Positions 1 to 64,000 of a stretch of 64,000 nucleotides of DNA are shown piece after piece. The notes beneath the pieces were generated by a model. It did no database searches. It saw only the letters and a list, made by a program, of their open reading frames with translations, and was not told the DNA's origin. The stretch is from assembly GCA_041530395.1 (NCBI GenBank), contig CP136945.1, positions 1,426,001-1,490,000 of the forward strand. The letters are read 5' to 3'. Every line of letters begins with the position of its first letter. Within the stretch, counting starts at the first letter, position 1. The DNA comes from Thermosynechococcaceae cyanobacterium Okahandja. Lineage in GTDB: Bacteria > Cyanobacteriota > Cyanobacteriia > Thermosynechococcales > Thermosynechococcaceae. The translations under genes and the position numbers were made by a program.

Positions 1-1224
1 GCACAACAAACTGAACTGCTGGACTGGCTTGAGACGTGCAGAGGCGTGTATAACTACGCTTTGCGCGAACTCAAAGACTGGATGGCTGCCCGGAAGTGTC
101 CAATAGACCGATGCTCGTTGGAAAAAGAATACATCATTCCCGCCGATGAGCCGTTTCCGTCTTATCACCGTCAGCAAAACAACCTGCCCAAAGCCAAGAA
201 GCAATTCCCTCATTTGGGCAGGGTACATTCTCAGGTGTTGCAGACGACAATTCGTCGGTTGCACGATACTTGGGAAGCGTTTCAGAAGCGTGGACACGGG
301 TTTCCGCGCTTCAAAAAAGCCGGTCAGTTCAAGTCCTTTGTGTTTCCTCAGTTCAAGGACAACCCTATCAAGAGCAATGTTATCAAGCTGCCCAAGATCG
401 GGGAAGTGCGTATCAACCTGCATCGCCCTATTCCTGACGGGTTCACGGTGAAGCAGGTGAGAGTTGTGTCCAGAGTACGGGGGACGCAATGGTACGTTGT
501 GGTCAGTATCCAATCAGATGTGTCGGTTCCTGACCCTCCGGTTCATGGTCGAGCCATTGGCATTGACCTTGGATTGGAGCGATTCTTAACCCTTTCGGAT
601 GGTAGTTTCTACAAGCGATCCAAGTTGTTCAAGTCGGAGCAAGGCAAGCTGAAATTGCTGCAACGCAGGGCGGCGAGAAAACAAAAAGGGTCTCGAAACT
701 GGGAAAAGGCTCAAACGAAAGTGGCTAAACAGCACCATCGGATAGCGAACCGTCGGAAAGATTTTCATCTGAAGACAGCACATCAGTTGTGCGATCACGC
801 TCAAACGATTTTCGTAGAAGACCTCAGCGCCAAAAGATTGGTTAGAGGAATGCTACGAAAAGATTGCGTGGATGCCGCTTTTGGACAATTTTTGTCTCTG
901 CTGGCGTGGGTGTGTTGGAAGCGAGGCGTGTACTTTGCCAAAGTCGATCCCAACGGCACCAGCCAAACCTGTCCAAGGTGTTTCGCTACGGTCAAGAAGC
1001 CGCTGAGCGTTCGAGAACATGATTGTCCAGAATGCGGGTATCGGACGCATCGTGACCATGCAGCTGCAGAGATGGTGTTGCATCGTGGATTAGAAAATGT
1101 AGTAGCCCAAGGACGCTGGGGAAGGGAAACCGCCTGTCAAGTCGGTCTGTCGGGGGTCATTGACCTAGACAAGTGGCGTGGGGCAGGAATGCCCAATCGT
1201 GAGGTTGGGAATCCCGCGCTGTAG
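1..1224 (+). CDS. tnpB: TnpB-family RNA-guided nuclease / IS200-IS605 accessory transposase (5' end outside window)
   Basis: The frame is open to the first base of the window and the residues before the GTG at 46 (ending LLDWLETCRG) look like genuine TnpB N-terminal sequence, so the gene is cut by the window edge rather than starting at 46. Counting from that GTG, the RuvC-like catalytic residues are all present: D174 in GIDLGLERF, E258 in FVEDLSAKRL and D337 in THRDHAAAEM. A four-cysteine zinc ribbon (CPRC...CPECG) sits between the last two. TnpB proteins are guide-RNA-directed DNA nucleases that help retain IS200/IS605 elements; the guide comes from the element's right end. No tnpA is visible, so this is either an IS1341-type solo element or its tnpA lies to the left. 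The coding region runs directly into a hairpin right end and the element abuts the 3' end of gyrB. Confidence 0.9.
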   Translation, partial: AQQTELLDWLETCRGVYNYALRELKDWMAARKCPIDRCSLEKEYIIPADEPFPSYHRQQNNLPKAKKQFPHLGRVHSQVLQTTIRRLHDTWEAFQKRGHGFPRFKKAGQFKSFVFPQFKDNPIKSNVIKLPKIGEVRINLHRPIPDGFTVKQVRVVSRVRGTQWYVVVSIQSDVSVPDPPVHGRAIGIDLGLERFLTLSDGSFYKRSKLFKSEQGKLKLLQRRAARKQKGSRNWEKAQTKVAKQHHRIANRRKDFHLKTAHQLCDHAQTIFVEDLSAKRLVRGMLRKDCVDAAFGQFLSLLAWVCWKRGVYFAKVDPNGTSQTCPRCFATVKKPLSVREHDCPECGYRTHRDHAAAEMVLHRGLENVVAQGRWGRETACQVGLSGVIDLDKWRGAGMPNREVGNPAL

Positions 1225-1236
1225 TTCAGCGTGGGA
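1212..1236 (+). repeat. Right-end hairpin of the first tnpB element (candidate omega-RNA 3' scaffold)
   Basis: Arms TCCCGCGCTG and CAGCGTGGGA pair around the five-base loop TAGTT, with one G-T wobble. The tnpB stop codon lies in the loop. IS200/IS605 right ends carry such subterminal hairpins, and in TnpB systems the guide RNA is transcribed through this region and ends near the element boundary. The exact boundary cannot be read here; GGAGGATGTCAC follows. Confidence 0.65.
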
Positions 1237-1284
1237 GGATGTCACTTGCTCTTCAGGAGGGTAATCTGTAGCCGTTGCTACTAG

Positions 1285-4200
1285 CTAGATATCTAGGCTC
1301 TCTAATGCCAGTTGGGGGCCATAGGTCTCAATAAATTCCCGCCGCGGGGCAACGCGATCGCCCATGAGAATGGTAAAAATGCGATCGGCTTCCGCCGCAT
1401 CCTCAATTTCCACCAGCTTGAGCATCCGCGTTTCGGGGTTCATGGTGGTCTCCCATAGCTGCTCCGGCATCATTTCCCCTAGCCCCTTAAAACGCTGAAT
1501 CGTGTAGTTGGCATTTTCAGGGAAGGTGGCAAGCTGCTGTTGCAGTTCGCGATCGCTATAGCAATAAAAATGCTGTCGCCCCCGCTCCACCTTATAGAGT
1601 GGTGGACAGGCAATATAGACAAAGCCGCGGTTAATCAGTTCCTGCTGGTAACGATAGAAAAACGTCAGCAGTAAGGTACGGATATGGGAGCCATCCACAT
1701 CCGCATCGGTCATCAGGATCACCTTATGGTAGCGTAGCTTCGCCGGATCAAATTCCTCCCCCTTGACCCCTAGCCCCAAGGCCGTAATGAGGGCTTGCAC
1801 CTCATTATTTTTATAGATTTTGGCATCATCAGTCTTCTCAATGTTGAGGATTTTACCCCGCAGCGGCAGAATGGCTTGGAAGCGGCGATCGCGTCCCTGT
1901 TTGGCACTATTGTGGACAAATACACCACTCGCTAAAGCAAAGTTATGGGTACCCGGAACCTCTAGATCATAGACATCAACCCTCTCAGCTAGCAGTTCCA
2001 CCGAGATCACGCGATGATTATAGTTTTCTACGGCTACAAATGCTTGCTCAGGATTGCCATTCAAGTATCGCTCACAGAAGGTTTCAAACCGTAACAATGA
2101 TTTATCTTTAGTTTGGCAACGATACTGCTGATAAGCAAGTAAATCAATTTCTCCTTTTTCCCGTTCAATTTGCTTAAGGGCAGTAATCGTCTTTGTGAAG
2201 TAAGTTTTCGAGAGTGACTGGTATCGTTTTTCACGGGATTCTGGTGTCCATTGCTGCCGTGTTTTTTCCTTTCGCCACTTCCGCAAGGCTGGATCAGACC
2301 ACTGAATAATTGCATTTTCAGAATAGATCTTCCTTAGTTCGGGATGCTGAGCAAAGTAAGTTCTGACACGATCAGATTGAGTTTGACGATGCAGTGGATC
2401 ACTCCAATAGAGTGATTGATTTTGGTTAAGTCGCTTACGGGTGGCTTCCTGATAATCAGGATGCGTTAGATAAAATTTCTGCCATTTTGACTTCATCAGA
2501 TCTTTATAGGCCGTATTCTGCCACTGCCGCTTAGCATTCTCAGAAAGTTTTTCCACCGTTTCCGCTTGCCGCATTCGATCGCGCATTTGCTGCCGAAACT
2601 CATCGCTTTGACGTATTTGGCGAAATTTCTCTTTGACTTCTGGACGGTGAAGTGTCTCTGCTACATGGTGGCGGTGCAATTGTAGATGGAGTTCTGCTGG
2701 TAACCGCGTCAGATTGGTTGGATTATTGTTGCGTTTGTTAAAGTCAATATGATGGCAGTGATCTCCAGACTCTAGTGTATAGTAACCTTGCCAACGGTTG
2801 TACCAGTCAGCAATGACATGGGTAAACAGCCATGAATCAGAGCGCGGATCCCAGACCATCTCATACCCATCAATAGTAATACCCGGCTCACGACTATCCG
2901 AGAGCTTACGATACAACGGCATTAGAGAATCGTTAGGGGTTAGATCAATCGCCTGCTTGTACTCACCTGTGCGTAGCATAAAGCGATGATCCGGTGTACA
3001 AATAATCTCCTCACCATTATCAAGCGTAACTTTAACCACTGGACTATTTTGTTTGGTTTTGCGTACATGCAACAGACGCTCAATGCCGATGGTGCCATCT
3101 TGGCGAATGGTATAGCCAAAGTGCTCCTTGCCTTGGGCTTGCTCCGCCATAAGCTCTAGAAAACTTAGGCAACGTCCGTCTGCAAGTGCCACTTTAGTCT
3201 CGCCTGCAAAACAGCCTCCGGCAGAATCGCCTTCGACGATGAAAATTTCTGACTCCGCCGGATCCCGGGAGCTACAGTCGGCCAGCTTCCCGGGTAGGGT
3301 CGAAGACTCCAGCACCGACTTGCGGCGCACCATTTCCCGCGCCCGCCGCGCGGCTTCGGCGGCATTAAAGGCTTGAATGGCTTTTTCAAGGATGGTATCG
3401 GTCACGCTGGGATGAAAGTCAAGGTACTCGGTCAGCGCTTCCCCCACAATGGAATCGACAATCCCTCGCACTTCTGTATTGCCCAGCTTGGTTTTGGTTT
3501 GGCCTTCAAATTCAGGGTTGGGCACTTTGACCGAGATAATTGCCGTTAAGCCTTCACGGATATTTTCCCCCGCCAAGTTAGCATCGTTCTCCTTCAGCTT
3601 GTTGCGCTTGCGCCCAAGGGTATTGAGGGTACGGGTCAGAACCGCCTTCAACCCCTCCATGTGGGTGCCGCCATCCACGGTGCGAATGTTATTGGCAAAC
3701 CCCAGCAAGTTTTCGCTGTAGGCATCGGCACACCATTGCAGCGCCGCCTCTACCTGAACGTCATTCTTTTCCCCTTGCACGTAAATAATTTCGGGATGCA
3801 GGGGGTCTTTTTCCTGCACCATATAGCGCACGTATTCGCGAATGCCCCCCTCGTAGCAGTAGGTTTCGCTGAGGGCGGGGGTGGGGCGTAAATCCTTAAA
3901 CTCAATCCGAATCCCGGCATTCAGATAGGCCAACTCCCGCAGGCGGGTCATGAGCACCTTGGCATCAAAGTCAATGGTTTCGGTAAAAATTTGCCGATCC
4001 GGAAAAAACGTCACGGAGGTGCCCCGCCGCCCGGTTGGATCCGGTGTTTTCTCAAGGGGGGTGATGGGGACTCCCCGCTCATAGCGTTGGTGATGCATCG
4101 CCCCATTACGCCATACGGTCACTTCTAGCCATTCCGAGAGGGCATTGACCACAGAGACCCCCACCCCATGCAGGCCACCGGAGACTTTGTAGCCGCCATC

Positions 4201-4512
4201 GCCAAATTTCCCCCCCGCATGGAGCACGGTCATCACCGTTTCAACGCCAGACACGCCGGTATCAGGATGGGTATCGGTGGGGATGCCGCGACCATCGTCG
4301 GTGACCGTTACCGAGCCATCGGCATTGATCTGCACTAAAATGGTGGAGCAGTAGCCTGCCAAGGCTTCGTCCACGGCGTTGTCCACCACCTCATAGACCA
4401 AGTGGTGCAATCCTTTGGGGCCTGTACTGCCGATGTACATTCCCGGCCGGGTTCGCACGGGTTCAAGGCCTTTGAGCACCCGCAACTGGGCAGAAGAATA
4501 CTCGGCGGTCAT
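1285..4512 (-). CDS. gyrB: DNA gyrase subunit B containing an intein
   Basis: The ATPase subunit of type II topoisomerase, which with GyrA introduces negative supercoils. The 1075-residue reading frame contains 640 residues of GyrB extein plus a 435-residue intein. The N-terminal GHKL ATPase domain is intact (RPGMYIG, DDGRGIP, GLHGVG), followed by the transducer domain, then the TOPRIM motif EGDSAGG. The intein interrupts exactly between EGDSAGG and SAKQGRDRRF. The TOPRIM acidic patch DADVDGSHI and the tail QRFKGLGEMMP follow it. ATG at 4512 gives the normal N terminus. It is divergent from miaA across about 125 bases. Functional gyrase requires protein splicing to rejoin the TOPRIM domain. 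Confidence 0.97.
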   Translation of the reverse strand: MTAEYSSAQLRVLKGLEPVRTRPGMYIGSTGPKGLHHLVYEVVDNAVDEALAGYCSTILVQINADGSVTVTDDGRGIPTDTHPDTGVSGVETVMTVLHAGGKFGDGGYKVSGGLHGVGVSVVNALSEWLEVTVWRNGAMHHQRYERGVPITPLEKTPDPTGRRGTSVTFFPDRQIFTETIDFDAKVLMTRLRELAYLNAGIRIEFKDLRPTPALSETYCYEGGIREYVRYMVQEKDPLHPEIIYVQGEKNDVQVEAALQWCADAYSENLLGFANNIRTVDGGTHMEGLKAVLTRTLNTLGRKRNKLKENDANLAGENIREGLTAIISVKVPNPEFEGQTKTKLGNTEVRGIVDSIVGEALTEYLDFHPSVTDTILEKAIQAFNAAEAARRAREMVRRKSVLESSTLPGKLADCSSRDPAESEIFIVEGDSAGGCFAGETKVALADGRCLSFLELMAEQAQGKEHFGYTIRQDGTIGIERLLHVRKTKQNSPVVKVTLDNGEEIICTPDHRFMLRTGEYKQAIDLTPNDSLMPLYRKLSDSREPGITIDGYEMVWDPRSDSWLFTHVIADWYNRWQGYYTLESGDHCHHIDFNKRNNNPTNLTRLPAELHLQLHRHHVAETLHRPEVKEKFRQIRQSDEFRQQMRDRMRQAETVEKLSENAKRQWQNTAYKDLMKSKWQKFYLTHPDYQEATRKRLNQNQSLYWSDPLHRQTQSDRVRTYFAQHPELRKIYSENAIIQWSDPALRKWRKEKTRQQWTPESREKRYQSLSKTYFTKTITALKQIEREKGEIDLLAYQQYRCQTKDKSLLRFETFCERYLNGNPEQAFVAVENYNHRVISVELLAERVDVYDLEVPGTHNFALASGVFVHNSAKQGRDRRFQAILPLRGKILNIEKTDDAKIYKNNEVQALITALGLGVKGEEFDPAKLRYHKVILMTDADVDGSHIRTLLLTFFYRYQQELINRGFVYIACPPLYKVERGRQHFYCYSDRELQQQLATFPENANYTIQRFKGLGEMMPEQLWETTMNPETRMLKLVEIEDAAEADRIFTILMGDRVAPRREFIETYGPQLALESLDI
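1909..3213 (-). other. GyrB intein with HNH homing endonuclease domain
   Basis: The intein starts at Cys (residue 434 of the precursor, in CFAGETKVAL) and ends with His-Asn (FVHN), followed by extein Ser: the expected splice-junction residues. Block B is represented by CTPDHRFMLRTGEYK. The insertion sits in the TOPRIM nucleotide-binding motif, the site I recall for the Synechocystis GyrB intein. About 150 residues in, HCHHIDFNKRNNNPTNL matches an HNH nuclease. It is followed by repeated basic helical segments (HRPEVKEKFRQ, TVEKLSENAKRQW, ALRKWRKEKTRQQW) resembling the modular DNA-binding repeats of homing nucleases. The splicing C-terminal part (YDLEVPGTHNFALASG) is intact, so splicing competence is likely; whether the nuclease is active cannot be read from sequence alone. 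Confidence 0.93.
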
Positions 4513-4638
4513 GACAACTCCCTAACGGCAATGGTAGTGGGCAATTTATCCTTTGGCTTGCCCACAGGTTAAATCTGACCTAAATTCTAGCACAGAAGGG
4601 TTATAGGCGATTCTAGGAAATTTTCAGGCTATATTTGT

Positions 4639-5526
4639 GTGGGGGATGCAGGGTTAATTGTTATTGCCGGTGCAACGGCAACGGGAAAATCTGCCCTAGG
4701 GATGGCCCTAGCGGAGCGACTGGGGAGCGTGATTTTAAGCGCCGATTCGCGGCAAGTGTATCGCGGTTTTGACATTGGTACTGCCAAGCCAACCGCAGCG
4801 GATCAAGCGCGGGTGCCCCATCATTTGCTGGATTTGTGTGACCCCACCGAGACGTTGACCGTGGGCACCTATCAGCAGCAGGCACAAGCCTTGATTGCCC
4901 AGTACCATGCCCAAGGGGTTACACCGCTGTTGGTGGGGGGAACGGGTTTGTATATTCGCAGTATTACTCAGGGGTTACGGATGCCGGATGTACCCCCACA
5001 GCCCGACTTGCGTGCCCAACTCGCCCAGTACGGTCAAGCCCAGTGTTATCAGTGGTTGCAACAGGTGGATGCCGCCGCAGCAGGGCGGATTCATGCCCAC
5101 GATCAGGTACGGACGTTGCGGGCGTTGGAGGTCTATTACACGACGGGTGTGCCCCTCTCGCAGCAGCAACAGCAACAACCGCCAGATTATCCGGTGTGGT
5201 ACTTTGTCTTACCGGGGGGCGATCGCCAGCGGATTGAAGCCCGAACCCACCAGATGCTCGCCGATGGTTGGCTAGAGGAAATTCAGCGGCTACAGACCCA
5301 GTACGGAGATCACCTGCCCCTTTTAGACACCCTTGGCTACCAAGAAATGCGCCAGTATCTGCGGGGAGAGATCCCGCTGGCCACCGCCATTGAGTTGACG
5401 ATACGGCACACCCAACAGTTTGCCAAGCGTCAGCGCACTTGGTTTCGCCGCGAACCCAATACCCTTTGGCTCAAGAGTACCATGCTTGAAGCCCAAATCG
5501 CCGAGGTGCTCAGTTACCTTCCCTAG
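4639..5526 (+). CDS. miaA: tRNA dimethylallyltransferase MiaA
   Basis: Transfers a dimethylallyl group to N6 of A37 in tRNAs reading UNN codons. The P-loop GATATGKS is near the N terminus, followed by the substrate motif SADSRQVYRGFDIGTAKP and PHHLLD, then LLVGGTGLYIRS and the C-terminal RQRTWFRRE. The length of 295 residues is normal. A GTG start at 4639 gives MGDAGLIVIAG with only a short lead before the P-loop. A run of seven glutamines (about residues 174-180) lies in the variable insert, which is unusual but probably tolerated. The gene is divergent from gyrB and its last 17 bases overlap the convergent amidotransferase gene. Confidence 0.95.
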   Translation: MGDAGLIVIAGATATGKSALGMALAERLGSVILSADSRQVYRGFDIGTAKPTAADQARVPHHLLDLCDPTETLTVGTYQQQAQALIAQYHAQGVTPLLVGGTGLYIRSITQGLRMPDVPPQPDLRAQLAQYGQAQCYQWLQQVDAAAAGRIHAHDQVRTLRALEVYYTTGVPLSQQQQQQPPDYPVWYFVLPGGDRQRIEARTHQMLADGWLEEIQRLQTQYGDHLPLLDTLGYQEMRQYLRGEIPLATAIELTIRHTQQFAKRQRTWFRREPNTLWLKSTMLEAQIAEVLSYLP

Positions 5527-6274
5527 GCAGGGCTGCCGATGACCCGGAATACCCGAGCACAATTTCCACAAAGCGGCGGATTAGGCGGTTGGCGTGGGGG
5601 GTGGGTTGGGCGCTTTGCTTGAGAGCCTCTAGGGCGTGGCCATCGATATGGTAGCGATCGCAGTAGCGGGTAATGCGGGCAATTAAGTCTTGGTCATTCA
5701 CTTCCGGGTGAAACTGAAAGCCATAGAAGGGTTTTCCGGCAAGGCGAAAAGCGTGGTAGGGGCAACGCTCACTATAGGCTAGCAAAATAGCCTCCGGTGG
5801 TAGCGTTAAGGCTCGCTCCTGATGGCCAGAAATCGCGAGGAAGGGGTTAGGGTAGCCCGCAAACAAGGGATCCTGCTCACCCGCGACGGTCAGGTACATG
5901 GCATAGGTGCCCATTTCCATGCGATCGCGATCCACAATGACTTCACCACCCAAGGCTTGTACCGCTAACTGAAAGCCAAAACAGGAGGCCAGCACCGGAA
6001 TCTCTTGGTCAATACAGGCCAAAATCAAGGCCATGGCCGGTGGCACAAAGGGGTAAACCTGCGGCTTTAGCACCGTTGCATCACTGGAGCCACCAATAAA
6101 CAACGCATCAAACCCCTGAATACAACTGGGGGTAAAATCAGCACACTCAAAGCCGTTTAACACCGTAAATTGATCCCGATCGAGGCCACTAAACGTTACA
6201 AATTCCTCGAATTCTTCCTGTTGGGTTAGGGCATCCCCACGAGCTTGCAGGAGTAGAATCCGTGGTGGCATCAC
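5510..6274 (-). CDS. Class I glutamine amidotransferase-like protein
   Basis: A single-domain 254-residue class I glutamine amidotransferase of the type often annotated as GMP synthase-like. The nucleophile elbow is LASCFGFQLA and the catalytic His-Glu pair is in FQFHPEV. GGSSDATV earlier in the protein marks the oxyanion region. No synthase domain is attached, so the ammonia acceptor is unknown; related solo proteins include gamma-glutamyl hydrolases of polyamine or peptide metabolism. The start may be GTG 6274 or the adjacent ATG 6271. It is followed on the same strand, 16 bases away, by nothing co-directional downstream; upstream lies the unknown 559-residue gene on the same strand, which may form an operon with it. 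Confidence 0.85.
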   Translation of the reverse strand: MMPPRILLLQARGDALTQQEEFEEFVTFSGLDRDQFTVLNGFECADFTPSCIQGFDALFIGGSSDATVLKPQVYPFVPPAMALILACIDQEIPVLASCFGFQLAVQALGGEVIVDRDRMEMGTYAMYLTVAGEQDPLFAGYPNPFLAISGHQERALTLPPEAILLAYSERCPYHAFRLAGKPFYGFQFHPEVNDQDLIARITRYCDRYHIDGHALEALKQSAQPTPHANRLIRRFVEIVLGYSGSSAALPREGN

Positions 6275-6290
6275 AGGTCTCTAGGGGCGG

Positions 6291-7970
6291 TTAGGGTCGA
6301 TGTTCAATGGGTTGCGGCGTGGGGGGGCGATCGCGATCGATATAGTTTGGTTGCAGAAACACTTCGTACAAACCAATCATCTGGTTGAGCCTTGGCTTGC
6401 GGCGGGATTTACCCGACCTGCTGGAGGCAATCACCAAACCACAGGCTCCCTCCGCAGCAGCCACCGCTTTGAACCACTCCTCCAACTCCTCCATGGCATC
6501 GAGATCGAGCATCTCGCACAACCAGAGATGATTGGCATTCGTTTGCAGCACCAGAAGTGCGCCCAGAACCCCCTTAGGATCCGAAACAAGCGTGAGATGA
6601 TGCACCCCGCCCTCATTCGCCACGTTTGCAGCAAGGGTACGGGCATCAGAGGCCTTCGCTTGTAGAATCACCAGTGGGTAGTGCTCAACCCCTGCGGGCA
6701 CCTCCCCCGCCTGATAGTCCCTGACCGCTTGCCGCAACTGCCCCAGAAACGGCTGTGTTTCCAGTAAAAAAGACGTGTCAAGCTCTACCCCAATTGGGGT
6801 AATGTGTATTGGTGTTGTATTGAGGGAGTGCTCCCCCTGCTCCTTTGCCGCCATATCCGAATGCATTTGCGATAGCATCTCCGGCACTGTGCTGACTTGA
6901 ACCTCATAGCTCAGGGCAGAGTGCAGGGGCGAAGGAATCGTTAAGGACAGTTGCACATCGGGATAGGTATTCTGGCGAAACTTTTTGCCATGCCGCCGCC
7001 AAAAGCGAATCAGTGCATCGATGACCACATAGAGCATCTCTGCTTCTTCAGGGGCAACAAAGTAGCGTATGCCTTCAAGGGGGTGAACCACTCCCACATT
7101 AAATGTATAGGACTGCCCCTTCATTTCAAATAAGACATCCTTTACATCTTCAAAGGGATCCGCCACTTCAATGTTCAGTAGTAGGCAATCTTGATCTAAA
7201 AGGTTGGGGTCTTCGTACGCTTCATCATCGAAGACGTCCTCGTCAATATCGGGTTCGGTCATGGCCTGCTGCCAGAATTGCCAAAATGCCTCTTCACCAC
7301 GGTAGAGCATCACCCCCAAGTCCTCATCCTCGTCTTGATGGTTCAGGAAGAGGGCAATGAGGGTGGGGCATTCCCATGACTCACAGTGCAGCTTCAGCGG
7401 CTGCATGTTACACAGATACCGCCAAAGATCAAGCTGAGCGAGTGCCTTAACCTTCGGCAGAAACAGCGGTGCGTATTCCGGCGGCAGAGGGTCTTCCTCC
7501 TCCTCCTCGTCGAGTAACTCTGACTCCATGAACGCAAAAAATTCTTCTAGCAAAGGAATCTCCTTGCTGTACTGCACTTCAATTTCAAGGGGCAGGAGAA
7601 TACCCCGCAAAAAGAATTGCAGTTCCAGATCGTCAACAACAATTGCCTGGGGGCGACAGGGAACGTGTTTTGCTTGGGGGTGCTCCATCGCCTGCACCAA
7701 CAGCCGCGTTAGTTGCTGCTTGCTAAAGGGCTGCTCGCTCACTTCCATATTGCGAATGGTGTGGTTATCGGCATCTAGCCATGCCCCACAGTAGGCTTCG
7801 GCATCGTCCGTAAAAAACGCACAGCTACCACCCACCCAAATCGTGGGGGCTTGCGGCAGGTTTAGCAGACGGCGAGATGTGGCAGCAGGTAACGTCACAG
7901 ATAGCACGAGGGAGAAATAGGACAGATGTTTCTCTACTCTACCCAAGATTCGTCGCAGTGCTCCAACCAT
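6291..7970 (-). CDS. Unrecognised acidic cyanobacterial protein, 559 residues
   Basis: I cannot name a function. No signal peptide or clear membrane segment is seen. The first 150 residues (from about RRLLNLPQAPTIWVGG) look like a compact alpha/beta domain and resemble the cyanobacterial DUF6930 type, a tentative match from memory. A very acidic linker (ELLDEEEEEDP, then DEDEDLG and DIDEDVFDDEAYEDP) joins it to a middle domain, and the C-terminal 150 residues (VILQAKASDARTLAANVANEGG, WLCEMLDLDAMEELEEWF) look like a further folded unit. It sits 16 bases upstream of the amidotransferase gene on the same strand. The acidic linkers suggest a soluble multidomain protein; enzymatic motifs are not evident. 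Confidence 0.75.
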   Translation of the reverse strand: MVGALRRILGRVEKHLSYFSLVLSVTLPAATSRRLLNLPQAPTIWVGGSCAFFTDDAEAYCGAWLDADNHTIRNMEVSEQPFSKQQLTRLLVQAMEHPQAKHVPCRPQAIVVDDLELQFFLRGILLPLEIEVQYSKEIPLLEEFFAFMESELLDEEEEEDPLPPEYAPLFLPKVKALAQLDLWRYLCNMQPLKLHCESWECPTLIALFLNHQDEDEDLGVMLYRGEEAFWQFWQQAMTEPDIDEDVFDDEAYEDPNLLDQDCLLLNIEVADPFEDVKDVLFEMKGQSYTFNVGVVHPLEGIRYFVAPEEAEMLYVVIDALIRFWRRHGKKFRQNTYPDVQLSLTIPSPLHSALSYEVQVSTVPEMLSQMHSDMAAKEQGEHSLNTTPIHITPIGVELDTSFLLETQPFLGQLRQAVRDYQAGEVPAGVEHYPLVILQAKASDARTLAANVANEGGVHHLTLVSDPKGVLGALLVLQTNANHLWLCEMLDLDAMEELEEWFKAVAAAEGACGLVIASSRSGKSRRKPRLNQMIGLYEVFLQPNYIDRDRPPTPQPIEHRP

Positions 7971-7994
7971 CGCAGATAAGCTTAGTTGGGGGTG

Positions 7995-8021
7995 TTCGCG
8001 TAGCGTGCCGTAGGCATAGCG
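7995..8021. repeat. Dispersed palindromic repeat of the GCGTAGC / GCCGTAGGC type
   Basis: TTCGCGTAGCGTGCCGTAGG followed by CATAGCG resembles the short repeats scattered through many cyanobacterial genomes. Related GC-rich pieces with TAGC/GCTA arms occur at 16066-16093 and 35163-35190 in this window. The similarity to repeats elsewhere is from memory and was not searched. Confidence 0.5.
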
Positions 8022-8412
8022 TTAGTGGGATGAGCGTCCACGCACCATCTAGTTCCTAGTTACGTTGCCAGCGCCAGAGTCCTGAGTGGGCAAGGTTGTT
8101 GGTGAAGGGGCGCTGTGGAGATGGGTAGGCGATCGGCGGGAGGGTGTGCACAACATAACAAATCACTGCACCCGACCATATGCTAGACTACTTCTATCAG
8201 CCTAGGTCAATAATGGCGGGTAAGCTCAGCCCTTAGGCTGCTTCAGTTCCCAGTGAGAGCAGTAATCGCAAGCTTATTTGTCGGCATAGAATATTTCTTG
8301 CCCTTTTACAGTTGAACACCTTAGAAACTGCTGCATCTACACGAGTATGGGCTACAGTTTTCTCAAATTGCTTGACCCTGATCTTCGGACTGCATAACTG
8401 CATAAAATTAGA

Positions 8413-8547
8413 GGTGGTGTAAGGTTATGTGTTACAGAAAGCGGATCAATTGCTTTTCTTCGTTATGCAGGCAGTAAAAGACGTTCAGTAAATTACATAA
8501 AGGAATATTTGCCGCCTTATATTTGCAGCTCTGCCAGAACTCCTTAG
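8413..8547 (+). pseudogene. Possible remnant of a D12-class adenine DNA methylase N terminus
   Basis: One frame reads SIAFLRYAGSKRR then SVNYIKEYLPPYI before a stop at 8545-8547. This matches the opening of Dam/D12-class N6-adenine methyltransferases, where a PFLKWAGGKRR-like motif is followed by a helix ending in LP. The rest of the enzyme (the FxGxG motif, DPPY) is absent downstream. No convincing start codon and SD are seen. It is therefore a fragment at best; the match rests on about 27 residues. Confidence 0.35.
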
Positions 8548-8648
8548 TTGTCGGCATGAAGGTAGTTTATTACCTGTAGAGTTAGCAAATGGAGTAGCTT
8601 CTTGATCCACATATCCCTCTGCTCGAATTCTAAAAATGTTTGCCGAGC

Positions 8649-8858
8649 ATGGAAGATGAGCAAAGATGGAAAACTCAGTTTGACTCTACAACAGACAACC
8701 AATGGGATCGTATGGCTGAGATGGTTCAACGGGAAATAGCTGCTGGTGATACGACACCTCTAACTGATGTGTTTCCCACTCAGCCTAACTTCACCGATCT
8801 GCCGAGGCGATCGCGCACCCGGAGACCCCCTCGTGTGTCAGGCCATAGGGGTGGGTGA
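8649..8858 (+). CDS. Small hypothetical protein, antitoxin-like
   Basis: From ATG 8649 the 69-residue product starts MEDEQRWKTQFDSTTDNQW and continues DRMAEMVQREIAAGDTTPL, then TDVFP. This resembles short cyanobacterial proteins often found beside type II toxin genes, as I recall them. The last 20 or so residues (RRSRTRRPPRVSGHRGG) overlap a HIP1 site, look low in complexity and may be read-through of a broken end. No toxin gene follows; the next gene is convergent. It could be an orphaned antitoxin relic in the decayed region. Confidence 0.4.
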   Translation: MEDEQRWKTQFDSTTDNQWDRMAEMVQREIAAGDTTPLTDVFPTQPNFTDLPRRSRTRRPPRVSGHRGG

Positions 8859-8876
8859 GGTGGAATCGGCTTATTG

Positions 8877-9479
8877 CTAGCTCAGGCGTTGATCAATCCG
8901 CGAGAATTGATGATTAACGCTTTGCCAGATACGACGGTTATGAGGGTCTAGGCGCAGAGCCTTCTTGAGATAGGTGCGTGCTTGCTCATATGCTCGCTGA
9001 TCAATTAATGTGCTAGCCCATAGACAGTAAGTTTCCGCCTGCCATGTTTGCACCTCCTGATCTTGGGGTAACTGCCTTGCCAAGCTCTCCAGTAGCGCAA
9101 TGGCGCGAGGAAAGCGTCCTTCAGCAACAAATCCTCGCCATTGCCGTTGAAATTTGGCTTTTAGTTGTTGTTGCTCAGGGGTTAAAGGGGGAGCAGGCTC
9201 AACATTGGAGGATTTGACAGCAACTTTAACTGCCGTTCCTGAGCTTGTCTCAACCGCTGCTGTCGCACCAGTACCACCCTCCTCCCAGTACTGCACTAGG
9301 TAGCGATAAGCGTGATGAATGGCAATAAATCGCTCCTGATCAGCGGTATTGTTACTGGCGTGCATATCTGGATGATATTGACGCGCCAAGCGGCGATAGG
9401 ATGTCTTAATATCTTGTAAAGGTGCACCAACGGGCAGACCTAGCTGTCAGTAGCTTTCGATCAGTTGCGGATCAGCCAT
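8877..9479 (-). pseudogene. J-domain protein gene interrupted by an in-frame TGA
   Basis: Reading from ATG 9479 gives MADPQLIESY, then TGA at 9449-9447, then QLGLPVGAPLQDIKTSYRRL, ending helix II and the HPD motif (ARQYHPDMH) of a DnaJ-type J domain. The frame is otherwise open to 8877. A J domain needs both the segment before the stop and the HPD loop, so the stop splits it; the first in-frame initiation codon after the stop is a TTG at 9389, inside helix II. After the J domain is a linker and C-terminal TPR-like helices (AIALLESLARQLPQDQEVQTW, ARTYLKKALRLDPHNRRIWQ). A single CGA-to-TGA change would explain the stop. It may be a recent pseudogene or a sequence error. Confidence 0.8.
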
Positions 9480-9558
9480 CATGCTTATCCTTCTAAGCTA
9501 TTTCTCTGGCACGTCGAACTCAGCCAAGCTATCCGTATTTTATTTTCTGCGGAAGTGC

Positions 9559-10584
9559 TTACTGGCTCTGAATTTGGGATAAGCCGGCACCCGGATAGTA
9601 GGTGCCCAAAATTTGTAAATGATTATATCCCCGTTTGCCCAGTTCGTAGGCTCCGGTTTGGCTCATGCCCCGCCCGCCAAACACATCGCGGACAATGTCA
9701 TCGGTGGCCGCATACATCGAAACCATCACCCGCCCGCTTTTGGTGAGCACAATGCCGCGGGTGGCTTCCACTGCCGCTTGGCCAGTATTCCACTCGGTTT
9801 CAATGCCCCGATACACTTGCCAGCGTTCATCATTCCCGAGGTCAAAAAAGTGGCTGGCGGGCTGAACCATTTGCGCTAGGGCGTAGGAGCGGGCGGCGAT
9901 CGCCTGCGCCTTGAGGGTTTCCATGGGCCAGTCAGGATACACTTCTGATCCGACAACACTGACAAGGTATTGCTCGAGATCCACCTGATTCACTGCCGTG
10001 ACGGTGTTGCCTTGGGCAATCAGGCGAACAACGCCGCGATACCATTGACGACCAACAAACGTGAGTTGATTGCTGGGGCGAATCCAGAGGGAGGCCGCAA
10101 GGGGCTGACCATTCCAGATTAAAACCCCGTCACGAGCCGTAACGGTAACCCCTTGGAAGGGAGCTAGTTGGGTCATCACCTGCTGCTGATCGTTGGTGAC
10201 CGCAGTGGTAACGGCAGCGCCGACGGTGAGGTGGGCTTGATCGCGGGCGATCGCGACCCGCACCTGTGGGGCAGGGCCTTGGCTGGGGGGCACCGGCTGA
10301 AGAGCAACGGGTGGCGTTGGCGGTAAAATGGCCTTTGCTTGGGTAGCCGCTGTGGGGGCAGTCCTGGGTGCTTTGCTGGAGGGTACCAAGAGGGGATCCC
10401 GCCCATCAAGCAGAGGCCGGGGTAAGGGACGTGGCGGCACAGGAACAGGTTCTGGTATGGCAGCGGTGGAGGGCAATAAGGTGCGGATGAACCATAGGGT
10501 CAAGCCACTACTGAAGAGCGTTGCCACAGCAAACGAAAGCACTAGGGGCGATCGCCGCCTTGCCTGAAGCAGAACTCGAGCCAT
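9559..10584 (-). CDS. SpoIID/LytB-domain protein
   Basis: A 341-residue exported or membrane-anchored protein. An N-terminal hydrophobic segment (LVLSFAVATLFSSGLTLWFI) is followed by a proline-rich linker, then the SpoIID/LytB domain: VNQVDLEQYLVSVVGSEV, WPMETLKAQAIAARSYAL and the C-terminal GGRGMSQTGAYELG. SpoIID-type domains act on peptidoglycan glycan strands as lytic transglycosylases or enhance amidases. In a non-sporulating cyanobacterium the role is presumably cell-wall remodelling. The gene follows, on the same strand, the glycosyltransferase gene with 76 bases between them. Confidence 0.88.
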   Translation of the reverse strand: MARVLLQARRRSPLVLSFAVATLFSSGLTLWFIRTLLPSTAAIPEPVPVPPRPLPRPLLDGRDPLLVPSSKAPRTAPTAATQAKAILPPTPPVALQPVPPSQGPAPQVRVAIARDQAHLTVGAAVTTAVTNDQQQVMTQLAPFQGVTVTARDGVLIWNGQPLAASLWIRPSNQLTFVGRQWYRGVVRLIAQGNTVTAVNQVDLEQYLVSVVGSEVYPDWPMETLKAQAIAARSYALAQMVQPASHFFDLGNDERWQVYRGIETEWNTGQAAVEATRGIVLTKSGRVMVSMYAATDDIVRDVFGGRGMSQTGAYELGKRGYNHLQILGTYYPGAGLSQIQSQ

Positions 10585-10660
10585 TGTACTTGGCTGCCTC
10601 CTCGTCCACCTTGCTTATTGTATAAGGCAGCACTGAATTTGCCATGCAAACTTTGCTGGC

Positions 10661-11731
10661 TCAGGAGCTGTAGTTCCGGTATACCGCCGTTAACCAGCGT
10701 TCAACCCTATCCCCATAAACCTCAAGGCTATACTCCTGCTCTGCCTGCTGACGGCAGGCCCAACGGCTAATCTGCTCAATTTGCCCAAGGGCGGCAATGA
10801 GATCGGGGACCGAATCGGGTGTAACTAAAAAGCCCGTTTGCCCATGACGGACAATTTCACTGGGGCCGCCGCGATCGTAGGCAATGACCGGCACGCCACA
10901 GGCCAAACTTTCAATCACTACATTGCCAAAGGCTTCTACCCAGCGGGAGGTGAGCAGCAGGGCACGGCAGCGCCGCAGATGGTCTTGCATTTCTGGAGTG
11001 GGCAAAAATCCAAGGTATTCAACGGGCGCATCGGGATACTCGGCTTGGATTTGCTGCCAATAGGCCACATCCTGCATCTGCCCCATAATTTTTAGGGGGG
11101 TACGGGTGACGTTGACGGCTGCAACCGCATCTTCAAGACCCTTTTCAGGGGCAATGCGCCCGAGCCAGCATACTGCCGCGTCCGGGGTGTCACAAAATTC
11201 GTAAAGGCTTAAGTCTAGGCCGCTGCCTAAACACACGCAGCGATCGCCAAAGGGAAACGTGGCTGCCTGTGTCCGGGTATAAACACCAATGCTGCCGGGG
11301 TATTGATCCAAAACGGTAGCGATCGCCTGATCCATCACCTCGGAAATCGAAGCCATGCTGACAAGGTGCGCCACCGGTCGAGACAAGAAGGGGGTGAGAT
11401 AAAAGGGCAGCCAATCGTAGGCAAAATTCAGGATGAGGTCATAATCCTGCTGCACCTGACGCACCCGCTGCCACAGGTTGGCAAGGACACTATTACCGGG
11501 CATGACAATGGGCTGATCGCGGGTTTGGTGCTGCGCCGGTACCTGGAGTTCACCCGCCATCTGCTCGATGGACACCGCTGCTGGCAAGCTGGAGCCGCTG
11601 GGGGCAAGGATGTGAATCGCGTACCCTCGGGGTTGCAAGGCCAGTACCATATTCAAGAGGGTGAGTTCCACTCCTCCCCCCTTGCCGGTGCCCAACGGCC
11701 CAACGGATGTGGAGGCAAACAGAAGTCTCAG
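10661..11731 (-). CDS. Glycosyltransferase family 4 protein with probable CTG start
   Basis: A GT-B glycosyltransferase: N-terminal GTGKGGGVELTLLNM donor-side loop and C-terminal half with WLGRIAPEKGLEDAV, the E-x7-E-like ESLACGVPVIAYDRGG-SEI segment. No ATG or GTG exists in frame upstream of the glycine-rich loop. The frame is open back to the atpG stop, and reading from CTG at 11731 gives MRLLFASTSVGPLGTGKGGG, a textbook beta-strand plus loop; GAGGA lies seven bases before this CTG. A TTG at 11695 would delete the first strand. The acceptor is unknown. The gene lies 15 bases downstream of atpG, so it is probably co-transcribed with it. Confidence 0.8.
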   Translation of the reverse strand: MRLLFASTSVGPLGTGKGGGVELTLLNMVLALQPRGYAIHILAPSGSSLPAAVSIEQMAGELQVPAQHQTRDQPIVMPGNSVLANLWQRVRQVQQDYDLILNFAYDWLPFYLTPFLSRPVAHLVSMASISEVMDQAIATVLDQYPGSIGVYTRTQAATFPFGDRCVCLGSGLDLSLYEFCDTPDAAVCWLGRIAPEKGLEDAVAAVNVTRTPLKIMGQMQDVAYWQQIQAEYPDAPVEYLGFLPTPEMQDHLRRCRALLLTSRWVEAFGNVVIESLACGVPVIAYDRGGPSEIVRHGQTGFLVTPDSVPDLIAALGQIEQISRWACRQQAEQEYSLEVYGDRVERWLTAVYRNYSS

Positions 11732-11746
11732 AATGGGGTCCTCACT

Positions 11747-12694
11747 CTACCGCAGTGCTTCGGCACCCGCCACCACTTCCAGAATTTCTTGGGTAATGGC
11801 CGCTTGGCGCGCCTTGTTGTAGGAGAGGGTCAGCGTACCAATCAGGGCTTGGGCGTTTTCGCTGGCGTTATTCATGGCGGTCATCCGTGCCGCTAGTTCT
11901 GAGGCTGCCGCTTCTTGCAGTGCCCGCAGCAGTTGGTTGCTCAAGTACAGGGGCAGCAGGGCATCAAGGATTTGCACCGGATCCTGCTCAAAAATCATAT
12001 CCGGGGGCAGTGCTGGCAAATTCGAGGTCACTTTCTCGCGATTCACTTCTAGGTGCGATGCCCGCGTCGTTAGGCGAAAAATTTCATCATCGGCGGCTTC
12101 TAACCCTTGGGGATCAAGGGGCAGCAGGGTTTGCACGACCGGCTTCGAGCTAATGAGCGAGACAAATTTGGTGTAAATTAACTCCACCCGATCTACGGTT
12201 TCTGACAAAAAGAGGGCGAGCAACTCGTTGGCAATTTGACCCGCTTCGCTGGCGGAGGGAATTTGCTCTAGCCCAGAATATACCGCATCAATGGGGTACT
12301 CCCGCCGCTGGAAGTACTGCGCTGCTTTGCGACCCACAATCACCAACGTGTATTTAATCCCTTCGGCATCGAGTTCTGCGGTTCGTTCTTTGGCACGGCG
12401 GATGACATTGGTGTTGTAGCCGCCACACAGGCCGCGATCGCCCGTGACCACAAGGAGGGCTACGGTCTTGACGGGACGTTTGGCCAAGAGGGGCAAGTTG
12501 GCATCTTCAAAGCGCAGCCGCGTTTGCAGGCCGTAGAGCACTTGGGCAAGGCGATCGGCAAAGGGACGACTAGCCATCACCTGCTCTTGGGCGCGACGCA
12601 CTTTTGCTGCGGCCACAAGGCGCATGGCTTCGGTAATTTTGCGGGTATCTTTGATGGTTTTGATGCGATCGCGAATAGCTTTGAGATTGGGCAC
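11747..12694 (-). CDS. atpG: F1 ATP synthase gamma subunit
   Basis: The rotary central stalk of F1. Termini are diagnostic: [20 protein letters not shown] at the N terminus and [20 protein letters not shown] at the C terminus. The 315-residue length reflects the cyanobacterial/chloroplast insertion (about residues 195-230), here without the cysteine pair used for thioredoxin control in plants. In cyanobacteria the gene is also called atpC. No other ATP synthase gene is visible in the window. Upstream, about 90 bases away, begin hairpins belonging to a tnpB element, so the natural promoter must lie in the short remaining stretch. Confidence 0.96.
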
Positions 12695-12787
12695 GGTAAT
12701 CTATACTCCTAAGCAAAGCGTCCCTGCCCTAAGATTTTAGCCTAGAGGGGGATCGCCGCGATCGCCTAGGGGGTGTTTTCGGTGGCG

Positions 12788-12844
12788 GCTGCTTCAGCTA
12801 AAAAGCAGCAGGAGCCCCGCACTCTGGCAAGGCCGAGTGCCGGG
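12788..12844 (+). repeat. Two hairpins upstream of the second tnpB (candidate left end)
   Basis: Arms GCTGCTT (12788-12794) and AAGCAGC (12803-12809) are perfect. They are followed by GCACTC (12819-12824) and GAGTGC (12835-12840), extended by flanking CCC and GGG. Subterminal hairpins of this kind mark IS200/IS605 left ends; the first hairpin could instead be an unrelated terminator. The boundary was not resolved. Confidence 0.45.
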
Positions 12845-12906
12845 AGGAATGCGAGTCCGACATAGGGACTAAGCCTGATATCGGTCATGCAGACAACCTT
12901 CTTCTG

Positions 12907-14118
12907 ATGAGATACACTAAAGCTATGAATCAAGTCCTGACTATCTCCTGCAAGCTAAAGGTATCCGAGTCGCAAGCCGCAAAACTGGATGCGACAGTGG
13001 ATGCATTTGCAAAGGCGTTGAACTGGGTAAACCAGAATACGCCACAGAAGATAGTCAATGCGGTCAAGCTGCAATCCCTTTGCTATCGCGAGATTCGCGC
13101 TCGGTTTGGCTTGTCGAGTAATTTGGCTCAGCAAGTTTGCCGTCGAGTTGCTGGGTCTCGTAAGGTGGCTAAGCAAAAACAACGCCCAGTCAAAGCATTC
13201 AAAACTGGCTTTGTTACCTATGACGCTCGCATCTTCTCCTTTCGTGAGCGGGACTGGACGGTCTCGCTCACTACCGTGGATGGTCGTGAGCGGTTTGAAC
13301 TGGCAATTGGTAACTACCAAAGAGGGATGCTAAAGGGATCTGCCCCTAAGTCTGCAACGCTGGTCAAGCGGCAAGACGGCTTCTACTACATCCAGATTTG
13401 CGTGGCGTCGGAACCGCCAACCCCGCAGGATAGCGATAGGGTTTTGGGTGTGGACTTAGGACGTACAGACATTGCACACACGTCGGAGGGACAACACTGG
13501 GATGGGCAAGACATAACCAAGGTTCGAGACCACTTTGCCAACTTGAGAGCCGCGCTCCAGCACAAAGCCAGTCAGGGCACACGCAGTTCGAGACGGAGAT
13601 GCCGTCAACTGCTGCAACGGCTGTCTGGCCGCGAGCAGCGGTTCCAAACATGGGTCAACCACAATGTTTCTCAACGCATCGTTGAAACCGCTAAGTCTCT
13701 TTCTGCCAGCATTGCCATTGAAGATTTGACGGGCATTCGAGAGCGTACCAACCAGCAGCCTCGCAGCAAAACGGAACGCAGACGCAGTAATAGTTGGGCG
13801 TTCCACCAGTTGAGGTTGTTTGTGGAGTACAAAGCTTTGGGAGCTGGGGTGAAGGTTTATGCCGTTAACCCCAGATACACGTCTCAAATGTGTCATCGAT
13901 GCCTGCACATTCATCCCGACCCCAACAAGTCCTATCGGAACGGTAAGCGATTTGAGTGCGGGCACTGTGGTTGGCAGGGTGATGCTGATTTTAACGGTGC
14001 GAAGAATATCGCTGCATTGGGGGCGCTTGTAAACCGCCCTAGAGGTTCGGGAGCAATGTCTTGTTCGTTGCAGGATGTTGTTCTCAGGGCTGCTGAAAGC
14101 CCGCTCCGTACCGCTTAG
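12907..14118 (+). CDS. tnpB: TnpB-family RNA-guided nuclease / IS1341-type transposase
   Basis: Complete 403-residue TnpB. RuvC residues are D183 in LGVDLGRTD, E272 in AIEDLTGIRER and D361 in GDADFNGAKNI, with the zinc ribbon CHRC...CGHC between the last two. The start may be ATG 12907 or ATG 12925 (MNQVLTISCKL). It differs clearly from the first TnpB in the window and so represents a separate element. No tnpA accompanies it. The 3' end runs through a strong hairpin shared with the neighbouring convergent gene, with which it overlaps by four bases. All catalytic residues are present, so it may be active. Confidence 0.92.
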   Translation: MRYTKAMNQVLTISCKLKVSESQAAKLDATVDAFAKALNWVNQNTPQKIVNAVKLQSLCYREIRARFGLSSNLAQQVCRRVAGSRKVAKQKQRPVKAFKTGFVTYDARIFSFRERDWTVSLTTVDGRERFELAIGNYQRGMLKGSAPKSATLVKRQDGFYYIQICVASEPPTPQDSDRVLGVDLGRTDIAHTSEGQHWDGQDITKVRDHFANLRAALQHKASQGTRSSRRRCRQLLQRLSGREQRFQTWVNHNVSQRIVETAKSLSASIAIEDLTGIRERTNQQPRSKTERRRSNSWAFHQLRLFVEYKALGAGVKVYAVNPRYTSQMCHRCLHIHPDPNKSYRNGKRFECGHCGWQGDADFNGAKNIAALGALVNRPRGSGAMSCSLQDVVLRAAESPLRTA

Positions 14119-14132
14119 CGGTCGGAGTCGGG
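14100..14132 (+). repeat. Right-end hairpin of the second tnpB element (candidate omega-RNA scaffold)
   Basis: The pairing is CCCG-CTCCG-T-ACCGC with GCGGT-CGGAG-T-CGGG, about 14 base pairs with two single T bulges and a short loop. It contains the tnpB stop codon on the plus strand and the stop codon of the convergent coiled-coil gene on the minus strand. IS200/IS605 right ends and TnpB guide RNAs both carry such a structure. Confidence 0.65.
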
Positions 14133-15095
14133 TAGTTTACGCGTGCGACCCCGCGCTAACACCGTGAGAATCGGAACGGCCAGTGTGGCCAAGGGGGGCA
14201 CCACCCGCCCCACCGGTTGGGGCAGATTCAGGCTAACGCTCAGGGCTGAAATCACCGTTGCCGCTATACCGCTAATCCAGAGGACATTGCCTTGGTGGCG
14301 CAGTTGCCGTTTCAGTTGGCGACTTTCCTGAGCGGCCAGAGTTAACTCGGTGGGTACAACCGTCTGACCCTTCAGCAACTCATTATCGTGCTGTAGCTCT
14401 TCTAGGGCTAGCTTGGTCTCGTCCAACTGGGTCTGTAGGGTATCCCGCTCTGCTTCCACTTGATTCAGTTGGCGGGTGAGCTCCGCCAGTTGTTGGGCGA
14501 GGCTAATATCATGGGGTTCACTGAGGAGTGCCGTTTCTTCAAGGGTCTCTGCGGGGGCGGCTGCTAGGGCCTCCTGAAGTTGCTGCTCAAGCGCCGCTTT
14601 TTCCACCACCAGCGACTGTAGTTGGGCTTGCAACTCTTCCTGCTGGGTCATCGCTTGGGCAAGTTCCTGCTCTAGGTTTTGGCGAACCCCCTCAAGAGCG
14701 GTCATTTCAGCGGTTAAGCGGGCAACTTCCGCCTCTAAGGGCGCAGTTTGTAGAGCGCTTTCTTGGGCTGCCAACTGGTCTTGAACCTCTTGTGCTTGGG
14801 CGCTCACCTGTTGATAGCTGGCTTCCATCTGGCGGAGTTGATCCCGAAGCTGATCTCGCTCCCGTTGCAGGTTTGTTAGTTCCGCTGTCAGGTGGCTAAT
14901 TTGCTCCTGCAACTCAGCATTCTGGGCAATGGCGCGCTGCTCTGCCGAACTGGTGAGGGATTCTAATTCTGCCGTCAGTGAGCTTAAATCCACCTCATCA
15001 GGCTGACTGGGGGTAGGTGCCAGTTCTCCCAAATCCGTGATGATGTTTTCTAGCAAATCATCGGGTAAGTTGCTGGGATTTTCGGGACTGGGCAT
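14115..15095 (-). CDS. Coiled-coil protein with C-terminal membrane hairpin
   Basis: From ATG 15095 (MPSPENPSNLPDD), with GAGG nine bases upstream, the product is 326 residues. Residues from about 35 to 245 are an almost uninterrupted coiled coil rich in Gln, Glu and Leu. Two hydrophobic segments follow (VLWISGIAATVISALSVSL and VVPPLATLAVPILTVLA), then a short basic tail. It is probably an inner-membrane or thylakoid-anchored scaffold; I do not recognise a named family. The last residues (PDSDR) and the stop are encoded by the tnpB element's right-end hairpin, so the original C terminus may have been replaced on insertion. It is divergent from the phosphodiesterase gene. Confidence 0.75.
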   Translation of the reverse strand: MPSPENPSNLPDDLLENIITDLGELAPTPSQPDEVDLSSLTAELESLTSSAEQRAIAQNAELQEQISHLTAELTNLQRERDQLRDQLRQMEASYQQVSAQAQEVQDQLAAQESALQTAPLEAEVARLTAEMTALEGVRQNLEQELAQAMTQQEELQAQLQSLVVEKAALEQQLQEALAAAPAETLEETALLSEPHDISLAQQLAELTRQLNQVEAERDTLQTQLDETKLALEELQHDNELLKGQTVVPTELTLAAQESRQLKRQLRHQGNVLWISGIAATVISALSVSLNLPQPVGRVVPPLATLAVPILTVLARGRTRKLPDSDR

Positions 15096-15149
15096 GATGT
15101 TTGACCTCAGCGGATAAGACCCTAAGAATTCCTCCAATTATAGCGATCG

Positions 15150-15197
15150 CCAATCCTATCCTCTAGTCTAGAGCCAATCCTATCCTCTAGTCTAGAA
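15150..15197. repeat. 24-base tandem repeat containing a palindrome
   Basis: Two direct copies, differing only in the last base, lie at 15150-15173 and 15174-15197. Each begins CCAATCCTATCC and ends in CTCTAGTCTAGAG or its A variant; CTCTAG-T-CTAGAG is a perfect inverted repeat in the first copy. They occupy the intergenic space between two divergent genes, so they may be operators. Confidence 0.8.
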
Positions 15198-15277
15198 GTA
15201 TTTAACCGCTCAACAAGTGTGAGCTAGACATGCTTGGGGCTAGCGATCCTTCGCAACGTGGAGTCACGCAATCTCTT

Positions 15278-16060
15278 ATGTCTCAATCTGTGTATTTGAT
15301 TCAATTATCAGACCTGCACCTCTTTGCCAGTGCCACTGGCAGACTCCTTGGGCTGGCCACCGCCGAGTCCTTGGCTGCCATTTTAGAAGCCATTCAGTCG
15401 CCGCCCCCCGAAGTGCTGCTGTTAACCGGAGACTTGGCCCAAGAACCCTGTCCCCAAACCTACACGAACCTTGCCCGTGCCCTCCAGCATCTCCCCTGCC
15501 CGGTCTATTGGATTCCGGGGAACCACGACGACCCCGCCGCCATGACTCCGGCGCTGTTGCAACCTCCCCTGCGGAGCGATCGCCACCTGTTTGTGGGGGC
15601 GTGGCAAGGTCTGCTGCTAAGTTCCCAAGTGACGGGTCAGGTGCACGGTGAATTAAGTGAGGCAACCCTCGCGTGGCTCGATGAGCAGTTGGGCACCAGC
15701 GATCGCCCCGCCTTTATTGCCCTACACCACCCGCCCTTTGTGACAGGGGCACCTTGGCTCGACAGTAGCCGCCTGCAAAACCCAGAGGCACTCTTTGCCG
15801 TCCTCGATCGCCATCCCCACGTCAAATTAGTGCTCTTTGGTCACATTCATCAGCCGTTTCGCGCCGAGCGCCACGGTGTCACCTACTTGGGCTGCCCCTC
15901 CACCTGCATTCAGTTTTTACCCCAGGCTCCTGAATTTACCCTTGAACCCATTGGCCCCGGCTTTCGTCAACTCTGGCTGGAGGCCGACGGCACCTTCAGA
16001 ACCCAAATCCAGCGCGTTGATATACCGCTCACCCTCGACTTGGCTGCCGCAGGCTACTGA
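15278..16060 (+). CDS. Metallophosphoesterase, CpdA-type cyclic nucleotide phosphodiesterase
   Basis: Has the class III phosphodiesterase metal-binding motifs in order: DLHLF, LLTGDLAQ, GNHDD, ALHHPP and GHIHQPF. The 260-residue length fits CpdA-like 3',5'-cAMP phosphodiesterases and the C-terminal region follows the same layout. The start is best placed at ATG 15278 (MSQSVYLIQLSDLHLF); an upstream in-frame TTG at 15230 would add 16 residues with no similarity. Cyanobacteria use cAMP in light and motility signalling, so hydrolysis of cAMP is the likely role, but the substrate cannot be fixed from sequence. It is co-directional with the radical SAM gene 65 bases downstream. Confidence 0.85.
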   Translation: MSQSVYLIQLSDLHLFASATGRLLGLATAESLAAILEAIQSPPPEVLLLTGDLAQEPCPQTYTNLARALQHLPCPVYWIPGNHDDPAAMTPALLQPPLRSDRHLFVGAWQGLLLSSQVTGQVHGELSEATLAWLDEQLGTSDRPAFIALHHPPFVTGAPWLDSSRLQNPEALFAVLDRHPHVKLVLFGHIHQPFRAERHGVTYLGCPSTCIQFLPQAPEFTLEPIGPGFRQLWLEADGTFRTQIQRVDIPLTLDLAAAGY

Positions 16061-16125
16061 AAACTAGGCGATAGCCGCTGCCGTAGGCTATACCTAATTA
16101 CAAGCAGATTACGGAGTGTTGGGTC

Positions 16126-17808
16126 ATGAACCTAAGTCGGAACACCGATGAGATTAAAGTGGTACCGGAGATGACCAGCGGTCGCATCCCCTATACTCCT
16201 CGTAACCATCGCCGCATTCTCTGTATTTTTCCCCGCTACAGCCGCTCCTTTGGCACCTTTCACCACGCTTACCCCCTCATGGGCACCGTGCGCGCCTTTA
16301 TGCCGCCGCAAGGGATTCTTCTCGTTGCCGCCTACTTGCCAGACTCCTGGGAGGTGCGCCTAATTGATGAGAATGTTAGTCCAGCGAAAGAGAGTGATTA
16401 CGCTTGGGCCGATATTGTCATTACCAGTGGGATGCACATTCAACGCTCGCAAATTAACCGCATTAACGACATTGCCCACCGCCACGGTAAACTAACGGCC
16501 TTAGGCGGGCCATCAGTCTCCGGCTGTCCTGAGTACTATCCTGAATTTGATATTTTGCACCTCGGGGAACTGGGGGATGCCACCGACAAAATGATTGCCT
16601 ACTTTGATGAGTACGGCAGCCAACGCCCTCCCCAGCAACTCATTTTTGAAACCACGGCACGCCTACCCCTGAGCGAGTTTCCGGTGCCGGCCTATCAGCA
16701 CGTGCGTATGGCCAACTATTTCCTTGGCAGTGTGCAGTTTTCCAGTGGTTGTCCCTTTCGCTGTGAATTTTGTGATATTCCCGAACTCTATGGTCGTAAC
16801 CCCCGCCTGAAAACGCCGCAACAAATTCTTAAGGAATTAGATACGATGCTGGCCTCAGGCAATCCGGGCGCTGTTTATTTTGTGGATGATAACTTCATTG
16901 GCAATCGCCGCGCCGTTAGCGAGTTACTGCCCCACCTCATTGACTGGCAAAAAGCCAATGGCTATCCCCTGCAATTTGCCTGTGAGGCCACCCTCAACAT
17001 TGCCCAAAGCCCTAAACTCCTAGAGATGATGCGGGAGGCTTACTTCTGCACCGTCTTTTGCGGCATTGAAACGCCAGAACCGGAGGCACTGCACGCCATT
17101 CATAAGGATCAAAACCTGAGTATGCCAATTTTGCAGGCGGTGCAAACCCTCAACAGCTACGGCATGGAAGTGGTCTCGGGTATCATTATTGGTTTTGATA
17201 CCGATACCCCGGAAACGGGCGATCGCATTCTTGAGTTTATTCGTGCCTCCCATATTCCGACCCTGACCATTAACCTGCTCCATGCCCTGCCGCGTACCCC
17301 CCTATGGCGCCGCCTCGAAGCCGAAGGCCGCCTCAACCATGACGAGAACCGCGAATCTAACGTTGAATTCCTCATGCCCTACGAAGAGGTGGTAGAGATG
17401 TGGCGGCGCACCATTACCACAGCCTACGCCCCGGAATTTCTCTACGAACGGTTTGCCTACCAGATGGAGCACACCTATCCCAATCGCATTGCTGTTCCCA
17501 ATAGCCCAGCCCGTCTGAGTCGCGAAAATATTTTGCGGGGCCTGCGGATCATGAAAAATATCCTCTGGCAGGTGGGCCTGCGGGGCAGTTATCGGGATAC
17601 ATTCTGGAAATTGGCGTGGCCTGCCCTCAAAAAAGGGCAAATTGAACAAGTGATCCACGTTGGTGTTGTTGGCCATCACCTGATTAACTTTGCCCAAGAA
17701 TGTGCCCGGGGTGATGAGGCGGCTTCGTTTTATTCGCAGCGGCTGCGATCCACCTCAACGGCAACCCAACCCCCTGAAACCGTCAGCTTGTCCGTCAAGG
17801 TTCGCTAA
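16126..17808 (+). CDS. Cobalamin-binding radical SAM protein, HpnP-like (hopanoid C-2 methylase candidate)
   Basis: A 560-residue protein with an N-terminal B12-binding-type domain (MPPQGILLVAAYLP, DIVITSGMHIQ, LGGPSVSGCPEY) and a radical SAM core with the cluster motif SGCPFRCEFC (C209, C213, C216), then a C-terminal DUF4070-like domain. The opening RRILCIFPRYSRSFGTFHHA and the motif YFVDDNFIGN match, from memory, the hopanoid C-2 methylase HpnP. That enzyme makes 2-methylhopanoids. Other DUF4070 proteins act on other lipids or pigments, so the substrate is inferred. A hopanoid sugar epimerase gene (hpnA) lies 20 kb away, consistent with hopanoid biology. ATG 16126 has no strong SD. Confidence 0.65.
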   Translation: MNLSRNTDEIKVVPEMTSGRIPYTPRNHRRILCIFPRYSRSFGTFHHAYPLMGTVRAFMPPQGILLVAAYLPDSWEVRLIDENVSPAKESDYAWADIVITSGMHIQRSQINRINDIAHRHGKLTALGGPSVSGCPEYYPEFDILHLGELGDATDKMIAYFDEYGSQRPPQQLIFETTARLPLSEFPVPAYQHVRMANYFLGSVQFSSGCPFRCEFCDIPELYGRNPRLKTPQQILKELDTMLASGNPGAVYFVDDNFIGNRRAVSELLPHLIDWQKANGYPLQFACEATLNIAQSPKLLEMMREAYFCTVFCGIETPEPEALHAIHKDQNLSMPILQAVQTLNSYGMEVVSGIIIGFDTDTPETGDRILEFIRASHIPTLTINLLHALPRTPLWRRLEAEGRLNHDENRESNVEFLMPYEEVVEMWRRTITTAYAPEFLYERFAYQMEHTYPNRIAVPNSPARLSRENILRGLRIMKNILWQVGLRGSYRDTFWKLAWPALKKGQIEQVIHVGVVGHHLINFAQECARGDEAASFYSQRLRSTSTATQPPETVSLSVKVR

Positions 17809-17814
17809 TTACTG

Positions 17815-17820
17815 TATAAT
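17815..17820 (+). promoter_or_regulatory. -10-like element upstream of the ArsR gene
   Basis: A perfect TATAAT directly after the stop of the radical SAM gene, about 90 bases before the ArsR-family start. No convincing -35 is seen at the proper distance. ATAATTATAT around it is symmetric and might serve as an operator. Confidence 0.35.
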
Positions 17821-17908
17821 TATATGGCGAGCTTGCCAACTTAGCTTATTGCGACAGATCTGCGGCTTGTTAATTCCTTGAGCGAACCATAGGGCTTCAT
17901 GGCGTGCA

Positions 17909-18250
17909 ATGATTGATTCTCCCTCGTCTGAGTTACTCATTCATGTGGCGGACTACTTCAAGGTGCTCTCAGAGCCGAGTCGTCTGCAAGTGTTGTGCTC
18001 ATTGAAGGACGGGCGGCGCAATGTTTCTGAAATCATCCAAGACACGGGCCTTGGCCAAGCGAATGTGTCTAAGCACCTGAAGACCCTAGCTCAGGCAGGC
18101 TTAGTGCGACGCTATCCCCAAGGGGTTGCCGTCTATTACGAAATTGCCGACCCCACCATTTTCCCGCTGTGTGATCTGGTGTGCCGACGCTTAAAGCAAC
18201 GACTCGAAGAGCAATCGCAGGTTGTTAGCCAGTTAGTTGGTAATTTTTGA
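17909..18250 (+). CDS. ArsR-family winged-helix regulator
   Basis: A 113-residue winged-helix repressor: dimer helix LSEPSRLQVLC, recognition helix GQANVSKHLKTLAQAGLV and wing RYPQGVAVYYEI. The metal motif ELCVCDL of classical metal sensors is absent (NVSEI there). Instead Cys30 falls in RLQVLC, the position of the redox/sulfide-sensing Cys of BigR/SqrR-type regulators, and Cys88 and Cys92 lie in the last helix. So it may sense thiol redox state or reactive sulfur rather than metal; that is inference. The exported protein gene follows seven bases downstream, likely in the same operon. A TATAAT lies upstream. Confidence 0.85.
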   Translation: MIDSPSSELLIHVADYFKVLSEPSRLQVLCSLKDGRRNVSEIIQDTGLGQANVSKHLKTLAQAGLVRRYPQGVAVYYEIADPTIFPLCDLVCRRLKQRLEEQSQVVSQLVGNF

Positions 18251-18257
18251 GCCGACT

Positions 18258-18872
18258 ATGAAGCCGCATCCCTTGGTTAGTGTGTTTACTGTTGCGGCCC
18301 TGCTCTGTCTCAGCCAGCCTGCACGGGCAGATTCCCCCATTACCTCGACCCCGTTCCACCAAGCTTACAGCGACATAGAGATGGTTGACCAAGCCGCTCG
18401 CACCGGTCAGCTTGACCTTGGTATGGCAGAATGGCTCTCGTTAGATCAGGTGCCCCTAGATCAAAAAGCCGCGTTGGTCAATGCCCTTTCTTGGGATGTG
18501 AATGGCAAAACTAATGCCCAACGCTATCGCAGCTATCTAGCTCTTAAATATGGCGGTGATGTCGTTGATCCCCAAGTGCTGACAGCGGCAGAGTTGATGG
18601 TGCTTGGCTACCTCACGGTCATGGACAACTACTTTGAGCCGGAGCGGGGCATTGCCTACCTCAACGCTGCGCAAGAACGCGCACCCCAAAGCTACACGGT
18701 GGCGATCGTCCGCGGATTGATTTTAGCCCAGATGCAGTTTGGCCAAGACGGGTGCGCCCTTTGGGGCAGTGTGGCGGATGTTGAGCTCAATCGCTCTCTG
18801 CAACGGGATCTGCGACCTCAAGCGCGCCAAATTATCTTTGACTATATGCATCTGTACCGTAAGTACTGTTAA
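18258..18872 (+). CDS. Exported hypothetical protein
   Basis: From ATG 18258 the 204-residue product starts with a clear Sec signal peptide (VSVFTVAALLCLSQPARA, then DSP). The mature part is mainly helical and carries only two conserved-looking cysteines near the C terminus (DGCALWG and HLYRKYC). I do not recognise a family. Its position in the ArsR operon suggests it is controlled by that regulator. The start is chosen because the upstream TTG would place a charged segment before the signal peptide. The function remains unassigned. Confidence 0.75.
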   Translation: MKPHPLVSVFTVAALLCLSQPARADSPITSTPFHQAYSDIEMVDQAARTGQLDLGMAEWLSLDQVPLDQKAALVNALSWDVNGKTNAQRYRSYLALKYGGDVVDPQVLTAAELMVLGYLTVMDNYFEPERGIAYLNAAQERAPQSYTVAIVRGLILAQMQFGQDGCALWGSVADVELNRSLQRDLRPQARQIIFDYMHLYRKYC

Positions 18873-18987
18873 TCAGGCATAGTAACAATTCTTAACAAAA
18901 ACAAGGCGTTAGCGTTGGCGATCGCCCCGCATAGCTCACCGATTCTCCTTGGATTTTTAGATAGAGCACTACTCAGGAGAGTACACC

Positions 18988-19809
18988 ATGAATATGTATC
19001 AACGCAACTTTAGTACTGGTGGGCTGGAAGATTATACCTTTTTGCAGCTTTTTGTAGAAATTGACAATCAAATTAAAAAGCTTGAACATCTAGTTCGGTA
19101 TCATACAGGCGAGATGCCTAAATATAAACTCCTTAAGCTAGCAAAGGAATTGGGTTGGCAGATTCAGCAAGGTCGTGGGAAACATCCGACAAAGGCCGTT
19201 TGTGACGGTTTTAAGGTGCCAATTCCCGGCCATGGTAAAGGTGCCACTTTGCACCAAGGCTTGGTACATGATTTGCTCAAGCAGCTAACTGAACCCAAAT
19301 TAGCGGAACTACGACAGCAGAAGCAAGAGTATCTGAATCGTTTCTTGACATTGCTCAAAGATAAAGAACTGCAAAACTGTACTGTACAGTTAAACGAACA
19401 GCAAGAGCAGATTTATGACTTAATGAAGGAGGTTCAATCACTTAAGCAAGATATCAGTCAACTGCACATTCAACTGCATGAGGCTAACAATACAGCCAAT
19501 ACAGCAGAGGCACTTCTCCTTGAGCGGGAGCAGTACTGGAGTGAAATGACTCAAAAAGCCCGACTAGAGGCTCAAAAAAGTACTGAGCAGTACTTATACA
19601 GCCAGCTAGTGCTTGAAGATGTGCTTCAGGCTTTTCAGGAACTCCAAGACTGTTTTAGTAAAATTGATAACTACATACGGTCATTACCCCCACAGATCTG
19701 TGGGCCACTGCCAAAATATTTGGATGAAGTACATGCTATCTTTGCTCGGGACATTATTCTATTCCCTGCTAGTGAGCCTTTACAGGAGTTAGATGATGGG
19801 TCTGATTGA
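18988..19809 (+). CDS. HicA-like domain fused to a coiled coil
   Basis: A 273-residue protein. Residues about 45-95 (KLLKLAKELGWQIQQGRGKH, then KVPIPGHGKGATLHQGLV) fit the HicA fold: helix, strand with a glycine-rich turn and His, proline strand, and a closing helix. HicA toxins are small mRNA interferases with an active His at this site. After it comes a long coiled coil (about 105-220) and a C-terminal helical part. ATG 18988 has AGGAGA upstream. The gene is A+T-richer than its neighbours and contains no HIP1 octamer, suggesting horizontal acquisition. The next gene overlaps it by 17 bases, so translation is coupled. Confidence 0.7.
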   Translation: MNMYQRNFSTGGLEDYTFLQLFVEIDNQIKKLEHLVRYHTGEMPKYKLLKLAKELGWQIQQGRGKHPTKAVCDGFKVPIPGHGKGATLHQGLVHDLLKQLTEPKLAELRQQKQEYLNRFLTLLKDKELQNCTVQLNEQQEQIYDLMKEVQSLKQDISQLHIQLHEANNTANTAEALLLEREQYWSEMTQKARLEAQKSTEQYLYSQLVLEDVLQAFQELQDCFSKIDNYIRSLPPQICGPLPKYLDEVHAIFARDIILFPASEPLQELDDGSD

Positions 19810-20131
19810 GAGTTTGGAAACAGCTATTCGCGGCTCACGCCAAAGTTATGCAGAGCTATTAAAGGTAACCACTGATTTACTGTCAGAGCGAGAGCAACAA
19901 GGCTATCGCATTCCCCTGCGTGCTCAACCATGGACTGAGGCTCAACTCCGCAAAGGGTTTCCATCTTTTCGGGCGGCTCAGGCTTACTTTTACCAACGCT
20001 ATGGTGTGAAGGCAAAAGGCTGGCGCAACTTGCTAGAGCGGGTGAATGCAGTTGAGACGGCCTTGATTCACTTGGGGCTGGCAATTCGCGAAAATCCCAA
20101 GGCAAGGGCGATCGCGATTCGCAAGGGGTAA
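19793..20131 (+). CDS. Unrecognised partner protein of the HicA-like gene
   Basis: A 112-residue (or 111, from the second ATG) basic helical protein that begins inside the previous gene (17-base overlap), so the two are translationally coupled. No family is recognised. A motif PWTEAQLRKGFPSFRAAQAY followed by FYQRYGVKAKGWRNLL suggests a nucleic-acid-binding or protein-interaction domain. No HicB-like antitoxin features are seen, so it is not a standard HicA partner. The gene ends with a HIP1 octamer. Confidence 0.65.
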   Translation: MMGLIESLETAIRGSRQSYAELLKVTTDLLSEREQQGYRIPLRAQPWTEAQLRKGFPSFRAAQAYFYQRYGVKAKGWRNLLERVNAVETALIHLGLAIRENPKARAIAIRKG

Positions 20132-20158
20132 AGGCTAAGCTTAGATTAAGCCCTACTG

Positions 20159-22330
20159 TTACGCAGCAATGGCATGACTCAGGCGGCGCACATCCTGCAG
20201 GGCTTCCTTGGCCGACTCATAGCGATCGCTAAAGTTAAATTTCACCATTTTGTTCAGTACCGCCGCAAAGCCATCGCTGACGGTGACACAGGACTGCCAA
20301 TCCACTTCGCCGGTGCGCGGATCCCGGGGCAGATCCCGCGGCTTAATGCCTGTGAGGGCTTGCAACACAATCATGCCTACGGCATAAATATCACTGCTGA
20401 GGGTGGGTTGCCCAGATAACTGTTCAGGGGGGGCATAGCCCATGGTGCCAATGACAACGGTGCTGCCTTGGGTTTTCTCGACTTCTTGGGGCTGCATTTG
20501 TTTGACCGCGCCAAAGTCAATGAGCACTAACCGGCCATCCGCCGCACGGCGAATCATATTGTCGGGCTTAATATCACGGTGGATGACATAATGGCTGTGG
20601 ACAAAACTCAATACTTCTAGCATCTCTCGCAGCAGTTTGATGGCTTGGGCTTCCGTGTGCTTACGCTTGACCTCTTCGCTCAGGGATTGGCCATCAATAA
20701 ACTCTTGCACAAGGTAAAACTCCTGATTTTCTTCGACGTAGGCCAACAGGAGCGGAATTTGATCGTGGCGACCCAATTTTTCGAGGATTTCGGCTTCGGT
20801 ATTAAACAGCCGCCGCGCCACCTGCATAAAGCGTTCGTCATTGCGGCTAGGGCGCAAATGCTTCACCACACAAATGGGTTTGCCCGGGCGCTGGGTATCC
20901 TGCGCTAAATAGGTACGGCCAAAGCCGCCTGCCCCCAGCACTTTTTGGATTTTGTAGCGCCCGCCCAATAAGGATCGGGGTTTGCCGGTAATTTCTGTGG
21001 GTTGTTGCAGGGCTTCGTTTAGCGCCGCCGTGTTTTCTGCCATGAGCGATCGCATCAGGGCAAGGGCTTTTTCCTGCTCTTTAACTTTCTCTTGGAAGGA
21101 TTTTTGCTCCTGCTGGGCTTGATACCCCACGTAGCCCACCATACCCACACTGCTGAGGATCAGGGCAATCAGAGGCGGCACAACCGGAATCCAGCCATTG
21201 CCAAGAACAAAAACGGCAAAACCGCCCCCCAACAGGATAATGACACCAGCGCCGACTGCCGCCACTAACCACAGCGGCTGCCGCAACCACCAGCCCAAGG
21301 CACTACCGACCCCCGCCCACAGCAGGATCCATGCCAACACCAGGGGTAAGGGCCAGTACCAAATCGGCTCTTCGTTATCTAGGGCAGCACTGAGGAATTG
21401 ACTCACCATCTGGGCGTGGACAATAACACCCGGCATTTGCTGAGTAACGGCATCGCTGCCGCTGTAGGGGGTTAGGAAAATATCCTTGATACTGGGGGCA
21501 GACACCCCAATTAACACCACACGGTTGCGAATCAAGTCATCACTGACTCGACCGGTGAGTACATCCATCAACGAGACCGTGCGGCTGACACTACTGCCCG
21601 AGCGATACTTCAGTAGGGTTTGCATCCCGCGATCATCAACCCCCACATAGCCGCCAGCGTCCCGCGTGAGGGGCGCAAAGTGAACATTGTTAAGGGTGAG
21701 GCCATCATTCGTCAGATCAATCCGTTGATCCGGTTCCTGCTCGAGGTAGCGCAGCGCCAGCATTAGGGCAAAGGAGAAGGGGGTCGTACACCGCTGCGCA
21801 TTTTCATTGTTAATCACAAAGAGATTACGGCGGATAACGCCATCATTGTCGAGGGGAATATCGGCAAACCCCACGCGCTCTGGCACCTGCTCGGCGGGAA
21901 TACTGGGGGGCGGCGGCACCTCGGGTTGATCGGCGGTTTCGCCTGCGGACTTGCAGACGGGAATAATGCGCGGGTTGAGGCTCAAAATGTTGCGAATTTG
22001 CTCGTGACCGGGCGGTTGGGGAATATCCCGGAAAATATCTAGGCCAATGGCGCGTGGACTGGCGGCATTGAGGCGGGTCAAAAGGTCGGCAACGGTAGCA
22101 TCCGGTAGCGGCCATGTTTTCTGGGCTTGGATATCCTGCTCGGTCACTAAAACCGTGAGGATGCGCGGATCCGGCTCCGGTGCAGGGCGCGATCGCACGT
22201 AGAGATCGTAGAAATTCAATTCTGTTTGCTGCAACAGTCCTAACTGTCGCACCCCAATCACAAGAGCGGCAACGCTTAGGGTGGTGACAACGGCTGGCAG
22301 GGGCAGCCACTTGGGCCATGAACGGGTCAC
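20159..22330 (-). CDS. CHASE2-domain serine/threonine protein kinase
   Basis: A 723-residue transmembrane kinase. It starts with one membrane helix (VVTTLSVAALVIGVRQLGLL) and an extracytoplasmic CHASE2 sensor, then three membrane helices (about 335-400), a short coiled coil and a Hanks-type kinase. Kinase landmarks: GAGGFGRTYLA near 465, VVKHL, HRDIKPDN near 585 and DFGAVKQ near 607. All catalytic residues are present, so it should be active. A GTG start at 22330 leaves only seven residues before the membrane helix. It lies 19 bases downstream of a diguanylate cyclase gene on the same strand, so the two may form one signalling operon. The ligand is unknown. Confidence 0.92.
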   Translation of the reverse strand: MTRSWPKWLPLPAVVTTLSVAALVIGVRQLGLLQQTELNFYDLYVRSRPAPEPDPRILTVLVTEQDIQAQKTWPLPDATVADLLTRLNAASPRAIGLDIFRDIPQPPGHEQIRNILSLNPRIIPVCKSAGETADQPEVPPPPSIPAEQVPERVGFADIPLDNDGVIRRNLFVINNENAQRCTTPFSFALMLALRYLEQEPDQRIDLTNDGLTLNNVHFAPLTRDAGGYVGVDDRGMQTLLKYRSGSSVSRTVSLMDVLTGRVSDDLIRNRVVLIGVSAPSIKDIFLTPYSGSDAVTQQMPGVIVHAQMVSQFLSAALDNEEPIWYWPLPLVLAWILLWAGVGSALGWWLRQPLWLVAAVGAGVIILLGGGFAVFVLGNGWIPVVPPLIALILSSVGMVGYVGYQAQQEQKSFQEKVKEQEKALALMRSLMAENTAALNEALQQPTEITGKPRSLLGGRYKIQKVLGAGGFGRTYLAQDTQRPGKPICVVKHLRPSRNDERFMQVARRLFNTEAEILEKLGRHDQIPLLLAYVEENQEFYLVQEFIDGQSLSEEVKRKHTEAQAIKLLREMLEVLSFVHSHYVIHRDIKPDNMIRRAADGRLVLIDFGAVKQMQPQEVEKTQGSTVVIGTMGYAPPEQLSGQPTLSSDIYAVGMIVLQALTGIKPRDLPRDPRTGEVDWQSCVTVSDGFAAVLNKMVKFNFSDRYESAKEALQDVRRLSHAIAA

Positions 22331-22349
22331 ACCGACTATCTCAACACGA

Positions 22350-23768
22350 TTAGCCTGATTCTAGCGAAGTGCAGCGAATGACCGTGTCGGTGGTTGCAGC
22401 AACGTAACAATTGCGCCCCTGTTGTTTGGCCTCGTAAAGGGAGCGATCGGCGAGGTTGACGAGGGTTTCGGGTGCCGTCGTTTGCTGAGGAACTAAGGTC
22501 GCCAGCCCTAAGCTGGCCGTGACCGTCGTTTGAATGGGCGATTTTTGGTGGGGGATAGCCAAGGTTTTGATGATCTCTTGAATGTTCTGCGCAACCTGAA
22601 TGACGCCTGCGGCATCCGTATTGGGCAGTAGGATGGCAAATTCCTCACCCCCATAGCGCGCCACCAAATCCGCTGAACGTTTAATGGTTTTCGCCAGTGC
22701 TTGGGCAATAAGCACTAGGCAATCATCCCCAGCGAGGTGGCCGTAGTGGTCATTAAACTCCTTAAACGAGTCAATGTCCAACATAATCAGCGACAGGGGC
22801 TGCTGTTCGCGGGTCAGCCGCGCCCACTCTGATTGGAGGCGACTATCAAAGCAGCGACGATTGGCAATTCCGGTCAAACCATCTGAATTGGCCAGTTCTT
22901 CAAGTTTTTGGTTGGCATGGCGCAGCGCCACCTCTATGGCCTTGCGCTCGGTAATATCCTTGAGGGTTGTGGCAACCCCATCCCCCAACTTCACGGCGGC
23001 AAGGTGATACCAGCTAGGGGATTCGTCTTCGGGGGTAATTTCAATGTCTTCAGACAGGGGATTGCCGGTTTCGACCACCGCTGCCAAGGCTTGAAAAAGA
23101 TCAAGGCTGAAGTGAAACCGTTTGAGAAATTTACGAAACCCCATGCGCCCTACCAATTCATCGCGATCGCGATTCAACATGCGGGCAATGACCGGGTTGA
23201 CCACTAGACAGCGGAAGTCTTCAATGGTGCCTGTTGTTGGTTCCCGCACCGCCTGTAGGGCCGCAATCCCATCTAAGGAACAGTTCAGAACACTGGCAAG
23301 GAGCGATCGCGACTGGTAGAGAACCTCCTCCGCCTCACGCCGTTTGCGCACTTCCTGTTGCAGTTGCCGCTGTTGGCGTTGAATGGTCAATGGCCCCTCA
23401 ATGCGGGCGACGACCTCTTCAACGTGGAATGGCTTGGTGATGTAGTCCACCCCGCCCACAGCAAACGCCTTCACCTTATCGAGCACATCGTCAAGGGCGC
23501 TGATGAAAATAATGGGGATGTCCTTGAGGTCTGGATCCGCCTTGAAGGCAGCGCAGACTTGGTAGCCATCCATTTCTGGCATTTTTATATCGAGCAGTAC
23601 AATATCGGGTTGCTTGACCCGCACCGTTTTTAAGGCCATGCGACCGCTGGTGACACTGCGCACGGTATAACCCACCTTCACCAGTAAGTCACTGAGAAGC
23701 TGTAGGTTTTCCGGCAGATCATCCACCAAGAGAATGTTGCCTTTACTGGGGGAGAGAGTATCAACCAT
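22350..23768 (-). CDS. Response regulator diguanylate cyclase (REC-PAS-like-GGDEF)
   Basis: A 472-residue protein that should make cyclic di-GMP. An N-terminal receiver domain carries D15-D16 (LLVDDLPE) and phospho-acceptor D60 (IVLLDIKMPEMDG) with K at KPFHVEEV. A middle segment (about 150-280) resembles a PAS sensory domain. The C-terminal domain has GGEEF at about residue 374 (ARYGGEEFAILLPN), an active-type signature, and the expected HYGHLAGDDCL. It is activated by phosphorylation from an unseen histidine kinase. The CHASE2 kinase follows downstream on the same strand. Confidence 0.92.
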   Translation of the reverse strand: MVDTLSPSKGNILLVDDLPENLQLLSDLLVKVGYTVRSVTSGRMALKTVRVKQPDIVLLDIKMPEMDGYQVCAAFKADPDLKDIPIIFISALDDVLDKVKAFAVGGVDYITKPFHVEEVVARIEGPLTIQRQQRQLQQEVRKRREAEEVLYQSRSLLASVLNCSLDGIAALQAVREPTTGTIEDFRCLVVNPVIARMLNRDRDELVGRMGFRKFLKRFHFSLDLFQALAAVVETGNPLSEDIEITPEDESPSWYHLAAVKLGDGVATTLKDITERKAIEVALRHANQKLEELANSDGLTGIANRRCFDSRLQSEWARLTREQQPLSLIMLDIDSFKEFNDHYGHLAGDDCLVLIAQALAKTIKRSADLVARYGGEEFAILLPNTDAAGVIQVAQNIQEIIKTLAIPHQKSPIQTTVTASLGLATLVPQQTTAPETLVNLADRSLYEAKQQGRNCYVAATTDTVIRCTSLESG

Positions 23769-23933
23769 GGGCGCAGGAGTAACACCACTGCCAGTGATGT
23801 GGGGGACATCGCTAGTCTAACGTTTGCCGGAGGCGGGGGGCTATCAGCTTCGTATCGTGTCAAGCGCCTTTGGCAGGAATACACTCCCTTCTCTGGGGTA
23901 TAGTCTTAAGGCAACGGTGTATTGAGCAGGCAT

Positions 23934-24368
23934 ATGGATGAGTTTATGGCGGCGGCGATCGCCGAGGCAAAGCAAGGCTTACAGGAGGGAGGGATCCCCA
24001 TTGGTTCTGTGTTGGTGCGGCAGGGAAACATTATTGGCCGCGGCCACAACCAGCGGGTGCAGCGGGGCAACCCGATTCTCCACGCTGAAATTGACTGCCT
24101 CTCTAATGCCGGGCGCATTGGCACCTACGCCGGCACCGTCCTCTACTCAACCCTGATGCCCTGCTATTTATGTGCTGGCGCTGTGGTGCAGTTTGGTATT
24201 AAAAAAGTGGTGGCGGGCGAGGCCAAAACCTTTGCCGGGGCGCGCACGTTTATGGAGAGCCACGGTGTTGAGGTGATTGATTTGAACCTTGAAGTGTGCC
24301 AGCACCTCATGAATGACTTTATTGCCCAGCATCCTCGCCTTTGGTTTGAGGATATTGGTGAGCTTTGA
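23934..24368 (+). CDS. Cytidine/cytosine deaminase-like zinc enzyme
   Basis: A 144-residue zinc deaminase: H50-A-E52 (ILHAEID) and C77-x2-C80 (MPCYLC) bind the metal and supply the proton shuttle. The family includes yeast-type cytosine deaminase and guanine or tRNA adenosine deaminases. The residues after the second motif (GAVVQFGIKKVVAGEAKTF) fit the yeast cytosine deaminase type better than TadA, but this is a judgement. The best start is ATG 23934 (MDEFMAAAIAEAK); an upstream TTG would add four residues. It is divergent from the GGDEF gene. Pyrimidine salvage is the likely role. Confidence 0.85.
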   Translation: MDEFMAAAIAEAKQGLQEGGIPIGSVLVRQGNIIGRGHNQRVQRGNPILHAEIDCLSNAGRIGTYAGTVLYSTLMPCYLCAGAVVQFGIKKVVAGEAKTFAGARTFMESHGVEVIDLNLEVCQHLMNDFIAQHPRLWFEDIGEL

Positions 24369-24385
24369 GGGGGGCTGCCTGTTCC

Positions 24386-25333
24386 CTACAGGCGATCGCG
24401 CAGTTGCTTGACCATGCCTTGCGCGGATGCCTCATCCACAAACATGCCCAACTGAATCTTGGTCTCGTCACCACTGCCCACCAAAAAAGCATCCGGCACA
24501 ATTTCCTGCACCTTGGCTAAATCTGCCGCTGCCCTATAGGGAGCAAGCACGTAATAGCGACCATCGGCACCCTGCTCCACAAACACCTCAGGGGCACTGG
24601 GTTCGGGGGATGCCGCCACCTCACTCGGCTCGGGAGAGGAACTGTCCCCTGAAGGAGCTGGCTCGAGTTGGGGGAGGGTACTGCGGTTCACCTCAGGAAA
24701 CTGCCGTGCCGCCATATTCGGCCCCGAGGGTGGTGCCGGAATAGGGCTTGATTCAGCGGCAGCCTCGGTTGCTACCTCAGCCACAGGCTGCTCGCGACTG
24801 AGCCAGAAGAGGATACCGCCCCCCATGCCCGCCAGAATACCCATCACAATCAGCCAGCGTTGTACGCGGTGTTGGGGGTTGTCTGCCGCCTGCTGCTGAA
24901 ACCACGGACGATGGTTCTGGCGTGCCTGCTTCAGCAGTTCTCGAGTCGAGGCAAAGGGGCGCTTAGTGGTGCTGTGGGTGGCAGGGGCTTCAGGCTCAGG
25001 GGTCGCGTAAGATTGCGGCAGTAAGCCCATCAGTTCTGCCGGGTCAAAATCGTTGAGTTCATCAGGCTCATTCAGGTTGGCAGCGGCATCTGGCACAAGA
25101 CTGAGGGGTGCAGAACCTGCCGCTGTAGCCATGGGATTGACTGCGACAGGGTCAGTCGCCTCCGAGCTATCCGGGGTTGGCAGCACCATCGACGATGGCT
25201 CAGGGGTTTCAAGGGGGCGATGGGACTGCACCAGCCGATGGCAGCGAAACTGGGTTAATTCTGACTCTAAACTAAGGTTTAAGGAGGCTAAGGCAGCTTG
25301 CAAGCGGTCGCGATCAAGGGTTGGCGTGGTCAT
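24386..25333 (-). CDS. SPOR-like membrane protein
   Basis: From ATG 25333 (MTTPTLDRDRLQ) the product has 315 residues: a cytoplasmic N-terminal part, one membrane helix (LIVMGILAGMGGGILFWLS) near the middle, a proline/serine-rich linker and a C-terminal segment (YYVLAPYRAAADLAKVQEI, then IQLGMFVDEASAQGMVKQL). The C-terminal part has the layout of a SPOR domain, which binds denuded peptidoglycan at division sites. The match is weak enough that it could be a lookalike. It is convergent with the deaminase gene and leaves a short gap to the glycosyltransferase start. Confidence 0.7.
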   Translation of the reverse strand: MTTPTLDRDRLQAALASLNLSLESELTQFRCHRLVQSHRPLETPEPSSMVLPTPDSSEATDPVAVNPMATAAGSAPLSLVPDAAANLNEPDELNDFDPAELMGLLPQSYATPEPEAPATHSTTKRPFASTRELLKQARQNHRPWFQQQAADNPQHRVQRWLIVMGILAGMGGGILFWLSREQPVAEVATEAAAESSPIPAPPSGPNMAARQFPEVNRSTLPQLEPAPSGDSSSPEPSEVAASPEPSAPEVFVEQGADGRYYVLAPYRAAADLAKVQEIVPDAFLVGSGDETKIQLGMFVDEASAQGMVKQLRDRL

Positions 25334-25463
25334 GGTGGTAAATCCTAAACATTGGCTCTCGGATGCCAGCACTATTTCTTTGCCTCAACGGCAAGGGGCG
25401 ATCATTTATGCAGCAACAGCACCTATAGGTTTGCCCCATTGGCCAGATTAGCGAGGAGTGAGC

Positions 25464-26459
25464 GTGCTGCCAGAATCGCAATTCATGCCACAACTCAGTA
25501 TTTGTATTCCCGCCTATAACCGCCCTGACGGGTTGCGCACCGCTGTGCACTCCATCATTACCTCCCTGAGTCCGGCGCAGGCCGCCGCCATTGAACTGGT
25601 CATTAGGGACGATTCCACCCAAGGAACCCCCGAACAGGAGGTTAAAGGGCTGCTCCAGAATTGGGACGGTTCATGGAGCTATCAGAAAAACCCACAGCGT
25701 TTGGGGATGGTGGCTAACTGGAACCGCAGCTTAGCCGATGCTCGCGGTGAGTTTGTGCTCTTGCTGCACGATGATGATTATCTGTTGCCCCAAGGGCTGC
25801 CCCAACTGCTACAGACGCTGGCTCGCTACGGCGGACAATACAACGTGTTTTTGTTTGGGGTGCACCTCGTCAATGGGCAGGGGCAGTGCTTGCGTCGGCA
25901 AATTCCGGCGCGGGCAACGTGGCATCCTCCGGCAACGGCAGTACAGCAGCTTTTATCCCATTCCTCGTTTGTGCGCTTTCCGGGGTTGGTGTGGCGGCGA
26001 TCGCTCCTTGAGCAGGTGGGTGAATTTAGCGCTGCCTACGGCGAGGCAACGGATGTTTATCAGTGGCTACGTTTTTTTGCGATTGCCGGAGTTTATACGG
26101 TTCCGGTGGCGATCGCGGCCTATCGGATTCATGACCAAGCCTTGAGCATGGGGATGTTTCAGCCCCAAACGCTGAATTATCTGAGTGCTATTTTTCAGGA
26201 AGCCGCCCAGATGAAGCTCCTCTCCCCGAGGGTGTTGCGCCAAGCACAGCGGGATTTTTTACACCAGTTTATTTTGGCAGGAACATGGCGCTTTTTACGG
26301 CGGCGGCAGTGGCAGCAGGCTGCTAGGGTCTATGGTCTGTTGGCGGAGCCAGCGGTTCAACCCTTGGGGCGATCGCCCCGCTGGGCAGCCGTACGCCTTG
26401 CCTTTGGCTTCGTCTTGCGTTTACGGCTGGGGCCTCAGGCGCTAGCCCAGTCAAGGTAG
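25464..26459 (+). CDS. Glycosyltransferase family 2 protein
   Basis: A GT-A fold enzyme. The N terminus PQLSICIPAYNRPDG, the DDST donor-site acid (VIRDDST) and the DDD motif (LLLHDDDYLL) are the nucleotide-sugar-binding landmarks; the acceptor region contains WRRSLLEQVGEFSAAYGEAT. About 330 residues in all. The start is uncertain: GTG 25458 abuts the GAGGA, GTG 25464 has ideal spacing, and ATG 25485 gives the minimal domain. The acceptor is unknown; a surface polysaccharide or glycolipid is probable. The gene overlaps leuD convergently by about 25 bases. Confidence 0.9.
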   Translation: MLPESQFMPQLSICIPAYNRPDGLRTAVHSIITSLSPAQAAAIELVIRDDSTQGTPEQEVKGLLQNWDGSWSYQKNPQRLGMVANWNRSLADARGEFVLLLHDDDYLLPQGLPQLLQTLARYGGQYNVFLFGVHLVNGQGQCLRRQIPARATWHPPATAVQQLLSHSSFVRFPGLVWRRSLLEQVGEFSAAYGEATDVYQWLRFFAIAGVYTVPVAIAAYRIHDQALSMGMFQPQTLNYLSAIFQEAAQMKLLSPRVLRQAQRDFLHQFILAGTWRFLRRRQWQQAARVYGLLAEPAVQPLGRSPRWAAVRLAFGFVLRLRLGPQALAQSR

Positions 26460-27031
26460 GGCAATTGTGCCGCCACCTGATGAATCTGAGCCACATTGGC
26501 GAGCAGTTGACCGCAGGCATCCCATTGGCCAGAGATCAGCATTTGACGGGTGCTCTCGGCTATGGCCACCGCAAGGGTAAGGTCAGCCGCCCTCAGGCGC
26601 AGGTGCTCAAGGTCTAAGACAAGCTCGGTGCTGGGGGCATGCTCCAGTAGGCCTTGCAGCCGCTCAACCACCTCGGGTGCCGCCGTCACGCAGGGAATGC
26701 CCATCGCAAGGCAGTTACCCGCAAAAATTTCCGCAAAGCTCTCGCCAATAAGGGCTTGAATGCCCCAGCGGGCAATGGCTTGGGGGGCGTGCTCTCGACT
26801 GGAACCACAGCCAAAGTTGGCGTTCACCACCAGCAACCGTGCGCCTTGGTACTGGGGGGCATCAAAGGGGTGCGCTCCGGCGGCGGCTTGGCGATCGTCG
26901 GCAAAAACGTGTTCCCCTAAACCATCGAACGTGACACAGCGCAGGAATCGCGCCGGAATGATGCGATCGGTGTCAATATCATTGCCCCGCAGGGGGAGAC
27001 CACGGCCGCTAATGTGCTGAATTTGGCGCAT
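26435..27031 (-). CDS. leuD: 3-isopropylmalate dehydratase small subunit
   Basis: With LeuC it isomerises 2- to 3-isopropylmalate in leucine synthesis. Diagnostic motifs: GNDIDTDRIIPARFL near the N terminus and NFGCGSSREHAPQA at about 70. The 198-residue length is normal. The partner leuC is not in this window. It is divergent from ldpA with about 95 bases between. Confidence 0.96.
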   Translation of the reverse strand: MRQIQHISGRGLPLRGNDIDTDRIIPARFLRCVTFDGLGEHVFADDRQAAAGAHPFDAPQYQGARLLVVNANFGCGSSREHAPQAIARWGIQALIGESFAEIFAGNCLAMGIPCVTAAPEVVERLQGLLEHAPSTELVLDLEHLRLRAADLTLAVAIAESTRQMLISGQWDACGQLLANVAQIHQVAAQLPYLDWASA

Positions 27032-27126
27032 AGAATTGTATCAACAGAAAGCCTTTTTCTATCTTGCCAGATTGTGCCAAAATACGGTGGAGTTGAGTGC
27101 CTCAGCCCCCTCGCAGTGGATCGTGC

Positions 27127-28167
27127 ATGTCTGACGTTGGAACACCGTTGGCTGCTCTCAGGCAGCACCAGTGGTTTAAGCTCATTAATGGCGCCAGCTT
27201 TCAAGATGTGGCACAGGTGTATAACTTAACCTTGGCCTACACGTTGGCGGGGGCTGATTGTATTGATGTAGCTGCCGATGTTGCCGTGATTCAGGCAGCC
27301 CTAGAGGCAATCCAGATGGCTCAGGCCTTGGGTGGGCAGCGCCCTCTCCTAATGGTGAGCATTAACGATGGTGCGGACCCCCACTTTCGCAAAGCCACGT
27401 TTGATCCACGCCGCTGCCCGGCGGAGTGTGCCCGCCCCTGTGAGCGGATTTGTCCGGCGGCAGCTATTCACGTGACCCCTGAGGGGCAAGGGGTGCTCCG
27501 CGATCGCTGTTACGGTTGTGGGCGGTGTTTACCCGTGTGCCCATTCGGCCTAATTAGCACCTACGACCAACCCGCCACGTTTGCCAACATTACGCCCCTG
27601 ATTGAGCAGGGCACCGTACAAGCCCTTGAAATTCATACCCAGCCCCATCGCTACGAGGCCTTTCGCACCCTCTGGCAGCAGGTACAGCCATGGACGCGCC
27701 ACCTGAGCGTCTTGGCCATTAGCTGTCCCCAGGGGGAAGGGGTGATTGGCTATTTGCAGTGGTTGAATGATCGGGTGCAACCTCTGGAGTGTGACCTAAT
27801 TTGGCAGGCGGATGGCCGTCCCATGAGTGGCGATATTGGTGATGGTGCCACCCGCGCCACCATTCAATTTGGCCAAGGGATTTTAGCGGCAAATTTACCC
27901 GGATTTGTCCAGTTGGCAGGCGGCACAAATAGCCATACGGTTGCTAAACTCAGGGCAATGGGGTTATTGCCGCCAACAGCAGCCCCACGGGCGATCGCCG
28001 GTGTTGCCTACGGCAGTTATGCCCGTAAACAGTTGGCTCCCTTTCACGCCATGGCCGATCAACCATGGCAAACCGTTCCCGACATTCTTGAGGCGGCAGT
28101 TGCCGCAGCGGCTGCCCTAGTTCAACCCCTTAAATCTGTCCCGTCCCCCCTTGCACCCTATGGTTGA
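27127..28167 (+). CDS. ldpA: Circadian clock input protein LdpA
   Basis: LdpA is an iron-sulfur protein that passes redox and light information to the circadian clock. The start is ATG 27127 (MSDVGTPLAALRQ). Two cysteine clusters occur near the middle: CPAECARPCERICPAA and CYGCGRCLPVCPFG, fitting two [4Fe-4S] centres. The surrounding region resembles a dihydroorotate dehydrogenase-like beta/alpha fold. The ycf45-type gene starts eight bases before its stop, so the two form an operon. It is divergent from leuD. Confidence 0.88.
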   Translation: MSDVGTPLAALRQHQWFKLINGASFQDVAQVYNLTLAYTLAGADCIDVAADVAVIQAALEAIQMAQALGGQRPLLMVSINDGADPHFRKATFDPRRCPAECARPCERICPAAAIHVTPEGQGVLRDRCYGCGRCLPVCPFGLISTYDQPATFANITPLIEQGTVQALEIHTQPHRYEAFRTLWQQVQPWTRHLSVLAISCPQGEGVIGYLQWLNDRVQPLECDLIWQADGRPMSGDIGDGATRATIQFGQGILAANLPGFVQLAGGTNSHTVAKLRAMGLLPPTAAPRAIAGVAYGSYARKQLAPFHAMADQPWQTVPDILEAAVAAAAALVQPLKSVPSPLAPYG

Positions 28168-29851
28168 ATTGACTGCTGGACAACGTCAGGTCACCGATGA
28201 TTTGGATCAATTACTGGCCATTTTGCCACCACCCTTGGGGTATTGCCTCACCGATCATCCCCAGCGGGAAGAGCTTCTCGAAATTGTCTTAGACTTGGGT
28301 CGCCTGCCGGAAGCGAGGTTTATGCAAAGCACCCAGTACCTTGCCGAAGCGCCCGTCACCCGTGAAATGTTGCAGTACGCTGTAGCCCGGGTGGGCGAGT
28401 TCAGTGGCGATAACCGTGCGGGCATTGAGCGTACCCTCCATCGGATTAGCGCGCTGCGCAATCGCCAAGGCGCGATTATTGGTCTGACCTGTCGTGTCGG
28501 TCGGGCGGTGTTTGGCACCATTGGCATGATCCGCGATCTGGTGGAAAGTGGCCAATCGATTTTGCTATTGGGTCGCCCGGGCGTGGGTAAAACAACCGCT
28601 CTGCGGGAAATGGCGCGGGTCTTGGCGGATGACTTGCACAAGCGGGTGGTGATTATTGACACCTCCAATGAAATTGCTGGTGATGGTGATATTCCCCATC
28701 CGGCCATTGGTCGAGCGCGACGGATGCAAGTGGCGCGGCCAGAACTGCAACATCAGGTCATGATTGAGGCGGTGGAAAACCACATGCCCCAGGTGATCGT
28801 TATTGATGAAATTGGTACGGAACGGGAAGCATTGGCGGCCCGCACGATTGCCGAGCGGGGGGTACAACTCATTGGCACCGCCCACGGCAACCAAATTGAA
28901 AATCTCATTAAAAACCCCACCTTGGCGGATCTCGTGGGTGGCATCCAGTCGGTCACCCTTGGGGATGAGGAGGCGCGGCGGCGGGGGACCCAAAAAAGTG
29001 TTCTAGAGCGCAAGGCTCCCCCCACCTTTCAAATTGCCGTCGAGATGCTGGAGCGCGATCGCTGGATTGTGCACCTTGACGTGGCCGAAAGTGTTGATCT
29101 GTTGCTGCGGGGGCGCATCCCCAGCCCGGAATTACGCACCGTGGCCGCCAACGGCACCGTTGTTGTGACCCGCCCGGAACCAGAGCCGACCCCCGAGCGG
29201 GCTTCCTCGAGCCGCAGTTCATGGCGTGACAGTGGCCAAATGCAACCCCTCAGGGAGCCGCCAAAAGATCGGGCGAACTTTGCCCAACTCCTCGAAGCCA
29301 CCCTCGATGCGCCTACAGTCGGCCCCAACGGTGAAGAATTGCCGCTGCACGTCTTTCCCTACGCGGTGAGCCGCCACCACCTTGAGCAAGCCATTCAGAC
29401 CCTGCATCTGCCGATAGTGATTACCCGAGACATTGATCAGGCGGATGTGATTCTGACCCTAAGGTCGCACCTGAAGGGGGAAAGCAAGTTACGGCATCTG
29501 GCCCATATTCACCATTTGCCCGTCCACACCATTAAAACCAACAGCATGGCGCAGATTGTGCGGGGTCTGCGGCATCTTTTAGGCATCGAGGAGCCCCCGC
29601 CTGCGGAGGCAGCGGATTTGTCGCTGTTTAGCCCCAGCGGCAGTGATGATGAACTCGAAGCCCTTGAAGAAGCACGTCTTGCGGTCGAAGAAATTGTCCT
29701 GCCCAAAGGCCAAGCGGTAGAACTCCTCCCCCGCTCCGCCAATATTCGCCGGATGCAGCACGAACTAATTGAGCACTATCAGTTGACCTCCTGTAGCTTT
29801 GGTGAAGAACCCAATCGGCGGCTGCGAATTTATCCCAGTCGCTCCTACTAG
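28160..29851 (+). CDS. Ycf45-type AAA ATPase with C-terminal R3H domain
   Basis: The product is 563 residues from ATG 28160 (MVELTAGQRQVTDD). A P-loop ATPase similar to chloroplast Ycf45 and to SpoIIIAA occupies residues 100-320: GRPGVGKTTALREMA, then IIDTSNEIAG and VIVIDEIGTEREA. The C-terminal 60 residues (ANIRRMQHELIEHYQLTS, then RLRIYP) form an R3H domain, a single-strand nucleic-acid binder. The gene overlaps ldpA by eight bases and follows it in the same frame direction. Its job in cyanobacteria is unknown; nucleic acid handling or chromosome maintenance is the common guess. Confidence 0.9.
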   Translation: MVELTAGQRQVTDDLDQLLAILPPPLGYCLTDHPQREELLEIVLDLGRLPEARFMQSTQYLAEAPVTREMLQYAVARVGEFSGDNRAGIERTLHRISALRNRQGAIIGLTCRVGRAVFGTIGMIRDLVESGQSILLLGRPGVGKTTALREMARVLADDLHKRVVIIDTSNEIAGDGDIPHPAIGRARRMQVARPELQHQVMIEAVENHMPQVIVIDEIGTEREALAARTIAERGVQLIGTAHGNQIENLIKNPTLADLVGGIQSVTLGDEEARRRGTQKSVLERKAPPTFQIAVEMLERDRWIVHLDVAESVDLLLRGRIPSPELRTVAANGTVVVTRPEPEPTPERASSSRSSWRDSGQMQPLREPPKDRANFAQLLEATLDAPTVGPNGEELPLHVFPYAVSRHHLEQAIQTLHLPIVITRDIDQADVILTLRSHLKGESKLRHLAHIHHLPVHTIKTNSMAQIVRGLRHLLGIEEPPPAEAADLSLFSPSGSDDELEALEEARLAVEEIVLPKGQAVELLPRSANIRRMQHELIEHYQLTSCSFGEEPNRRLRIYPSRSY

Positions 29852-29974
29852 GCTTGCTATTTTGAGCGTTGGTCACGGTGGCTCTTGCAGGGGCGCGAAT
29901 ATTTGATAATGATTCCCAACCATGGGCAGAACTTATAATTGAGGGATAGGCCACTAAAAACTGAGGAGCAGTTT

Positions 29975-30376
29975 ATGCGCCCCTACCTTAAATTTGCGGT
30001 GGCGGTGGCGATCGCTGCCACAGGCGTGAATGCCGCCCCCATCCCTAGCACGGCTCAATCCGTAACCCCAATTGGTAATCTGCGGGCATTCCAAGGAATT
30101 ACCATTCAAGGCACCATTCGCAGTGTTGTGGGCAATAAGTTTATCCTTGATGACGGCACCGGCCAAGTCATTGTTGATGCGGGTCCCTCTTGGTATCATC
30201 AGCTTAACTTGCGCGAAGGGGAAACGGTCACTGTCGTTGGCAAGCAGGGTCGGCACGATTTCGATGCCTTTCAGATTACCCGTGCCAATGGCGAAGTGAC
30301 GCAAATTCGTCCGTCAATGGGGCCGCCGCCTTGGTCAGGTCGTTACCAGCGACAGCAACCCCAGACAGTTCGCTAG
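29975..30376 (+). CDS. Exported OB-fold protein
   Basis: A 133-residue protein from ATG 29975. It has a signal peptide (FAVAVAIAATGVNA) and an OB-fold-like core of alternating strands (ITIQGTIRSVVGNKFILDDG, then VIVDAGPSWYHQLN) similar to bacterial OB-fold (BOF) and YgiW-like families. Ends in a proline- and arginine-rich tail. It is periplasmic or lumenal; no ligand can be inferred. The stop of hemA is ten bases away on the opposite strand. TATAAT lies at 29934-29939. Confidence 0.75.
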   Translation: MRPYLKFAVAVAIAATGVNAAPIPSTAQSVTPIGNLRAFQGITIQGTIRSVVGNKFILDDGTGQVIVDAGPSWYHQLNLREGETVTVVGKQGRHDFDAFQITRANGEVTQIRPSMGPPPWSGRYQRQQPQTVR

Positions 30377-30386
30377 GGGGAATGAC

Positions 30387-31667
30387 CTAGACCTCAATCG
30401 GTTCCAAATTAAACAGGGTTTGTAGGGTCTGCATTGCCCGTTGACGACTTTCTAGATCCCGTTGGGATTGCAGTTGCACCGTGGGGTCATGGAGGATCTT
30501 GTTGATGATGGTTCGCGTCATGGCCTCGATGACCCCTTGGTGCTTATCGCCAAACTCGCTACCGAGCCGTGAGAGGGCTTTTTCTAGCTCTTGGGTGCGG
30601 ATGGACTCCATCTTCTCCCGCAGGCAGCGAATGGTGGGAATGGTTTCTAGGGCGTGCCACCAAGCGAGGAAGGCATCGAGTTCTTTTTCGAGAATGACCT
30701 CGGCTTCTTGAGCCAATTGACGGCGAGCTTCTTGGTTTTGGGCAACAACGGCTTCGAGATCATCCACATTGTAAAGTTGCACTGCCGCCAGTTCTGTGAC
30801 GTTGGCGTGGACATTGCGGGGCACGGAAATATCAATAATGGACAGGGGGCGATCGCCCGTGAGCACCGCACCCAAGTTATCGCGGTCCAGCAGGGGTTGG
30901 GTGGCCGCCGTACCGGTAAAAATCAAATCCATTGCCGCTACAATGGGCAGTAAATCCGTCATTGTAAACAGTTCAAAGCGCACATCCGGAAACTGCTGCG
31001 CCAACTCTTGGGCACGCTCTAGGGAGCGGTTAACAATACTCAGTTCCTTCACGCCCCGGGCAATCAAGTGCTGCACCACCAGTCGCGACATTTTACCGGC
31101 ACCCACAATGGCAATGCGGCACTCTTGGAGGTTGGGCAGCCGCAGATCCGCTAGCTCCACCGCCGCTGAACTAATCGAGACGGCACCGGTGCCAATGCTG
31201 GTTTCGGTACGCACCCGCTTTCCGGCAGCGATCGCCCCGGTAAAGAGGCGATTGAGAATAGAGCCAAGAGCCTTATACTGCTGCCCCAACTGGTGACAGC
31301 GCTTGACTTGCGAGAGAATTTGACCTTCGCCAATCACCAAACTATCTAGGCCAGAGGCCACCCGCATTAGATGCATCACCGCATCTTGGTGTAGCAAAAT
31401 AAACAGGAAGGGGCGCAACTGCCGCAGGGGAATATGACTCCACTCACTGAGGAACTGATGCACCTCTCGCACCCCGGCTTCGGTATCACTGGCAACGATG
31501 TAGATTTCCAGCCGATTACAGGTGCTAAGGATGGTTGCTTCTTGGATATGGGCGTAGCCGCACAGGTGATGTAGTGCCCGCTCCCGCACCTCCTCCGGGA
31601 CACTTAGTTTTTCGCGTACATCCACCGGGGCAGTTTTATGGCTTAATCCAATGACAGCAATGTTCAT
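30387..31667 (-). CDS. hemA: Glutamyl-tRNA reductase
   Basis: First committed step of tetrapyrrole synthesis: reduces glutamyl-tRNA(Glu) to glutamate-1-semialdehyde. Catalytic Cys50 is in STCNRLEIY. The start [20 protein letters not shown], the specificity helix with [10 protein letters not shown], the NADPH site [11 protein letters not shown] and the C-terminal dimerisation helices are all present. 426 residues is normal. It supplies the chlorophyll and bilin precursors used by acsF and chlD elsewhere in the window. The gene is convergent with the OB-fold gene. Confidence 0.97.
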
Positions 31668-31876
31668 AGGGATGTGTTCTCGTGGTTTCTAGCGGCAACT
31701 CCATAGATTGTTGTATCAAGATTCTTGAACCGCCTTCACGCTTGTTTGCAAGTCTTTACCTTTTTTCCGCTTAGTAATCAACCCCGAACTCTGGCTCAGG
31801 GCCGTGGCAGATGACCTGCCCCCAATTGGGCGACCCGTTGGCCACAATAGAGAAAACCGGCACAAGGGAAATGGCC

Positions 31877-33130
31877 ATGACAGTTGAACTGGTTGCTAAG
31901 CTAAGCGATGCCGTTATTTCTGCCCAGCAGGGAGCGCAGCGCCAATTAGAACTAACCCTGACGGCACAGCGGCAGCAGCAGGAACGCGCCCCCCTCAATC
32001 TTTGCCTAATTTTGGATCACAGTGGTTCGATGGCGGGGGAGCCACTGGCCACGGTGAAGCGGGCGGCTCAGTCTTTAGTGGATCGGCTGACAAGGGAGGA
32101 TCGCCTTGCGGTGGTTGCCTTCGATCACCAGGCAAAGGTGTTGGTGCCTAACCAAGTGGTGCAGGATAAGGAAGCCATCAAGGCCAAAATTGCCACCCTC
32201 GAAGCGGGCGGTGGCACCGCCATTGATCAGGGGATGAAACTGGGACTCGAGCAACTGGCCCAGGGCAAACAGGGCAGGATTTCCCAAGCGTTTTTACTTA
32301 CCGATGGCGAGAATGAACACGGCAACAACACGCGCTGCCTAGAGTTGGCCAAGCTGGCAGCAGAGTACAACATTACGCTGAACACCCTCGGGTTTGGGGT
32401 GCATTGGAACCAAGATGTGCTCGAGCAAATTGCCGATGCGGCCACGGGGCGGCTGGTTTTTATTGAATACGCCGAGCAGGCGATCGCCAGTTTCCAAGCC
32501 CTCTTTCAGCACATTCGTACCGTTGACGTTACCAATGCTCACGTCCTTTTAACCCTAAGTCCTGCGGCGCAACTGGCGGAGTTCAAACCCATCACCCAAG
32601 TGGCACCCGACACCATTGAGCTAAGCTATGAACCCGAAGGCCCAGATCAGTACACCATTCGGGTGGGGGATCTATCGGCCACGATTAAGCGCACCCTCTT
32701 GATTACCCTCTATACCCAACCCCTGCCGGTGGGCAGTCACGTGATCGGCACCGTGCAGGTACGTTACGACGATCCGGTGCGCCAACGCTCAGGTCTGCTA
32801 TCGGAGCGGGTGCCCCTAACCGTTGAAGCGGTTGCCGACCATCGGCCAACAGTGGATCCACAGGTGCAACAAAGTATTCTGGCCGTCGAAAAATATCGCA
32901 AGACCCAACTTGCGGAAACCAAACTCCAGTCGGGGGATACGGTCGGTGCCGCCACCTTCTTGCAAAGTGCCGCTAAAACTGCCCTGCAAATGGGGGATGC
33001 CGAAGCTGCCAAAGTGCTTGAGGAATCCGCTACTGAATTGCAGCAGCAATCTGCCCTCAGCGAAGCTGCCCGCAAGCGCACCCGCATTGCCTCGAAGACG
33101 GTCTTGAGCAACTCGCCCCCCTCAGCGTAG
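31877..33130 (+). CDS. VWA-domain protein
   Basis: A 417-residue von Willebrand factor A protein from ATG 31877, with AAGGGA seven bases upstream. The MIDAS metal site is complete: DHSGSMAG, T in GGGTAIDQG, and D in LTDGENEHGNN. A C-terminal beta-rich half and a final helical segment follow. No signal peptide. Proteins of this layout are common in cyanobacteria and bind partner proteins in a metal-dependent way; the partner is unknown. It is convergent with the SAM hydrolase gene, overlapping by nine bases. Confidence 0.85.
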   Translation: MTVELVAKLSDAVISAQQGAQRQLELTLTAQRQQQERAPLNLCLILDHSGSMAGEPLATVKRAAQSLVDRLTREDRLAVVAFDHQAKVLVPNQVVQDKEAIKAKIATLEAGGGTAIDQGMKLGLEQLAQGKQGRISQAFLLTDGENEHGNNTRCLELAKLAAEYNITLNTLGFGVHWNQDVLEQIADAATGRLVFIEYAEQAIASFQALFQHIRTVDVTNAHVLLTLSPAAQLAEFKPITQVAPDTIELSYEPEGPDQYTIRVGDLSATIKRTLLITLYTQPLPVGSHVIGTVQVRYDDPVRQRSGLLSERVPLTVEAVADHRPTVDPQVQQSILAVEKYRKTQLAETKLQSGDTVGAATFLQSAAKTALQMGDAEAAKVLEESATELQQQSALSEAARKRTRIASKTVLSNSPPSA

Positions 33131-33898
33131 CCAAACGGGATCACCGTTACGGCAGCCCAAATGGTGTTGGGCGCTGCCACCTGTCACAGCCACTTCAATA
33201 AAGCCGTGACTGCCCACAAGGGCAATACAGGTCCCCAGAGGGCGATCGCCATAGGTTTTTGCGACACTCAGCCGTTGGTCAGCAATCTCGACAATGCCTT
33301 GACGACCCTCGATCAAGGCGGCAGGTAGCGTGGTGATGACGTTCCCAAAATGATCAATGGCCTGTACCCAGCCCTGCACCCCCTCTAACGTCATCAGGTA
33401 GTCAAGCTGCGGCAGACGGACAAGGCGGCTGGGATCAAGGGCAGAACCGAGGGTTGCCAAGGGAACACCAGCGGCCAAGTGCGCCGCCACGGGGGCAAAA
33501 ATATCACGGCCATGGAACGTGGCACTGGGGGGTTGACGCCAGAATTGGGGACGGTTTAGCTCGACTACCGCTTCAACGGGGTAGTGTTGGAGCACATGGC
33601 TAAATACGCCATTATCCGGTCCGACACAGTACCCCTGCACCAGTTTGAGGGCGATCGCCCGCCGGGACGTGCCCACCCCCGGATCAACCACCACCAAATG
33701 CACCGTTTGGGGTGGAAAATAGGGCAGCGCCTGCATCAGTTGAAAACTAGCGGTGCGACAGTCCTGGGGCGGCACCTGATGACTCAGATCCACGAATTGC
33801 ACCTGAGGATTGAGGGTGAGCATCACCCCCTTCATTACACCAACATAGACATCTGAATGGCCAAAATCTGTGAGTAGCGTTACCAGCGGCAGACTCAT
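33122..33898 (-). CDS. SAM hydroxide adenosyltransferase (DUF62 / SAM hydrolase)
   Basis: Cleaves S-adenosylmethionine to adenosine and methionine using hydroxide; relatives of fluorinases. Landmarks: LVTLLTDFGHSDVYVG at the N terminus, VVDPGVGTSRRAI, PDNGVF and GHIGF-like residues (VALVGSHGFIEVAV) near the end. The 258-residue length from ATG 33898 is normal; an upstream TTG gives two more. The Pho-box-like array lies 9 bases upstream of this start. The physiological role of such hydrolases is uncertain. Confidence 0.88.
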   Translation of the reverse strand: MSLPLVTLLTDFGHSDVYVGVMKGVMLTLNPQVQFVDLSHQVPPQDCRTASFQLMQALPYFPPQTVHLVVVDPGVGTSRRAIALKLVQGYCVGPDNGVFSHVLQHYPVEAVVELNRPQFWRQPPSATFHGRDIFAPVAAHLAAGVPLATLGSALDPSRLVRLPQLDYLMTLEGVQGWVQAIDHFGNVITTLPAALIEGRQGIVEIADQRLSVAKTYGDRPLGTCIALVGSHGFIEVAVTGGSAQHHLGCRNGDPVWLR

Positions 33899-33907
33899 CG
33901 GCAAAAA

Positions 33908-33948
33908 CGGTTAAGGTGCGGCACAGTTAAGGTTAAGTTAGTATTAAG
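33908..33948 (-). promoter_or_regulatory. Pho-box-like array (four octamers at 11-base spacing)
   Basis: Minus-strand octamers CTTAATAC, CTTAACCT, CTGTGCCG and CTTAACCG lie at exact 11-base intervals (33941-33948, 33930-33937, 33919-33926, 33908-33915), with three-base spacers. Three match the cyanobacterial Pho box pattern CTTAACCT bound by the phosphate response regulator; the third is degenerate. They lie nine bases upstream of the SAM hydrolase start and about 200 bases before the CHAD gene. Confidence 0.5.
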
Positions 33949-34149
33949 GTAGGATGGCGAACGCTCAATCAACGCTAAGTTTTACCTTATCTGTGGGATT
34001 ATTTGCGAGATGTCAGGTTCCAAGTACTCAGCTCATCACGTTGGGGTGCAGCGATGATGGCTCGGCAGTGGTAGGGGTTACGAGTCTGGTTTGAATAAAA
34101 ACAAAATAAGGTCATGATTTTGGGAGAAGACGATTCAAGGGGGGGCACC

Positions 34150-35148
34150 ATGGACACCCTAGGCCAAGTTGCGTACGAAGCGTTTGAAAAATACTACCGC
34201 AAAATAAGTAAGCATGAACCCGGTGTCGTGCGCGATCGCGATCCCGAAGCCATTCATCAAATGCGGGTGGGTCTGCGGCGGCTGCGCACTGCCCTTGAGG
34301 TGTTTCAACAAACGGTACGGTTACCAAAGGGGGTATCCATTCAGCGGGTTCGGACAACCGCTGGCAGTCTGAGTTTGGTGCGGGACCTAGATGTGATGAT
34401 GCTGGCGCTCAAAGAGCAGTACTACCCCCACTTGCCGCGGGGTGAGCAGCAGCAACTGGCCAAACTCATTAAAAAGCTGGATAAGCAGCGGGAAGAGGTT
34501 CTGCAAAAAGCGCTGCAACTGCTCCGCAGCGATCGCTACCGTAAACTTCAGCAGGGTCTAGAGGAATGGCTGGCGCAACCCCAGTATCGACCGATTGCCA
34601 ATGTCCCCATTGCCCTCATTGCCCCCGATATTCTCCTGCCCCTTGTGTCTCAGCTCTTGCTACACCCGGGCTGGCAGGTGGCGGTGGACTGGCACAGCGA
34701 TCGCCCCACATTTTTGGCCATTAGTGACCCTGCCGCTTTACTGGAGCAATCGGGGGAAGATCTCCATGATCTGCGCAAGCAAACCAAGCGGGTGCGCTAC
34801 CAAATGGAGCTATTTAGCCGTGTCTATGGGGATGACTTTAGCGAACAAGTTGCTGAGTTTGCCACCCTCCAAGACCTCTTGGGCACCCTACACGATACCG
34901 TCGTCCTGCACCAATTTTTCCACCGTCAATTGGGGCTAAATTTGCCGCAGGCATCCCCTTGCCTTGCGGAAATGATTGCCCTTGAGCAAGCGCGGCAGTG
35001 GCAACGGTGGCGATCGCACCAACAGGCCTACCTGACCGGCACCAAACGTCACCATGTCCGGGCAGTCCTGCTGATGCCCTGCTTAAACGGGATGGCCGGT
35101 GTTTCTGGGATCCCCTTTGAGACACCCCAAACTGCTAATTATAATTAG
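34150..35148 (+). CDS. CHAD-domain protein
   Basis: A 332-residue protein from ATG 34150 made of two CHAD repeats: RDPEAIHQMRVGLRRLRTAL at the start and EDLHDLRKQTKRVRYQMELF in the second half. CHAD domains use conserved His and basic residues on helices to bind inorganic polyphosphate. No catalytic domain is attached, so it is probably a polyphosphate-binding or granule-associated protein. The Pho-box-like array upstream would fit control by phosphate status, though its orientation favours the opposite gene. Confidence 0.88.
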   Translation: MDTLGQVAYEAFEKYYRKISKHEPGVVRDRDPEAIHQMRVGLRRLRTALEVFQQTVRLPKGVSIQRVRTTAGSLSLVRDLDVMMLALKEQYYPHLPRGEQQQLAKLIKKLDKQREEVLQKALQLLRSDRYRKLQQGLEEWLAQPQYRPIANVPIALIAPDILLPLVSQLLLHPGWQVAVDWHSDRPTFLAISDPAALLEQSGEDLHDLRKQTKRVRYQMELFSRVYGDDFSEQVAEFATLQDLLGTLHDTVVLHQFFHRQLGLNLPQASPCLAEMIALEQARQWQRWRSHQQAYLTGTKRHHVRAVLLMPCLNGMAGVSGIPFETPQTANYN

Positions 35149-35273
35149 ACCTTACAGCGTTGGCGAGCCGTAGCTCCTGCCGCTACGCCGGACAAATATA
35201 ATAAGCTAGGGGTGCCCGACGCTCACGCCCAGTGTTCTAAATGCTCTACCGTCCTGTTTGAGTCTGCTGCTGC

Positions 35274-36689
35274 ATGTTTGATGCCCTTGCCGAACGCCTT
35301 GAATCCGCTTGGAAAACCCTCCGCGGCCAAGACAAAATTACTGAAACCAACATTCAAGAGGCGTTGCGGGAGGTGCGGCGTGCCCTGCTCGAGGCCGATG
35401 TCAACCTGCAAGTGGCCAAAGACTTTATCGAAACTGTCCGCCAGCGGGCGATCGGGGCAGAGGTCATTGCCGGAGTACGCCCAGATCAGCAATTTATCAA
35501 AATTGTTTATGATGCCCTCGTCGAGGTGATGGGGGAGTCCCACAGTCCCCTTGCCCACGTTCAACCCCCCCCAACAATCATTCTGATGGCAGGCTTGCAG
35601 GGAACCGGCAAAACCACCGCAACAGCCAAACTTGCCCTGCACCTGCGCAAAGAGAACCGCGCCACCCTTTTGGTGGCCACCGATGTCTATCGTCCTGCCG
35701 CCATTGATCAGTTAGTGACCCTCGGCAAGCAAATTGATGTGCCCGTCTTTGAACTGGGAACGGAGGCCAATCCTGTCGAGATTGCCCGTCAGGGAGTGGC
35801 CCGTGCCAGAGAGTTGGGGGTCGATACCGTGATTATTGATACGGCGGGTCGGCTACAGATTGATACCGAGATGATGGCGGAACTGGCGGCCATTAAGGCA
35901 GTGGTGCAGCCCCACGAAACCCTGTTAGTGGTGGATGCCATGACCGGCCAAGAGGCGGCCAACCTCACCCGTGCCTTCCACGAGCAGGTGGGCATTACCG
36001 GTGCCATTCTCACGAAGCTTGACGGCGATACCCGTGGGGGTGCGGCTCTATCGGTACGGCAGATCTCTGGCCAGCCCATTAAGTTTATTGGCGTTGGTGA
36101 AAAGGTAGAAGCCCTGCAACCCTTTTATCCGGATCGCCTTGCCTCGCGCATTTTGGGCATGGGGGATGTGCTCACCCTTGTGGAAAAAGCGCAAGAGGAG
36201 GTGGATCTCGCGGATGCTGAAAAAATGTCCCGCAAAATCCTCGAAGCCCAGTTCGACTTTGATGATTTTCTCAAACAAATGCGGCTCCTTAAGAATATGG
36301 GGTCCTTGGCCGGAATTATGAAACTCATTCCGGGGATGAACAAAATTTCCAGCGAACAACTGCAACAGGGAGAGGTGCAACTCAAGCGGGCGGAGGCCAT
36401 GATTAATTCCATGACCCGCGAAGAACGTCGTAATCCAGAGTTATTGGCGGGGTCTCCGAGTCGCCGCCAGCGGGTGGCGAAAGGTTCCGGCTATCAAGTG
36501 GCCGATGTCAGTAAACTGGTGAGTGATTTCCAACGGATGCGCTCCCTCATGCAACAGATGGGCCAAGGCCAGTTGGGGATGCCGGGGATGCCGAGCATGA
36601 ATCCGATGGCAGCGGGGCGCGGTGGCCGTGGCTCCATGGCCAAAAAACCGAAAAAGCAGAAAAAACGTAAGGGCTTTGGAGTACTTTAA
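35274..36689 (+). CDS. ffh: Signal recognition particle protein Ffh (SRP54)
   Basis: Binds signal peptides and 4.5S RNA for co-translational membrane targeting. N domain (MFDALAERLESAW), G domain with GLQGTGKTTATAKLA, VATDVYRPAAIDQL, DTAGRLQID and TKLDGDTRGGAAL, and a methionine-rich M domain ending in a lysine-rich tail. 471 residues is normal. A hairpin with arms CGTAGC (35169-35174) and GCTACG (35182-35187) precedes it. The budA-like gene follows only two bases after the stop. Confidence 0.97.
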   Translation: MFDALAERLESAWKTLRGQDKITETNIQEALREVRRALLEADVNLQVAKDFIETVRQRAIGAEVIAGVRPDQQFIKIVYDALVEVMGESHSPLAHVQPPPTIILMAGLQGTGKTTATAKLALHLRKENRATLLVATDVYRPAAIDQLVTLGKQIDVPVFELGTEANPVEIARQGVARARELGVDTVIIDTAGRLQIDTEMMAELAAIKAVVQPHETLLVVDAMTGQEAANLTRAFHEQVGITGAILTKLDGDTRGGAALSVRQISGQPIKFIGVGEKVEALQPFYPDRLASRILGMGDVLTLVEKAQEEVDLADAEKMSRKILEAQFDFDDFLKQMRLLKNMGSLAGIMKLIPGMNKISSEQLQQGEVQLKRAEAMINSMTREERRNPELLAGSPSRRQRVAKGSGYQVADVSKLVSDFQRMRSLMQQMGQGQLGMPGMPSMNPMAAGRGGRGSMAKKPKKQKKRKGFGVL

Positions 36690-36691
36690 CG

Positions 36692-37531
36692 ATGGCAGAA
36701 ACCCACGTCCTGCTGTGCGCGATCGCCCCTCACCTGAAGGAGGCCCTCGAGCAGCATCGCCGCAGCAGTGGTCAGACCCTGAGTCAAATTTTGGAGCAGG
36801 CCCTCAGCCAATACCTACAAGTGGGTGAAGAAACCCTGTTTCAGACCTCCACCATTAGCGCCTTGGTGGAAGGGGTGTATCGCGGCGACTTAACCATTGG
36901 CGAACTCAAGCAGCGGGGCAATTTTGGCCTTGGCACATTTGATGACCTCGATGGCGAAATGGTGGTGCTCGATGGCGAAGTCTATCAATTGTGCAGCGAC
37001 GGCAGCGTTGCGGTGGTGGCCGACACCGTCAAAACCCCCTTTGCCACCGTCACCGTCTGGAATCAGGACGTAACCCATACCTGCCACACGGCTCTAGATT
37101 ACGATGGCTTGCAAGCGCACCTGAAGTCACTGCTGCCTTCCGATAACCTGTTTTACGCCATTCGCATTGAGGGTACATTCCCCCTCATTAAAACCCGCAC
37201 CGTCAGCCGCCAAACGGCAGGGACGCGCCTCATTGATGCGGCGACACAGGCGCAAATTTGTCGCTTTGAGCAGATTCAAGGCACGCTGGTGGGGTTTTGG
37301 GTGCCTCCCTACATGCAAACGGTGAACGTACCGGGCTTTCATTTTCATTTCCTCAGCCAGGATCACACCTGCGGTGGCCATTTGCTCGATTGCCTGACGG
37401 GGGAGATTCAGATTGGCCTTGATGAGACCCCCTATACCCAGATTGCCCTACCGGATACCGATGCCTTTCGGCAGGTGGATCTCACAAAAGATACCCGCCA
37501 CGAATTAGAAGCGGCTGAGCAGGATCGCTAA
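36692..37531 (+). CDS. budA: Alpha-acetolactate decarboxylase with ribbon-helix-helix-like N-terminal extension
   Basis: Residues about 50-280 are alpha-acetolactate decarboxylase, which makes acetoin from acetolactate: FQTSTISALVEGVYRGDLT, FGLGTFDDLDGEMVVLDGE, the catalytic IEGTF region and the zinc ligands in PGFHFHFLS and GGHLLDC. Ahead of it lie about 48 residues (IAPHLKEALEQHRRSSGQTL, SQILEQALSQYL) that look like a ribbon-helix-helix DNA-binding or oligomerisation module and are not part of the usual enzyme. It starts two bases after ffh and precedes hpnA by a few bases. Acetoin production could relieve acid or branched-chain amino acid intermediates. Confidence 0.85.
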   Translation: MAETHVLLCAIAPHLKEALEQHRRSSGQTLSQILEQALSQYLQVGEETLFQTSTISALVEGVYRGDLTIGELKQRGNFGLGTFDDLDGEMVVLDGEVYQLCSDGSVAVVADTVKTPFATVTVWNQDVTHTCHTALDYDGLQAHLKSLLPSDNLFYAIRIEGTFPLIKTRTVSRQTAGTRLIDAATQAQICRFEQIQGTLVGFWVPPYMQTVNVPGFHFHFLSQDHTCGGHLLDCLTGEIQIGLDETPYTQIALPDTDAFRQVDLTKDTRHELEAAEQDR

Positions 37532-37542
37532 ATACTGTGCCT

Positions 37543-38526
37543 ATGCGGGTTTGCGTCACCGGTGCAAATGGTTTTGTGGGAACCCATGTGGCTCACGTGC
37601 TGGCAGAGCAGGGCTACCGGGTGCGGGCGTTGGTGCGGCAGCCGGATCGTGCCACGCATCTACGTGCCTTTGGGGTAGAGGTGGTGCAAGGGGATCTCGT
37701 CAGTAGTGACCTCGTTGATGGGTTGCAGGGGTGCCAAGCCCTCTTTCATGTGGCGGCTCACTACAGCCTGTGGCGGCGGGAGCGCGATCGCCTTTACCAG
37801 GTCAACGTTGTCGGTACGCGGCGCATCCTAGACGCAGCCCGCCAAGCTGGGGTAGAGCGCACGGTTTATACCAGCTCCGTTGCGGCAATTGGTGTTGATC
37901 CCAGTGGCCAACCCGGGACAGAACGCTACCAAAGCCCCCCCGAGAAATTGATTAGTGAGTACAAACGCTCGAAGTACTGGGCGGAACAGGAAGTTCACAA
38001 GGCCGTGGCCGCTGGTCAAGACATTGTGATTGTGAATCCGAGTACGCCCATTGGGGCATGGGATGCCAAGCCCACTCCCACAGGGGATATGATTCTCCGG
38101 TTTTTGCGGCGGCAGATGCCCTTTTACGTGGAGACGGGCTTAAACCTGATCCATGTGCGGGATGTGGCGATCGGGCATGTTTTGGCTCTAGAGCGGGGCA
38201 AGAGGGGCGATCGCTACATTCTTGGCCACCAAAACCTCACCCTTGGGGAAATTCTCCAGCGCTTAGCCAACTTGACAGGACTGCCACCGCCCCTTGGAGC
38301 CATTCCGGTATGGTTACCCCTAGCAGTGGCGTGGTTCGATGAAGTCATTTTAGGTGCTTTGGGCAAAACCCCCAGCATTCCAGTGGACGGGGTGCGGATG
38401 GCGCAGCAGAGGATGTTCTACGATGCCACTAAGGCGGTACAGGAGTTGGGGCTGCCGCAAACACCCATTGATCAGGCACTGGCAGAGGCCGTGGCCTGGT
38501 ACCGTGAGCACGGCTATTTCCATTGA
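37543..38526 (+). CDS. hpnA: Hopanoid-associated sugar epimerase
   Basis: An NAD(P)-dependent extended short-chain dehydrogenase. The Rossmann motif GANGFVGTHVA is at the N terminus, YXXXK catalysis is in EYKRSKYWAE, and the signature VNPSTPIGAWDAKPTPTG is characteristic of HpnA. It acts on a nucleotide sugar or sugar attached to the hopanoid side chain; the precise reaction is not settled. Start ATG 37543 (MRVCVTGANGF); a GTG lies two codons upstream. The neighbours (purC, budA) are not hopanoid genes, but an HpnP-like protein gene is 20 kb away. Confidence 0.88.
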   Translation: MRVCVTGANGFVGTHVAHVLAEQGYRVRALVRQPDRATHLRAFGVEVVQGDLVSSDLVDGLQGCQALFHVAAHYSLWRRERDRLYQVNVVGTRRILDAARQAGVERTVYTSSVAAIGVDPSGQPGTERYQSPPEKLISEYKRSKYWAEQEVHKAVAAGQDIVIVNPSTPIGAWDAKPTPTGDMILRFLRRQMPFYVETGLNLIHVRDVAIGHVLALERGKRGDRYILGHQNLTLGEILQRLANLTGLPPPLGAIPVWLPLAVAWFDEVILGALGKTPSIPVDGVRMAQQRMFYDATKAVQELGLPQTPIDQALAEAVAWYREHGYFH

Positions 38527-38537
38527 GGAGGCGAGCA

Positions 38538-39269
38538 ATGAGTGACCATCCCCTGCTTTACGAAGGCAAGGCCAAAAAAATCTATGCTACGGCTGATCCT
38601 GAGATACTCCTAGCGGAGTTTAAGGACGATGCCACCGCCTTTAATGCCCAAAAGCGCGGTTCCATCCAAAATAAAGGCGTAATGAACTGCGCGATCGCCA
38701 GTCATTTATTCCAGTACCTTGCTGCCCAAGGCATCCCAAACCACTTCATTGCCCAAGTAGCGCCACAGCAGATGCAAGTGCGCCGGGTCAAGATTATTCC
38801 CCTCGAGGTCGTGATCCGCAATCGAGCCGCCGGTAGTCTCTGTCGTCAAACGGGGCTACCCCTTGGCCTTGAACTCAGCCCACCCCTAGTAGAGTTTTAC
38901 CTCAAGGACGATGCCCTAGGGGATCCGCTGCTCACCCCTGATCGCCTGCGGTTGCTGCATCTGGTAACCCCTGCGGAAGAAGCAACCCTGAAGCAGTTAG
39001 CCTTAGAGGTTAACCGTCATTTGCAGCAATTTTTCCAAGACTGCGGCATTACGCTCGTGGACTTTAAGCTGGAGTTTGGTCGCGCCAGTGATGGCACCCT
39101 CCTCCTTGCCGATGAAATTAGCCCCGATAGCTGTCGTCTGTGGAATCAGGAAGAAGCAGACCCCCAAAAACGAATTTTAGATAAAGACCGCTTCCGGCAC
39201 GATCTGGGTGCCATTGAAGATGCCTACGCCCTTGTGATGCAGCGGGTGCTAGCGCATGCTCAAGCCTGA
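38538..39269 (+). CDS. purC: Phosphoribosylaminoimidazole-succinocarboxamide synthase
   Basis: SAICAR synthase of purine synthesis. Diagnostic MSDHPLLYEGKAKKIYAT, FKDDATAFNAQKRGSI, EVVIRNRAAGSLC and DFKLEFGR. The 243 residues from ATG 38538 with GAGGAGGCGAGCA upstream fit the family. Hpn A lies just upstream (about 11 bases), so they are probably co-transcribed. Confidence 0.97.
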   Translation: MSDHPLLYEGKAKKIYATADPEILLAEFKDDATAFNAQKRGSIQNKGVMNCAIASHLFQYLAAQGIPNHFIAQVAPQQMQVRRVKIIPLEVVIRNRAAGSLCRQTGLPLGLELSPPLVEFYLKDDALGDPLLTPDRLRLLHLVTPAEEATLKQLALEVNRHLQQFFQDCGITLVDFKLEFGRASDGTLLLADEISPDSCRLWNQEEADPQKRILDKDRFRHDLGAIEDAYALVMQRVLAHAQA

Positions 39270-39398
39270 GCCGCCACTTCGCAAGAGACCCAATCGTTGA
39301 GAATCCTTGCAGGGGGACATCACGCGAAGGCACCCAGAACTGTTATGATAATTATTTGTGCAAAACGTTGTGTTGATTATTGCTGTCTAAGGTGACCC

Positions 39399-39692
39399 GT
39401 GGCCAACATTAAATCTGCCGCCAAGCGCGTGCAAATTGCTGAGCGCAATCGCCTCCGCAACAAGTCCTACCGTTCCGCAGTGCATACCCTCACAAAACGG
39501 TTCCTCAGCGCCCTGAGCCAATATACGGCTAACCCCTCACCCGAGCAGTGGGCAGAGGTCAACCAGCGCTTAAATACTGCTGTGAGCAAAATTGACAAAG
39601 CAGTGAAGCGGGGTGTCCTGCATCGCAACACCGGTGCCCGCCGCAAAGCCCGTCTTAGCCGTATCCTCAGTAAAGCCACCCAATCCGCCTAA
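39399..39692 (+). CDS. rpsT: 30S ribosomal protein S20
   Basis: A 97-residue basic protein beginning [20 protein letters not shown], the S20 signature. GTG is the start codon. TATGAT at 39344-39349 may be the -10 element. The tatD gene starts six bases after its stop. Confidence 0.96.
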
Positions 39693-39697
39693 GTTCT

Positions 39698-40540
39698 ATG
39701 CTGGTGGATACCCATGTCCATCTTAACTTTGACACCTTTGCCCCCGATCTAGAGGCGGTAGCGCAGCGGTGGCGAGACGCAGGGGTTGTCCGGTTAGTGC
39801 ACTCCTGCGTAGAACCAGCAGAATTTGCGGCGATTCAAGCCCTCACGGCACGGTTTCCTGAGGTTTTCATGGCCGTAGGGCTGCACCCCCTCGATACCGC
39901 TCAGTGGCATCCTGAGGTGGCAAACACAATTGCTGATCTTGCCAGCAGTGAACCCAAAGTGGTTGCCATTGGCGAAACAGGTTTAGATTTCTACAAAGCA
40001 GATAACCAACCTCAACAGGAAGAAGCATTTTGGGCACAGCTTAAGGTAGCTCACAGCCTCAATTTACCGGTCATTATCCACTGCCGTGAAGCAGCAGCGG
40101 CAGCCCGAAGCCTGCTACAGCAGTTTCAGCAGCAGTACGGAGCCGTGCAGGGTGTCATGCACTGCTGGGGGGGCAGCCCCAAAGAGACGGAATGGTTTCT
40201 GGAGTTGGGGCTGTACATTAGCTTTAGTGGTACCGTTACCTTCAAAAATGCTAAGCAAATTCACGCGGCAGCCCAAATGGTTCCGGGCGATCGCCTCCTG
40301 ATTGAAACCGACTGTCCCTTCCTTGCGCCTGTGCCAAAGCGGGGCGAAAAGCACAACGAACCCAGCTATGTCCGCTATGTTGCTACCGCCGTGGCAAACC
40401 TCCGGCACTGTGATGTTGCCGAACTTGCTGCCCAGACAACTCTCAATGCCTGTCGCCTCTTTCGCTTGCCGCTGCCGGAAGAGTTGAACAAACGTTGTCC
40501 CACTCCTCAGCCTCACTCTAGCAGTGTGGGGGGCGATTAA
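39698..40540 (+). CDS. tatD: TatD-family metal-dependent deoxyribonuclease
   Basis: Beta/alpha barrel hydrolase with the family motifs in order: [41 protein letters not shown] and [12 protein letters not shown]. The product has 280 residues, slightly longer than usual because of a short C-terminal extension. It follows rpsT with a six-base gap and precedes the duplicated Rpn genes. Likely a 3'-5' exonuclease active in DNA repair or RNA processing. Confidence 0.94.
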
Positions 40541-40557
40541 ATAGGGCACCCTCTAGG

Positions 40558-41427
40558 ATGGGGGGTATGCGTGATAACCTCTGCAAATACCTCGCCGAAC
40601 AGTATCCCACTGCCTTTACCCAATGGCTCCTTAAGGATAGCTCCCCTCAGGTCTCTATTCTCAAAACCGAACTGAGCCTCGAACCCATTCGTGCCGATTC
40701 CGTCACCTTTGTCCAAACCCAAGACCGGATTCTGCACCTTGAATTTCAAGTGGAGCCGCAAACCGAGCCACCCCTCCCCCTCAGAATGCTCGACTATTGG
40801 GTACGACTGCAGCGCAAATACGCCTGCGAGATTGTCCAAGTGCTGATTTTGCTACGGCGCACAACCATTGACATCCCCACCGCCTTTGAAACCGAAACCA
40901 CCCTTCACCGCTATCGCGTCATTAAGTTGTGGGAAGAAGACCCCCAGCAATTTTTCAGTCATCCGGCACTGCTGCCCTTTGCCGTGCTAGCGCAGACCCG
41001 CAATAGCGAAGAACTACTGCGAGCTGTGGCAGAACGGGTGAATCAAATTGAGCCAGAGAGCGAGCGACGGGAGTTGAGTACCGTCGTACAACTAATGGCT
41101 GGGTTACAGTACAAAGAAGAGCTAATCGAGTCCATTTTTCGGGAGGGAATGATGCGGGAATCGGTGATGTATCAAAAAATCCTCAGAGAAGGAGAACAGA
41201 AAGGTCTCCAACGGGGATTGCAGCGAGGGCGACAAGAAGGACGACAGGAAGAAGCCTGCTCCCTCATCCTACGTCAATTGCATCGACGACTGGGGCATCT
41301 GCCGGATGAGGTTGTTTCTCAAATTCGTGACCTATCCCTTGAGCAACTCGAAACCTTAGGAGAAGCGCTCTTAGACTTTCAAACGCTGCCCGACCTAGAG
41401 GCATGGCTGAGAACTCGCCCTCAATAA
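40558..41427 (+). CDS. Rpn-family PD-(D/E)xK nuclease-like protein with DUF4351, copy 1
   Basis: A 289-residue member of the family annotated as recombination-promoting nuclease or putative transposase. The nuclease core shows the acid before VTFVQTQDRILHLEFQVE, with E-F-Q as the catalytic EXQ. A C-terminal DUF4351 (LILRQLHRRLGHLPDEVVSQ, LSLEQLETLGEALLDFQT) is joined by a basic, repetitive linker (GLQRGLQRGRQEGRQEE). The start is ATG 40558 or ATG 40567. It is nearly identical to the next gene. Known relatives promote RecA-independent recombination; the actual biological role here is unknown. Confidence 0.88.
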   Translation: MGGMRDNLCKYLAEQYPTAFTQWLLKDSSPQVSILKTELSLEPIRADSVTFVQTQDRILHLEFQVEPQTEPPLPLRMLDYWVRLQRKYACEIVQVLILLRRTTIDIPTAFETETTLHRYRVIKLWEEDPQQFFSHPALLPFAVLAQTRNSEELLRAVAERVNQIEPESERRELSTVVQLMAGLQYKEELIESIFREGMMRESVMYQKILREGEQKGLQRGLQRGRQEGRQEEACSLILRQLHRRLGHLPDEVVSQIRDLSLEQLETLGEALLDFQTLPDLEAWLRTRPQ

Positions 41428-41444
41428 ATAACGCACCCTCTAGG

Positions 41445-42326
41445 ATGGGGGGTATGCGTGATAACCTCTGCAAATACCTCGCCGAACAGTATCCCACTGC
41501 CTTTACCCAATGGCTCCTCAAGGATAGCTCCCCTCAGGTCTCTATTCTCAAAACCGAACTGAGCCTCGAACCCATTCGTGCCGATTCCGTCACCTTTGTC
41601 CAAACCCAAGACCGGATTCTGCACCTTGAATTTCAAGTGGAGCCGCAAACCGAGCCACCCCTCCCCCTCAGAATGCTCGACTATTGGGTACGACTGCAGC
41701 GCAAATATGCCTGCGAGATTGTCCAAGTGCTGATTTTGCTACGGCGCACAACCATTGACGTGCCCACCGCCTTTGAAACCGAAACCACCCTTCACCGCTA
41801 TCGCGTCATCAAGCTGTGGGAAGAAGACCCCCAGCAATTTTTCAGTCATCCGGCACTGTTACCCTTTGCCGTGTTAGGGCAGACCCGCAATAGTGAAGAA
41901 CTACTGCGAGCCGTGGCAGAACGGGTGAATCAAATTGAACCAGAGAGCGAGCGACGGGAGTTGAGTACCGTCGTGCAACTAATGGCTGGGTTACAGTACA
42001 AAGAAGAGCTAATCGAGTCCATTTTTCGGGAGGGAATGATGCGGGAATCGGTGATGTATCAAAAAATCCTCAGAGAAGGAGAGCAGCAAGGGCTGCAACG
42101 GGGACGAAAAGAAGGGGAGCGAATTGGGGAGCAGCGAGGACGACAAGAAGGGGAACTTACCCTCATCCTACGTCAATTGCATCGACGACTGGGACATCTA
42201 CCGGATGAGGTTGTTTCTCAAATTCGTGACCTATCCCTTGAGCAACTCGAAACCTTAGGAGAAGCGCTCTTAGACTTTCAAACGCTGCCCGACCTAGAAG
42301 CATGGCTGAGAATTCGCCCCCATTAA
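41445..42326 (+). CDS. Rpn-family PD-(D/E)xK nuclease-like protein with DUF4351, copy 2
   Basis: Duplicate of the preceding gene, 293 residues from ATG 41445. The first 220 residues are almost the same; the linker before DUF4351 differs (GLQRGRKEGERIGEQRG in place of GLQRGLQRGRQEG) and is four residues longer. All core residues (HLEFQVE) are kept. The linker difference suggests that repeat slippage, not random drift, is what has diverged. It could be expressed from the same transcript as copy 1, whose stop is 18 bases away. Confidence 0.88.
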   Translation: MGGMRDNLCKYLAEQYPTAFTQWLLKDSSPQVSILKTELSLEPIRADSVTFVQTQDRILHLEFQVEPQTEPPLPLRMLDYWVRLQRKYACEIVQVLILLRRTTIDVPTAFETETTLHRYRVIKLWEEDPQQFFSHPALLPFAVLGQTRNSEELLRAVAERVNQIEPESERRELSTVVQLMAGLQYKEELIESIFREGMMRESVMYQKILREGEQQGLQRGRKEGERIGEQRGRQEGELTLILRQLHRRLGHLPDEVVSQIRDLSLEQLETLGEALLDFQTLPDLEAWLRIRPH

Positions 42327-42579
42327 ATAACGCACCCTCACACCAGCACACTTCTCCAACATTAAGTCCTAAAACGATTACAGCGTAGGACTTATCGTTC
42401 CTTGAACTCCTCAGAAGTTAAAAATAAGGGACGTGAGTTTTTATACCCTAGATCATTCACAATCCCAGTAGCCCCATGAGTAGCAGAAAGATATTGATAA
42501 CAACAGCCATAGTTCTGAGGAAGTGGTGCGAGGGGAACTAGGAATCTAACCTGCCATTTTCCAGATCAGGGGATAAGAA

Positions 42580-42912
42580 CTATTCTGGCTCCCGTTTGGT
42601 GGCTTCGGGTTTCAGCCAAATAATGCGCCGCTGGTTAGCCGCAATTAGGTTGGCATCCTCTTGGGCAATGCGCCGGCGAGCTTGGGGTTGGCGATCGCGC
42701 TCCTGCTCCAGTTTAAGCTGGGTGACCCGCTGCTCGAGCTGCTGAACCTCCGCCTCAAGGGCGTGCAGTTTCTCTAACTGGCTGAGGTGCTGGGGAATTA
42801 TTTTGGCGATCGCCACCAAGGCAAATGTTAGTAGTACTGTGTTCACGCCAATTTTGGCCGCTGCCTCCCAAACTGCTGGCGGAACTGTTGCAGATGATGA
42901 TAAGCGAGCCAT
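42580..42912 (-). CDS. Small membrane-anchored coiled-coil protein
   Basis: A 110-residue protein with one membrane helix (VNTVLLTFALVAIAKII) followed by a coiled coil (LEKLHALEAEVQQLEQRVTQ) and an arginine- and glutamate-rich tail. No named family is recognised. It looks like a small accessory protein of the thylakoid or plasma membrane. The psaM gene is about 160 bases upstream on the same strand. Confidence 0.65.
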   Translation of the reverse strand: MARLSSSATVPPAVWEAAAKIGVNTVLLTFALVAIAKIIPQHLSQLEKLHALEAEVQQLEQRVTQLKLEQERDRQPQARRRIAQEDANLIAANQRRIIWLKPEATKREPE

Positions 42913-43068
42913 GGCGATGAGCGTCAGTAACGATAGTCTTTAGTATAAATAATTAGCATAAATAGCAAAGGCAGCCCCCACGTTATCATGGTAACTTTAT
43001 GGGGAACTGCCGCAATCAAAACCGTTGCAGTTAGCGTTGTAATTGCTGATGTGGCAATAGCGGAACGG

Positions 43069-43164
43069 CTATTTGTACAGTTCTGCCGAAAGGCGGAAGG
43101 CCAGCACCGCAGGCAGTAGGGCAATTACAAGGGCAACATAAACTTGGGTATCGGTCAGTGCCAT
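43069..43164 (-). CDS. psaM: Photosystem I reaction centre subunit XII (PsaM)
   Basis: The 31-residue product begins MALTDTQVYVALVIALLPAV and ends FRLSAELYK, a near-exact match to the PsaM sequence I know from Thermosynechococcus. PsaM is a single-helix subunit of photosystem I that takes part in trimer contacts. The gene is too short for routine ORF calling. ATG 43164 is preceded by GGAGT. No second small photosystem gene is seen nearby. Confidence 0.96.
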   Translation of the reverse strand: MALTDTQVYVALVIALLPAVLAFRLSAELYK

Positions 43165-43263
43165 GAACGACTCCTTATGGGCAAACGAATGGGCGATCAA
43201 GTGCTGTATTTATTAGTCCATAGGACCTTACCTTTGGCAACGGTTGCTCATAGTTTGTAACAT

Positions 43264-43851
43264 TTATTCGGGTTTGACGGTGGCAGTTGGCCACCAGCGC
43301 GGCAGACGGCGCGGCAGCAGGGTGATTCCTGTGCCAATGAGCGCTAACAAACTCAGACCCACCACCAAGATATAAAACGGGCGACCCGCCTCTCCCCAGT
43401 AGGTGCCCTGATGCAAGCTGAGAAAGATCGCGGCCTGTTCTTTTGACAGTCCCAGCCAGTTGCGCCCTAAGCGATAGGCAATGCCCGTGGTGGCACTGAT
43501 CAATAGGGGCAGGGCGGCAAGGCCAGCCACGAGATGGTGGATCTGGCGTGAGCCTGTCTTGGCCGGTAAGGGACGCCCCCATAGGAGCACCAGCCCGGTC
43601 ATCAGAATAGCGAGTAGGCCAAGACCTGTGGCCAGAACGTAGATCGGTACCCCCAACTGACCTAGGTAGCGACCTTCGTGCAATGTCATCATCGCACGGC
43701 CAAAGTCTTTAGATAGCCCCAGCCAACTGCGCCCCAGCCGATGAGCCATTCCTGTAGTGGCGCTGATGAGCAAGGGGATAGCAAAGATCAGTACCAGTCG
43801 TTGATGCCACTGGCTGCCCCACCGCAGCAGGTGTTGTTTAAGGGAACTCAT
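43264..43851 (-). CDS. PepSY-like membrane protein with internal duplication
   Basis: A 195-residue protein with four membrane helices in two similar halves of about 90 residues. Each half has PLLISATTG, a Y/H-RLGR-WLGLSK loop, a short L-LH-G-Y loop and a second helix of Leu/Ile/Val. The fold resembles the PepSY-associated helical proteins, which can bind haem or iron. The His residues in AHRLGR/AYRLGR and in TLHEG/SLHQG are candidate ligands. The start overlaps the histidine kinase stop by four bases (ATGA), so the three genes form an operon. Confidence 0.8.
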   Translation of the reverse strand: MSSLKQHLLRWGSQWHQRLVLIFAIPLLISATTGMAHRLGRSWLGLSKDFGRAMMTLHEGRYLGQLGVPIYVLATGLGLLAILMTGLVLLWGRPLPAKTGSRQIHHLVAGLAALPLLISATTGIAYRLGRNWLGLSKEQAAIFLSLHQGTYWGEAGRPFYILVVGLSLLALIGTGITLLPRRLPRWWPTATVKPE

Positions 43852-45008
43852 GGGGTGGCCTCCAACACCGTTTTGGCCTGTAGGGGCAGTTTCAGCGTAA
43901 AGGCTGTGCCGTGATCACTATTGGCGGGGTAGGGGCTGGTTACCGTCAGGCTCAGACCATAGGGACGCAGCAACTCTTGGGCGATCGCCAAGCCCAAGCC
44001 TGTCCCTTCCACCTCACCCCCAGCCTGAACACCGCGATACCCCCGGGTAAACAGGTGCGACTGCACTGCTGCCGGAATGCCGCAGCCGGTGTCCCAGACC
44101 GTGATCTCTAGGTGCTCGTCCGTTAGCCCTAGCCGCAGGCCAATGGTTCCCCCCGCTGGCGTGTACTTAAAGGCATTATCCAAGAGGTTGCCGATGACTT
44201 CTTGGCACACCCGCCCCTCTAGCCATACCGCTGGAATTGTATCCGGCATCTGCACCTCAAAGGTTTTGGCTTCCATTTCGGCACGGGCGTGAGCCGCCGC
44301 AATCAGAGGCATCAGGGCTGAGCGCAGATCTAGGGGCGTTCCCGCCAACGGTAGGGGTTGTGCTGCTCCAAGGGCAGGGAATTCCGCCTTTTGTTGGCGA
44401 TAATCGTTGAGCAGCGCCATCAACCGTTCTGTTTCTTTGGCAATCCCTTCGGCAAGCGGGCGGCCACGATGGTTTGGCTCTAGGCGTTTCAGAAGTAGCT
44501 TGACAAAGGTGCGAATGGCGGCAACGGGGTTGCGCAGTTGGTGCAGAACATCTTCAAAGTGCTGCTGTTGCTGTGCTAGGGTGTCGGCGGTGGAGGAATG
44601 GCTAAGCCACTGTTGCCGCTGGTCTAAAACACAGGCGATCGCCAAGGTTTGAGCCACCTGCTCAAGCTGAGCCTGCTCCGCAGCCAGCCATGGTTGCTGG
44701 GTGCGCTGAGCCACCAACACCCCCAAAACCCAGTTTTGGTACATCAAAGGTAGCAGCACTTGATTAGCTAAGGAGAACACGACGTGGGGTGGCGTGGTTG
44801 TCAAGGCGGCTGATGGCAGGGCAACGGAGGCGGGGAGAGCAGGGGGGGAGCTAGCCTCAGGATAAACGGCAACCGGTGCCCAAGAGGGGCGATCGCTCAG
44901 GGTTTCGCTCAAATATACCGCCAGTGAGGAGGCACCCAACGTTGTGACAATCAGGTTGAGTTGGGCACGGCACAGGGCAACAAATTCTTCACTGGCGGGC
45001 CAGAGCAT
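43848..45008 (-). CDS. Sensor histidine kinase with N-terminal GAF-like domain
   Basis: A 386-residue cytoplasmic histidine kinase: N-terminal GAF-like domain (about 20-140), H-box LHQLRNPVAAIRTFVKLLL, N-box NLLDNAFKYTPAGG, DTGCGIP and the G2 box GTGLGLAIA. No membrane helix. Upstream on the same strand is a coiled-coil protein (stop adjoining) and downstream the duplicated PepSY-like membrane protein. No response regulator is adjacent, so the output partner is unknown. The ligand of the GAF domain is unknown. Confidence 0.92.
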   Translation of the reverse strand: MLWPASEEFVALCRAQLNLIVTTLGASSLAVYLSETLSDRPSWAPVAVYPEASSPPALPASVALPSAALTTTPPHVVFSLANQVLLPLMYQNWVLGVLVAQRTQQPWLAAEQAQLEQVAQTLAIACVLDQRQQWLSHSSTADTLAQQQQHFEDVLHQLRNPVAAIRTFVKLLLKRLEPNHRGRPLAEGIAKETERLMALLNDYRQQKAEFPALGAAQPLPLAGTPLDLRSALMPLIAAAHARAEMEAKTFEVQMPDTIPAVWLEGRVCQEVIGNLLDNAFKYTPAGGTIGLRLGLTDEHLEITVWDTGCGIPAAVQSHLFTRGYRGVQAGGEVEGTGLGLAIAQELLRPYGLSLTVTSPYPANSDHGTAFTLKLPLQAKTVLEATP

Positions 45009-45461
45009 TTAGGAACGTCCCTCGGAGTAACTCGACGTGGAGTGGGGTAGCAGTGCCTGAAATTCACCAACCCCTGTTGTATATTCTTCCAGTAATTGCT
45101 TTTCAATGGGTAGCAGATTGGGGTCTAGATCAGCGTCCTGCTCCCGCAGGGTTTCTTCGATTAAGTTCATCTGACCCTCCGCTTCCGCCAATGCGGCCAG
45201 TAGTTCCTCATTGGCGGGTGCCCCGTCCGCTTGGCTCGCCAATACCTGGTAGCGATCGCGCAGTTCGTTGAGTTCCTGCTGCAGGGCAAGCTTTTCGGCA
45301 CTCAGTTGGTCGGCCATTTGCTTGTAGTACTTAAACGCCATCAAAAAGGGAACGAGTCGCTCCCGTAGCGTCATGTGATCAATATCCAGTTTGGTATAGC
45401 GCTCTGCCAGTTGGCTGTAGGCTTGGCACAGACGTAGATAACGTTGGCTGAGATTATCCAT
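45009..45461 (-). CDS. Coiled-coil protein preceding the histidine kinase
   Basis: A 150-residue protein predicted to be almost entirely helical: QLSAEKLALQQELNELRDRY and LAALAEAEGQMNLIEETLRE mark the coiled coils, and the C-terminal 30 residues (LPHSTSSYSEG) are flexible. Its stop (TAAATG junction) is immediately followed by the kinase start, so they are translationally coupled. No catalytic motif. It may be a scaffold or signal input for the kinase. Confidence 0.75.
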   Translation of the reverse strand: MDNLSQRYLRLCQAYSQLAERYTKLDIDHMTLRERLVPFLMAFKYYKQMADQLSAEKLALQQELNELRDRYQVLASQADGAPANEELLAALAEAEGQMNLIEETLREQDADLDPNLLPIEKQLLEEYTTGVGEFQALLPHSTSSYSEGRS

Positions 45462-45580
45462 AGGTGATTGCTAAATAATGGCTGTGGGGGCGCTACTCTT
45501 CCATCATAGGCAGGTAACGCCTTGCTCACTATTGTGGCCGCTTAACAAATTGCAACAGTGTAACCGACGTTACGAAATTC

Positions 45581-47971
45581 TCAGGTTTTGCGGAGATCAC
45601 CTTGGCTGACAAGAGCCAGTGCCCAAATGGCCATGGGTCGCAGGTACATACAGGCGCGAAAGGTGCCTTGGGCAGTAATGGCTTCGGGGGTACGAAATTG
45701 CAGCCCATTCTCGTAGATTTGGCGCACCACCACTGCCGCCAGTTGCCAAGCTTCTGCGGTCATGCCACTCTGCCACAGGAATGCCGCTAGGCCAAAGTTA
45801 ATGCCAATCCACACCTCAAGGGGATGGGTGGCGTGGGGGTTCTCCGGCTGACCGTTAGGCAGCAACCCGTTCGCCGCGCCAAACTGGCCGTTGTGAAACT
45901 GCAAGAAGCAGGTGTCGTAAATGGTGGCAAGGGCTTTGCGGGCACACTCAGGCGGCACAATATCCGGCAGACCCAGCAGTTTGGCGTAGAATTGGCCACA
46001 GAGTTGATCCGCCATGATGACCTCGGAGCCACTGCCCGTATCAAGGCGGTAGTAGCTGCCGTTCCACAGCAGTTCCTGGTAGCGGGGGCGAGCCTGTTTC
46101 AGCCACCGGTTGTAGGTCTCGGCTTCCGGTTGATCAAGCACCTTAGCCAAGGCGATCGCCGCTTCGAGGGCCGCTAACCAAAGCCCCCCACAGTAGGCAC
46201 TCACCCCCTGCAATGTCCAGTCATCGTAGGTTTGATCGGGGGCACCGCCATTTTCCGGTAGGCCATCCCCATCCCGGTCAAATTGTTTGAGGTACTCTAA
46301 GGCAGCCACCACCGCCGGCCAGCACTCACGGGCAAAGGCTAGATCCGTCTCCCCAGTGAGCAAAAAATCCCGATAGACCAATAGGACAAAATCGGAGCCA
46401 AGGTCTTTCCAGAGGTTGCAGTCTTGGTAGGCGGTATAGTTGGTGCGCTCCCAAGGGTGCTCGTTTGGCGCACCCAGATCGTGGGGCACCGCATTGGCCA
46501 CTTTGCGCGGCGCTTTGTAGGCGGTCTCGGGATCGCCCCGATAAAAATAGCCAATAATCCGCGGCGTTGGGTCAGCGGTAGGGATGGCGCGGGCAAAGGC
46601 ACGCATCACGGCTTTTTCCAGTTCCGGCCACAGGTGCAGCAGGGCAAAGGAACCGTAGAGACGCACATCTAGGCTTTCGTACCAGCGGTAATCCAAACAC
46701 TCGAGGACACCAAACTGCCCTATCGGGTCGCGATCGCTGGCGGCACTCCAGAGGGTTCCACCGCTACTGAGGACGTACAGCTCGTTGCACAGCGCCATTT
46801 TGAACCAGTCGGGCCAGTGGGGATGCTGCAAAATGGGCTGCTGCCATGCCTGAATCTGCTGCTGCCATTGGCGATACTGTTGCAGGCCCCGGGCGGCGAG
46901 GGTGACGGCGTTTTGACCGGAGCGATCGCAAAAATCCGTATAGCGACGGTAGTAAATGACCCCCTTACCAAACTCCGTGACTGGCAAATCCCACGCCAAG
47001 ATAACGGGAATCTCAACCGTATCCCCGGGAGCAACCCAGAAGCGCAGGGCAAAGGCCGCGGCAATTTGTTCACTGCCGTGGGCAGGCGTTGGATCGGTAC
47101 TGTTGGGCAGGGAACCATCTGCGGCAAAGGCGTGCCAGAGGTCAGCCCCATCGCCATCGGGATTCCAGCGGTTGTGCCAGAAAAACTCCCCTAAACCGGT
47201 CGGCACAAGGGCAGCCCATTCCCCATCCCCCTCTTGGGGGGGATCAGCCGGGGGCGATCGCCGCAGTCGCCAGCCTTGATACTGGACGGTTTGGACAATT
47301 TCGTTAACATTACCCTCACTTTGCCGCCAGCGAGGGGTGTAGGTATAAACCGGGCTGCCATCATCCCGAATCTCAATGGCGGAGGAGGGGGTGGCATTGG
47401 TAAACCAGCCAACCATATTCTGCCATGAGAGCATGAGGCTGAGGGTTAACGGCTGGGCAGTAGGATTATGAAACCGCCACACAAAGACTGCCAGCGGATA
47501 GCTGGTCTCTTGGTAGTTGTGGGGCAAAATGGGCGAGAACTGCTCACAGCTAACTTGCGCCTTAAAGACACCCTCGTAGGCAAAGCCACTGCGGGGGTAG
47601 CGAGCACTGTAGCTGCCCTTTCCTGCCGGATACCACTGCCAAGCGGTCAAGGTGCCATCGGTGGCCGGGCGACCAAACGCATAGGCACCGCTGCCCTGCT
47701 CAAAGAGGCTAAATTGACAGGCGGGCAGGGTTTGAAAGAGGTGCTCCCCTCCGTCTAAATGCCAAAGGTTAAAATCCCCCGCCGGGGAGCGCCCAATACA
47801 GCCAGCGCCAAACCCACCAAGGGGCATCCCATGCCAAGGGCCATCGTCAAGGTTACTGCCGTAGCGAACTTGGTAGGGTGCCTCCCACCCCTGGGCGATC
47901 GCCCGAGTCCAGGCACAATTGGCCGCCTCAATGACGTGATCGTTTACGTGATTGTTTGCGTGATCGTTCAC
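45581..47971 (-). CDS. GH116 family glycosidase
   Basis: A 796-residue protein of the GBA2-like family: N-terminal beta domain (GGFGAGCIGRSPAGDFNLWH) and C-terminal (alpha/alpha)6 barrel. The candidate nucleophile Glu lies in YRWYESLDV (about residue 430) and acid/base Asp in PDQTYDDW (about 578). Family members hydrolyse beta-glucosides, beta-xylosides or glucosylceramide-like lipids. No signal peptide. The start at GTG 47971 is forced, because no alternative start precedes the conserved opening; the first 13 residues are encoded by a 12-base tandem repeat. In cyanobacteria the natural substrate is unknown. Confidence 0.85.
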   Translation of the reverse strand: MNDHANNHVNDHVIEAANCAWTRAIAQGWEAPYQVRYGSNLDDGPWHGMPLGGFGAGCIGRSPAGDFNLWHLDGGEHLFQTLPACQFSLFEQGSGAYAFGRPATDGTLTAWQWYPAGKGSYSARYPRSGFAYEGVFKAQVSCEQFSPILPHNYQETSYPLAVFVWRFHNPTAQPLTLSLMLSWQNMVGWFTNATPSSAIEIRDDGSPVYTYTPRWRQSEGNVNEIVQTVQYQGWRLRRSPPADPPQEGDGEWAALVPTGLGEFFWHNRWNPDGDGADLWHAFAADGSLPNSTDPTPAHGSEQIAAAFALRFWVAPGDTVEIPVILAWDLPVTEFGKGVIYYRRYTDFCDRSGQNAVTLAARGLQQYRQWQQQIQAWQQPILQHPHWPDWFKMALCNELYVLSSGGTLWSAASDRDPIGQFGVLECLDYRWYESLDVRLYGSFALLHLWPELEKAVMRAFARAIPTADPTPRIIGYFYRGDPETAYKAPRKVANAVPHDLGAPNEHPWERTNYTAYQDCNLWKDLGSDFVLLVYRDFLLTGETDLAFARECWPAVVAALEYLKQFDRDGDGLPENGGAPDQTYDDWTLQGVSAYCGGLWLAALEAAIALAKVLDQPEAETYNRWLKQARPRYQELLWNGSYYRLDTGSGSEVIMADQLCGQFYAKLLGLPDIVPPECARKALATIYDTCFLQFHNGQFGAANGLLPNGQPENPHATHPLEVWIGINFGLAAFLWQSGMTAEAWQLAAVVVRQIYENGLQFRTPEAITAQGTFRACMYLRPMAIWALALVSQGDLRKT
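47936..47971. repeat. Three-copy 12-base tandem repeat at the GH116 start
   Basis: Units GTGATCGTTTAC, GTGATTGTTTGC and GTGATCGTTCAC (plus strand) encode a repeated Asn-Asp-His/Asn-His-Val stretch at the protein start. The start codon itself lies in the last unit, so changes in repeat number would alter the N terminus without a frameshift. Confidence 0.85.
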
Positions 47972-48007
47972 ACCGGTCTGCCCAACATTGGCTCAATTGA
48001 TCATAAA

Positions 48008-48031
48008 CCCCCTTGGACGTTCCAAAGGGGG
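48008..48031 (-). terminator. Hairpin downstream of dnaK
   Basis: Arms CCCCCTTTGGA and TCCAAGGGGG (minus strand, one bulged T) surround the loop ACG; TTTATGATCA follows. GC-rich stem with a weak T run fits a dnaK terminator or a processing hairpin. Confidence 0.5.
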
Positions 48032-48047
48032 CAAAGGGAGTTTTAGG

Positions 48048-48068
48048 CGGGGGCTGATGTCACCCCCG
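48048..48068 (-). terminator. Second hairpin downstream of dnaK
   Basis: Arms CGGGGG and CCCCCG flank a nine-base loop, 20 bases after the dnaK stop. It may act with the next hairpin as a tandem terminator. Confidence 0.45.
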
Positions 48069-48088
48069 TTGTTGTGCAACGACGTCGC

Positions 48089-50011
48089 CTACTTGGTCTC
48101 GGAGAACTCGGCATCGATCACATCATCGTCGCCGCTGCTGGTGCCACTACCACCGCCGCTAGAAGCGCTGCTGGCCGTGCTGTCGCCACTTTGATAGACA
48201 CTGGCACCCACACTGTAGAGGGTTTGCTGTAGCTCCTGCATCAGAGATTTGACCCGCTCAAAGTTAATGGACTCCACCGGTTTTTTCTCGGTCTCGCTAC
48301 CAATTTCCGAACGCAGATTGGCAATGAGGGCAGTGAGCTTATCCTTGTCACTAGAGGCCACTTTATCCCCCACCTCGGCCAACTGCTTCTCGGCTTGGTA
48401 ACAGAGTTGCTCCGCTTGGTTCTTGGTTTCGATTTTTTCCCGTTTTTCTTTGTCGGCAGCGGCGTTCATTTCCGCTTCCCGCACCATCCGCTCAACATCC
48501 TCTTTGGGGAGCGTGGAAGCGCCGGTAATGCTGATGGACTGCTCTTTGCCGGTACCTTTGTCACGAGCCTTGACGTTGAGAATGCCATTGGCATCAATGT
48601 CAAACGTCACTTCAATTTGGGGCACACCCCGCGGTGCCGGCGGAATGCCATCCAAACGGAACGTCCCTAGGCTCTTGTTATCACTGGCCATTTCCCGCTC
48701 ACCTTGGAGAACATGGATTTCCACATTGGTTTGACCGTCCACCGCGGTAGAGAACACCTCCGATTTTTTGGTGGGGATGGTGGTGTTGCGGGGGATAATT
48801 TTGGTCATGACACCGCCTAGGGTTTCTACCCCCAAGGAGAGGGGAGTCACATCCAGCAGCAGAATATCCTTGACTTCGCCCGCGAGCACCCCCGCTTGAA
48901 TTGCCGCACCAACGGCCACCACTTCATCCGGGTTCACGCTTTGGTTGGGGTCTTTGCCTAGCGATCGCTTGACAAGCTCTTGAATGGCGGGAATGCGGGT
49001 AGAACCTCCCACCAACACCACTTCGTCAATTTGGTCTTTACTGAGTTTGGCATCTTTGAGGGCTTGCTCCACCGGCACACGGCAGCGCTCGATCAAATCA
49101 GCGCAGAGTTCCTCAAATTTGGCGCGGGTGAGCGTCATATCTAAGTGTTTGGGGCCATCTTGGGTGGCGGTAATAAAGGGCAGGTTAATTTCGGTTTGGG
49201 TAACGCTGGATAGCTCAATTTTGGCTTTCTCCGCCGCCTCGGTCAGCCGCTGTAGAGCCTGCTTATCTTTGCGCAAGTCAATCCCTTCTTGGGCGCGGAA
49301 GGTTTCTGCGAGGTAATCGACGATTTTTTTGTCGAAGTCGTCACCCCCGAGGTGGGTGTCTCCCGAGGTGGCGAGCACTTCAAACACGCCATCGCCCACT
49401 TCAAGAATCGACACGTCAAAGGTGCCACCGCCAAGGTCAAACACTAGGATGGTTTCATTACTTTTGCGATCTAAACCATAGGCCAGCGAGGCGGCGGTGG
49501 GTTCGTTAATAATCCGCAGCACCTCAAGACCGGCAATCCGCCCGGCATCTTTGGTGGCTTGGCGTTGCGAATCGTTAAAATAGGCGGGTACGGTAATCAC
49601 CGCTTGGGTGACCTCTTCCCCTAGGTATTTGCTGGCATCTTCTTTGAGCTTGCGCAGCACTTGGGCAGAAATTTCTTCGGGGGCAAATTGCTTACCTTGG
49701 GCCGGGCAATCTAACTTCACATTGCCGTTGACGTTTAACACTTTGTAGGAAACTTCAGTGGTTTCGTGAATGACTTCATCAAAGCGGCGACCAATGAAGC
49801 GTTTGACGGAGTAGAAGGTGTTTTCAGGGTTCATGACCGCTTGCCGTTTGGCAATTTGACCCACGAGGCGATCGCCATTTTTGGTATAGGCGACAACGGA
49901 GGGGGTCGTCCGAAACCCTTCTGCATTGGCAATAACCGTAGGCTTGCCCCCTTCCATAACGGCCACACAGGAGTTGGTGGTTCCAAGGTCAATTCCGACA
50001 ACTTTTGCCAT
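48089..50011 (-). CDS. dnaK: Chaperone DnaK (Hsp70)
   Basis: 640 residues with all Hsp70 landmarks: [44 protein letters not shown] and substrate-binding domain [14 protein letters not shown], ending DDDVIDAEF. The C-terminal sequence fits the essential DnaK2 type of cyanobacteria. ATG 50011 follows GGGAG. Upstream 125 bases hold no obvious CIRCE operator. Confidence 0.97.
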
Positions 50012-50135
50012 AGCGACTAAAACTCCCTTTGCAGGCTAACTTTGATCTGGGGCACAACACCCATAGGGGGTTTAACCCTCTCTTTATCCATAGTGCGATC
50101 GCCGCCCCCTCAAGCAAAAGGGGGATTTACCGAAC

Positions 50136-50837
50136 CTAGGCCGGGTGGGTGACCGCGTAGGGCAGAGGATCCTCTAGCCCCAAGGCAGCAAAGGCCGCCA
50201 AGCGCAGCCGACAGGCATCACACCGACCGCAGGCGAGGGGGGCCTCGTCACTATAGCAAGACCAAGTTTGCGCCCATGGTACCCCGTACTCATTGCCAAG
50301 GCGAATAATGTCTGCCTTATGCAGATCAATCAGCGGAGCCATAATCTCGATTGGTTGACCTTCCCGCCCCTGCTTCGTACCAAGGCGATATATTTCCTGC
50401 ATGGCCGCAATATAGTCGGGCCGACAGTCCGGATAGCCGGAATAGTCAAGGGCATTCACACCGAGGTGCACCGACTCGGCACCGATAGCTTCGGCGTAGG
50501 CAAGGGCAAAACTCAGGAAAATGGTATTGCGGGCGGGCACGTAGGTTGCGGGAATCTCTTGGCTCATGGCCTCTAGGTCGCGATCGCGGGGCAGATCAAT
50601 CCGGCGATCGGTGAGGGCAGAGCCACCCCACAGTCTTAGATCAAACTGGATCACGTGATGTTCTCGGACGCCAGCGGCGGTGGCGATCGCCCCTGCAGCA
50701 GCCAACTCCTGCCGATGCCGCTGCCCATAGTCAAAGGAAAGGGCATAGCATGCATAGCCCAAGCCCTTGGCACGAAATAACACCGTGCTGGAGTCTAGCC
50801 CCCCTGAGAGCAACACGACTGCTTTTTGCATCGTCAT
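50136..50837 (-). CDS. queC: 7-cyano-7-deazaguanine synthase
   Basis: Makes preQ0 for queuosine synthesis. ATP-pyrophosphatase loop [12 protein letters not shown] at the N terminus and a C-terminal zinc site [10 protein letters not shown]. The start is ATG 50837 ([13 protein letters not shown]), because upstream residues to 50924 have no family similarity. The hairpin at 50886-50909 lies in its leader, but no preQ1 riboswitch consensus was recognised. It is divergent from the Gfo/Idh gene. Confidence 0.93.
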
Positions 50838-50885
50838 TATCTGCGTCAAATAACCATGAAAAACTTTACATTTGGCAATGCTGTG

Positions 50886-50909
50886 GTAGCATCTTTCTGA
50901 AAATGCTAC
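50886..50909. promoter_or_regulatory. Inverted repeat between queC and the oxidoreductase gene
   Basis: GTAGCAT (50886-50892) and ATGCTAC (50903-50909) are perfect seven-base arms around a ten-base spacer in the divergent intergenic space. It may be a shared operator or a leader hairpin of queC. No T tract follows. Confidence 0.35.
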
Positions 50910-50982
50910 TGAAGGGGTGGCCAACGCCGAATCATTCCACGGTTGCGTTTAAGGGGTAAACAGAGGAGTGAAACAACAAATA

Positions 50983-52020
50983 ATGAGTTCTGCCGTCCGT
51001 CCCCAGCCCGACCCGCTGCGCATTGGTGTGATTGGTGTTGGCAATATGGGGCAGCACCACACCCGTGTTTTGAGTTTACTCAAAGATGTAGAGTTAGTGG
51101 GCATTTCCGACGTTAATTTAGAACGCGGGATTGATACAGCCAGCAAATATCGTATTAAATTTTTTGAAAATTATATTGATCTACTCCCCCACGTTGATGC
51201 GGTCTGTATTGCCGTACCGACCCGATTGCACCATGAGGTGGGGATTACCTGCCTGCGCCACGGGGTACACGTGTTGGTGGAAAAGCCGATTGCCGCCAGT
51301 ATTAGCGAAGCGGAGTCGTTGGTCAATGCCGCGGCGGAGTGCCAGTGCATTCTTCAAGTGGGGCACATCGAGCGGTTTAACCCCGCGTTCCAAGAGTTGA
51401 GTAAGGTACTGCGCACCGAAGAAATTCTGGCGGTAGAAGCGGACCGGATGAGTCCCTACTCAGATCGTGCCAATGATGTGTCTGTGGTTTTGGATTTGAT
51501 GATCCACGACATTGACCTGCTGCTGGAGCTAACCAGTTCGCCAGTGGTGCGCTTAACCGCAGCGGGGAGTCGCTCGGCCAACTCCGGCTACCTCGACTAC
51601 GTCACTGCCACCCTTGGCTTTGCCAACGGGATTATTGCCACCCTCACTGCCAGTAAAGTCACCCACCGAAAGCAGCGGCGCATTGCCGCCCACTGTAAAA
51701 ATTCCCTCACGGAAGCTGACTTTCTCAAAAACGAAATCTTAATTCACCGCAAAACCACCGCCAGTTGTAGCGCCGATCACGGCCAAGTGCTCTATCGCCA
51801 AGACGGTCTCATTGAAAAGGTTTATACCAGTAACATTGAGCCACTGCACGCCGAGCTAGAGCATTTCGTCAGTTGTGTCCGCGGTGGGCAGCCACCGTCG
51901 GTGGGGGGAGAGCAAGCACTCAAGGCGCTGCGCCTAGCCAGCCTGATTGAACAGTTAGCCCTCGACGGCCACAGTTGGGGACAGCTAGATGCTTCGCTTT
52001 CGGGGGTCATCTACGCCTAG
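50983..52020 (+). CDS. Gfo/Idh/MocA-family oxidoreductase
   Basis: NAD(P)-dependent sugar or cyclitol dehydrogenase type: Rossmann motif GVIGVGNMGQHH, EKPIAASISEAE for the catalytic lysine region and HDIDLLLELTSSPV. About 345 residues. The start is either GTG 50968 (directly after AGGAG) or ATG 50983. The substrate cannot be assigned: these enzymes act on sugars, inositols, biliverdin or other substrates. Divergent from queC. Confidence 0.9.
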   Translation: MSSAVRPQPDPLRIGVIGVGNMGQHHTRVLSLLKDVELVGISDVNLERGIDTASKYRIKFFENYIDLLPHVDAVCIAVPTRLHHEVGITCLRHGVHVLVEKPIAASISEAESLVNAAAECQCILQVGHIERFNPAFQELSKVLRTEEILAVEADRMSPYSDRANDVSVVLDLMIHDIDLLLELTSSPVVRLTAAGSRSANSGYLDYVTATLGFANGIIATLTASKVTHRKQRRIAAHCKNSLTEADFLKNEILIHRKTTASCSADHGQVLYRQDGLIEKVYTSNIEPLHAELEHFVSCVRGGQPPSVGGEQALKALRLASLIEQLALDGHSWGQLDASLSGVIYA

Positions 52021-52028
52021 TGCCCCCC

Positions 52029-53150
52029 TCAGGAGGAGGCCTGATAGCGGTTCCCGGGATGCTGTTGCACCACCCCTAGCAGTTCTAAGGCCATCAGTTC
52101 CGCCGCTACAATGCCGGGGGCAAGGGCAACGGCTTGCACAATCTCGTCAAAGGCAATAGTGGCGCTTTGGCGGGTCACACTCAGGTGGCTGAGGGTGTCG
52201 AGGATCTGCTGCTGTTGCGGTGTGAGTTGTGGCGGCGCAGGAGCACTGGTGGGGGCGAGAGGTGGCATTTGCCCAAGTTGTTGCAGGAGTGCCTCTTCCC
52301 CCAAAATAATCTGGGCACCTTGGTTGACGAGGCTGAGGGCACCTTTGGCGCGATGGTTATCGAGATGCCCGGGCAGAACATAGACATCGCGGCCGTACTC
52401 CGCCGCATAGCGGGCGGTAATTAGAGCGCCGGATTTGAAGGGTGCTTCGACGATAATGACGGCACGGCACAGCCCGGCAATGATGCGGTTACGACGGGGA
52501 AACTGGGCGCGATCGGGGGGGGTGCCACGGCTATACTCACTCAGAAGTGCCCCCCGCTGCACCAATTGCCAGTAGAGAGTCTCGTTTTCTGGCGGGTAAA
52601 TCATATCCACGCCGGTGGCCAAGACCGCAAGGGTGACACCGCCACTTTCAAGGCAGCCCCAATGAGCTTCAGCATCAATGCCAGCGGCCATGCCAGAAAC
52701 TACCACGAAACCCGCTTGGCCTAGGCAATGCCCCAGTTTACGCGCCCAACGCCGACCGTACTCCGATGGGTCACGGGTGCCCACAAGGGCGATCGCCCCT
52801 TGGGGTGGGTTAGCAGCCTTAGGTGCCCATTTGCCGCCATAGTACAGAAGGGGGGGTGGATCGGGAATTTCGGTGAGTAAGGGGGGGTAGCCGCTGCCGC
52901 CATAAACCCAATGCTGTGGATTCTCACGCGAGTGGGCGGCGTAAGCATCTGCCGGGGTACAGGTTAGGCGCTGTTGCTCAATCGCCGCCAGCAGTTTTGA
53001 GCCAATGCCCTCAACCGTTCCTAGGGTCGGTAGGGGAGCCTGCCATGCGGCTTCTAGGGTGCCAAACCGCTGTCGCAGTCGCTGCAGCAGCACCGGCCCA
53101 ATGCCGGGAACCTGCGCCCAGCTATACCAGTAGGCGGCATCCGGGGGCAC
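52029..53150 (-). CDS. dprA: DNA processing protein DprA
   Basis: Loads RecA on incoming single-stranded DNA in natural transformation. Rossmann-like fold with ALVGTRDPSEYGRRWARKLG, VSGMAAGIDAEAH, and FPRRNRIIAGLCRAVIIVEA. N-terminal helix-hairpin-helix (VPGIGPVLLQRLRQRFG) and a C-terminal winged helix are present. GTG start at 53150. It follows ndhC-ndhJ on the same strand with nine bases between, so it is likely co-transcribed with them. Confidence 0.94.
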   Translation of the reverse strand: MPPDAAYWYSWAQVPGIGPVLLQRLRQRFGTLEAAWQAPLPTLGTVEGIGSKLLAAIEQQRLTCTPADAYAAHSRENPQHWVYGGSGYPPLLTEIPDPPPLLYYGGKWAPKAANPPQGAIALVGTRDPSEYGRRWARKLGHCLGQAGFVVVSGMAAGIDAEAHWGCLESGGVTLAVLATGVDMIYPPENETLYWQLVQRGALLSEYSRGTPPDRAQFPRRNRIIAGLCRAVIIVEAPFKSGALITARYAAEYGRDVYVLPGHLDNHRAKGALSLVNQGAQIILGEEALLQQLGQMPPLAPTSAPAPPQLTPQQQQILDTLSHLSVTRQSATIAFDEIVQAVALAPGIVAAELMALELLGVVQQHPGNRYQASS

Positions 53151-53159
53151 AGGCGATCG

Positions 53160-53666
53160 CTAGTAGGCTTCCTGAAGCTCGTAAAAATCAGGGGTAATGT
53201 AATCCTTCCGCAGCGGCCAGCCCACCCAGTCTTCGGGCATCAACAGCCGCTTCAGGTGGGGGTGCCCCTCATAGACAATGCCAAACATATCGTAGGATTC
53301 CCGCTCCTGCCAGTCTGCGGTTTTCCAAATCCAATAGACGGAAGGAACGCGGGCATCGTCTCGTGGCACGAAAACCTTGAGGCGAACCTCTGGTGGACGA
53401 TCCGCATTATCGGAGAGTTTAATCAGGTGGTATGTGCTCACGAGGTCTTGGCCGGGCCCCAGATCGTAGGCCGCTTGGCACTGCAAATAGTTAAAGCCAT
53501 CGGCGTAAAGGGCTTGGCAGACCGCCAGCAGGCGATCGCGATCCACCTTGAGCAGTTCAACCTGCGAGGCATCAAGGCCAAGGTACTCCACCGTCAGGTT
53601 TTGGGACTGCAACCAGCGGGCAACAGGGCCAGCCTCAACAATGGGGGCATCGGGGGTATCGGTCAT
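53160..53666 (-). CDS. ndhJ: NAD(P)H-quinone oxidoreductase subunit J
   Basis: 168 residues from ATG 53666 ([14 protein letters not shown]), homologous to NuoC. Motifs [19 protein letters not shown] and [20 protein letters not shown] are diagnostic. It is a peripheral-arm subunit of the cyanobacterial NDH-1 complex. It sits 46 bases downstream of ndhC with no ndhK between. Confidence 0.96.
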
Positions 53667-53712
53667 GGTTAGGCTCCAACACGAATGCAGAACAGATTGC
53701 TTGGGGAAAAGG

Positions 53713-54075
53713 CTATGACCACTCGAGGGCCCCTTTGCGCCATGCATAGACCAGCGCAACCACCAGAATGGCAATAAATATCAGGGCTTCAATAAAGGCG
53801 AGTAGCCCCAACTGGTGAAAGGCCACCGCCCACGGGTACAAGAAAACCGTTTCCACGTCAAAAATGACAAAAACCAGTGCAAACATGTAGTAGCGCACAT
53901 TGAACTGAATCCAAGCGCCACCAATGGGTTCCATGCCCGATTCATAGGTGGTCAGGCGAATCATCCGGTTCGATTTGGGGCGCACCAAGGCAGAGACCCC
54001 AAGGGCAAGGACGGGTACCAGCCCACAAATAATCAAAAAGCCAAGGAAATACTCGTAGCCTGTGAGAACAAACAC
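53713..54075 (-). CDS. ndhC: NAD(P)H-quinone oxidoreductase subunit 3
   Basis: 120 residues with three membrane helices and the family motif [21 protein letters not shown] membrane-arm subunit of NDH-1. ATG 54075 is the start. Followed directly by ndhJ instead of the expected ndhK. Confidence 0.97.
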
Positions 54076-54198
54076 CGTTGCAGCGCACCTTTCTTATGTT
54101 TATGTTGAAGTCGCTACCATTTTGACACACTCCCCCAGCAATCGCTAGGCTAGGGATCAATAGAAAAAACTAAATTCACTAATAGTAAATCATTAGCC

Positions 54199-55182
54199 AT
54201 GTCAGATGCTGCTGTGTTGTGCCTCGGTGAAGTGCTTTTTGACTGCTTGGAGGTGGCCAACGAACCCCGCCAGTGTTTTTTGGGGGGGGCACCCGCCAAT
54301 GTGGCCTGTGGTTTGGTCAAGCTGGGGGTGCCGACGGCCTTTTTGGGAGCGGTGGGGGATGATCCCCTAGGGGCGCAGGCGCAAGCCGCCTTAGGGGCAA
54401 TGGGCGTGGATGTCAGCAGCATGGAAACGGTGGCCGGGGTTCCCACGCGGCAAGTGCGGGTTCGCCTCAATTCGGGGGGCGATCGCCAATTTGTCGGGTT
54501 TGCCCCTGAGGATGCCCCTGTTTTTGCTGATACCCAGTTCCTTGGCAGCCGCGTGCGTCCTGAGCAACTCAACGCAGCCCGCTTTTTGGTGAGCGGCACC
54601 CTTGGCTTAGCGGCTGAGCCAACGGCAACCACGGTCGCTAGCCTCGTGGCACAACTGGCGGCTCAAGGCAAACCGATTTTCATTGATGCCAATTGGCGAC
54701 CCATTTTCTGGCCAGATACCGCAACCGCCCTCGCCCGCATTCCGCCCTTTTTGGCCACGGCGCAGTTTCTGAAATTAGCCAAGGAGGAAGCAGAGCTATT
54801 TTTCTCTAGCAGCGATCCCCAACTGTTGTATCGCCAACTCTGGGGTGAGGGGGGCGATCGCGCGGTAGTCATTACCGATGGCGGTGACCCGATTCACTAC
54901 TGCTGGCATGGTCACTGCGGCACCATTATTCCCCCCGCCCTGCCCGTGGTCGATACCACAGGTGCTGGGGATGGCTTTGTGGCGGGCTGGCTGTACCAAT
55001 TAGTCAATGCCACGCCTGCGGACTATCGTCAACCCCAGTGGCAGCAGGCCTGTTTAGAGTTTGCCGCAGTTGTTGGTGCCTTGGTCACCACCCAAAAGGG
55101 AGCCATTACGGCCCAGCCTACCCTAGCAGAGGTTAAAGCGTGGCTTCGGGATCATCCTCAAAGAAAAATAGAGAGGCCGTAA
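54199..55182 (+). CDS. PfkB-family sugar kinase, fructokinase-like
   Basis: 327 residues: GEVLFDCLE at the N terminus, substrate motif GGAPANVACGLVKLG and C-terminal DTTGAGDGFVAGWL with the catalytic Asp. The layout fits fructokinase, though other ketose or nucleoside substrates are possible. It overlaps convergently with a small cysteine-motif gene at its 3' end by about 50 bases. Divergent from ndhC. Confidence 0.9.
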   Translation: MSDAAVLCLGEVLFDCLEVANEPRQCFLGGAPANVACGLVKLGVPTAFLGAVGDDPLGAQAQAALGAMGVDVSSMETVAGVPTRQVRVRLNSGGDRQFVGFAPEDAPVFADTQFLGSRVRPEQLNAARFLVSGTLGLAAEPTATTVASLVAQLAAQGKPIFIDANWRPIFWPDTATALARIPPFLATAQFLKLAKEEAELFFSSSDPQLLYRQLWGEGGDRAVVITDGGDPIHYCWHGHCGTIIPPALPVVDTTGAGDGFVAGWLYQLVNATPADYRQPQWQQACLEFAAVVGALVTTQKGAITAQPTLAEVKAWLRDHPQRKIERP

Positions 55183-55378
55183 CCGTCGCTGGAGCCGCCA
55201 CGGCATGAAGGGAGGGAGTTGCTTGTTTTACGGCGGCAGGTGCCGTCGCCAACGGACAGGCACGCCAAAATCCTCGCACTGGCACATTGAGTTTTTCACA
55301 GGTTCCCCCGCGGCGCCCTTCCGAGTGGTAGAAGGCGCAAAAGCGGCAGGTGGTGGGAGTGAACACTGGGCTGTCCAT
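55133..55378 (-). CDS. Small conserved cysteine-motif protein
   Basis: 81 residues from ATG 55378 (MDSPVFTPTT). A compact cysteine motif, CRFCAFYHSEGRRGGTCEKL then RACPLA, suggests a small metal or Fe-S site; similar small proteins occur in other cyanobacteria, as I recall, but no function is assigned. The last residues extend into the sugar kinase reading region on the opposite strand. Confidence 0.7.
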   Translation of the reverse strand: MDSPVFTPTTCRFCAFYHSEGRRGGTCEKLNVPVRGFWRACPLATAPAAVKQATPSLHAVAAPATVTASLFFFEDDPEATL

Positions 55379-55566
55379 TGCGGGGATCAACTCCAAATCA
55401 TGAAATCTCTACCTCCATCCTAAGAAATTGCCACAGCCCAATTTTTCGCCGATCAGGGGCGCAAAGTGATGACTGGAGGCCACTTTTAGCGATCCCCGCT
55501 GCCAAAAGGGGCTTTTAGAATCTTTTCATACTCCCGCAACATTCCGTAATATCACGGATATAATTC

Positions 55567-55580
55567 GTACAAATTTGTAC
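55567..55580. promoter_or_regulatory. Perfect 14-base palindrome
   Basis: GTACAAATTTGTAC between acsF and the small cysteine-motif gene, about 190 bases upstream of the latter's start and in an A+T-rich stretch with TATATC and TATAAT-like elements nearby. It is a plausible operator; the bound regulator is unknown. The spacing does not fit the LexA pattern. Confidence 0.4.
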
Positions 55581-55646
55581 AAAAACGATAAAAAGGGTTA
55601 TGCTGCCACTAGCACAACCCATAATTTATATTTTCTAAAAAATAAG

Positions 55647-56789
55647 CTAACGGACGACGCTAGGGGTGGGGGCTTTCACCGGCAGTAGGAACAGCTTAAT
55701 CATCTGGGTGAGGTTAGACAGGTATAGGGGCAGCTTTTTCAGGAAGCCACCCCCCGTCTGACTAATGTTGCTGAGCTTGGCATTGTTTTCAACGCATTTC
55801 TCAAGGCGTGCATAAAACTCGGGGTGATCCACATCCAAAATAATGGGGAAGACCCGCCCCGCCGTCTCATTGGTTTTAGCAATCACTTCGCGATCGTACT
55901 CGCGGGCATCGAGGCCAATGGCGGCATAAAACTTCGCCCGCTGTAGGTCGTTGAGGTACATGGTGGCAAACACTGACAGCAGGAAGAAGCGGCACCAGAG
56001 GGTGGGGGGCAACCAACAGACCATAAAGTAGCGCGCCCATTTCCGACCCGAGAGGGAGAGGGGAAACTCTTTAATTTTTTGCCAGAGGGTACGGGGGCGA
56101 TCCAGCATCTGGGGCTGGGAGCGCATAATGGCATCAAAGAAATCGCCGTGGCGGTTTTCATCTTGGCACCAATTTTCAAAGAAGCGGAAAATGGGGTAGA
56201 TGCGGTGCTCCGGATGCTTCTCAAGGTGGCGATAGATGGTGATGTACCGCCAGTAGCCAATTTTTTCAGAAAGGTACGTGGCGTAGAAAATAAACTCTGG
56301 CTCAAAGTAGGTGTAGCTGCGGCTCTGGGTTAAAAAGCCTAAGTCTAGGGACAAGTTAAAGTCCGACATGGCCTTATTCAGGAAACCCGCATGACGCGCT
56401 TCATCCCGAGACATCAAGGCAAAGCATTCCGCCAAGACCGGATTGCGATCCTTCAGCTTGCGACTCAGTTCCTTATACAGCAGAAAACCAGAAAATTCTG
56501 CCGTGCAGGAGCGCTCAAGGAATTCAATAAAGAGTTGCCGTGTTTCACCGTCAATATGATCCCACGATTGCTCGAACTCGGCATCCCGCACAAAGTGGTG
56601 GCGATTGTAGTCGGTGCGGAACTCTTCTAGGATGGCCTGAAGCTCTGCCTCATTTTTAGTAATGCTCATTGCCGCCATCGCTTCAAAGTCGGTGGTGTAG
56701 AAGCGGGGGGTGAGGATGGTTTCTTGAGCCGGAGCCTTGACTCCGGGGCGCAGTTCTTCAAACTCGGGTTTGGCTACGGTATTGACCAT
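55647..56789 (-). CDS. acsF: Magnesium-protoporphyrin IX monomethyl ester aerobic cyclase
   Basis: Forms the isocyclic ring of chlorophyll using oxygen and a di-iron centre. 380 residues with the iron-ligand motifs [27 protein letters not shown] and [11 protein letters not shown]. The start gives [16 protein letters not shown]. With hemA and chlD it covers several steps of the chlorophyll pathway in this window. Upstream bases contain two copies of TGTAAT in close spacing. Confidence 0.96.
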
Positions 56790-56886
56790 AAACGGCTGTG
56801 TCTCGCTGTTGCTAACGGCACTCTATAGAGATGGTAGCGAAAATACGACACTCGATTACAGGTCATTACAGAACCGTTACATTCCG

Positions 56887-57324
56887 CTAGCGATGAAACC
56901 AGCGGCTGAGCAGGTTTTGGAGGCGATCGCTCCAGGAGGCAGACCAAGTAGCCGGAACAGGTTGCGCTAACAGGGATTGCCCCAAGGGGGTGAGGCGATA
57001 GCGATCGGTTAAGCCTTGACCATCCACTTCGCGGCGCAGGAGCCCCACCTGAATCAGCCAGTCTAGCTCTGCTTCCACCACTAGGGCGGGTAGGGGCGAT
57101 CGCGTAAATCCGGCAGCGACCCCCTGCTGACCCGCAATCTCGAGCAGTGCGACGCTGCGCTGGTGCAGGGTACGGAATAACTCGGGTAAAAAGGGACTGC
57201 ACCGTAGGGCGCGATCGCCGCGGCGGCGAACGTGATCGGCGTAGAGAATGGCCACAACGCTACTCAACGCTACTGAATAAGCTCTGAAGAGTTGGGATTT
57301 AGCCCTCTTGGGGGAAGCTGGCAT
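56887..57324 (-). CDS. Winged-helix-like hypothetical protein
   Basis: 145 residues; the family resembles the cyanobacterial Npun_F0494 type. ALVVEAELDWLIQVGLLRRE and GLTDRYRLTPLGQSLL give a wing-like ending. Start chosen at ATG 57324, which overlaps the stop of the upstream gene by 26 bases; a downstream start is possible. It may bind DNA but no target is known. Weakly, it forms a pair with the upstream gene. Confidence 0.7.
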   Translation of the reverse strand: MPASPKRAKSQLFRAYSVALSSVVAILYADHVRRRGDRALRCSPFLPELFRTLHQRSVALLEIAGQQGVAAGFTRSPLPALVVEAELDWLIQVGLLRREVDGQGLTDRYRLTPLGQSLLAQPVPATWSASWSDRLQNLLSRWFHR

Positions 57325-57958
57325 CGATCAAGGTGGCGCGATCGTTAGCGGAGTAACTCACCGCAGGATTGGGGGGCGGGGGTGCTTGGGCGGCTGGCGG
57401 AGGCTCAGGGTGCCCCATGCGCCGATCGGGCATGACAACGCGCTCCATAATAAACTCGATGGTTCCTTGGCGTAGCCAGCCCCGCGCCACGAGGATGTCT
57501 CCCAAACGGGCACCGGTGGAGCGCTGATCCGCGAGGGCAACTTCAATTTGAGCGGGTGTTACCAACTCTGCCTCCACCAGATAGTTACCAAGGCGCTTTG
57601 TATAGCTATCATCGTGGGGGCGTTGAATAAAGGGGCGCTTTTTCACCGGTGCTGCGGGCGCAGCGGGTACATCGGGTAAGCTCTCGGCCATGGCCCGATC
57701 TCCCGCCAAGGCCACTAAGCAGTCCTTAATTTTCATGAGTATTTCCGCTGCCCGTCGCGGCTGATCCTGCTGTGCCGCCTGCTCTAGTAACCGCGCTTCC
57801 GCTTCGATGAGCGTTTGGCGGGAGGCCACCGCCGCCACCTGGAGAATGCGGGCTTGCTGTTGCAGGGCAGCCATATCATGCTCAAGCAGTGCCTTCTTAC
57901 ATTGCTTCAGTACGAGGGAGCCTTGTTTGAGGAGGACTTTATCGGCAGCGGTAGTCAT
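57299..57958 (-). CDS. Protein with MshEN/GspE N-terminal-like domain
   Basis: 219 residues from ATG 57958 (MTTAADKVLLKQGSLV). The N-terminal half is helical, followed by a proline linker and a small alpha-helical domain (RLGNYLVEAELVTPAQIEVA, DILVARGWLRQGTIEFIMER) like the N-terminal domain of GspE/PilB ATPases, where some versions bind cyclic di-GMP. The ATPase itself is absent. Hence it may be a stand-alone signalling adaptor. A proline-rich tail ends the protein. It pairs with the next small gene by overlap. Confidence 0.7.
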   Translation of the reverse strand: MTTAADKVLLKQGSLVLKQCKKALLEHDMAALQQQARILQVAAVASRQTLIEAEARLLEQAAQQDQPRRAAEILMKIKDCLVALAGDRAMAESLPDVPAAPAAPVKKRPFIQRPHDDSYTKRLGNYLVEAELVTPAQIEVALADQRSTGARLGDILVARGWLRQGTIEFIMERVVMPDRRMGHPEPPPAAQAPPPPNPAVSYSANDRATLIDASFPQEG

Positions 57959-58156
57959 AATCAAAAAGAGTAGGCGCTTACTATTGAAGAAATTATAATC
58001 GTTGATGGTTGGCAGTGGTGTGTCATGTAGCAGGTTGACCAAGGCTGCCAGCAACTAACGCAGTTACGGTTGCCACCACGACATTACCTGCTTGTCTTCA
58101 ACTATAGTCTTTTTACGGGGGCGATCGCCATCAGTGCAACCCAGTGTAACTCACTG

Positions 58157-59182
58157 TTACTCACTTTCCAGCAACTGATGGAGGGCTGCCGCCATTTCCG
58201 CTGTCGTGGTCGTGGCGGTGCCAAATTGCCGTACCACAATACTGGCGGCAAGGTTACCCAAAACCGCGGCCTCCCATAGACTGGCACCGGCCACCAAGGC
58301 AAGGGTCAAGGCCGCCACCACCGTATCCCCGGCACCGGTGACATCAAATACCTCGGTGCGATTAAACGCTGGTAAATGGCTCGGGGTTGCATCGCGGCTA
58401 AACAAGCTCATGCCCGCATCACCGCGAGTAATCAGGATATGCTGAGCCGCCGTCAGGGCCAGTAAATCCTTACCGGCTCGCAGCAGATCTTCAAGACTGC
58501 GAATGGCGTAGCCCACTGCCGCTTCCGCCTCCGGCAGGTTGGGCGTAAATAAAAATGCCCCTTGGTATCTGCCGAGATCCCGCTGCGTATCCACAATGGT
58601 GCGGTGGTGTTGCAGCGCCGCCTTGATCACCGCGGGCGTAAAGACCCCATCCCCATAGTCTGAGCAAACCACCGCATCTGCTTTAGCGGCATGATCGCGA
58701 ATAAAGGCGGCTAACTCCTCCTGCAGCAGTGGACTTGGTAACTCATCCGACTTGCGATCTAGGCGCACAATTTGCTGCGTCACCGACTGGCGGGCATGAC
58801 CCGAGATGCGGGTTTTCGTGACAGTGGGGCGGGTCGCATCCCGAACAATGCCTTGGGTGCCGATACCCGCCGCCTGAAAAATATCGCAGAGAGCCTGCCC
58901 TTGAGGATCATGCCCCACTAACCCAACCGCCTGTACCGTTGCCCCCAGTTTGGCAAGGTTGTAGATGGCATTAGCACCCCCGCCAGGGACTTGGCGTGTG
59001 GTTTCATGGCGCAAAATCAGCACCGGAGCCTCCCGCGAGAGGCGCTCCACCTGACCGGTGAGAAATTCATCGAGGGTGAGGTCTCCCACCACCAGTAGCT
59101 GCGCCTTAGAAAACTGACCGAGTAAATGCAGTAACCGCGGTTGCGCCGCCAGTAATTGCTCGCGGAGTGCTGTCTCTAGCAT
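58157..59182 (-). CDS. PfkB-family kinase, RfaE1/HldE-like heptose kinase
   Basis: About 341 residues. Motifs GGGANAIYNLAKLGATV, DYGDGVFTPAVI, VDTQRDLGRYQGAFLFTPN and DVTGAGDTVVAALTLALV match the heptose-7-phosphate kinase side of RfaE. The adenylyltransferase half of a bifunctional HldE is absent. It may supply ADP-heptose precursors for the envelope; a plain carbohydrate kinase is an alternative. Start at ATG 59182 or GTG 59200, both plausible. Confidence 0.85.
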   Translation of the reverse strand: MLETALREQLLAAQPRLLHLLGQFSKAQLLVVGDLTLDEFLTGQVERLSREAPVLILRHETTRQVPGGGANAIYNLAKLGATVQAVGLVGHDPQGQALCDIFQAAGIGTQGIVRDATRPTVTKTRISGHARQSVTQQIVRLDRKSDELPSPLLQEELAAFIRDHAAKADAVVCSDYGDGVFTPAVIKAALQHHRTIVDTQRDLGRYQGAFLFTPNLPEAEAAVGYAIRSLEDLLRAGKDLLALTAAQHILITRGDAGMSLFSRDATPSHLPAFNRTEVFDVTGAGDTVVAALTLALVAGASLWEAAVLGNLAASIVVRQFGTATTTTAEMAAALHQLLESE

Positions 59183-59361
59183 AAAAATTGGGTCTGCCAC
59201 CTCCTGATCCTTGCTCCACCATACCGCTGTTCGCCGTCCCTAGAACCGATTGTTTGGGGCGGCAAGGTTTCGGGGTAATCTGGTCATAGACAGCGCCCGA
59301 TGGGTGGCACAAATGCCGCCCTTAAGGATGGCCGAACAACAGGTAAGGACAGGCATTCGTG

Positions 59362-60054
59362 ATGCAGCGGTGGCTACTTTGGCTTTTACTTCCCCTTGTA
59401 ATTTATATCAATGGTTGTGTGCAGGCAGATTTGGCCATTGAGCACCACGGTCAAACCGGCGGCCAACTGACCTATGATGTCAACCTGCCGGAAGCGGCAC
59501 CCCAAACCAGTAAGGTATTAGCGCAGCAGGTACGGCACCTTGGTGGCAAGGTCACTGAACAAAGCGAGACCCACCTGCGGCTTGCGGTGCCCTTTGATAC
59601 ACCCCAAGACCTAGGGACGGCGCTCTCCCAGATTATGAGTATTCCCTACAGTACCAACACTGCTGCCCAGGCTACAATTACGGATCAAAACTGGCTCCTC
59701 TTTGTGCGGGAGCGTCTTCGCTACGATATTGATCTGCGCCCGCTGGGACTTCAAAGCAGCCGCCAAGAGGTATTGGTGGCACCCCAGTCCCTACTGGCTC
59801 TGACGGTGAGTCTGCAAACCCCTTGGGGGGCGCGACCCGTTGACCACACGCCCAAGGAGGCTGATACCGTAGTGAATCCTAATGTGCAGCGCCATGGCGA
59901 TCGCCTGAGTTGGCGCTTGGTGCCCGGGTACTTGAACCATCTAGAGGCGGTTTATCTGTATCCGAGTCCCTTGGGCTGGGGCACGCTCGCCATTTTGGCC
60001 TTGCTCGCGTTAGGCTATTGGGGACGCGATCGCTTTCAATTGCCAAAACCATGA
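59362..60054 (+). CDS. DUF3153-type lipoprotein
   Basis: 230 residues. The start MQRWLLWLLLPLVIYINGC gives a lipobox (YINGC), so the mature protein is probably a lipoprotein. A central all-beta part follows, and a C-terminal helix (WGTLAILALLALGYW) anchors it again. The layout matches the cyanobacterial DUF3153 family by recollection. Function unknown. The stop overlaps the AI-2E transporter start (ATGA). Confidence 0.8.
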   Translation: MQRWLLWLLLPLVIYINGCVQADLAIEHHGQTGGQLTYDVNLPEAAPQTSKVLAQQVRHLGGKVTEQSETHLRLAVPFDTPQDLGTALSQIMSIPYSTNTAAQATITDQNWLLFVRERLRYDIDLRPLGLQSSRQEVLVAPQSLLALTVSLQTPWGARPVDHTPKEADTVVNPNVQRHGDRLSWRLVPGYLNHLEAVYLYPSPLGWGTLAILALLALGYWGRDRFQLPKP

Positions 60055-61094
60055 GATGGTACGGCACCCCCGGGAGTTGGCAGCGCTATCTGAGTTACTT
60101 TGTTGTTGGCCCCCTTGTTGTGCTGAACCTGTGGGTCGCCGAGCAGTTTTACCTCTACTTTGAGTACCTTATTAATATTCTGGTGATTGCCGCCATTTTG
60201 GCTTTTTTGCTCAATCAGGTGGTGATACGGCTATGCCAGCGGGGACTGCGCCGCCCCCATGCCATTGCCATTGTGCTGGCCATTACGTTGCTGGTTGTCA
60301 GTATCCTACTGCTGCTCCTGTTGCCCCTTGCCCTGCAGCAGGCCGAGGAATTATTGGCGCAACTGCCGGAGTTAGCGAATACCGGTAACCAAAACCTACG
60401 ACATCTGGATCATTTTCTACGGCGCTATCACTTTCCGGTAGGGATTGATGACCTCACCGCAGAGTTTGTCGAGCAAATGAAGGGGTTGGCGGCCATTTTG
60501 CCGGGGATTGCTATTACCACCCTTGGGAAGTTTGTGGATACGCTCTTGGTGTTAATTTTGGCAGTTTATATGCTGTTTTACGGCGGCCAAATTTGGCGCG
60601 GTCTCATCACACTGTTGCCCAAGCGCTGGCAAGCGGTGGTGGATCACTCCTTGCAGGTCAATATTCGCAGTTTTTTTTCAGCGCAAGTTTTTTTAGGGCT
60701 ATTTATGTTTCTTGCCTTGATCCCGTTTATGCTGGCGCTGCGGGTCAATTTTGGTTTCCTCTTTGCCCTAGTGATTGGGGTGGCGCAACTGATTCCCGTG
60801 GTGGGGGCAACCCTTGGCATTGGGTTAGTGGTGCTGCTGATTTTATTTCAGGATGGTTGGCTGGCCTTGAATATTCTTGTGATTGCCGTGGTGCTCCAGC
60901 AAATTAAGGACAATATCCTATCGCCGCGATTGCTCGGGAACTTAATTGGCCTCAACCCCCTGTGGCAGTTTATTGCCCTGCTCATTGGTGGCCGGGTCGC
61001 GGGCTTTTTAGGCATTGTTTTGGCCATTCCCTTGGCGGCAACGGTGAAAACCACCGTCCTTTACCTAAAAGCGAGTGATCAGGCCATTTCCTAG
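60051..61094 (+). CDS. AI-2E-family membrane transporter
   Basis: 347 residues from ATG 60051 with seven or eight membrane helices. The domain between helices ([18 protein letters not shown]) and the last block ([60 protein letters not shown]) fit the family. Family members export AI-2 or exchange Na+/H+ among others; the substrate here is unknown. It is translationally coupled to the DUF3153 gene and overlaps fmt by four bases at its end. Confidence 0.9.
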
Positions 61095-62068
61095 TCTAGT
61101 TGTGCCCCAGTGGTCAGCCGCACACCATTGACAAAATCCCAGCCGGACTGGGGTTTGCGGCCACTCAGTTGCACTTGGCTGAGGAGCAGCCCTCCCGCCG
61201 CCGTTTGTACCACCGGTCCCCAGCCTTTGATCAGGGTGGTGATGGTGCCGGGGGGAGCAGCTGGCTCCAACGGAACCACGTCGGGCCGAAGTTCAGCGGG
61301 AAGCGCCGTCTGCACCTCTGGGGTGAGGGGCCATGTTTGCAGCACCTTTAGGGGTGTTCCTTGCCAATGGCTGAAGGCGTGGGGGTAAAAGGCGCGCACT
61401 TGGTTGTGTAACTCCAGCGCCGATCGCCCCCAGTCGAGGCAAAAATCCTCTTTTTGCAGCAGGCGGGCATAGGTGGCCTCCTGATCGTTTTGGGGGTGTG
61501 GCGTAAGCTGTGGCAGTTGGCGTAGGGTTTGCAGCAAGAGGTCTGCCCCGAGGTGGCTCAGCCGGTGGCCAAGGGTTTGGGTCGTATCGTCGAGGGCGAT
61601 CGCCACGGCGGCTTGCAGCAGTATGGGGCCAGTATCCATGCCCGCATCCATGAGCATGGTGGTCACGCCGGTTTCTGTTTCGCCATTGTAGAGCGCCCAC
61701 TGAATTGGAGCCGCCCCGCGATATTTGGGCAGCAGCGAGCCGTGGATGTTAATGCACCCGCGGGCAGGAATGGCCAGTACCTGCGGCGATAAAATCTGAC
61801 CGTAGGCTACCACTACAAACACATCCGCCGCCAGCGCTTGCAGGTGGGCGTGCAGTTCAAGATCCCGTTTGAGGCGCGGGGGCTGCCACACGGGCAAGCC
61901 ATGGGCAAGGGCAACGTGCTTGACCGGCGAGGGCAGGAGTTGACTGCCCCGCCCGCGGCGCTTATCCGGTTGGGTCACCACCCCCAAAACCTCGAGATCA
62001 GGAGCCGCCAGCAGCGCTTCAAGGGGTGGAATGGCAAACTCTGGCGTTCCAAAATAAACAAGTTTCAA
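61091..62068 (-). CDS. fmt: Methionyl-tRNA formyltransferase
   Basis: Adds the formyl group to initiator Met-tRNA. Motifs [51 protein letters not shown] and the SLLP loop are present. The likely start is TTG 62068 with GGGGAG seven bases before it, giving [11 protein letters not shown]; starting at ATG 62104 would add 12 unusual residues. 325 residues. Confidence 0.95.
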
Positions 62069-62168
62069 GGCTGCACTCCCCGACGTTACCGCCAGCAGAA
62101 ACATTTTCCTCGGCTATAGTATCGTGTAGTGCATGATCAATTAATGTTCGTTTGCGAGATGCCCTACT

Positions 62169-62801
62169 ATGTCCGATGGCCAACTGCCGCCAACCAATGC
62201 CCCTGAGTCAACAACGGTCAAACCCACCAAAGCGCCAGAGCCGTGGTGGCTAGAGGTGGCAAAGACCCTTGGACTGGCAGCCGTACTGGCTTTTGGGATT
62301 CGCACCTTTGTCGCTGAAGCCCGCTACATCCCCACCGGCTCCATGGAGGAGACACTGCTCATTAACGATCGCCTGATTATTGAGAAGATTAGCTACTACT
62401 TCCATCCCCCCCGGCGCGGTGACATTATTGTGTTTAACCCCACACCAGCCCTTCAGGAGGCAGGGTTTCGGGATGCGTTTATTAAGCGGGTGGTGGGCTT
62501 GCCGGGCGATCGCGTCGAGTTGCGCCAAGGGCGAGTGTACGTAAACAACCAGCCCCTACAGGAGCCTTACCTGTCCCCCGCCACCTTTACCACTATTGAT
62601 ACCTGCGCTGGACTGCAACCCTACCTTGCCCAGCCCCAAGTGATTCCTGCCAATAGTTACTTAGTCTTGGGCGATAACCGCAACAATAGCTTTGATGGCC
62701 GCTGTTGGGGGGTCGTGCCCCGCAGCTATGTGATTGGTCGAGCCGCACTGCGTTTTTGGCCCCTAGATCGGTGGGGTAGCATTCCAGACCCCCAGAACTA
62801 G
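62169..62801 (+). CDS. lepB: Signal peptidase I
   Basis: 210 residues with an N-terminal membrane helix (LEVAKTLGLAAVLAFGIRTF). Catalytic Ser58 in IPTGSMEETL and Lys107 in AFIKRVVGLPGD, plus the C-terminal LGDNRNNSFDGRCWG. Cleaves signal peptides at the outer face of the membrane. Divergent from fmt. Confidence 0.96.
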   Translation: MSDGQLPPTNAPESTTVKPTKAPEPWWLEVAKTLGLAAVLAFGIRTFVAEARYIPTGSMEETLLINDRLIIEKISYYFHPPRRGDIIVFNPTPALQEAGFRDAFIKRVVGLPGDRVELRQGRVYVNNQPLQEPYLSPATFTTIDTCAGLQPYLAQPQVIPANSYLVLGDNRNNSFDGRCWGVVPRSYVIGRAALRFWPLDRWGSIPDPQN

Positions 62802-62851
62802 GTTTTGTGGGAAGATAGGGGTGTTGATGGGTTGAAGTGCCTAGGGCAACT

Positions 62852-64000
62852 ATGACGATCGCGATCGCTCCGTTTCCGATGACGGCTGTTGTTGGCCATG
62901 ATGCCATTAAGCTGGCCCTGCTCTTGGCGGCAGTGGATCCCGGCTTGGGCGGCGTGATCATTGCCGGACGGCGCGGCACCGCCAAATCGGTACTTGCCCG
63001 CGCTATTCATAGCCTTTTGCCCCCCATTGAAGTGATTGATCAAGGGGATTTGCCTGTACCGATTATTGCCAACCCCGACCCCGCCGCCCCCCAAGAGTGG
63101 GATAGCCGTTTGCAGGCATGGCACCGGGCGCATCCTGAGGTGACCCTGCCCACTGCCGTCATTCCTGCCCCGTTTGTGCAAATTCCCCTTGGTGTGACAG
63201 AGGATCGGCTTTTAGGAGCGGTGGATGTTAGCCAATCGGTGCAGCGGGGCGAAGCGGTGTTCCAGCCCGGACTGTTGGCGGCAGCCCATCGCGGTGTCCT
63301 CTACGTGGACGAAATAAACCTCCTTGATGAGCAACTGGCCAATGTGCTCATGGCGGTACTGAGCGCCGGACGCAACCCAATTGAACGGGAGGGGATTAGC
63401 CTTGACCATCCCTGCCGCCCCTTGCTCATTGCCACCTACAACCCCGATGAGGGGGATGTACCGCCCCATTTGCTTGATCGGTTTGCGATCGCCCTTTCTG
63501 CCGATAGTGTGCTGGGGCTAGACGAGCGGGTTGCCGCGGTGAACCAAGCCACCCGCTTTGCCGACTCACCCCAAGCCTTTCTGGCTCAGTACGAAAGCGA
63601 ATTGGATGATCTGCGAACCCAAATTATTTTGGCGCGGGAGTGGCTCAAGGAGGTGAACATTCAACGGCAACAGATTGCCTACCTTGTCACTGAAGCCCTG
63701 CGGGGTGGGGTGCAGGGGCATCGGGCTGAACTCTTTGCTGTGCGGGTGGCCAAAGCCCATGCGGCCCTCAATGGCCGCAGTGAGGTTGCCGCCGAAGACC
63801 TGCGCCGTGCCGTTGAGTTAGTGATTGTGCCGCGCGCCACCCAACTGGAGCCACCCCCGCCACCGCCACCACCGGAAAACCCGCAGGCCGATGCCGAAGA
63901 CGACCCCGACGAGCCGGATACCCCACGGGACGACCCCGAGGACATGCCCCCCATTCCCGAGGAATTTGTCTTTGAGGCCGATGGTACGGTGCTCGATGAG
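62852..64000 (+). CDS. chlD: Magnesium chelatase subunit D (3' end outside window)
   Basis: Open reading frame from ATG 62852 to the last base, 383 codons with no stop. N-terminal AAA+ domain: [58 protein letters not shown]. It is followed by a long proline-rich linker ([13 protein letters not shown]) and an acidic stretch, the usual ChlD linker, before the missing C-terminal VWA domain. With ChlH and ChlI it inserts magnesium into protoporphyrin IX. Confidence 0.95.

Follow-up and report, generated by a model that had tools for sequence, protein, structure and literature searches.

A HicA-headed rod protein and its basic helical partner: a candidate mobile, head-swapping unit of cyanobacteria

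The stretch of DNA analysed (64,000 nucleotides, hereafter the window) comes from a hot-spring-type cyanobacterium, whose genome of 2.8 Mb is assembled as one contig. Two overlapping genes, A and B, were found on its forward strand, with the following features.

18975..18979, forward strand: ribosome-binding site of A, AGGAG, 8 nt 5' of the ATG (sequence reading)
18988..19809, forward strand: gene A, HicA-headed helical-rod protein of 273 aa (open reading frame and translation; homologues at loci L047, L048, L002, L050, L003, L051 and L004)
19114..19305, forward strand: HicA-like domain of A, residues ~43-106, alpha-beta-beta-beta-alpha, basic (Pfam and PHROG matches, AlphaFold topology, structural matches)
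19183..19185, forward strand: codon of His66, equivalent of the toxicity-essential His24 of Burkholderia pseudomallei HicA (alignment)
19231..19233, forward strand: codon of His82, in a 'GH' that is invariant in 8/8 homologues (alignment)
19255..19683, forward strand: long helix of A, residues 90-232, running on from the last HicA helix (AlphaFold; coiled-coil-type matches)
19784..19788, forward strand: ribosome-binding site of B, AGGAG, within the 3' end of A (sequence reading)
19793..20131, forward strand: gene B, basic partner protein, calculated pI 10.4, 112 aa counted from the first ATG (open reading frame; likelier start at 19796)
19925..20047, forward strand: core of B, residues ~45-85, three helices, motif LxxxF(G/P)Sxxx(A)xxYxxxYG(I/V/L)KxxxxW (alignments, AlphaFold)

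The preliminary description of this locus gave a 17-base overlap of the two reading frames, which is what is obtained when B starts at its first ATG, 19793. However, the N-terminus of the B homologues was found to align as MGL, and the AGGAG at 19784-19788 lies 7 nt 5' of the second ATG (19796), a better spacing than for the first. Both observations suggest that the true start of B is probably 19796 and the overlap 14 bases. At each of the eight homologous junctions, the B start was preceded by a G/A-rich stretch resembling a ribosome-binding site, placed within the last part of A or immediately 3' of it. Together with the overlapping frames, this makes translational coupling of A and B plausible, in agreement with the coupling proposed earlier. 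A scan of the locus for promoters, terminators and repeats gave nothing exceeding chance, and operator-like repeats were absent.

The N-terminal part of A was assigned to HicA from several comparisons. Pfam HicA_toxin (PF07927) matched residues 47-100 with E=0.0024 and a score of 18.4 bits, under Pfam's curated cut-off of 27, and PHROG 353, annotated 'toxin', matched with E=1e-4. When the eight A homologues were scanned singly, HicA_toxin was detected in seven (best E 1.9e-5). The AlphaFold model of A, made from a shallow alignment, had a mean pLDDT of 82 and consisted of a helix at residues 12-38, a helix at 45-54, strands at 58-60, 68-72 and 75-79, and a helix at 90-232. In Foldseek the model gave a TMt of 0.80 to 5yrz_B and 0.76 to 6g26_F. 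In VIA, residues 38-106 superposed on the HicA chains of 1whz, 6g26, 5yrz and 6hpb with Z scores of 7.3-8.0, although values near 8 may reflect merely a common arrangement; the rmsd in the Foldseek and VIA superpositions was 1.8-2.9 Å. No HicA was retrieved when the N-terminus of A was compared with PDB sequences by phmmer, so the assignment depends on the Pfam profiles and on structure. Since the sequence profile, the topology and four HicA chains agree, homology of the A head to HicA is firm, and the HicA-like fold noticed earlier is borne out.

The His of the GRGKH motif, singled out in the preliminary description, is His66. It aligns, together with Gly64, with His24 and Gly22 in the beta1-beta2 turn of B. 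pseudomallei HicA, where both residues are required for toxicity and the H24A variant is non-toxic (PMC3969222). This His was kept in five of the eight HicA-headed proteins (the window, G402, G403, G177 and G400) and was replaced by Asp, Glu and Glu, respectively, in the other three (G280, G399 and G036). The identity of A to its homologues was 30-52% in the head compared to 18-25% in the rod. The head is thus the best conserved part of A and also the most basic, with a pI of 9.9-11.2 in 7/8 members. A conserved basic head with a variable His fits a retained RNA-binding head for which catalysis would be optional. A toxin role is possible for the A protein of the window, in which His66 is present.

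In the AlphaFold model the last helix of the HicA domain extends into a helix of ~140 residues, with pLDDT values per block of mostly 85-97 over residues 90-230. Coiled-coil-type matches to A were obtained in several profile libraries. The 110-residue coiled coil described previously is predicted as one long helix, but sharp 3.5-residue periodicity was absent from the A of the window; it was present in several homologues.

The AlphaFold model of B was all-helical with a confident three-helix core (pLDDT >87 over residues 51-90), in which Trp77 is near-invariant in the family alignments. Searches of Pfam, NCBIfam, PADLOC and PHROGs gave no meaningful family match for B and no HicB family, and the earlier statement that B is not a HicB was thus confirmed. 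No match to B was found in the PDB, either by fold or by profile. HNH_repeat (PF18780) weakly matched the core in 2 of 24 members of the B family (best E 0.0023), and the B of the window was unmatched. As a PDB match is lacking, a role of B in nucleic-acid binding depends on its charge and on these weak HNH_repeat/NUMOD1 matches. A B profile search found relatives in 21 of 386 sampled cyanobacterial genomes, and in 34 after the profile was enlarged, the weakest matches (E above about 1e-4) including likely chance matches. Members of the family occurred in 29 of the 142 genera sampled; judged from these sequence comparisons, the family is unannotated and undescribed in cyanobacteria.

Two unusual proteins were observed in the course of these searches. 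One, at L090 1778-2950 (G036), is an RNase Z-like protein with a C-terminal domain resembling the B core (E 4.6e-5). A second clear fusion of this kind was not found in the 146 genomes searched, and the fusion was dropped as functional evidence because it occurs in G036 alone. The other, at L089 1984-3276 (G095), is a predicted membrane/coiled protein of 430 aa in which the B core motif appears to recur several times.

When 33 A-B pairs were compared, the two genes ran in the same direction with the A-type gene first; in 32 pairs they overlapped or were separated by no more than 53 bp, and in the remaining pair the distance was 447 bp. Only eight of the A partners had a HicA head. The rest carried other N-termini of at least three kinds, 'PDD..LQ..IKSLRRSRG', 'R(F/S)xS(A/T)(S/x)(E/D)FP' and 'RRADRRDS'. 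Most non-HicA rods (L009, L010, L017, L018, L024, L025, L026, L030, L031 and L088) had in common a C-terminal '(P)QM..DxASIGRSLLDK', possibly a docking peptide, which neither the HicA-type nor the RRAD-type rods possess. A tree of B was built by maximum likelihood. Seven of the B proteins paired with HicA-headed rods formed one clade in it (support 93/83), and the eighth, from G036, was placed with the partners of the 'SEFP' type (support 96/95). G036 carries a HicA-type pair and a separate, non-HicA 'SEFP' pair. The presence of HicA heads on two B lineages, along with several other heads, supports exchange of the N-terminal head between A proteins, and because the branches of the B tree are long this exchange is supported rather than proven.

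Within the genus of the window, B was found in 5 of 11 genomes by direct search. The A-B unit occupied differing loci in G000, G402 and G403. G405 and G408 shared another site, where A was gone and B was either intact, with Trp77 changed to Phe, or truncated (L049 1100-1830 and L052 7850-8440). At the site of the window, four relatives had an ArsR gene, pyrG, a feoA-like gene and a CHASE2-type kinase gene in this order; in the window, pyrG-feoA was replaced by a 211-codon ORF and A-B (18237-20160). Moreover, the B of G402 was nearer in the tree to that of G177, from another family, than to that of the window (support 94/71). The GC content of A was 0.42, the lowest among the 56 ORFs of the window and four standard deviations below their mean (0.557, sd 0.034), in accordance with the A+T-rich composition noted before. 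Taken together, the differing loci, the replaced pyrG-feoA, the placement in the B tree and the low GC of A support acquisition or relocation of the unit. Acquisition had been proposed earlier partly because A lacks HIP1 sites. This argument was rejected as uninformative: the chance of finding none in 822 bp was 0.35, and among 28 ORFs comparable in length, 8 had no site. No match to A or B was found by tblastn in plasmid and phage collections. Genome contigs scanned with either protein, and viral contigs scanned with B, yielded no confirmed relative; these scans need short conserved peptides and have little sensitivity for distant relatives.

A survey of the neighbourhoods of orthologues, as suggested in the preliminary description, showed mainly housekeeping genes around 7 of the 8 HicA-type pairs. 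In G399 (L051, contig 11, 2407-7774), the HicA-rod/B pair was followed after a gap of 26 bp by Cas10/Cmr2 on the same strand and then by a RAMP gene. A gene for Cas_APE2256 is located farther along; these are type III CRISPR genes. In G318 and G272 (L085 and L086), a nuclease-type ORF was located within about 4 bp behind a 'SEFP'-type B; it matched RNase_H_2 in L086 and was truncated in L085, with HsdM next to it. A link with defence is suggested solely from G399 (Cas10 and RAMP after B) and from G318 and G272 (nuclease- and HsdM-type genes). As a separate observation, large membrane proteins at L018 2187-3365 and L051 9139-10485, similar as judged by eye, are located near a non-HicA-type and a HicA-type A-B pair, respectively, in different families. 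Elsewhere in the window, TnpB-like ORFs at 1-1224 and 12907-14118 suggest IS200/IS605-type elements, and two tandem near-identical ORFs at 40558-41427 and 41403-42326 ('MGGMRDNLCKYLAEQYPTAFTQWLLKD...') represent a recent duplication.

The reading that we prefer, with a confidence that does not go beyond an even chance, is that the locus is the HicA-headed version of an undescribed, mobile, head-swapping cyanobacterial rod-plus-B unit, which would act as a scaffold or effector with an RNA-binding HicA head and not as a standard HicAB. The rod-forming A protein would oligomerise, and B, a small basic three-helix protein, would bind the rod or nucleic acid. Judging from its fold and charge, the HicA-derived, dsRBD-like head would allow the complex to bind structured RNA, and members that keep the His, the A of the window among them, may also cut it. 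The different positions of the unit and the interrupted synteny at the present site show that it moves between genomes and sites. An exchangeable N-terminal head is supported by the association of HicA heads with two lineages of B and by the existence of several other heads. In this way a scaffold or effector complex would employ the HicA fold as its RNA-binding part. The preliminary description had offered a toxin-antitoxin or defence module and a housekeeping RNA-binding pair as the two alternatives. The evidence leans to the RNA-binding pair, because the B family is found mostly with non-HicA rods and the His is lost in 3/8 HicA-headed proteins, and the pair appears to be accessory and mobile rather than housekeeping.

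Several observations count against a scaffold. The HicA fold and the catalytic-type His are kept in 5/8 members including that of the window, as expected of an active toxin, and the branches of the B tree are long. The gene overlap, the patchy distribution and the retention of B without A in G405 (in G408 what is left of B is shorter) are also in line with a toxin-antitoxin system. It is possible, at clearly less than even probability, that A is an RNase toxin whose HicA active site is carried on a rod and that B is a non-HicB antitoxin, which would make the pair a toxin-antitoxin or abortive-infection module of a new kind. The presence of His66 and Gly64, which correspond to two toxicity-essential residues, would then be accounted for, as would the coupled genes, the low GC of a mobile unit and the type III CRISPR genes 26 bp behind the G399 pair. 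However, B pairs mostly with proteins that have no HicA, the His is not universal even among the HicA-headed proteins, housekeeping genes dominate nearly all the HicA-pair neighbourhoods, and relatives were not found in the phage or plasmid collections. Absence of the His in some members would also fit a structural, filament-forming coiled-coil duo like ZicK/ZacK, in which the HicA head would be a degenerate part for oligomerisation or positioning with no RNA function. Long-helix A proteins nearly always adjoin B, heads are swapped between them, and two-gene coiled-coil heteropolymers have been described in Anabaena (PMC7766704). Nevertheless, the conservation of the HicA head and its basic character go beyond the needs of an inert head, and we regard this explanation as quite improbable. 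An unlikely, though somewhat less improbable, proposal is that mobile rod-plus-B units with interchangeable heads form an undescribed class in which the HicA head of the His-bearing members is an RNA-cleaving anti-phage or stress effector, restrained by assembly with B.

If the preferred scaffold or effector reading is correct, a toxin fold has been reused outside a toxin-antitoxin setting as a swappable scaffold head, with the catalytic residue gone in several members. The analysis brings to light the partner family B, nearly always beside a rod protein, and offers a tractable case in which to study how RNases of toxin systems turn into RNA-binding parts, or how toxins gain new antitoxins.

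The A-B unit was compared with HicA toxins (PF07927; those of Escherichia coli, B. pseudomallei, Streptococcus pneumoniae and Thermus thermophilus TTHA1913). In contrast to these single-domain proteins of 50-100 aa, A is 273 aa long and has two additional helices, one N-terminal and the long C-terminal one; it scores below the curated cut-off, and the key His is not conserved across its family, although the A of the window does carry Gly64 and His66. A profile of four A homologues, when run over the 386 genomes, also retrieved short frames of 78-83 aa. Three that were inspected resemble ordinary HicA with GSH motifs, and two of them adjoin HicB-like genes. The genome of the window itself has two stronger HicA matches elsewhere, one of them, at 84 kb, beside a HicB-like gene. 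Unlike type II HicAB systems, the A-B unit has no adjacent HicB, and its partner is the predicted all-helical B. A published survey distinguishes 14 classes of HicA context (Gerdes 2024, PMC10865869), none of which combines a helical rod bearing HicA at its N-terminus with a partner other than HicB. In Class 14, SMC-HicA, a HicA domain is likewise fused to a coiled-coil protein. There, however, HicA forms the C-terminal part of an SMC ATPase, whereas A carries it in its N-terminal part and lacks an ATPase domain; the dedicated partner B is a further difference. ZicK and ZacK of Anabaena are two-gene, interdependent, coiled-coil-rich proteins that form heteropolymers (PMC7766704). They are likewise a cyanobacterial coiled-coil-rich pair, likened here by description and not by sequence, and no HicA domain has been reported in them. 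Their locus numbers are presumably alr4504 and alr4505. Small DNA-binding modules of the HNH_repeat (PF18780)/NUMOD1 type resemble the core of two B relatives at the weak level given above; they do not match the B of the window, which has no endonuclease. In the literature searched, no paper on the HicA-rod and B combination was found. Since this architecture is absent from the 14 published classes, the earlier view that the combination lies outside standard HicAB systems holds: A-B is a new variant in architecture, built on a HicA-fold protein, and not a member of HicAB.

Follow-up and report, generated by a model that had tools for sequence, protein, structure and literature searches.

The genome of Thermosynechococcaceae cyanobacterium Okahandja is a single contig of 2.82 Mb, and the DNA analysed here is a 64,000-nucleotide stretch of it, hereafter the window. 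Near its middle, a gene for a protein with CHAD, a polyphosphate-binding domain, and an oppositely oriented gene for a SAM hydrolase (SAM hydroxide adenosyltransferase) are separated by a segment that holds a tandem array of octamers resembling cyanobacterial Pho boxes (Table 1). The CHAD product is related to the solved CHAD chains 6qv5 and 6qv7, and a further in-frame ATG lies upstream of its assigned start, at 34114. Two minor features mark the outer ends of the gene pair: the SAM hydrolase frame (33122-33904, minus strand) and a VWA-protein frame (31811-33130, plus strand) converge with a 9-base end overlap (33122-33130), and a strong sigma-70-like promoter match (TTGAGA-N17-TATAAT, 11/12) occupies 35117-35145 in the final part of the CHAD gene and precedes a gene at 35274 that reads by eye as ffh.

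Table 1. Genes, boxes and candidate promoter elements around the array (window coordinates)
Feature	Position	Strand	Remarks
SAM hydrolase (SAM hydroxide adenosyltransferase) gene	33122..33898	-	PF01887, PF20257; ATG 9 nt from array
Isolated third box CTTAACCG	33908..33915	-	Matrix score 8.3; two 11-base units from core
Octamer CTGTGCCG	33919..33926	-	In register, not a Pho box; matrix score -5.9
TTAAGG, weak candidate -35 of CHAD promoter	33927..33932	+	Putative, read from the sequence; out of register with boxes
Core, adjacent Pho-like boxes CTTAATAC-taa-CTTAACCT	33930..33948	-	Matrix scores 5.0 and 11.4; portion retained in relatives
TAGGAT, candidate -10	33950..33955	+	Putative, read from the sequence; 17 nt after TTAAGG
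CHAD (polyphosphate-binding domain) gene	34150..35148	+	PF05235, 5.4e-60; start set by alignment with relatives

Read on the minus strand from 33948 to 33908, the array is CTTAATAC taa CTTAACCT taa CTGTGCCG cac CTTAACCG; on the strand that codes for CHAD, its core becomes AGGTTAAG tta GTATTAAG. This reading confirms what a first-pass annotation had reported, namely that octamers at 33908, 33919, 33930 and 33941 stand in an exact 11-base register and that three of the four begin with CTTAA. A TTAAG at 33927 is out of register with the boxes. The array shares with the canonical cyanobacterial Pho boxes, the SphR sites of sphX, pstS and phoA, the 8-bp units of YTTAAYYW type, the 3-bp linkers and the 11-bp period given in the available text of the two source papers (PMC1906773, PMC13226834), and three of its units agree with the unit consensus (YTTAAYYW / CTTAACCT). 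It departs from them in two ways: it reads away from the CHAD gene, and where a canonical site has at least three tandem 8-bp repeats with 3-bp linkers, the window copy has just two adjacent good units and one more lying two units off.

For scoring, Table 1 of PMC1906773 was the source of a Pho-box matrix, which draws on 25 of its 30 three-box rows; arrays were called significant at p<=0.01 against 100 Markov shuffles. The matrix scan assigns 5.0-11.4 to three of the four octamers, so that the array of four Pho-box-like units described earlier is reduced to three by the poor fit of the unit at 33919. Its best three-box total in the window, 13.8, is at the chance level, the best totals of Markov sequences of 64 kb simulated for comparison (n=30) averaging 13.4; the four-box score of 18.8 is the highest in the window, against a simulated mean of 11.2 and maximum of 18.9 (n=30). 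In the 410-base upstream region that holds it, the site reaches p=0.02 with both two and three boxes, and genome-wide the three-box pattern with at most two mismatches occurs at 9 places, compared with 6 for the reversed control. Taken alone, the window sequence is borderline and near chance.

The case for a genuine element comes instead from relatives. All 11 genomes of the genus, taken to be Thermosynechococcus, carry an 11-bp-spaced element before CHAD, TGGTTAAG-tta-AAATTAAG or a variant of it; the pattern GTTAAGN6TTAAG matches the CHAD upstream region in 10 of the 11, and the eleventh (L011) has a one-base variant. The best array of each genus genome scores 11.5-26.5 over three boxes (23.0-26.5 in L003-L007), and the best of these are comparable with the stronger pstS/sphX sites, which score 20.6-28.3. 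The element is less convincing in the sister locus L002, which has a two-box array at p=0.05 and is missing the third box CTTAACCG. In a footprint alignment of nine genus loci, the downstream leader is at least as conserved as the array, which is not set apart. As a separate observation, directly after the array nine genus genomes (L003-L011) share a conserved sequence with TTAA cores 10 bp apart, GGTTAATAAACGTTAATTT or one closely similar to it. Beyond close relatives, the element appears patchy and its orientation bias weak: among 80 named CHAD loci, mostly from Nostoc and related genera by their titles, inverted two-box arrays were found in 5, two of which are genus members. Conservation in relatives, on which the first-pass annotation had staked its reading, is thus complete within the genus and patchy outside it. 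Because it is conserved in relatives, and not from its scores in the window, we judge the element to be real and, on its sequence, to be a genus-wide cis-element of CHAD of the Pho-box kind, inverted with respect to the gene. Chance repeats would account for scores near background in the window and in its own genome alone, but conservation in 11 of 11 genus genomes, together with a spacing peak at 11 bp in a second gene family described below, already disfavours chance and makes it exceedingly improbable.

Comparison of loci also indicates which of the two flanking genes the array belongs to. CHAD matches were found in 26 of 29 genomes, giving 26 loci, and the SAM hydrolase gene adjoins CHAD in only one of these by tblastn, that of the window. 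Additionally, the regions upstream of the SAM hydrolase gene in 13 of 13 other genomes have no boxes at p<=0.01 on either strand. Because the SAM hydrolase gene rarely adjoins CHAD and is without boxes elsewhere, and because the genus keeps the element before CHAD, we assign the array, from sequence comparison, to CHAD and not to SAM hydrolase. The link to CHAD proposed at the outset is thereby borne out, and the role then considered for the SAM hydrolase gene is not. For that gene, the array has the canonical direction and lies close to the ATG, but the two comparisons above and the lack of promoter room between array and gene render a function there very unlikely, and the candidate was dropped. 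We judge the SAM hydrolase gene to be a neighbour through rearrangement rather than a conserved target; rearrangement would have set it on the other side of the array, where the array may incidentally influence its expression. A divergent promoter at CHAD, for which the array would be canonical, was likewise set aside: no consistent -10 was seen upstream by eye in the few loci inspected, and the upstream neighbour of CHAD is a tandem gene in 9 of the 11 genus loci (sodB, by eye from its translated end).

The orientation of the array is its most distinctive property. In the genus, the best CHAD array points away from CHAD in 11 of 11 genomes and reaches p<=0.01 in 9 of them, and the pst sites detected in genus genomes have the canonical direction, reading toward their own gene. 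Over the 26 CHAD loci, two-box arrays at p<=0.01 are inverted in 14 and canonical in none, a count that excludes both the window's own locus (p=0.02) and that of L002. A matrix-free count agrees: TTAA pairs 11 bp apart occur at genus CHAD loci in the inverted form in 10 of 11 and in the canonical form in 0 of 11 (shuffle means 0.10 and 0.16, respectively). The spacing is less exclusive when the longer pattern GGTTAA..TTAA is used, which in genus CHAD loci occurs also at spacings of 10 (4 loci), 15 (2) and 16 (1). In a set of 60 class loci, hand-chosen among the matches listed (291 genomes, 225 with a match), the two-box array occurs in inverted form in 10 and in canonical form in 6, and the three-box array in 4 and 4; the corresponding figures for the 80 named loci are 5 and 1, and 2 and 2. 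These sets of 26, 80 and 60 loci share contigs (e.g. L107/L007, L108/L009, L109/L013, L136/L199), and their counts are not additive. By comparison, pstS/sphX-like loci show the opposite preference, with three-box arrays at p<=0.01 canonical in 15 of 30 and inverted in 2 of 30; the matrix-free count there is thin (3 of 30 and 1 of 30). Units of canonical sites read toward the gene they regulate, and the CHAD array does not, in keeping with the earlier remark that its direction is unsuited to ordinary activation of CHAD and that repression has to be considered.

Inverted arrays also mark a second gene family. Across the 11 genus genomes, the three-box pattern with at most one mismatch occurs at 28 places, compared with 5 for controls, and sorting by sequence and position divides these into 11 of pst/sphX type (one per genome), 11 before DUF7219 genes, 3 before CHAD and 3 others; the DUF7219 context was checked in five genomes (G000, G004, G005, G006, G008), the remainder being assigned by sequence likeness. 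In a wider set of 30 DUF7219 loci, inverted arrays are present in 14, spanning seven families, and canonical arrays in 6, 5 of which also have an inverted array. Here the spacing is strict: over spacings from 6 to 16, GGTTAA..TTAA is found exclusively at 11, in 13 of the 30 loci, and the mirror pattern TTAA..TTAACC is found at that spacing in 4. The matrix-free count gives 13 inverted and 5 canonical among the 30. For the 14 loci with inverted arrays, the closest long frame upstream runs tandem to the DUF7219 gene in six (L281, L286, L287, L290, L301, L304). In six others (L282-L284, L291, L293, L303) it is divergent and lies over 250 nt from that gene; if these unproven frames are genes, the array would have the canonical direction for them. 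L292 is mixed, and L288 has no such frame. Two loci of one genus, L308 (p=0.02) and L309 (p=0.01), break this rule: their Pho-like boxes, some 113 nt ahead of the DUF7219 match, are exclusively canonical. DUF7219 genes occur in 55 of 59 class genomes, frequently in at least two copies, and a literature search on DUF7219 found no paper.

In the window, the weak candidate promoter TTAAGG-N17-TAGGAT, uncalled by the promoter scan of the window, would place the two core boxes over the -35 element and the spacer. A common -10 offset was sought over 31 inverted sites and none was found; a TAnnnT hexamer falls on the last TTAA in 11 of the 31, and a T after an internal TTAA is equally frequent. At pst sites, a TAnnnT hexamer follows the third box by 19-20 nt in 13 of the 17 sites checked. 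At 7 of 9 genus CHAD loci (two read by eye), a TTTRAT hexamer stands at this same pst distance from the third unit, 19-20 nt downstream. Such a hexamer suggests that SphR, during phosphate starvation, might use the inverted array to activate CHAD, with a -10 about 19 nt downstream, much as PhoP acts on the phosin gene pptA of Streptomyces. That CHAD gene is PhoP-activated under phosphate limitation according to the available text of PMC8003754, and it resembles the present case, as here proposed, in placing a CHAD gene under a phosphate two-component regulator; it differs in its positive control, in its actinobacterial PhoP and in its operon with ppk (PMC8003754). We consider activation rather unlikely. 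Its orientation would be opposite to that of pst sites, the TTTRAT hexamer is without the usual A at the second position, and some arrays lie too close to a possible coding sequence. Of 43 loci with inverted arrays, 9 (L281-L284, L292, L303, L161, L216, L231) leave 7-31 nt between the array and a possible start codon, the distance to the ATG being 26 nt in the four of them that are DUF7219 loci of the genus. Activation of the pst type does not fit these 9 loci, since they have no room for pst spacing and a leader; a protein bound there would instead cover the promoter. The window array lies 201 nt from the CHAD start and 165 nt from the upstream ATG, so that the argument from close starts does not apply to it directly and extends to it by analogy only.

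The protein that would read the array was sought among response regulators. In the window's own genome, L322 matches the PhoB model (TIGR02154) best, with a score short of the family's curated cut-off; the model has matches in 11 of 11 genus genomes, none of them above this cut-off. The nearest solved relative of L322 is RegX3 (201.7 bits), and that of a second candidate, L323, is MtrA. On its sequence, L322 appears to be an SphR-like regulator, and its orthology with SphR, which we infer, draws partly on features that we take to be characteristic of SphR. Of other candidate binders, Rre1, RpaB and RppA were dropped, the motifs given for them in the available text of PMC13421787 being different. 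Still, another regulator of the OmpR/PhoB family could read the AGGTTAAG direct repeats forward, and the likeness to reversed Pho boxes would then be family resemblance. In its favour, the inverted sites have strict TTAA cores with T preferred in the linker (25 of 43), pst sites often show TTTT or CTTTACC units instead, and the own genome has 38 PhoB-model matches, from which eight loci were read. On the other hand, the full 8-bp asymmetry of the units fits the published SphR boxes, the matrix biases the picked sites toward strict cores, and the three regulators with differing motifs offer no match; we regard such a regulator as unlikely.

The best explanation, which we advance tentatively, is that the array is an operator for a regulator of the SphR/PhoB type and represses CHAD under phosphate starvation, both the sign of control and the binding protein being inferences from sequence. 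It builds on the observed conservation of the element with CHAD in the genus, its 11-bp phasing, its match to published Pho boxes, its inversion and the presence of an SphR-like regulator gene. The array would consist of tandem Pho-type half sites, placed backwards to CHAD, for a response regulator of the PhoB/OmpR family, most likely SphR. When phosphate runs short, phosphorylated SphR would bind the array and cover promoter DNA, and CHAD transcription would fall; the CHAD protein would then be produced chiefly by cells that have ample phosphate and store it as polyphosphate. A literature search that took in full texts to a small extent found no expression data on a cyanobacterial CHAD gene.

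Precedent for repression exists in the available text of PMC13226834, where urtA is the only known SphR-repressed gene and has its two boxes close to the -10, and where low phosphate represses, in an SphS-dependent manner, a synthetic promoter (PPi-neg) whose two boxes sit between -35 and -10. The CHAD array would resemble both in having two boxes near a candidate core promoter and, as proposed, in repression at low phosphate (PMC13226834). We tentatively favour repression of CHAD because inverted arrays lie too near possible starts in the 9 of 43 loci and because SphR repression has been published. The likeness to urtA and PPi-neg rests on box placement and not on box orientation: at p<=0.01, 0 of 30 urtA loci have inverted arrays, and canonical arrays are present in 2 of 30 (three boxes) and 3 of 30 (two boxes). 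As a trial of the notion that inverted means repressed, urtA thus lends no support and counts against the proposal, as do the activation of pptA, the TTTRAT hexamers at pst distance, the weak orientation bias at CHAD beyond close relatives, the divergent frames at six DUF7219 array loci, the canonical-only sites of L308 and L309, the failure to find a shared -10 offset and the degenerate state of the window copy.

A broader proposal, which we hold to be possible but doubtful, is that a second, inverted class of Pho boxes in cyanobacteria marks a regulon, including CHAD and DUF7219, that SphR switches off when phosphate is scarce, with array direction and closeness to the start setting the sign of control. 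If true, such conserved inverted arrays at two gene families would add to the phosphate response a negative arm tied to polyphosphate storage, and would provide a function lead for DUF7219. It also suggests array direction as a simple rule for which published Pho-box scans could be re-read. Two further sites in the own genome, both outside the window, may be recorded here. One of its best-matching inverted Pho-box arrays (L248:1501-1529) precedes a gene for a small DUF7219 protein (L248:1556-1789). At L028:1501-1516 (genome positions 632753-632768) stands TTAAGTTAAAATTAAG, which is also the core of the CHAD arrays of several relatives, and the gene that follows it is ammonium-transporter-like on a by-eye reading of its translation.
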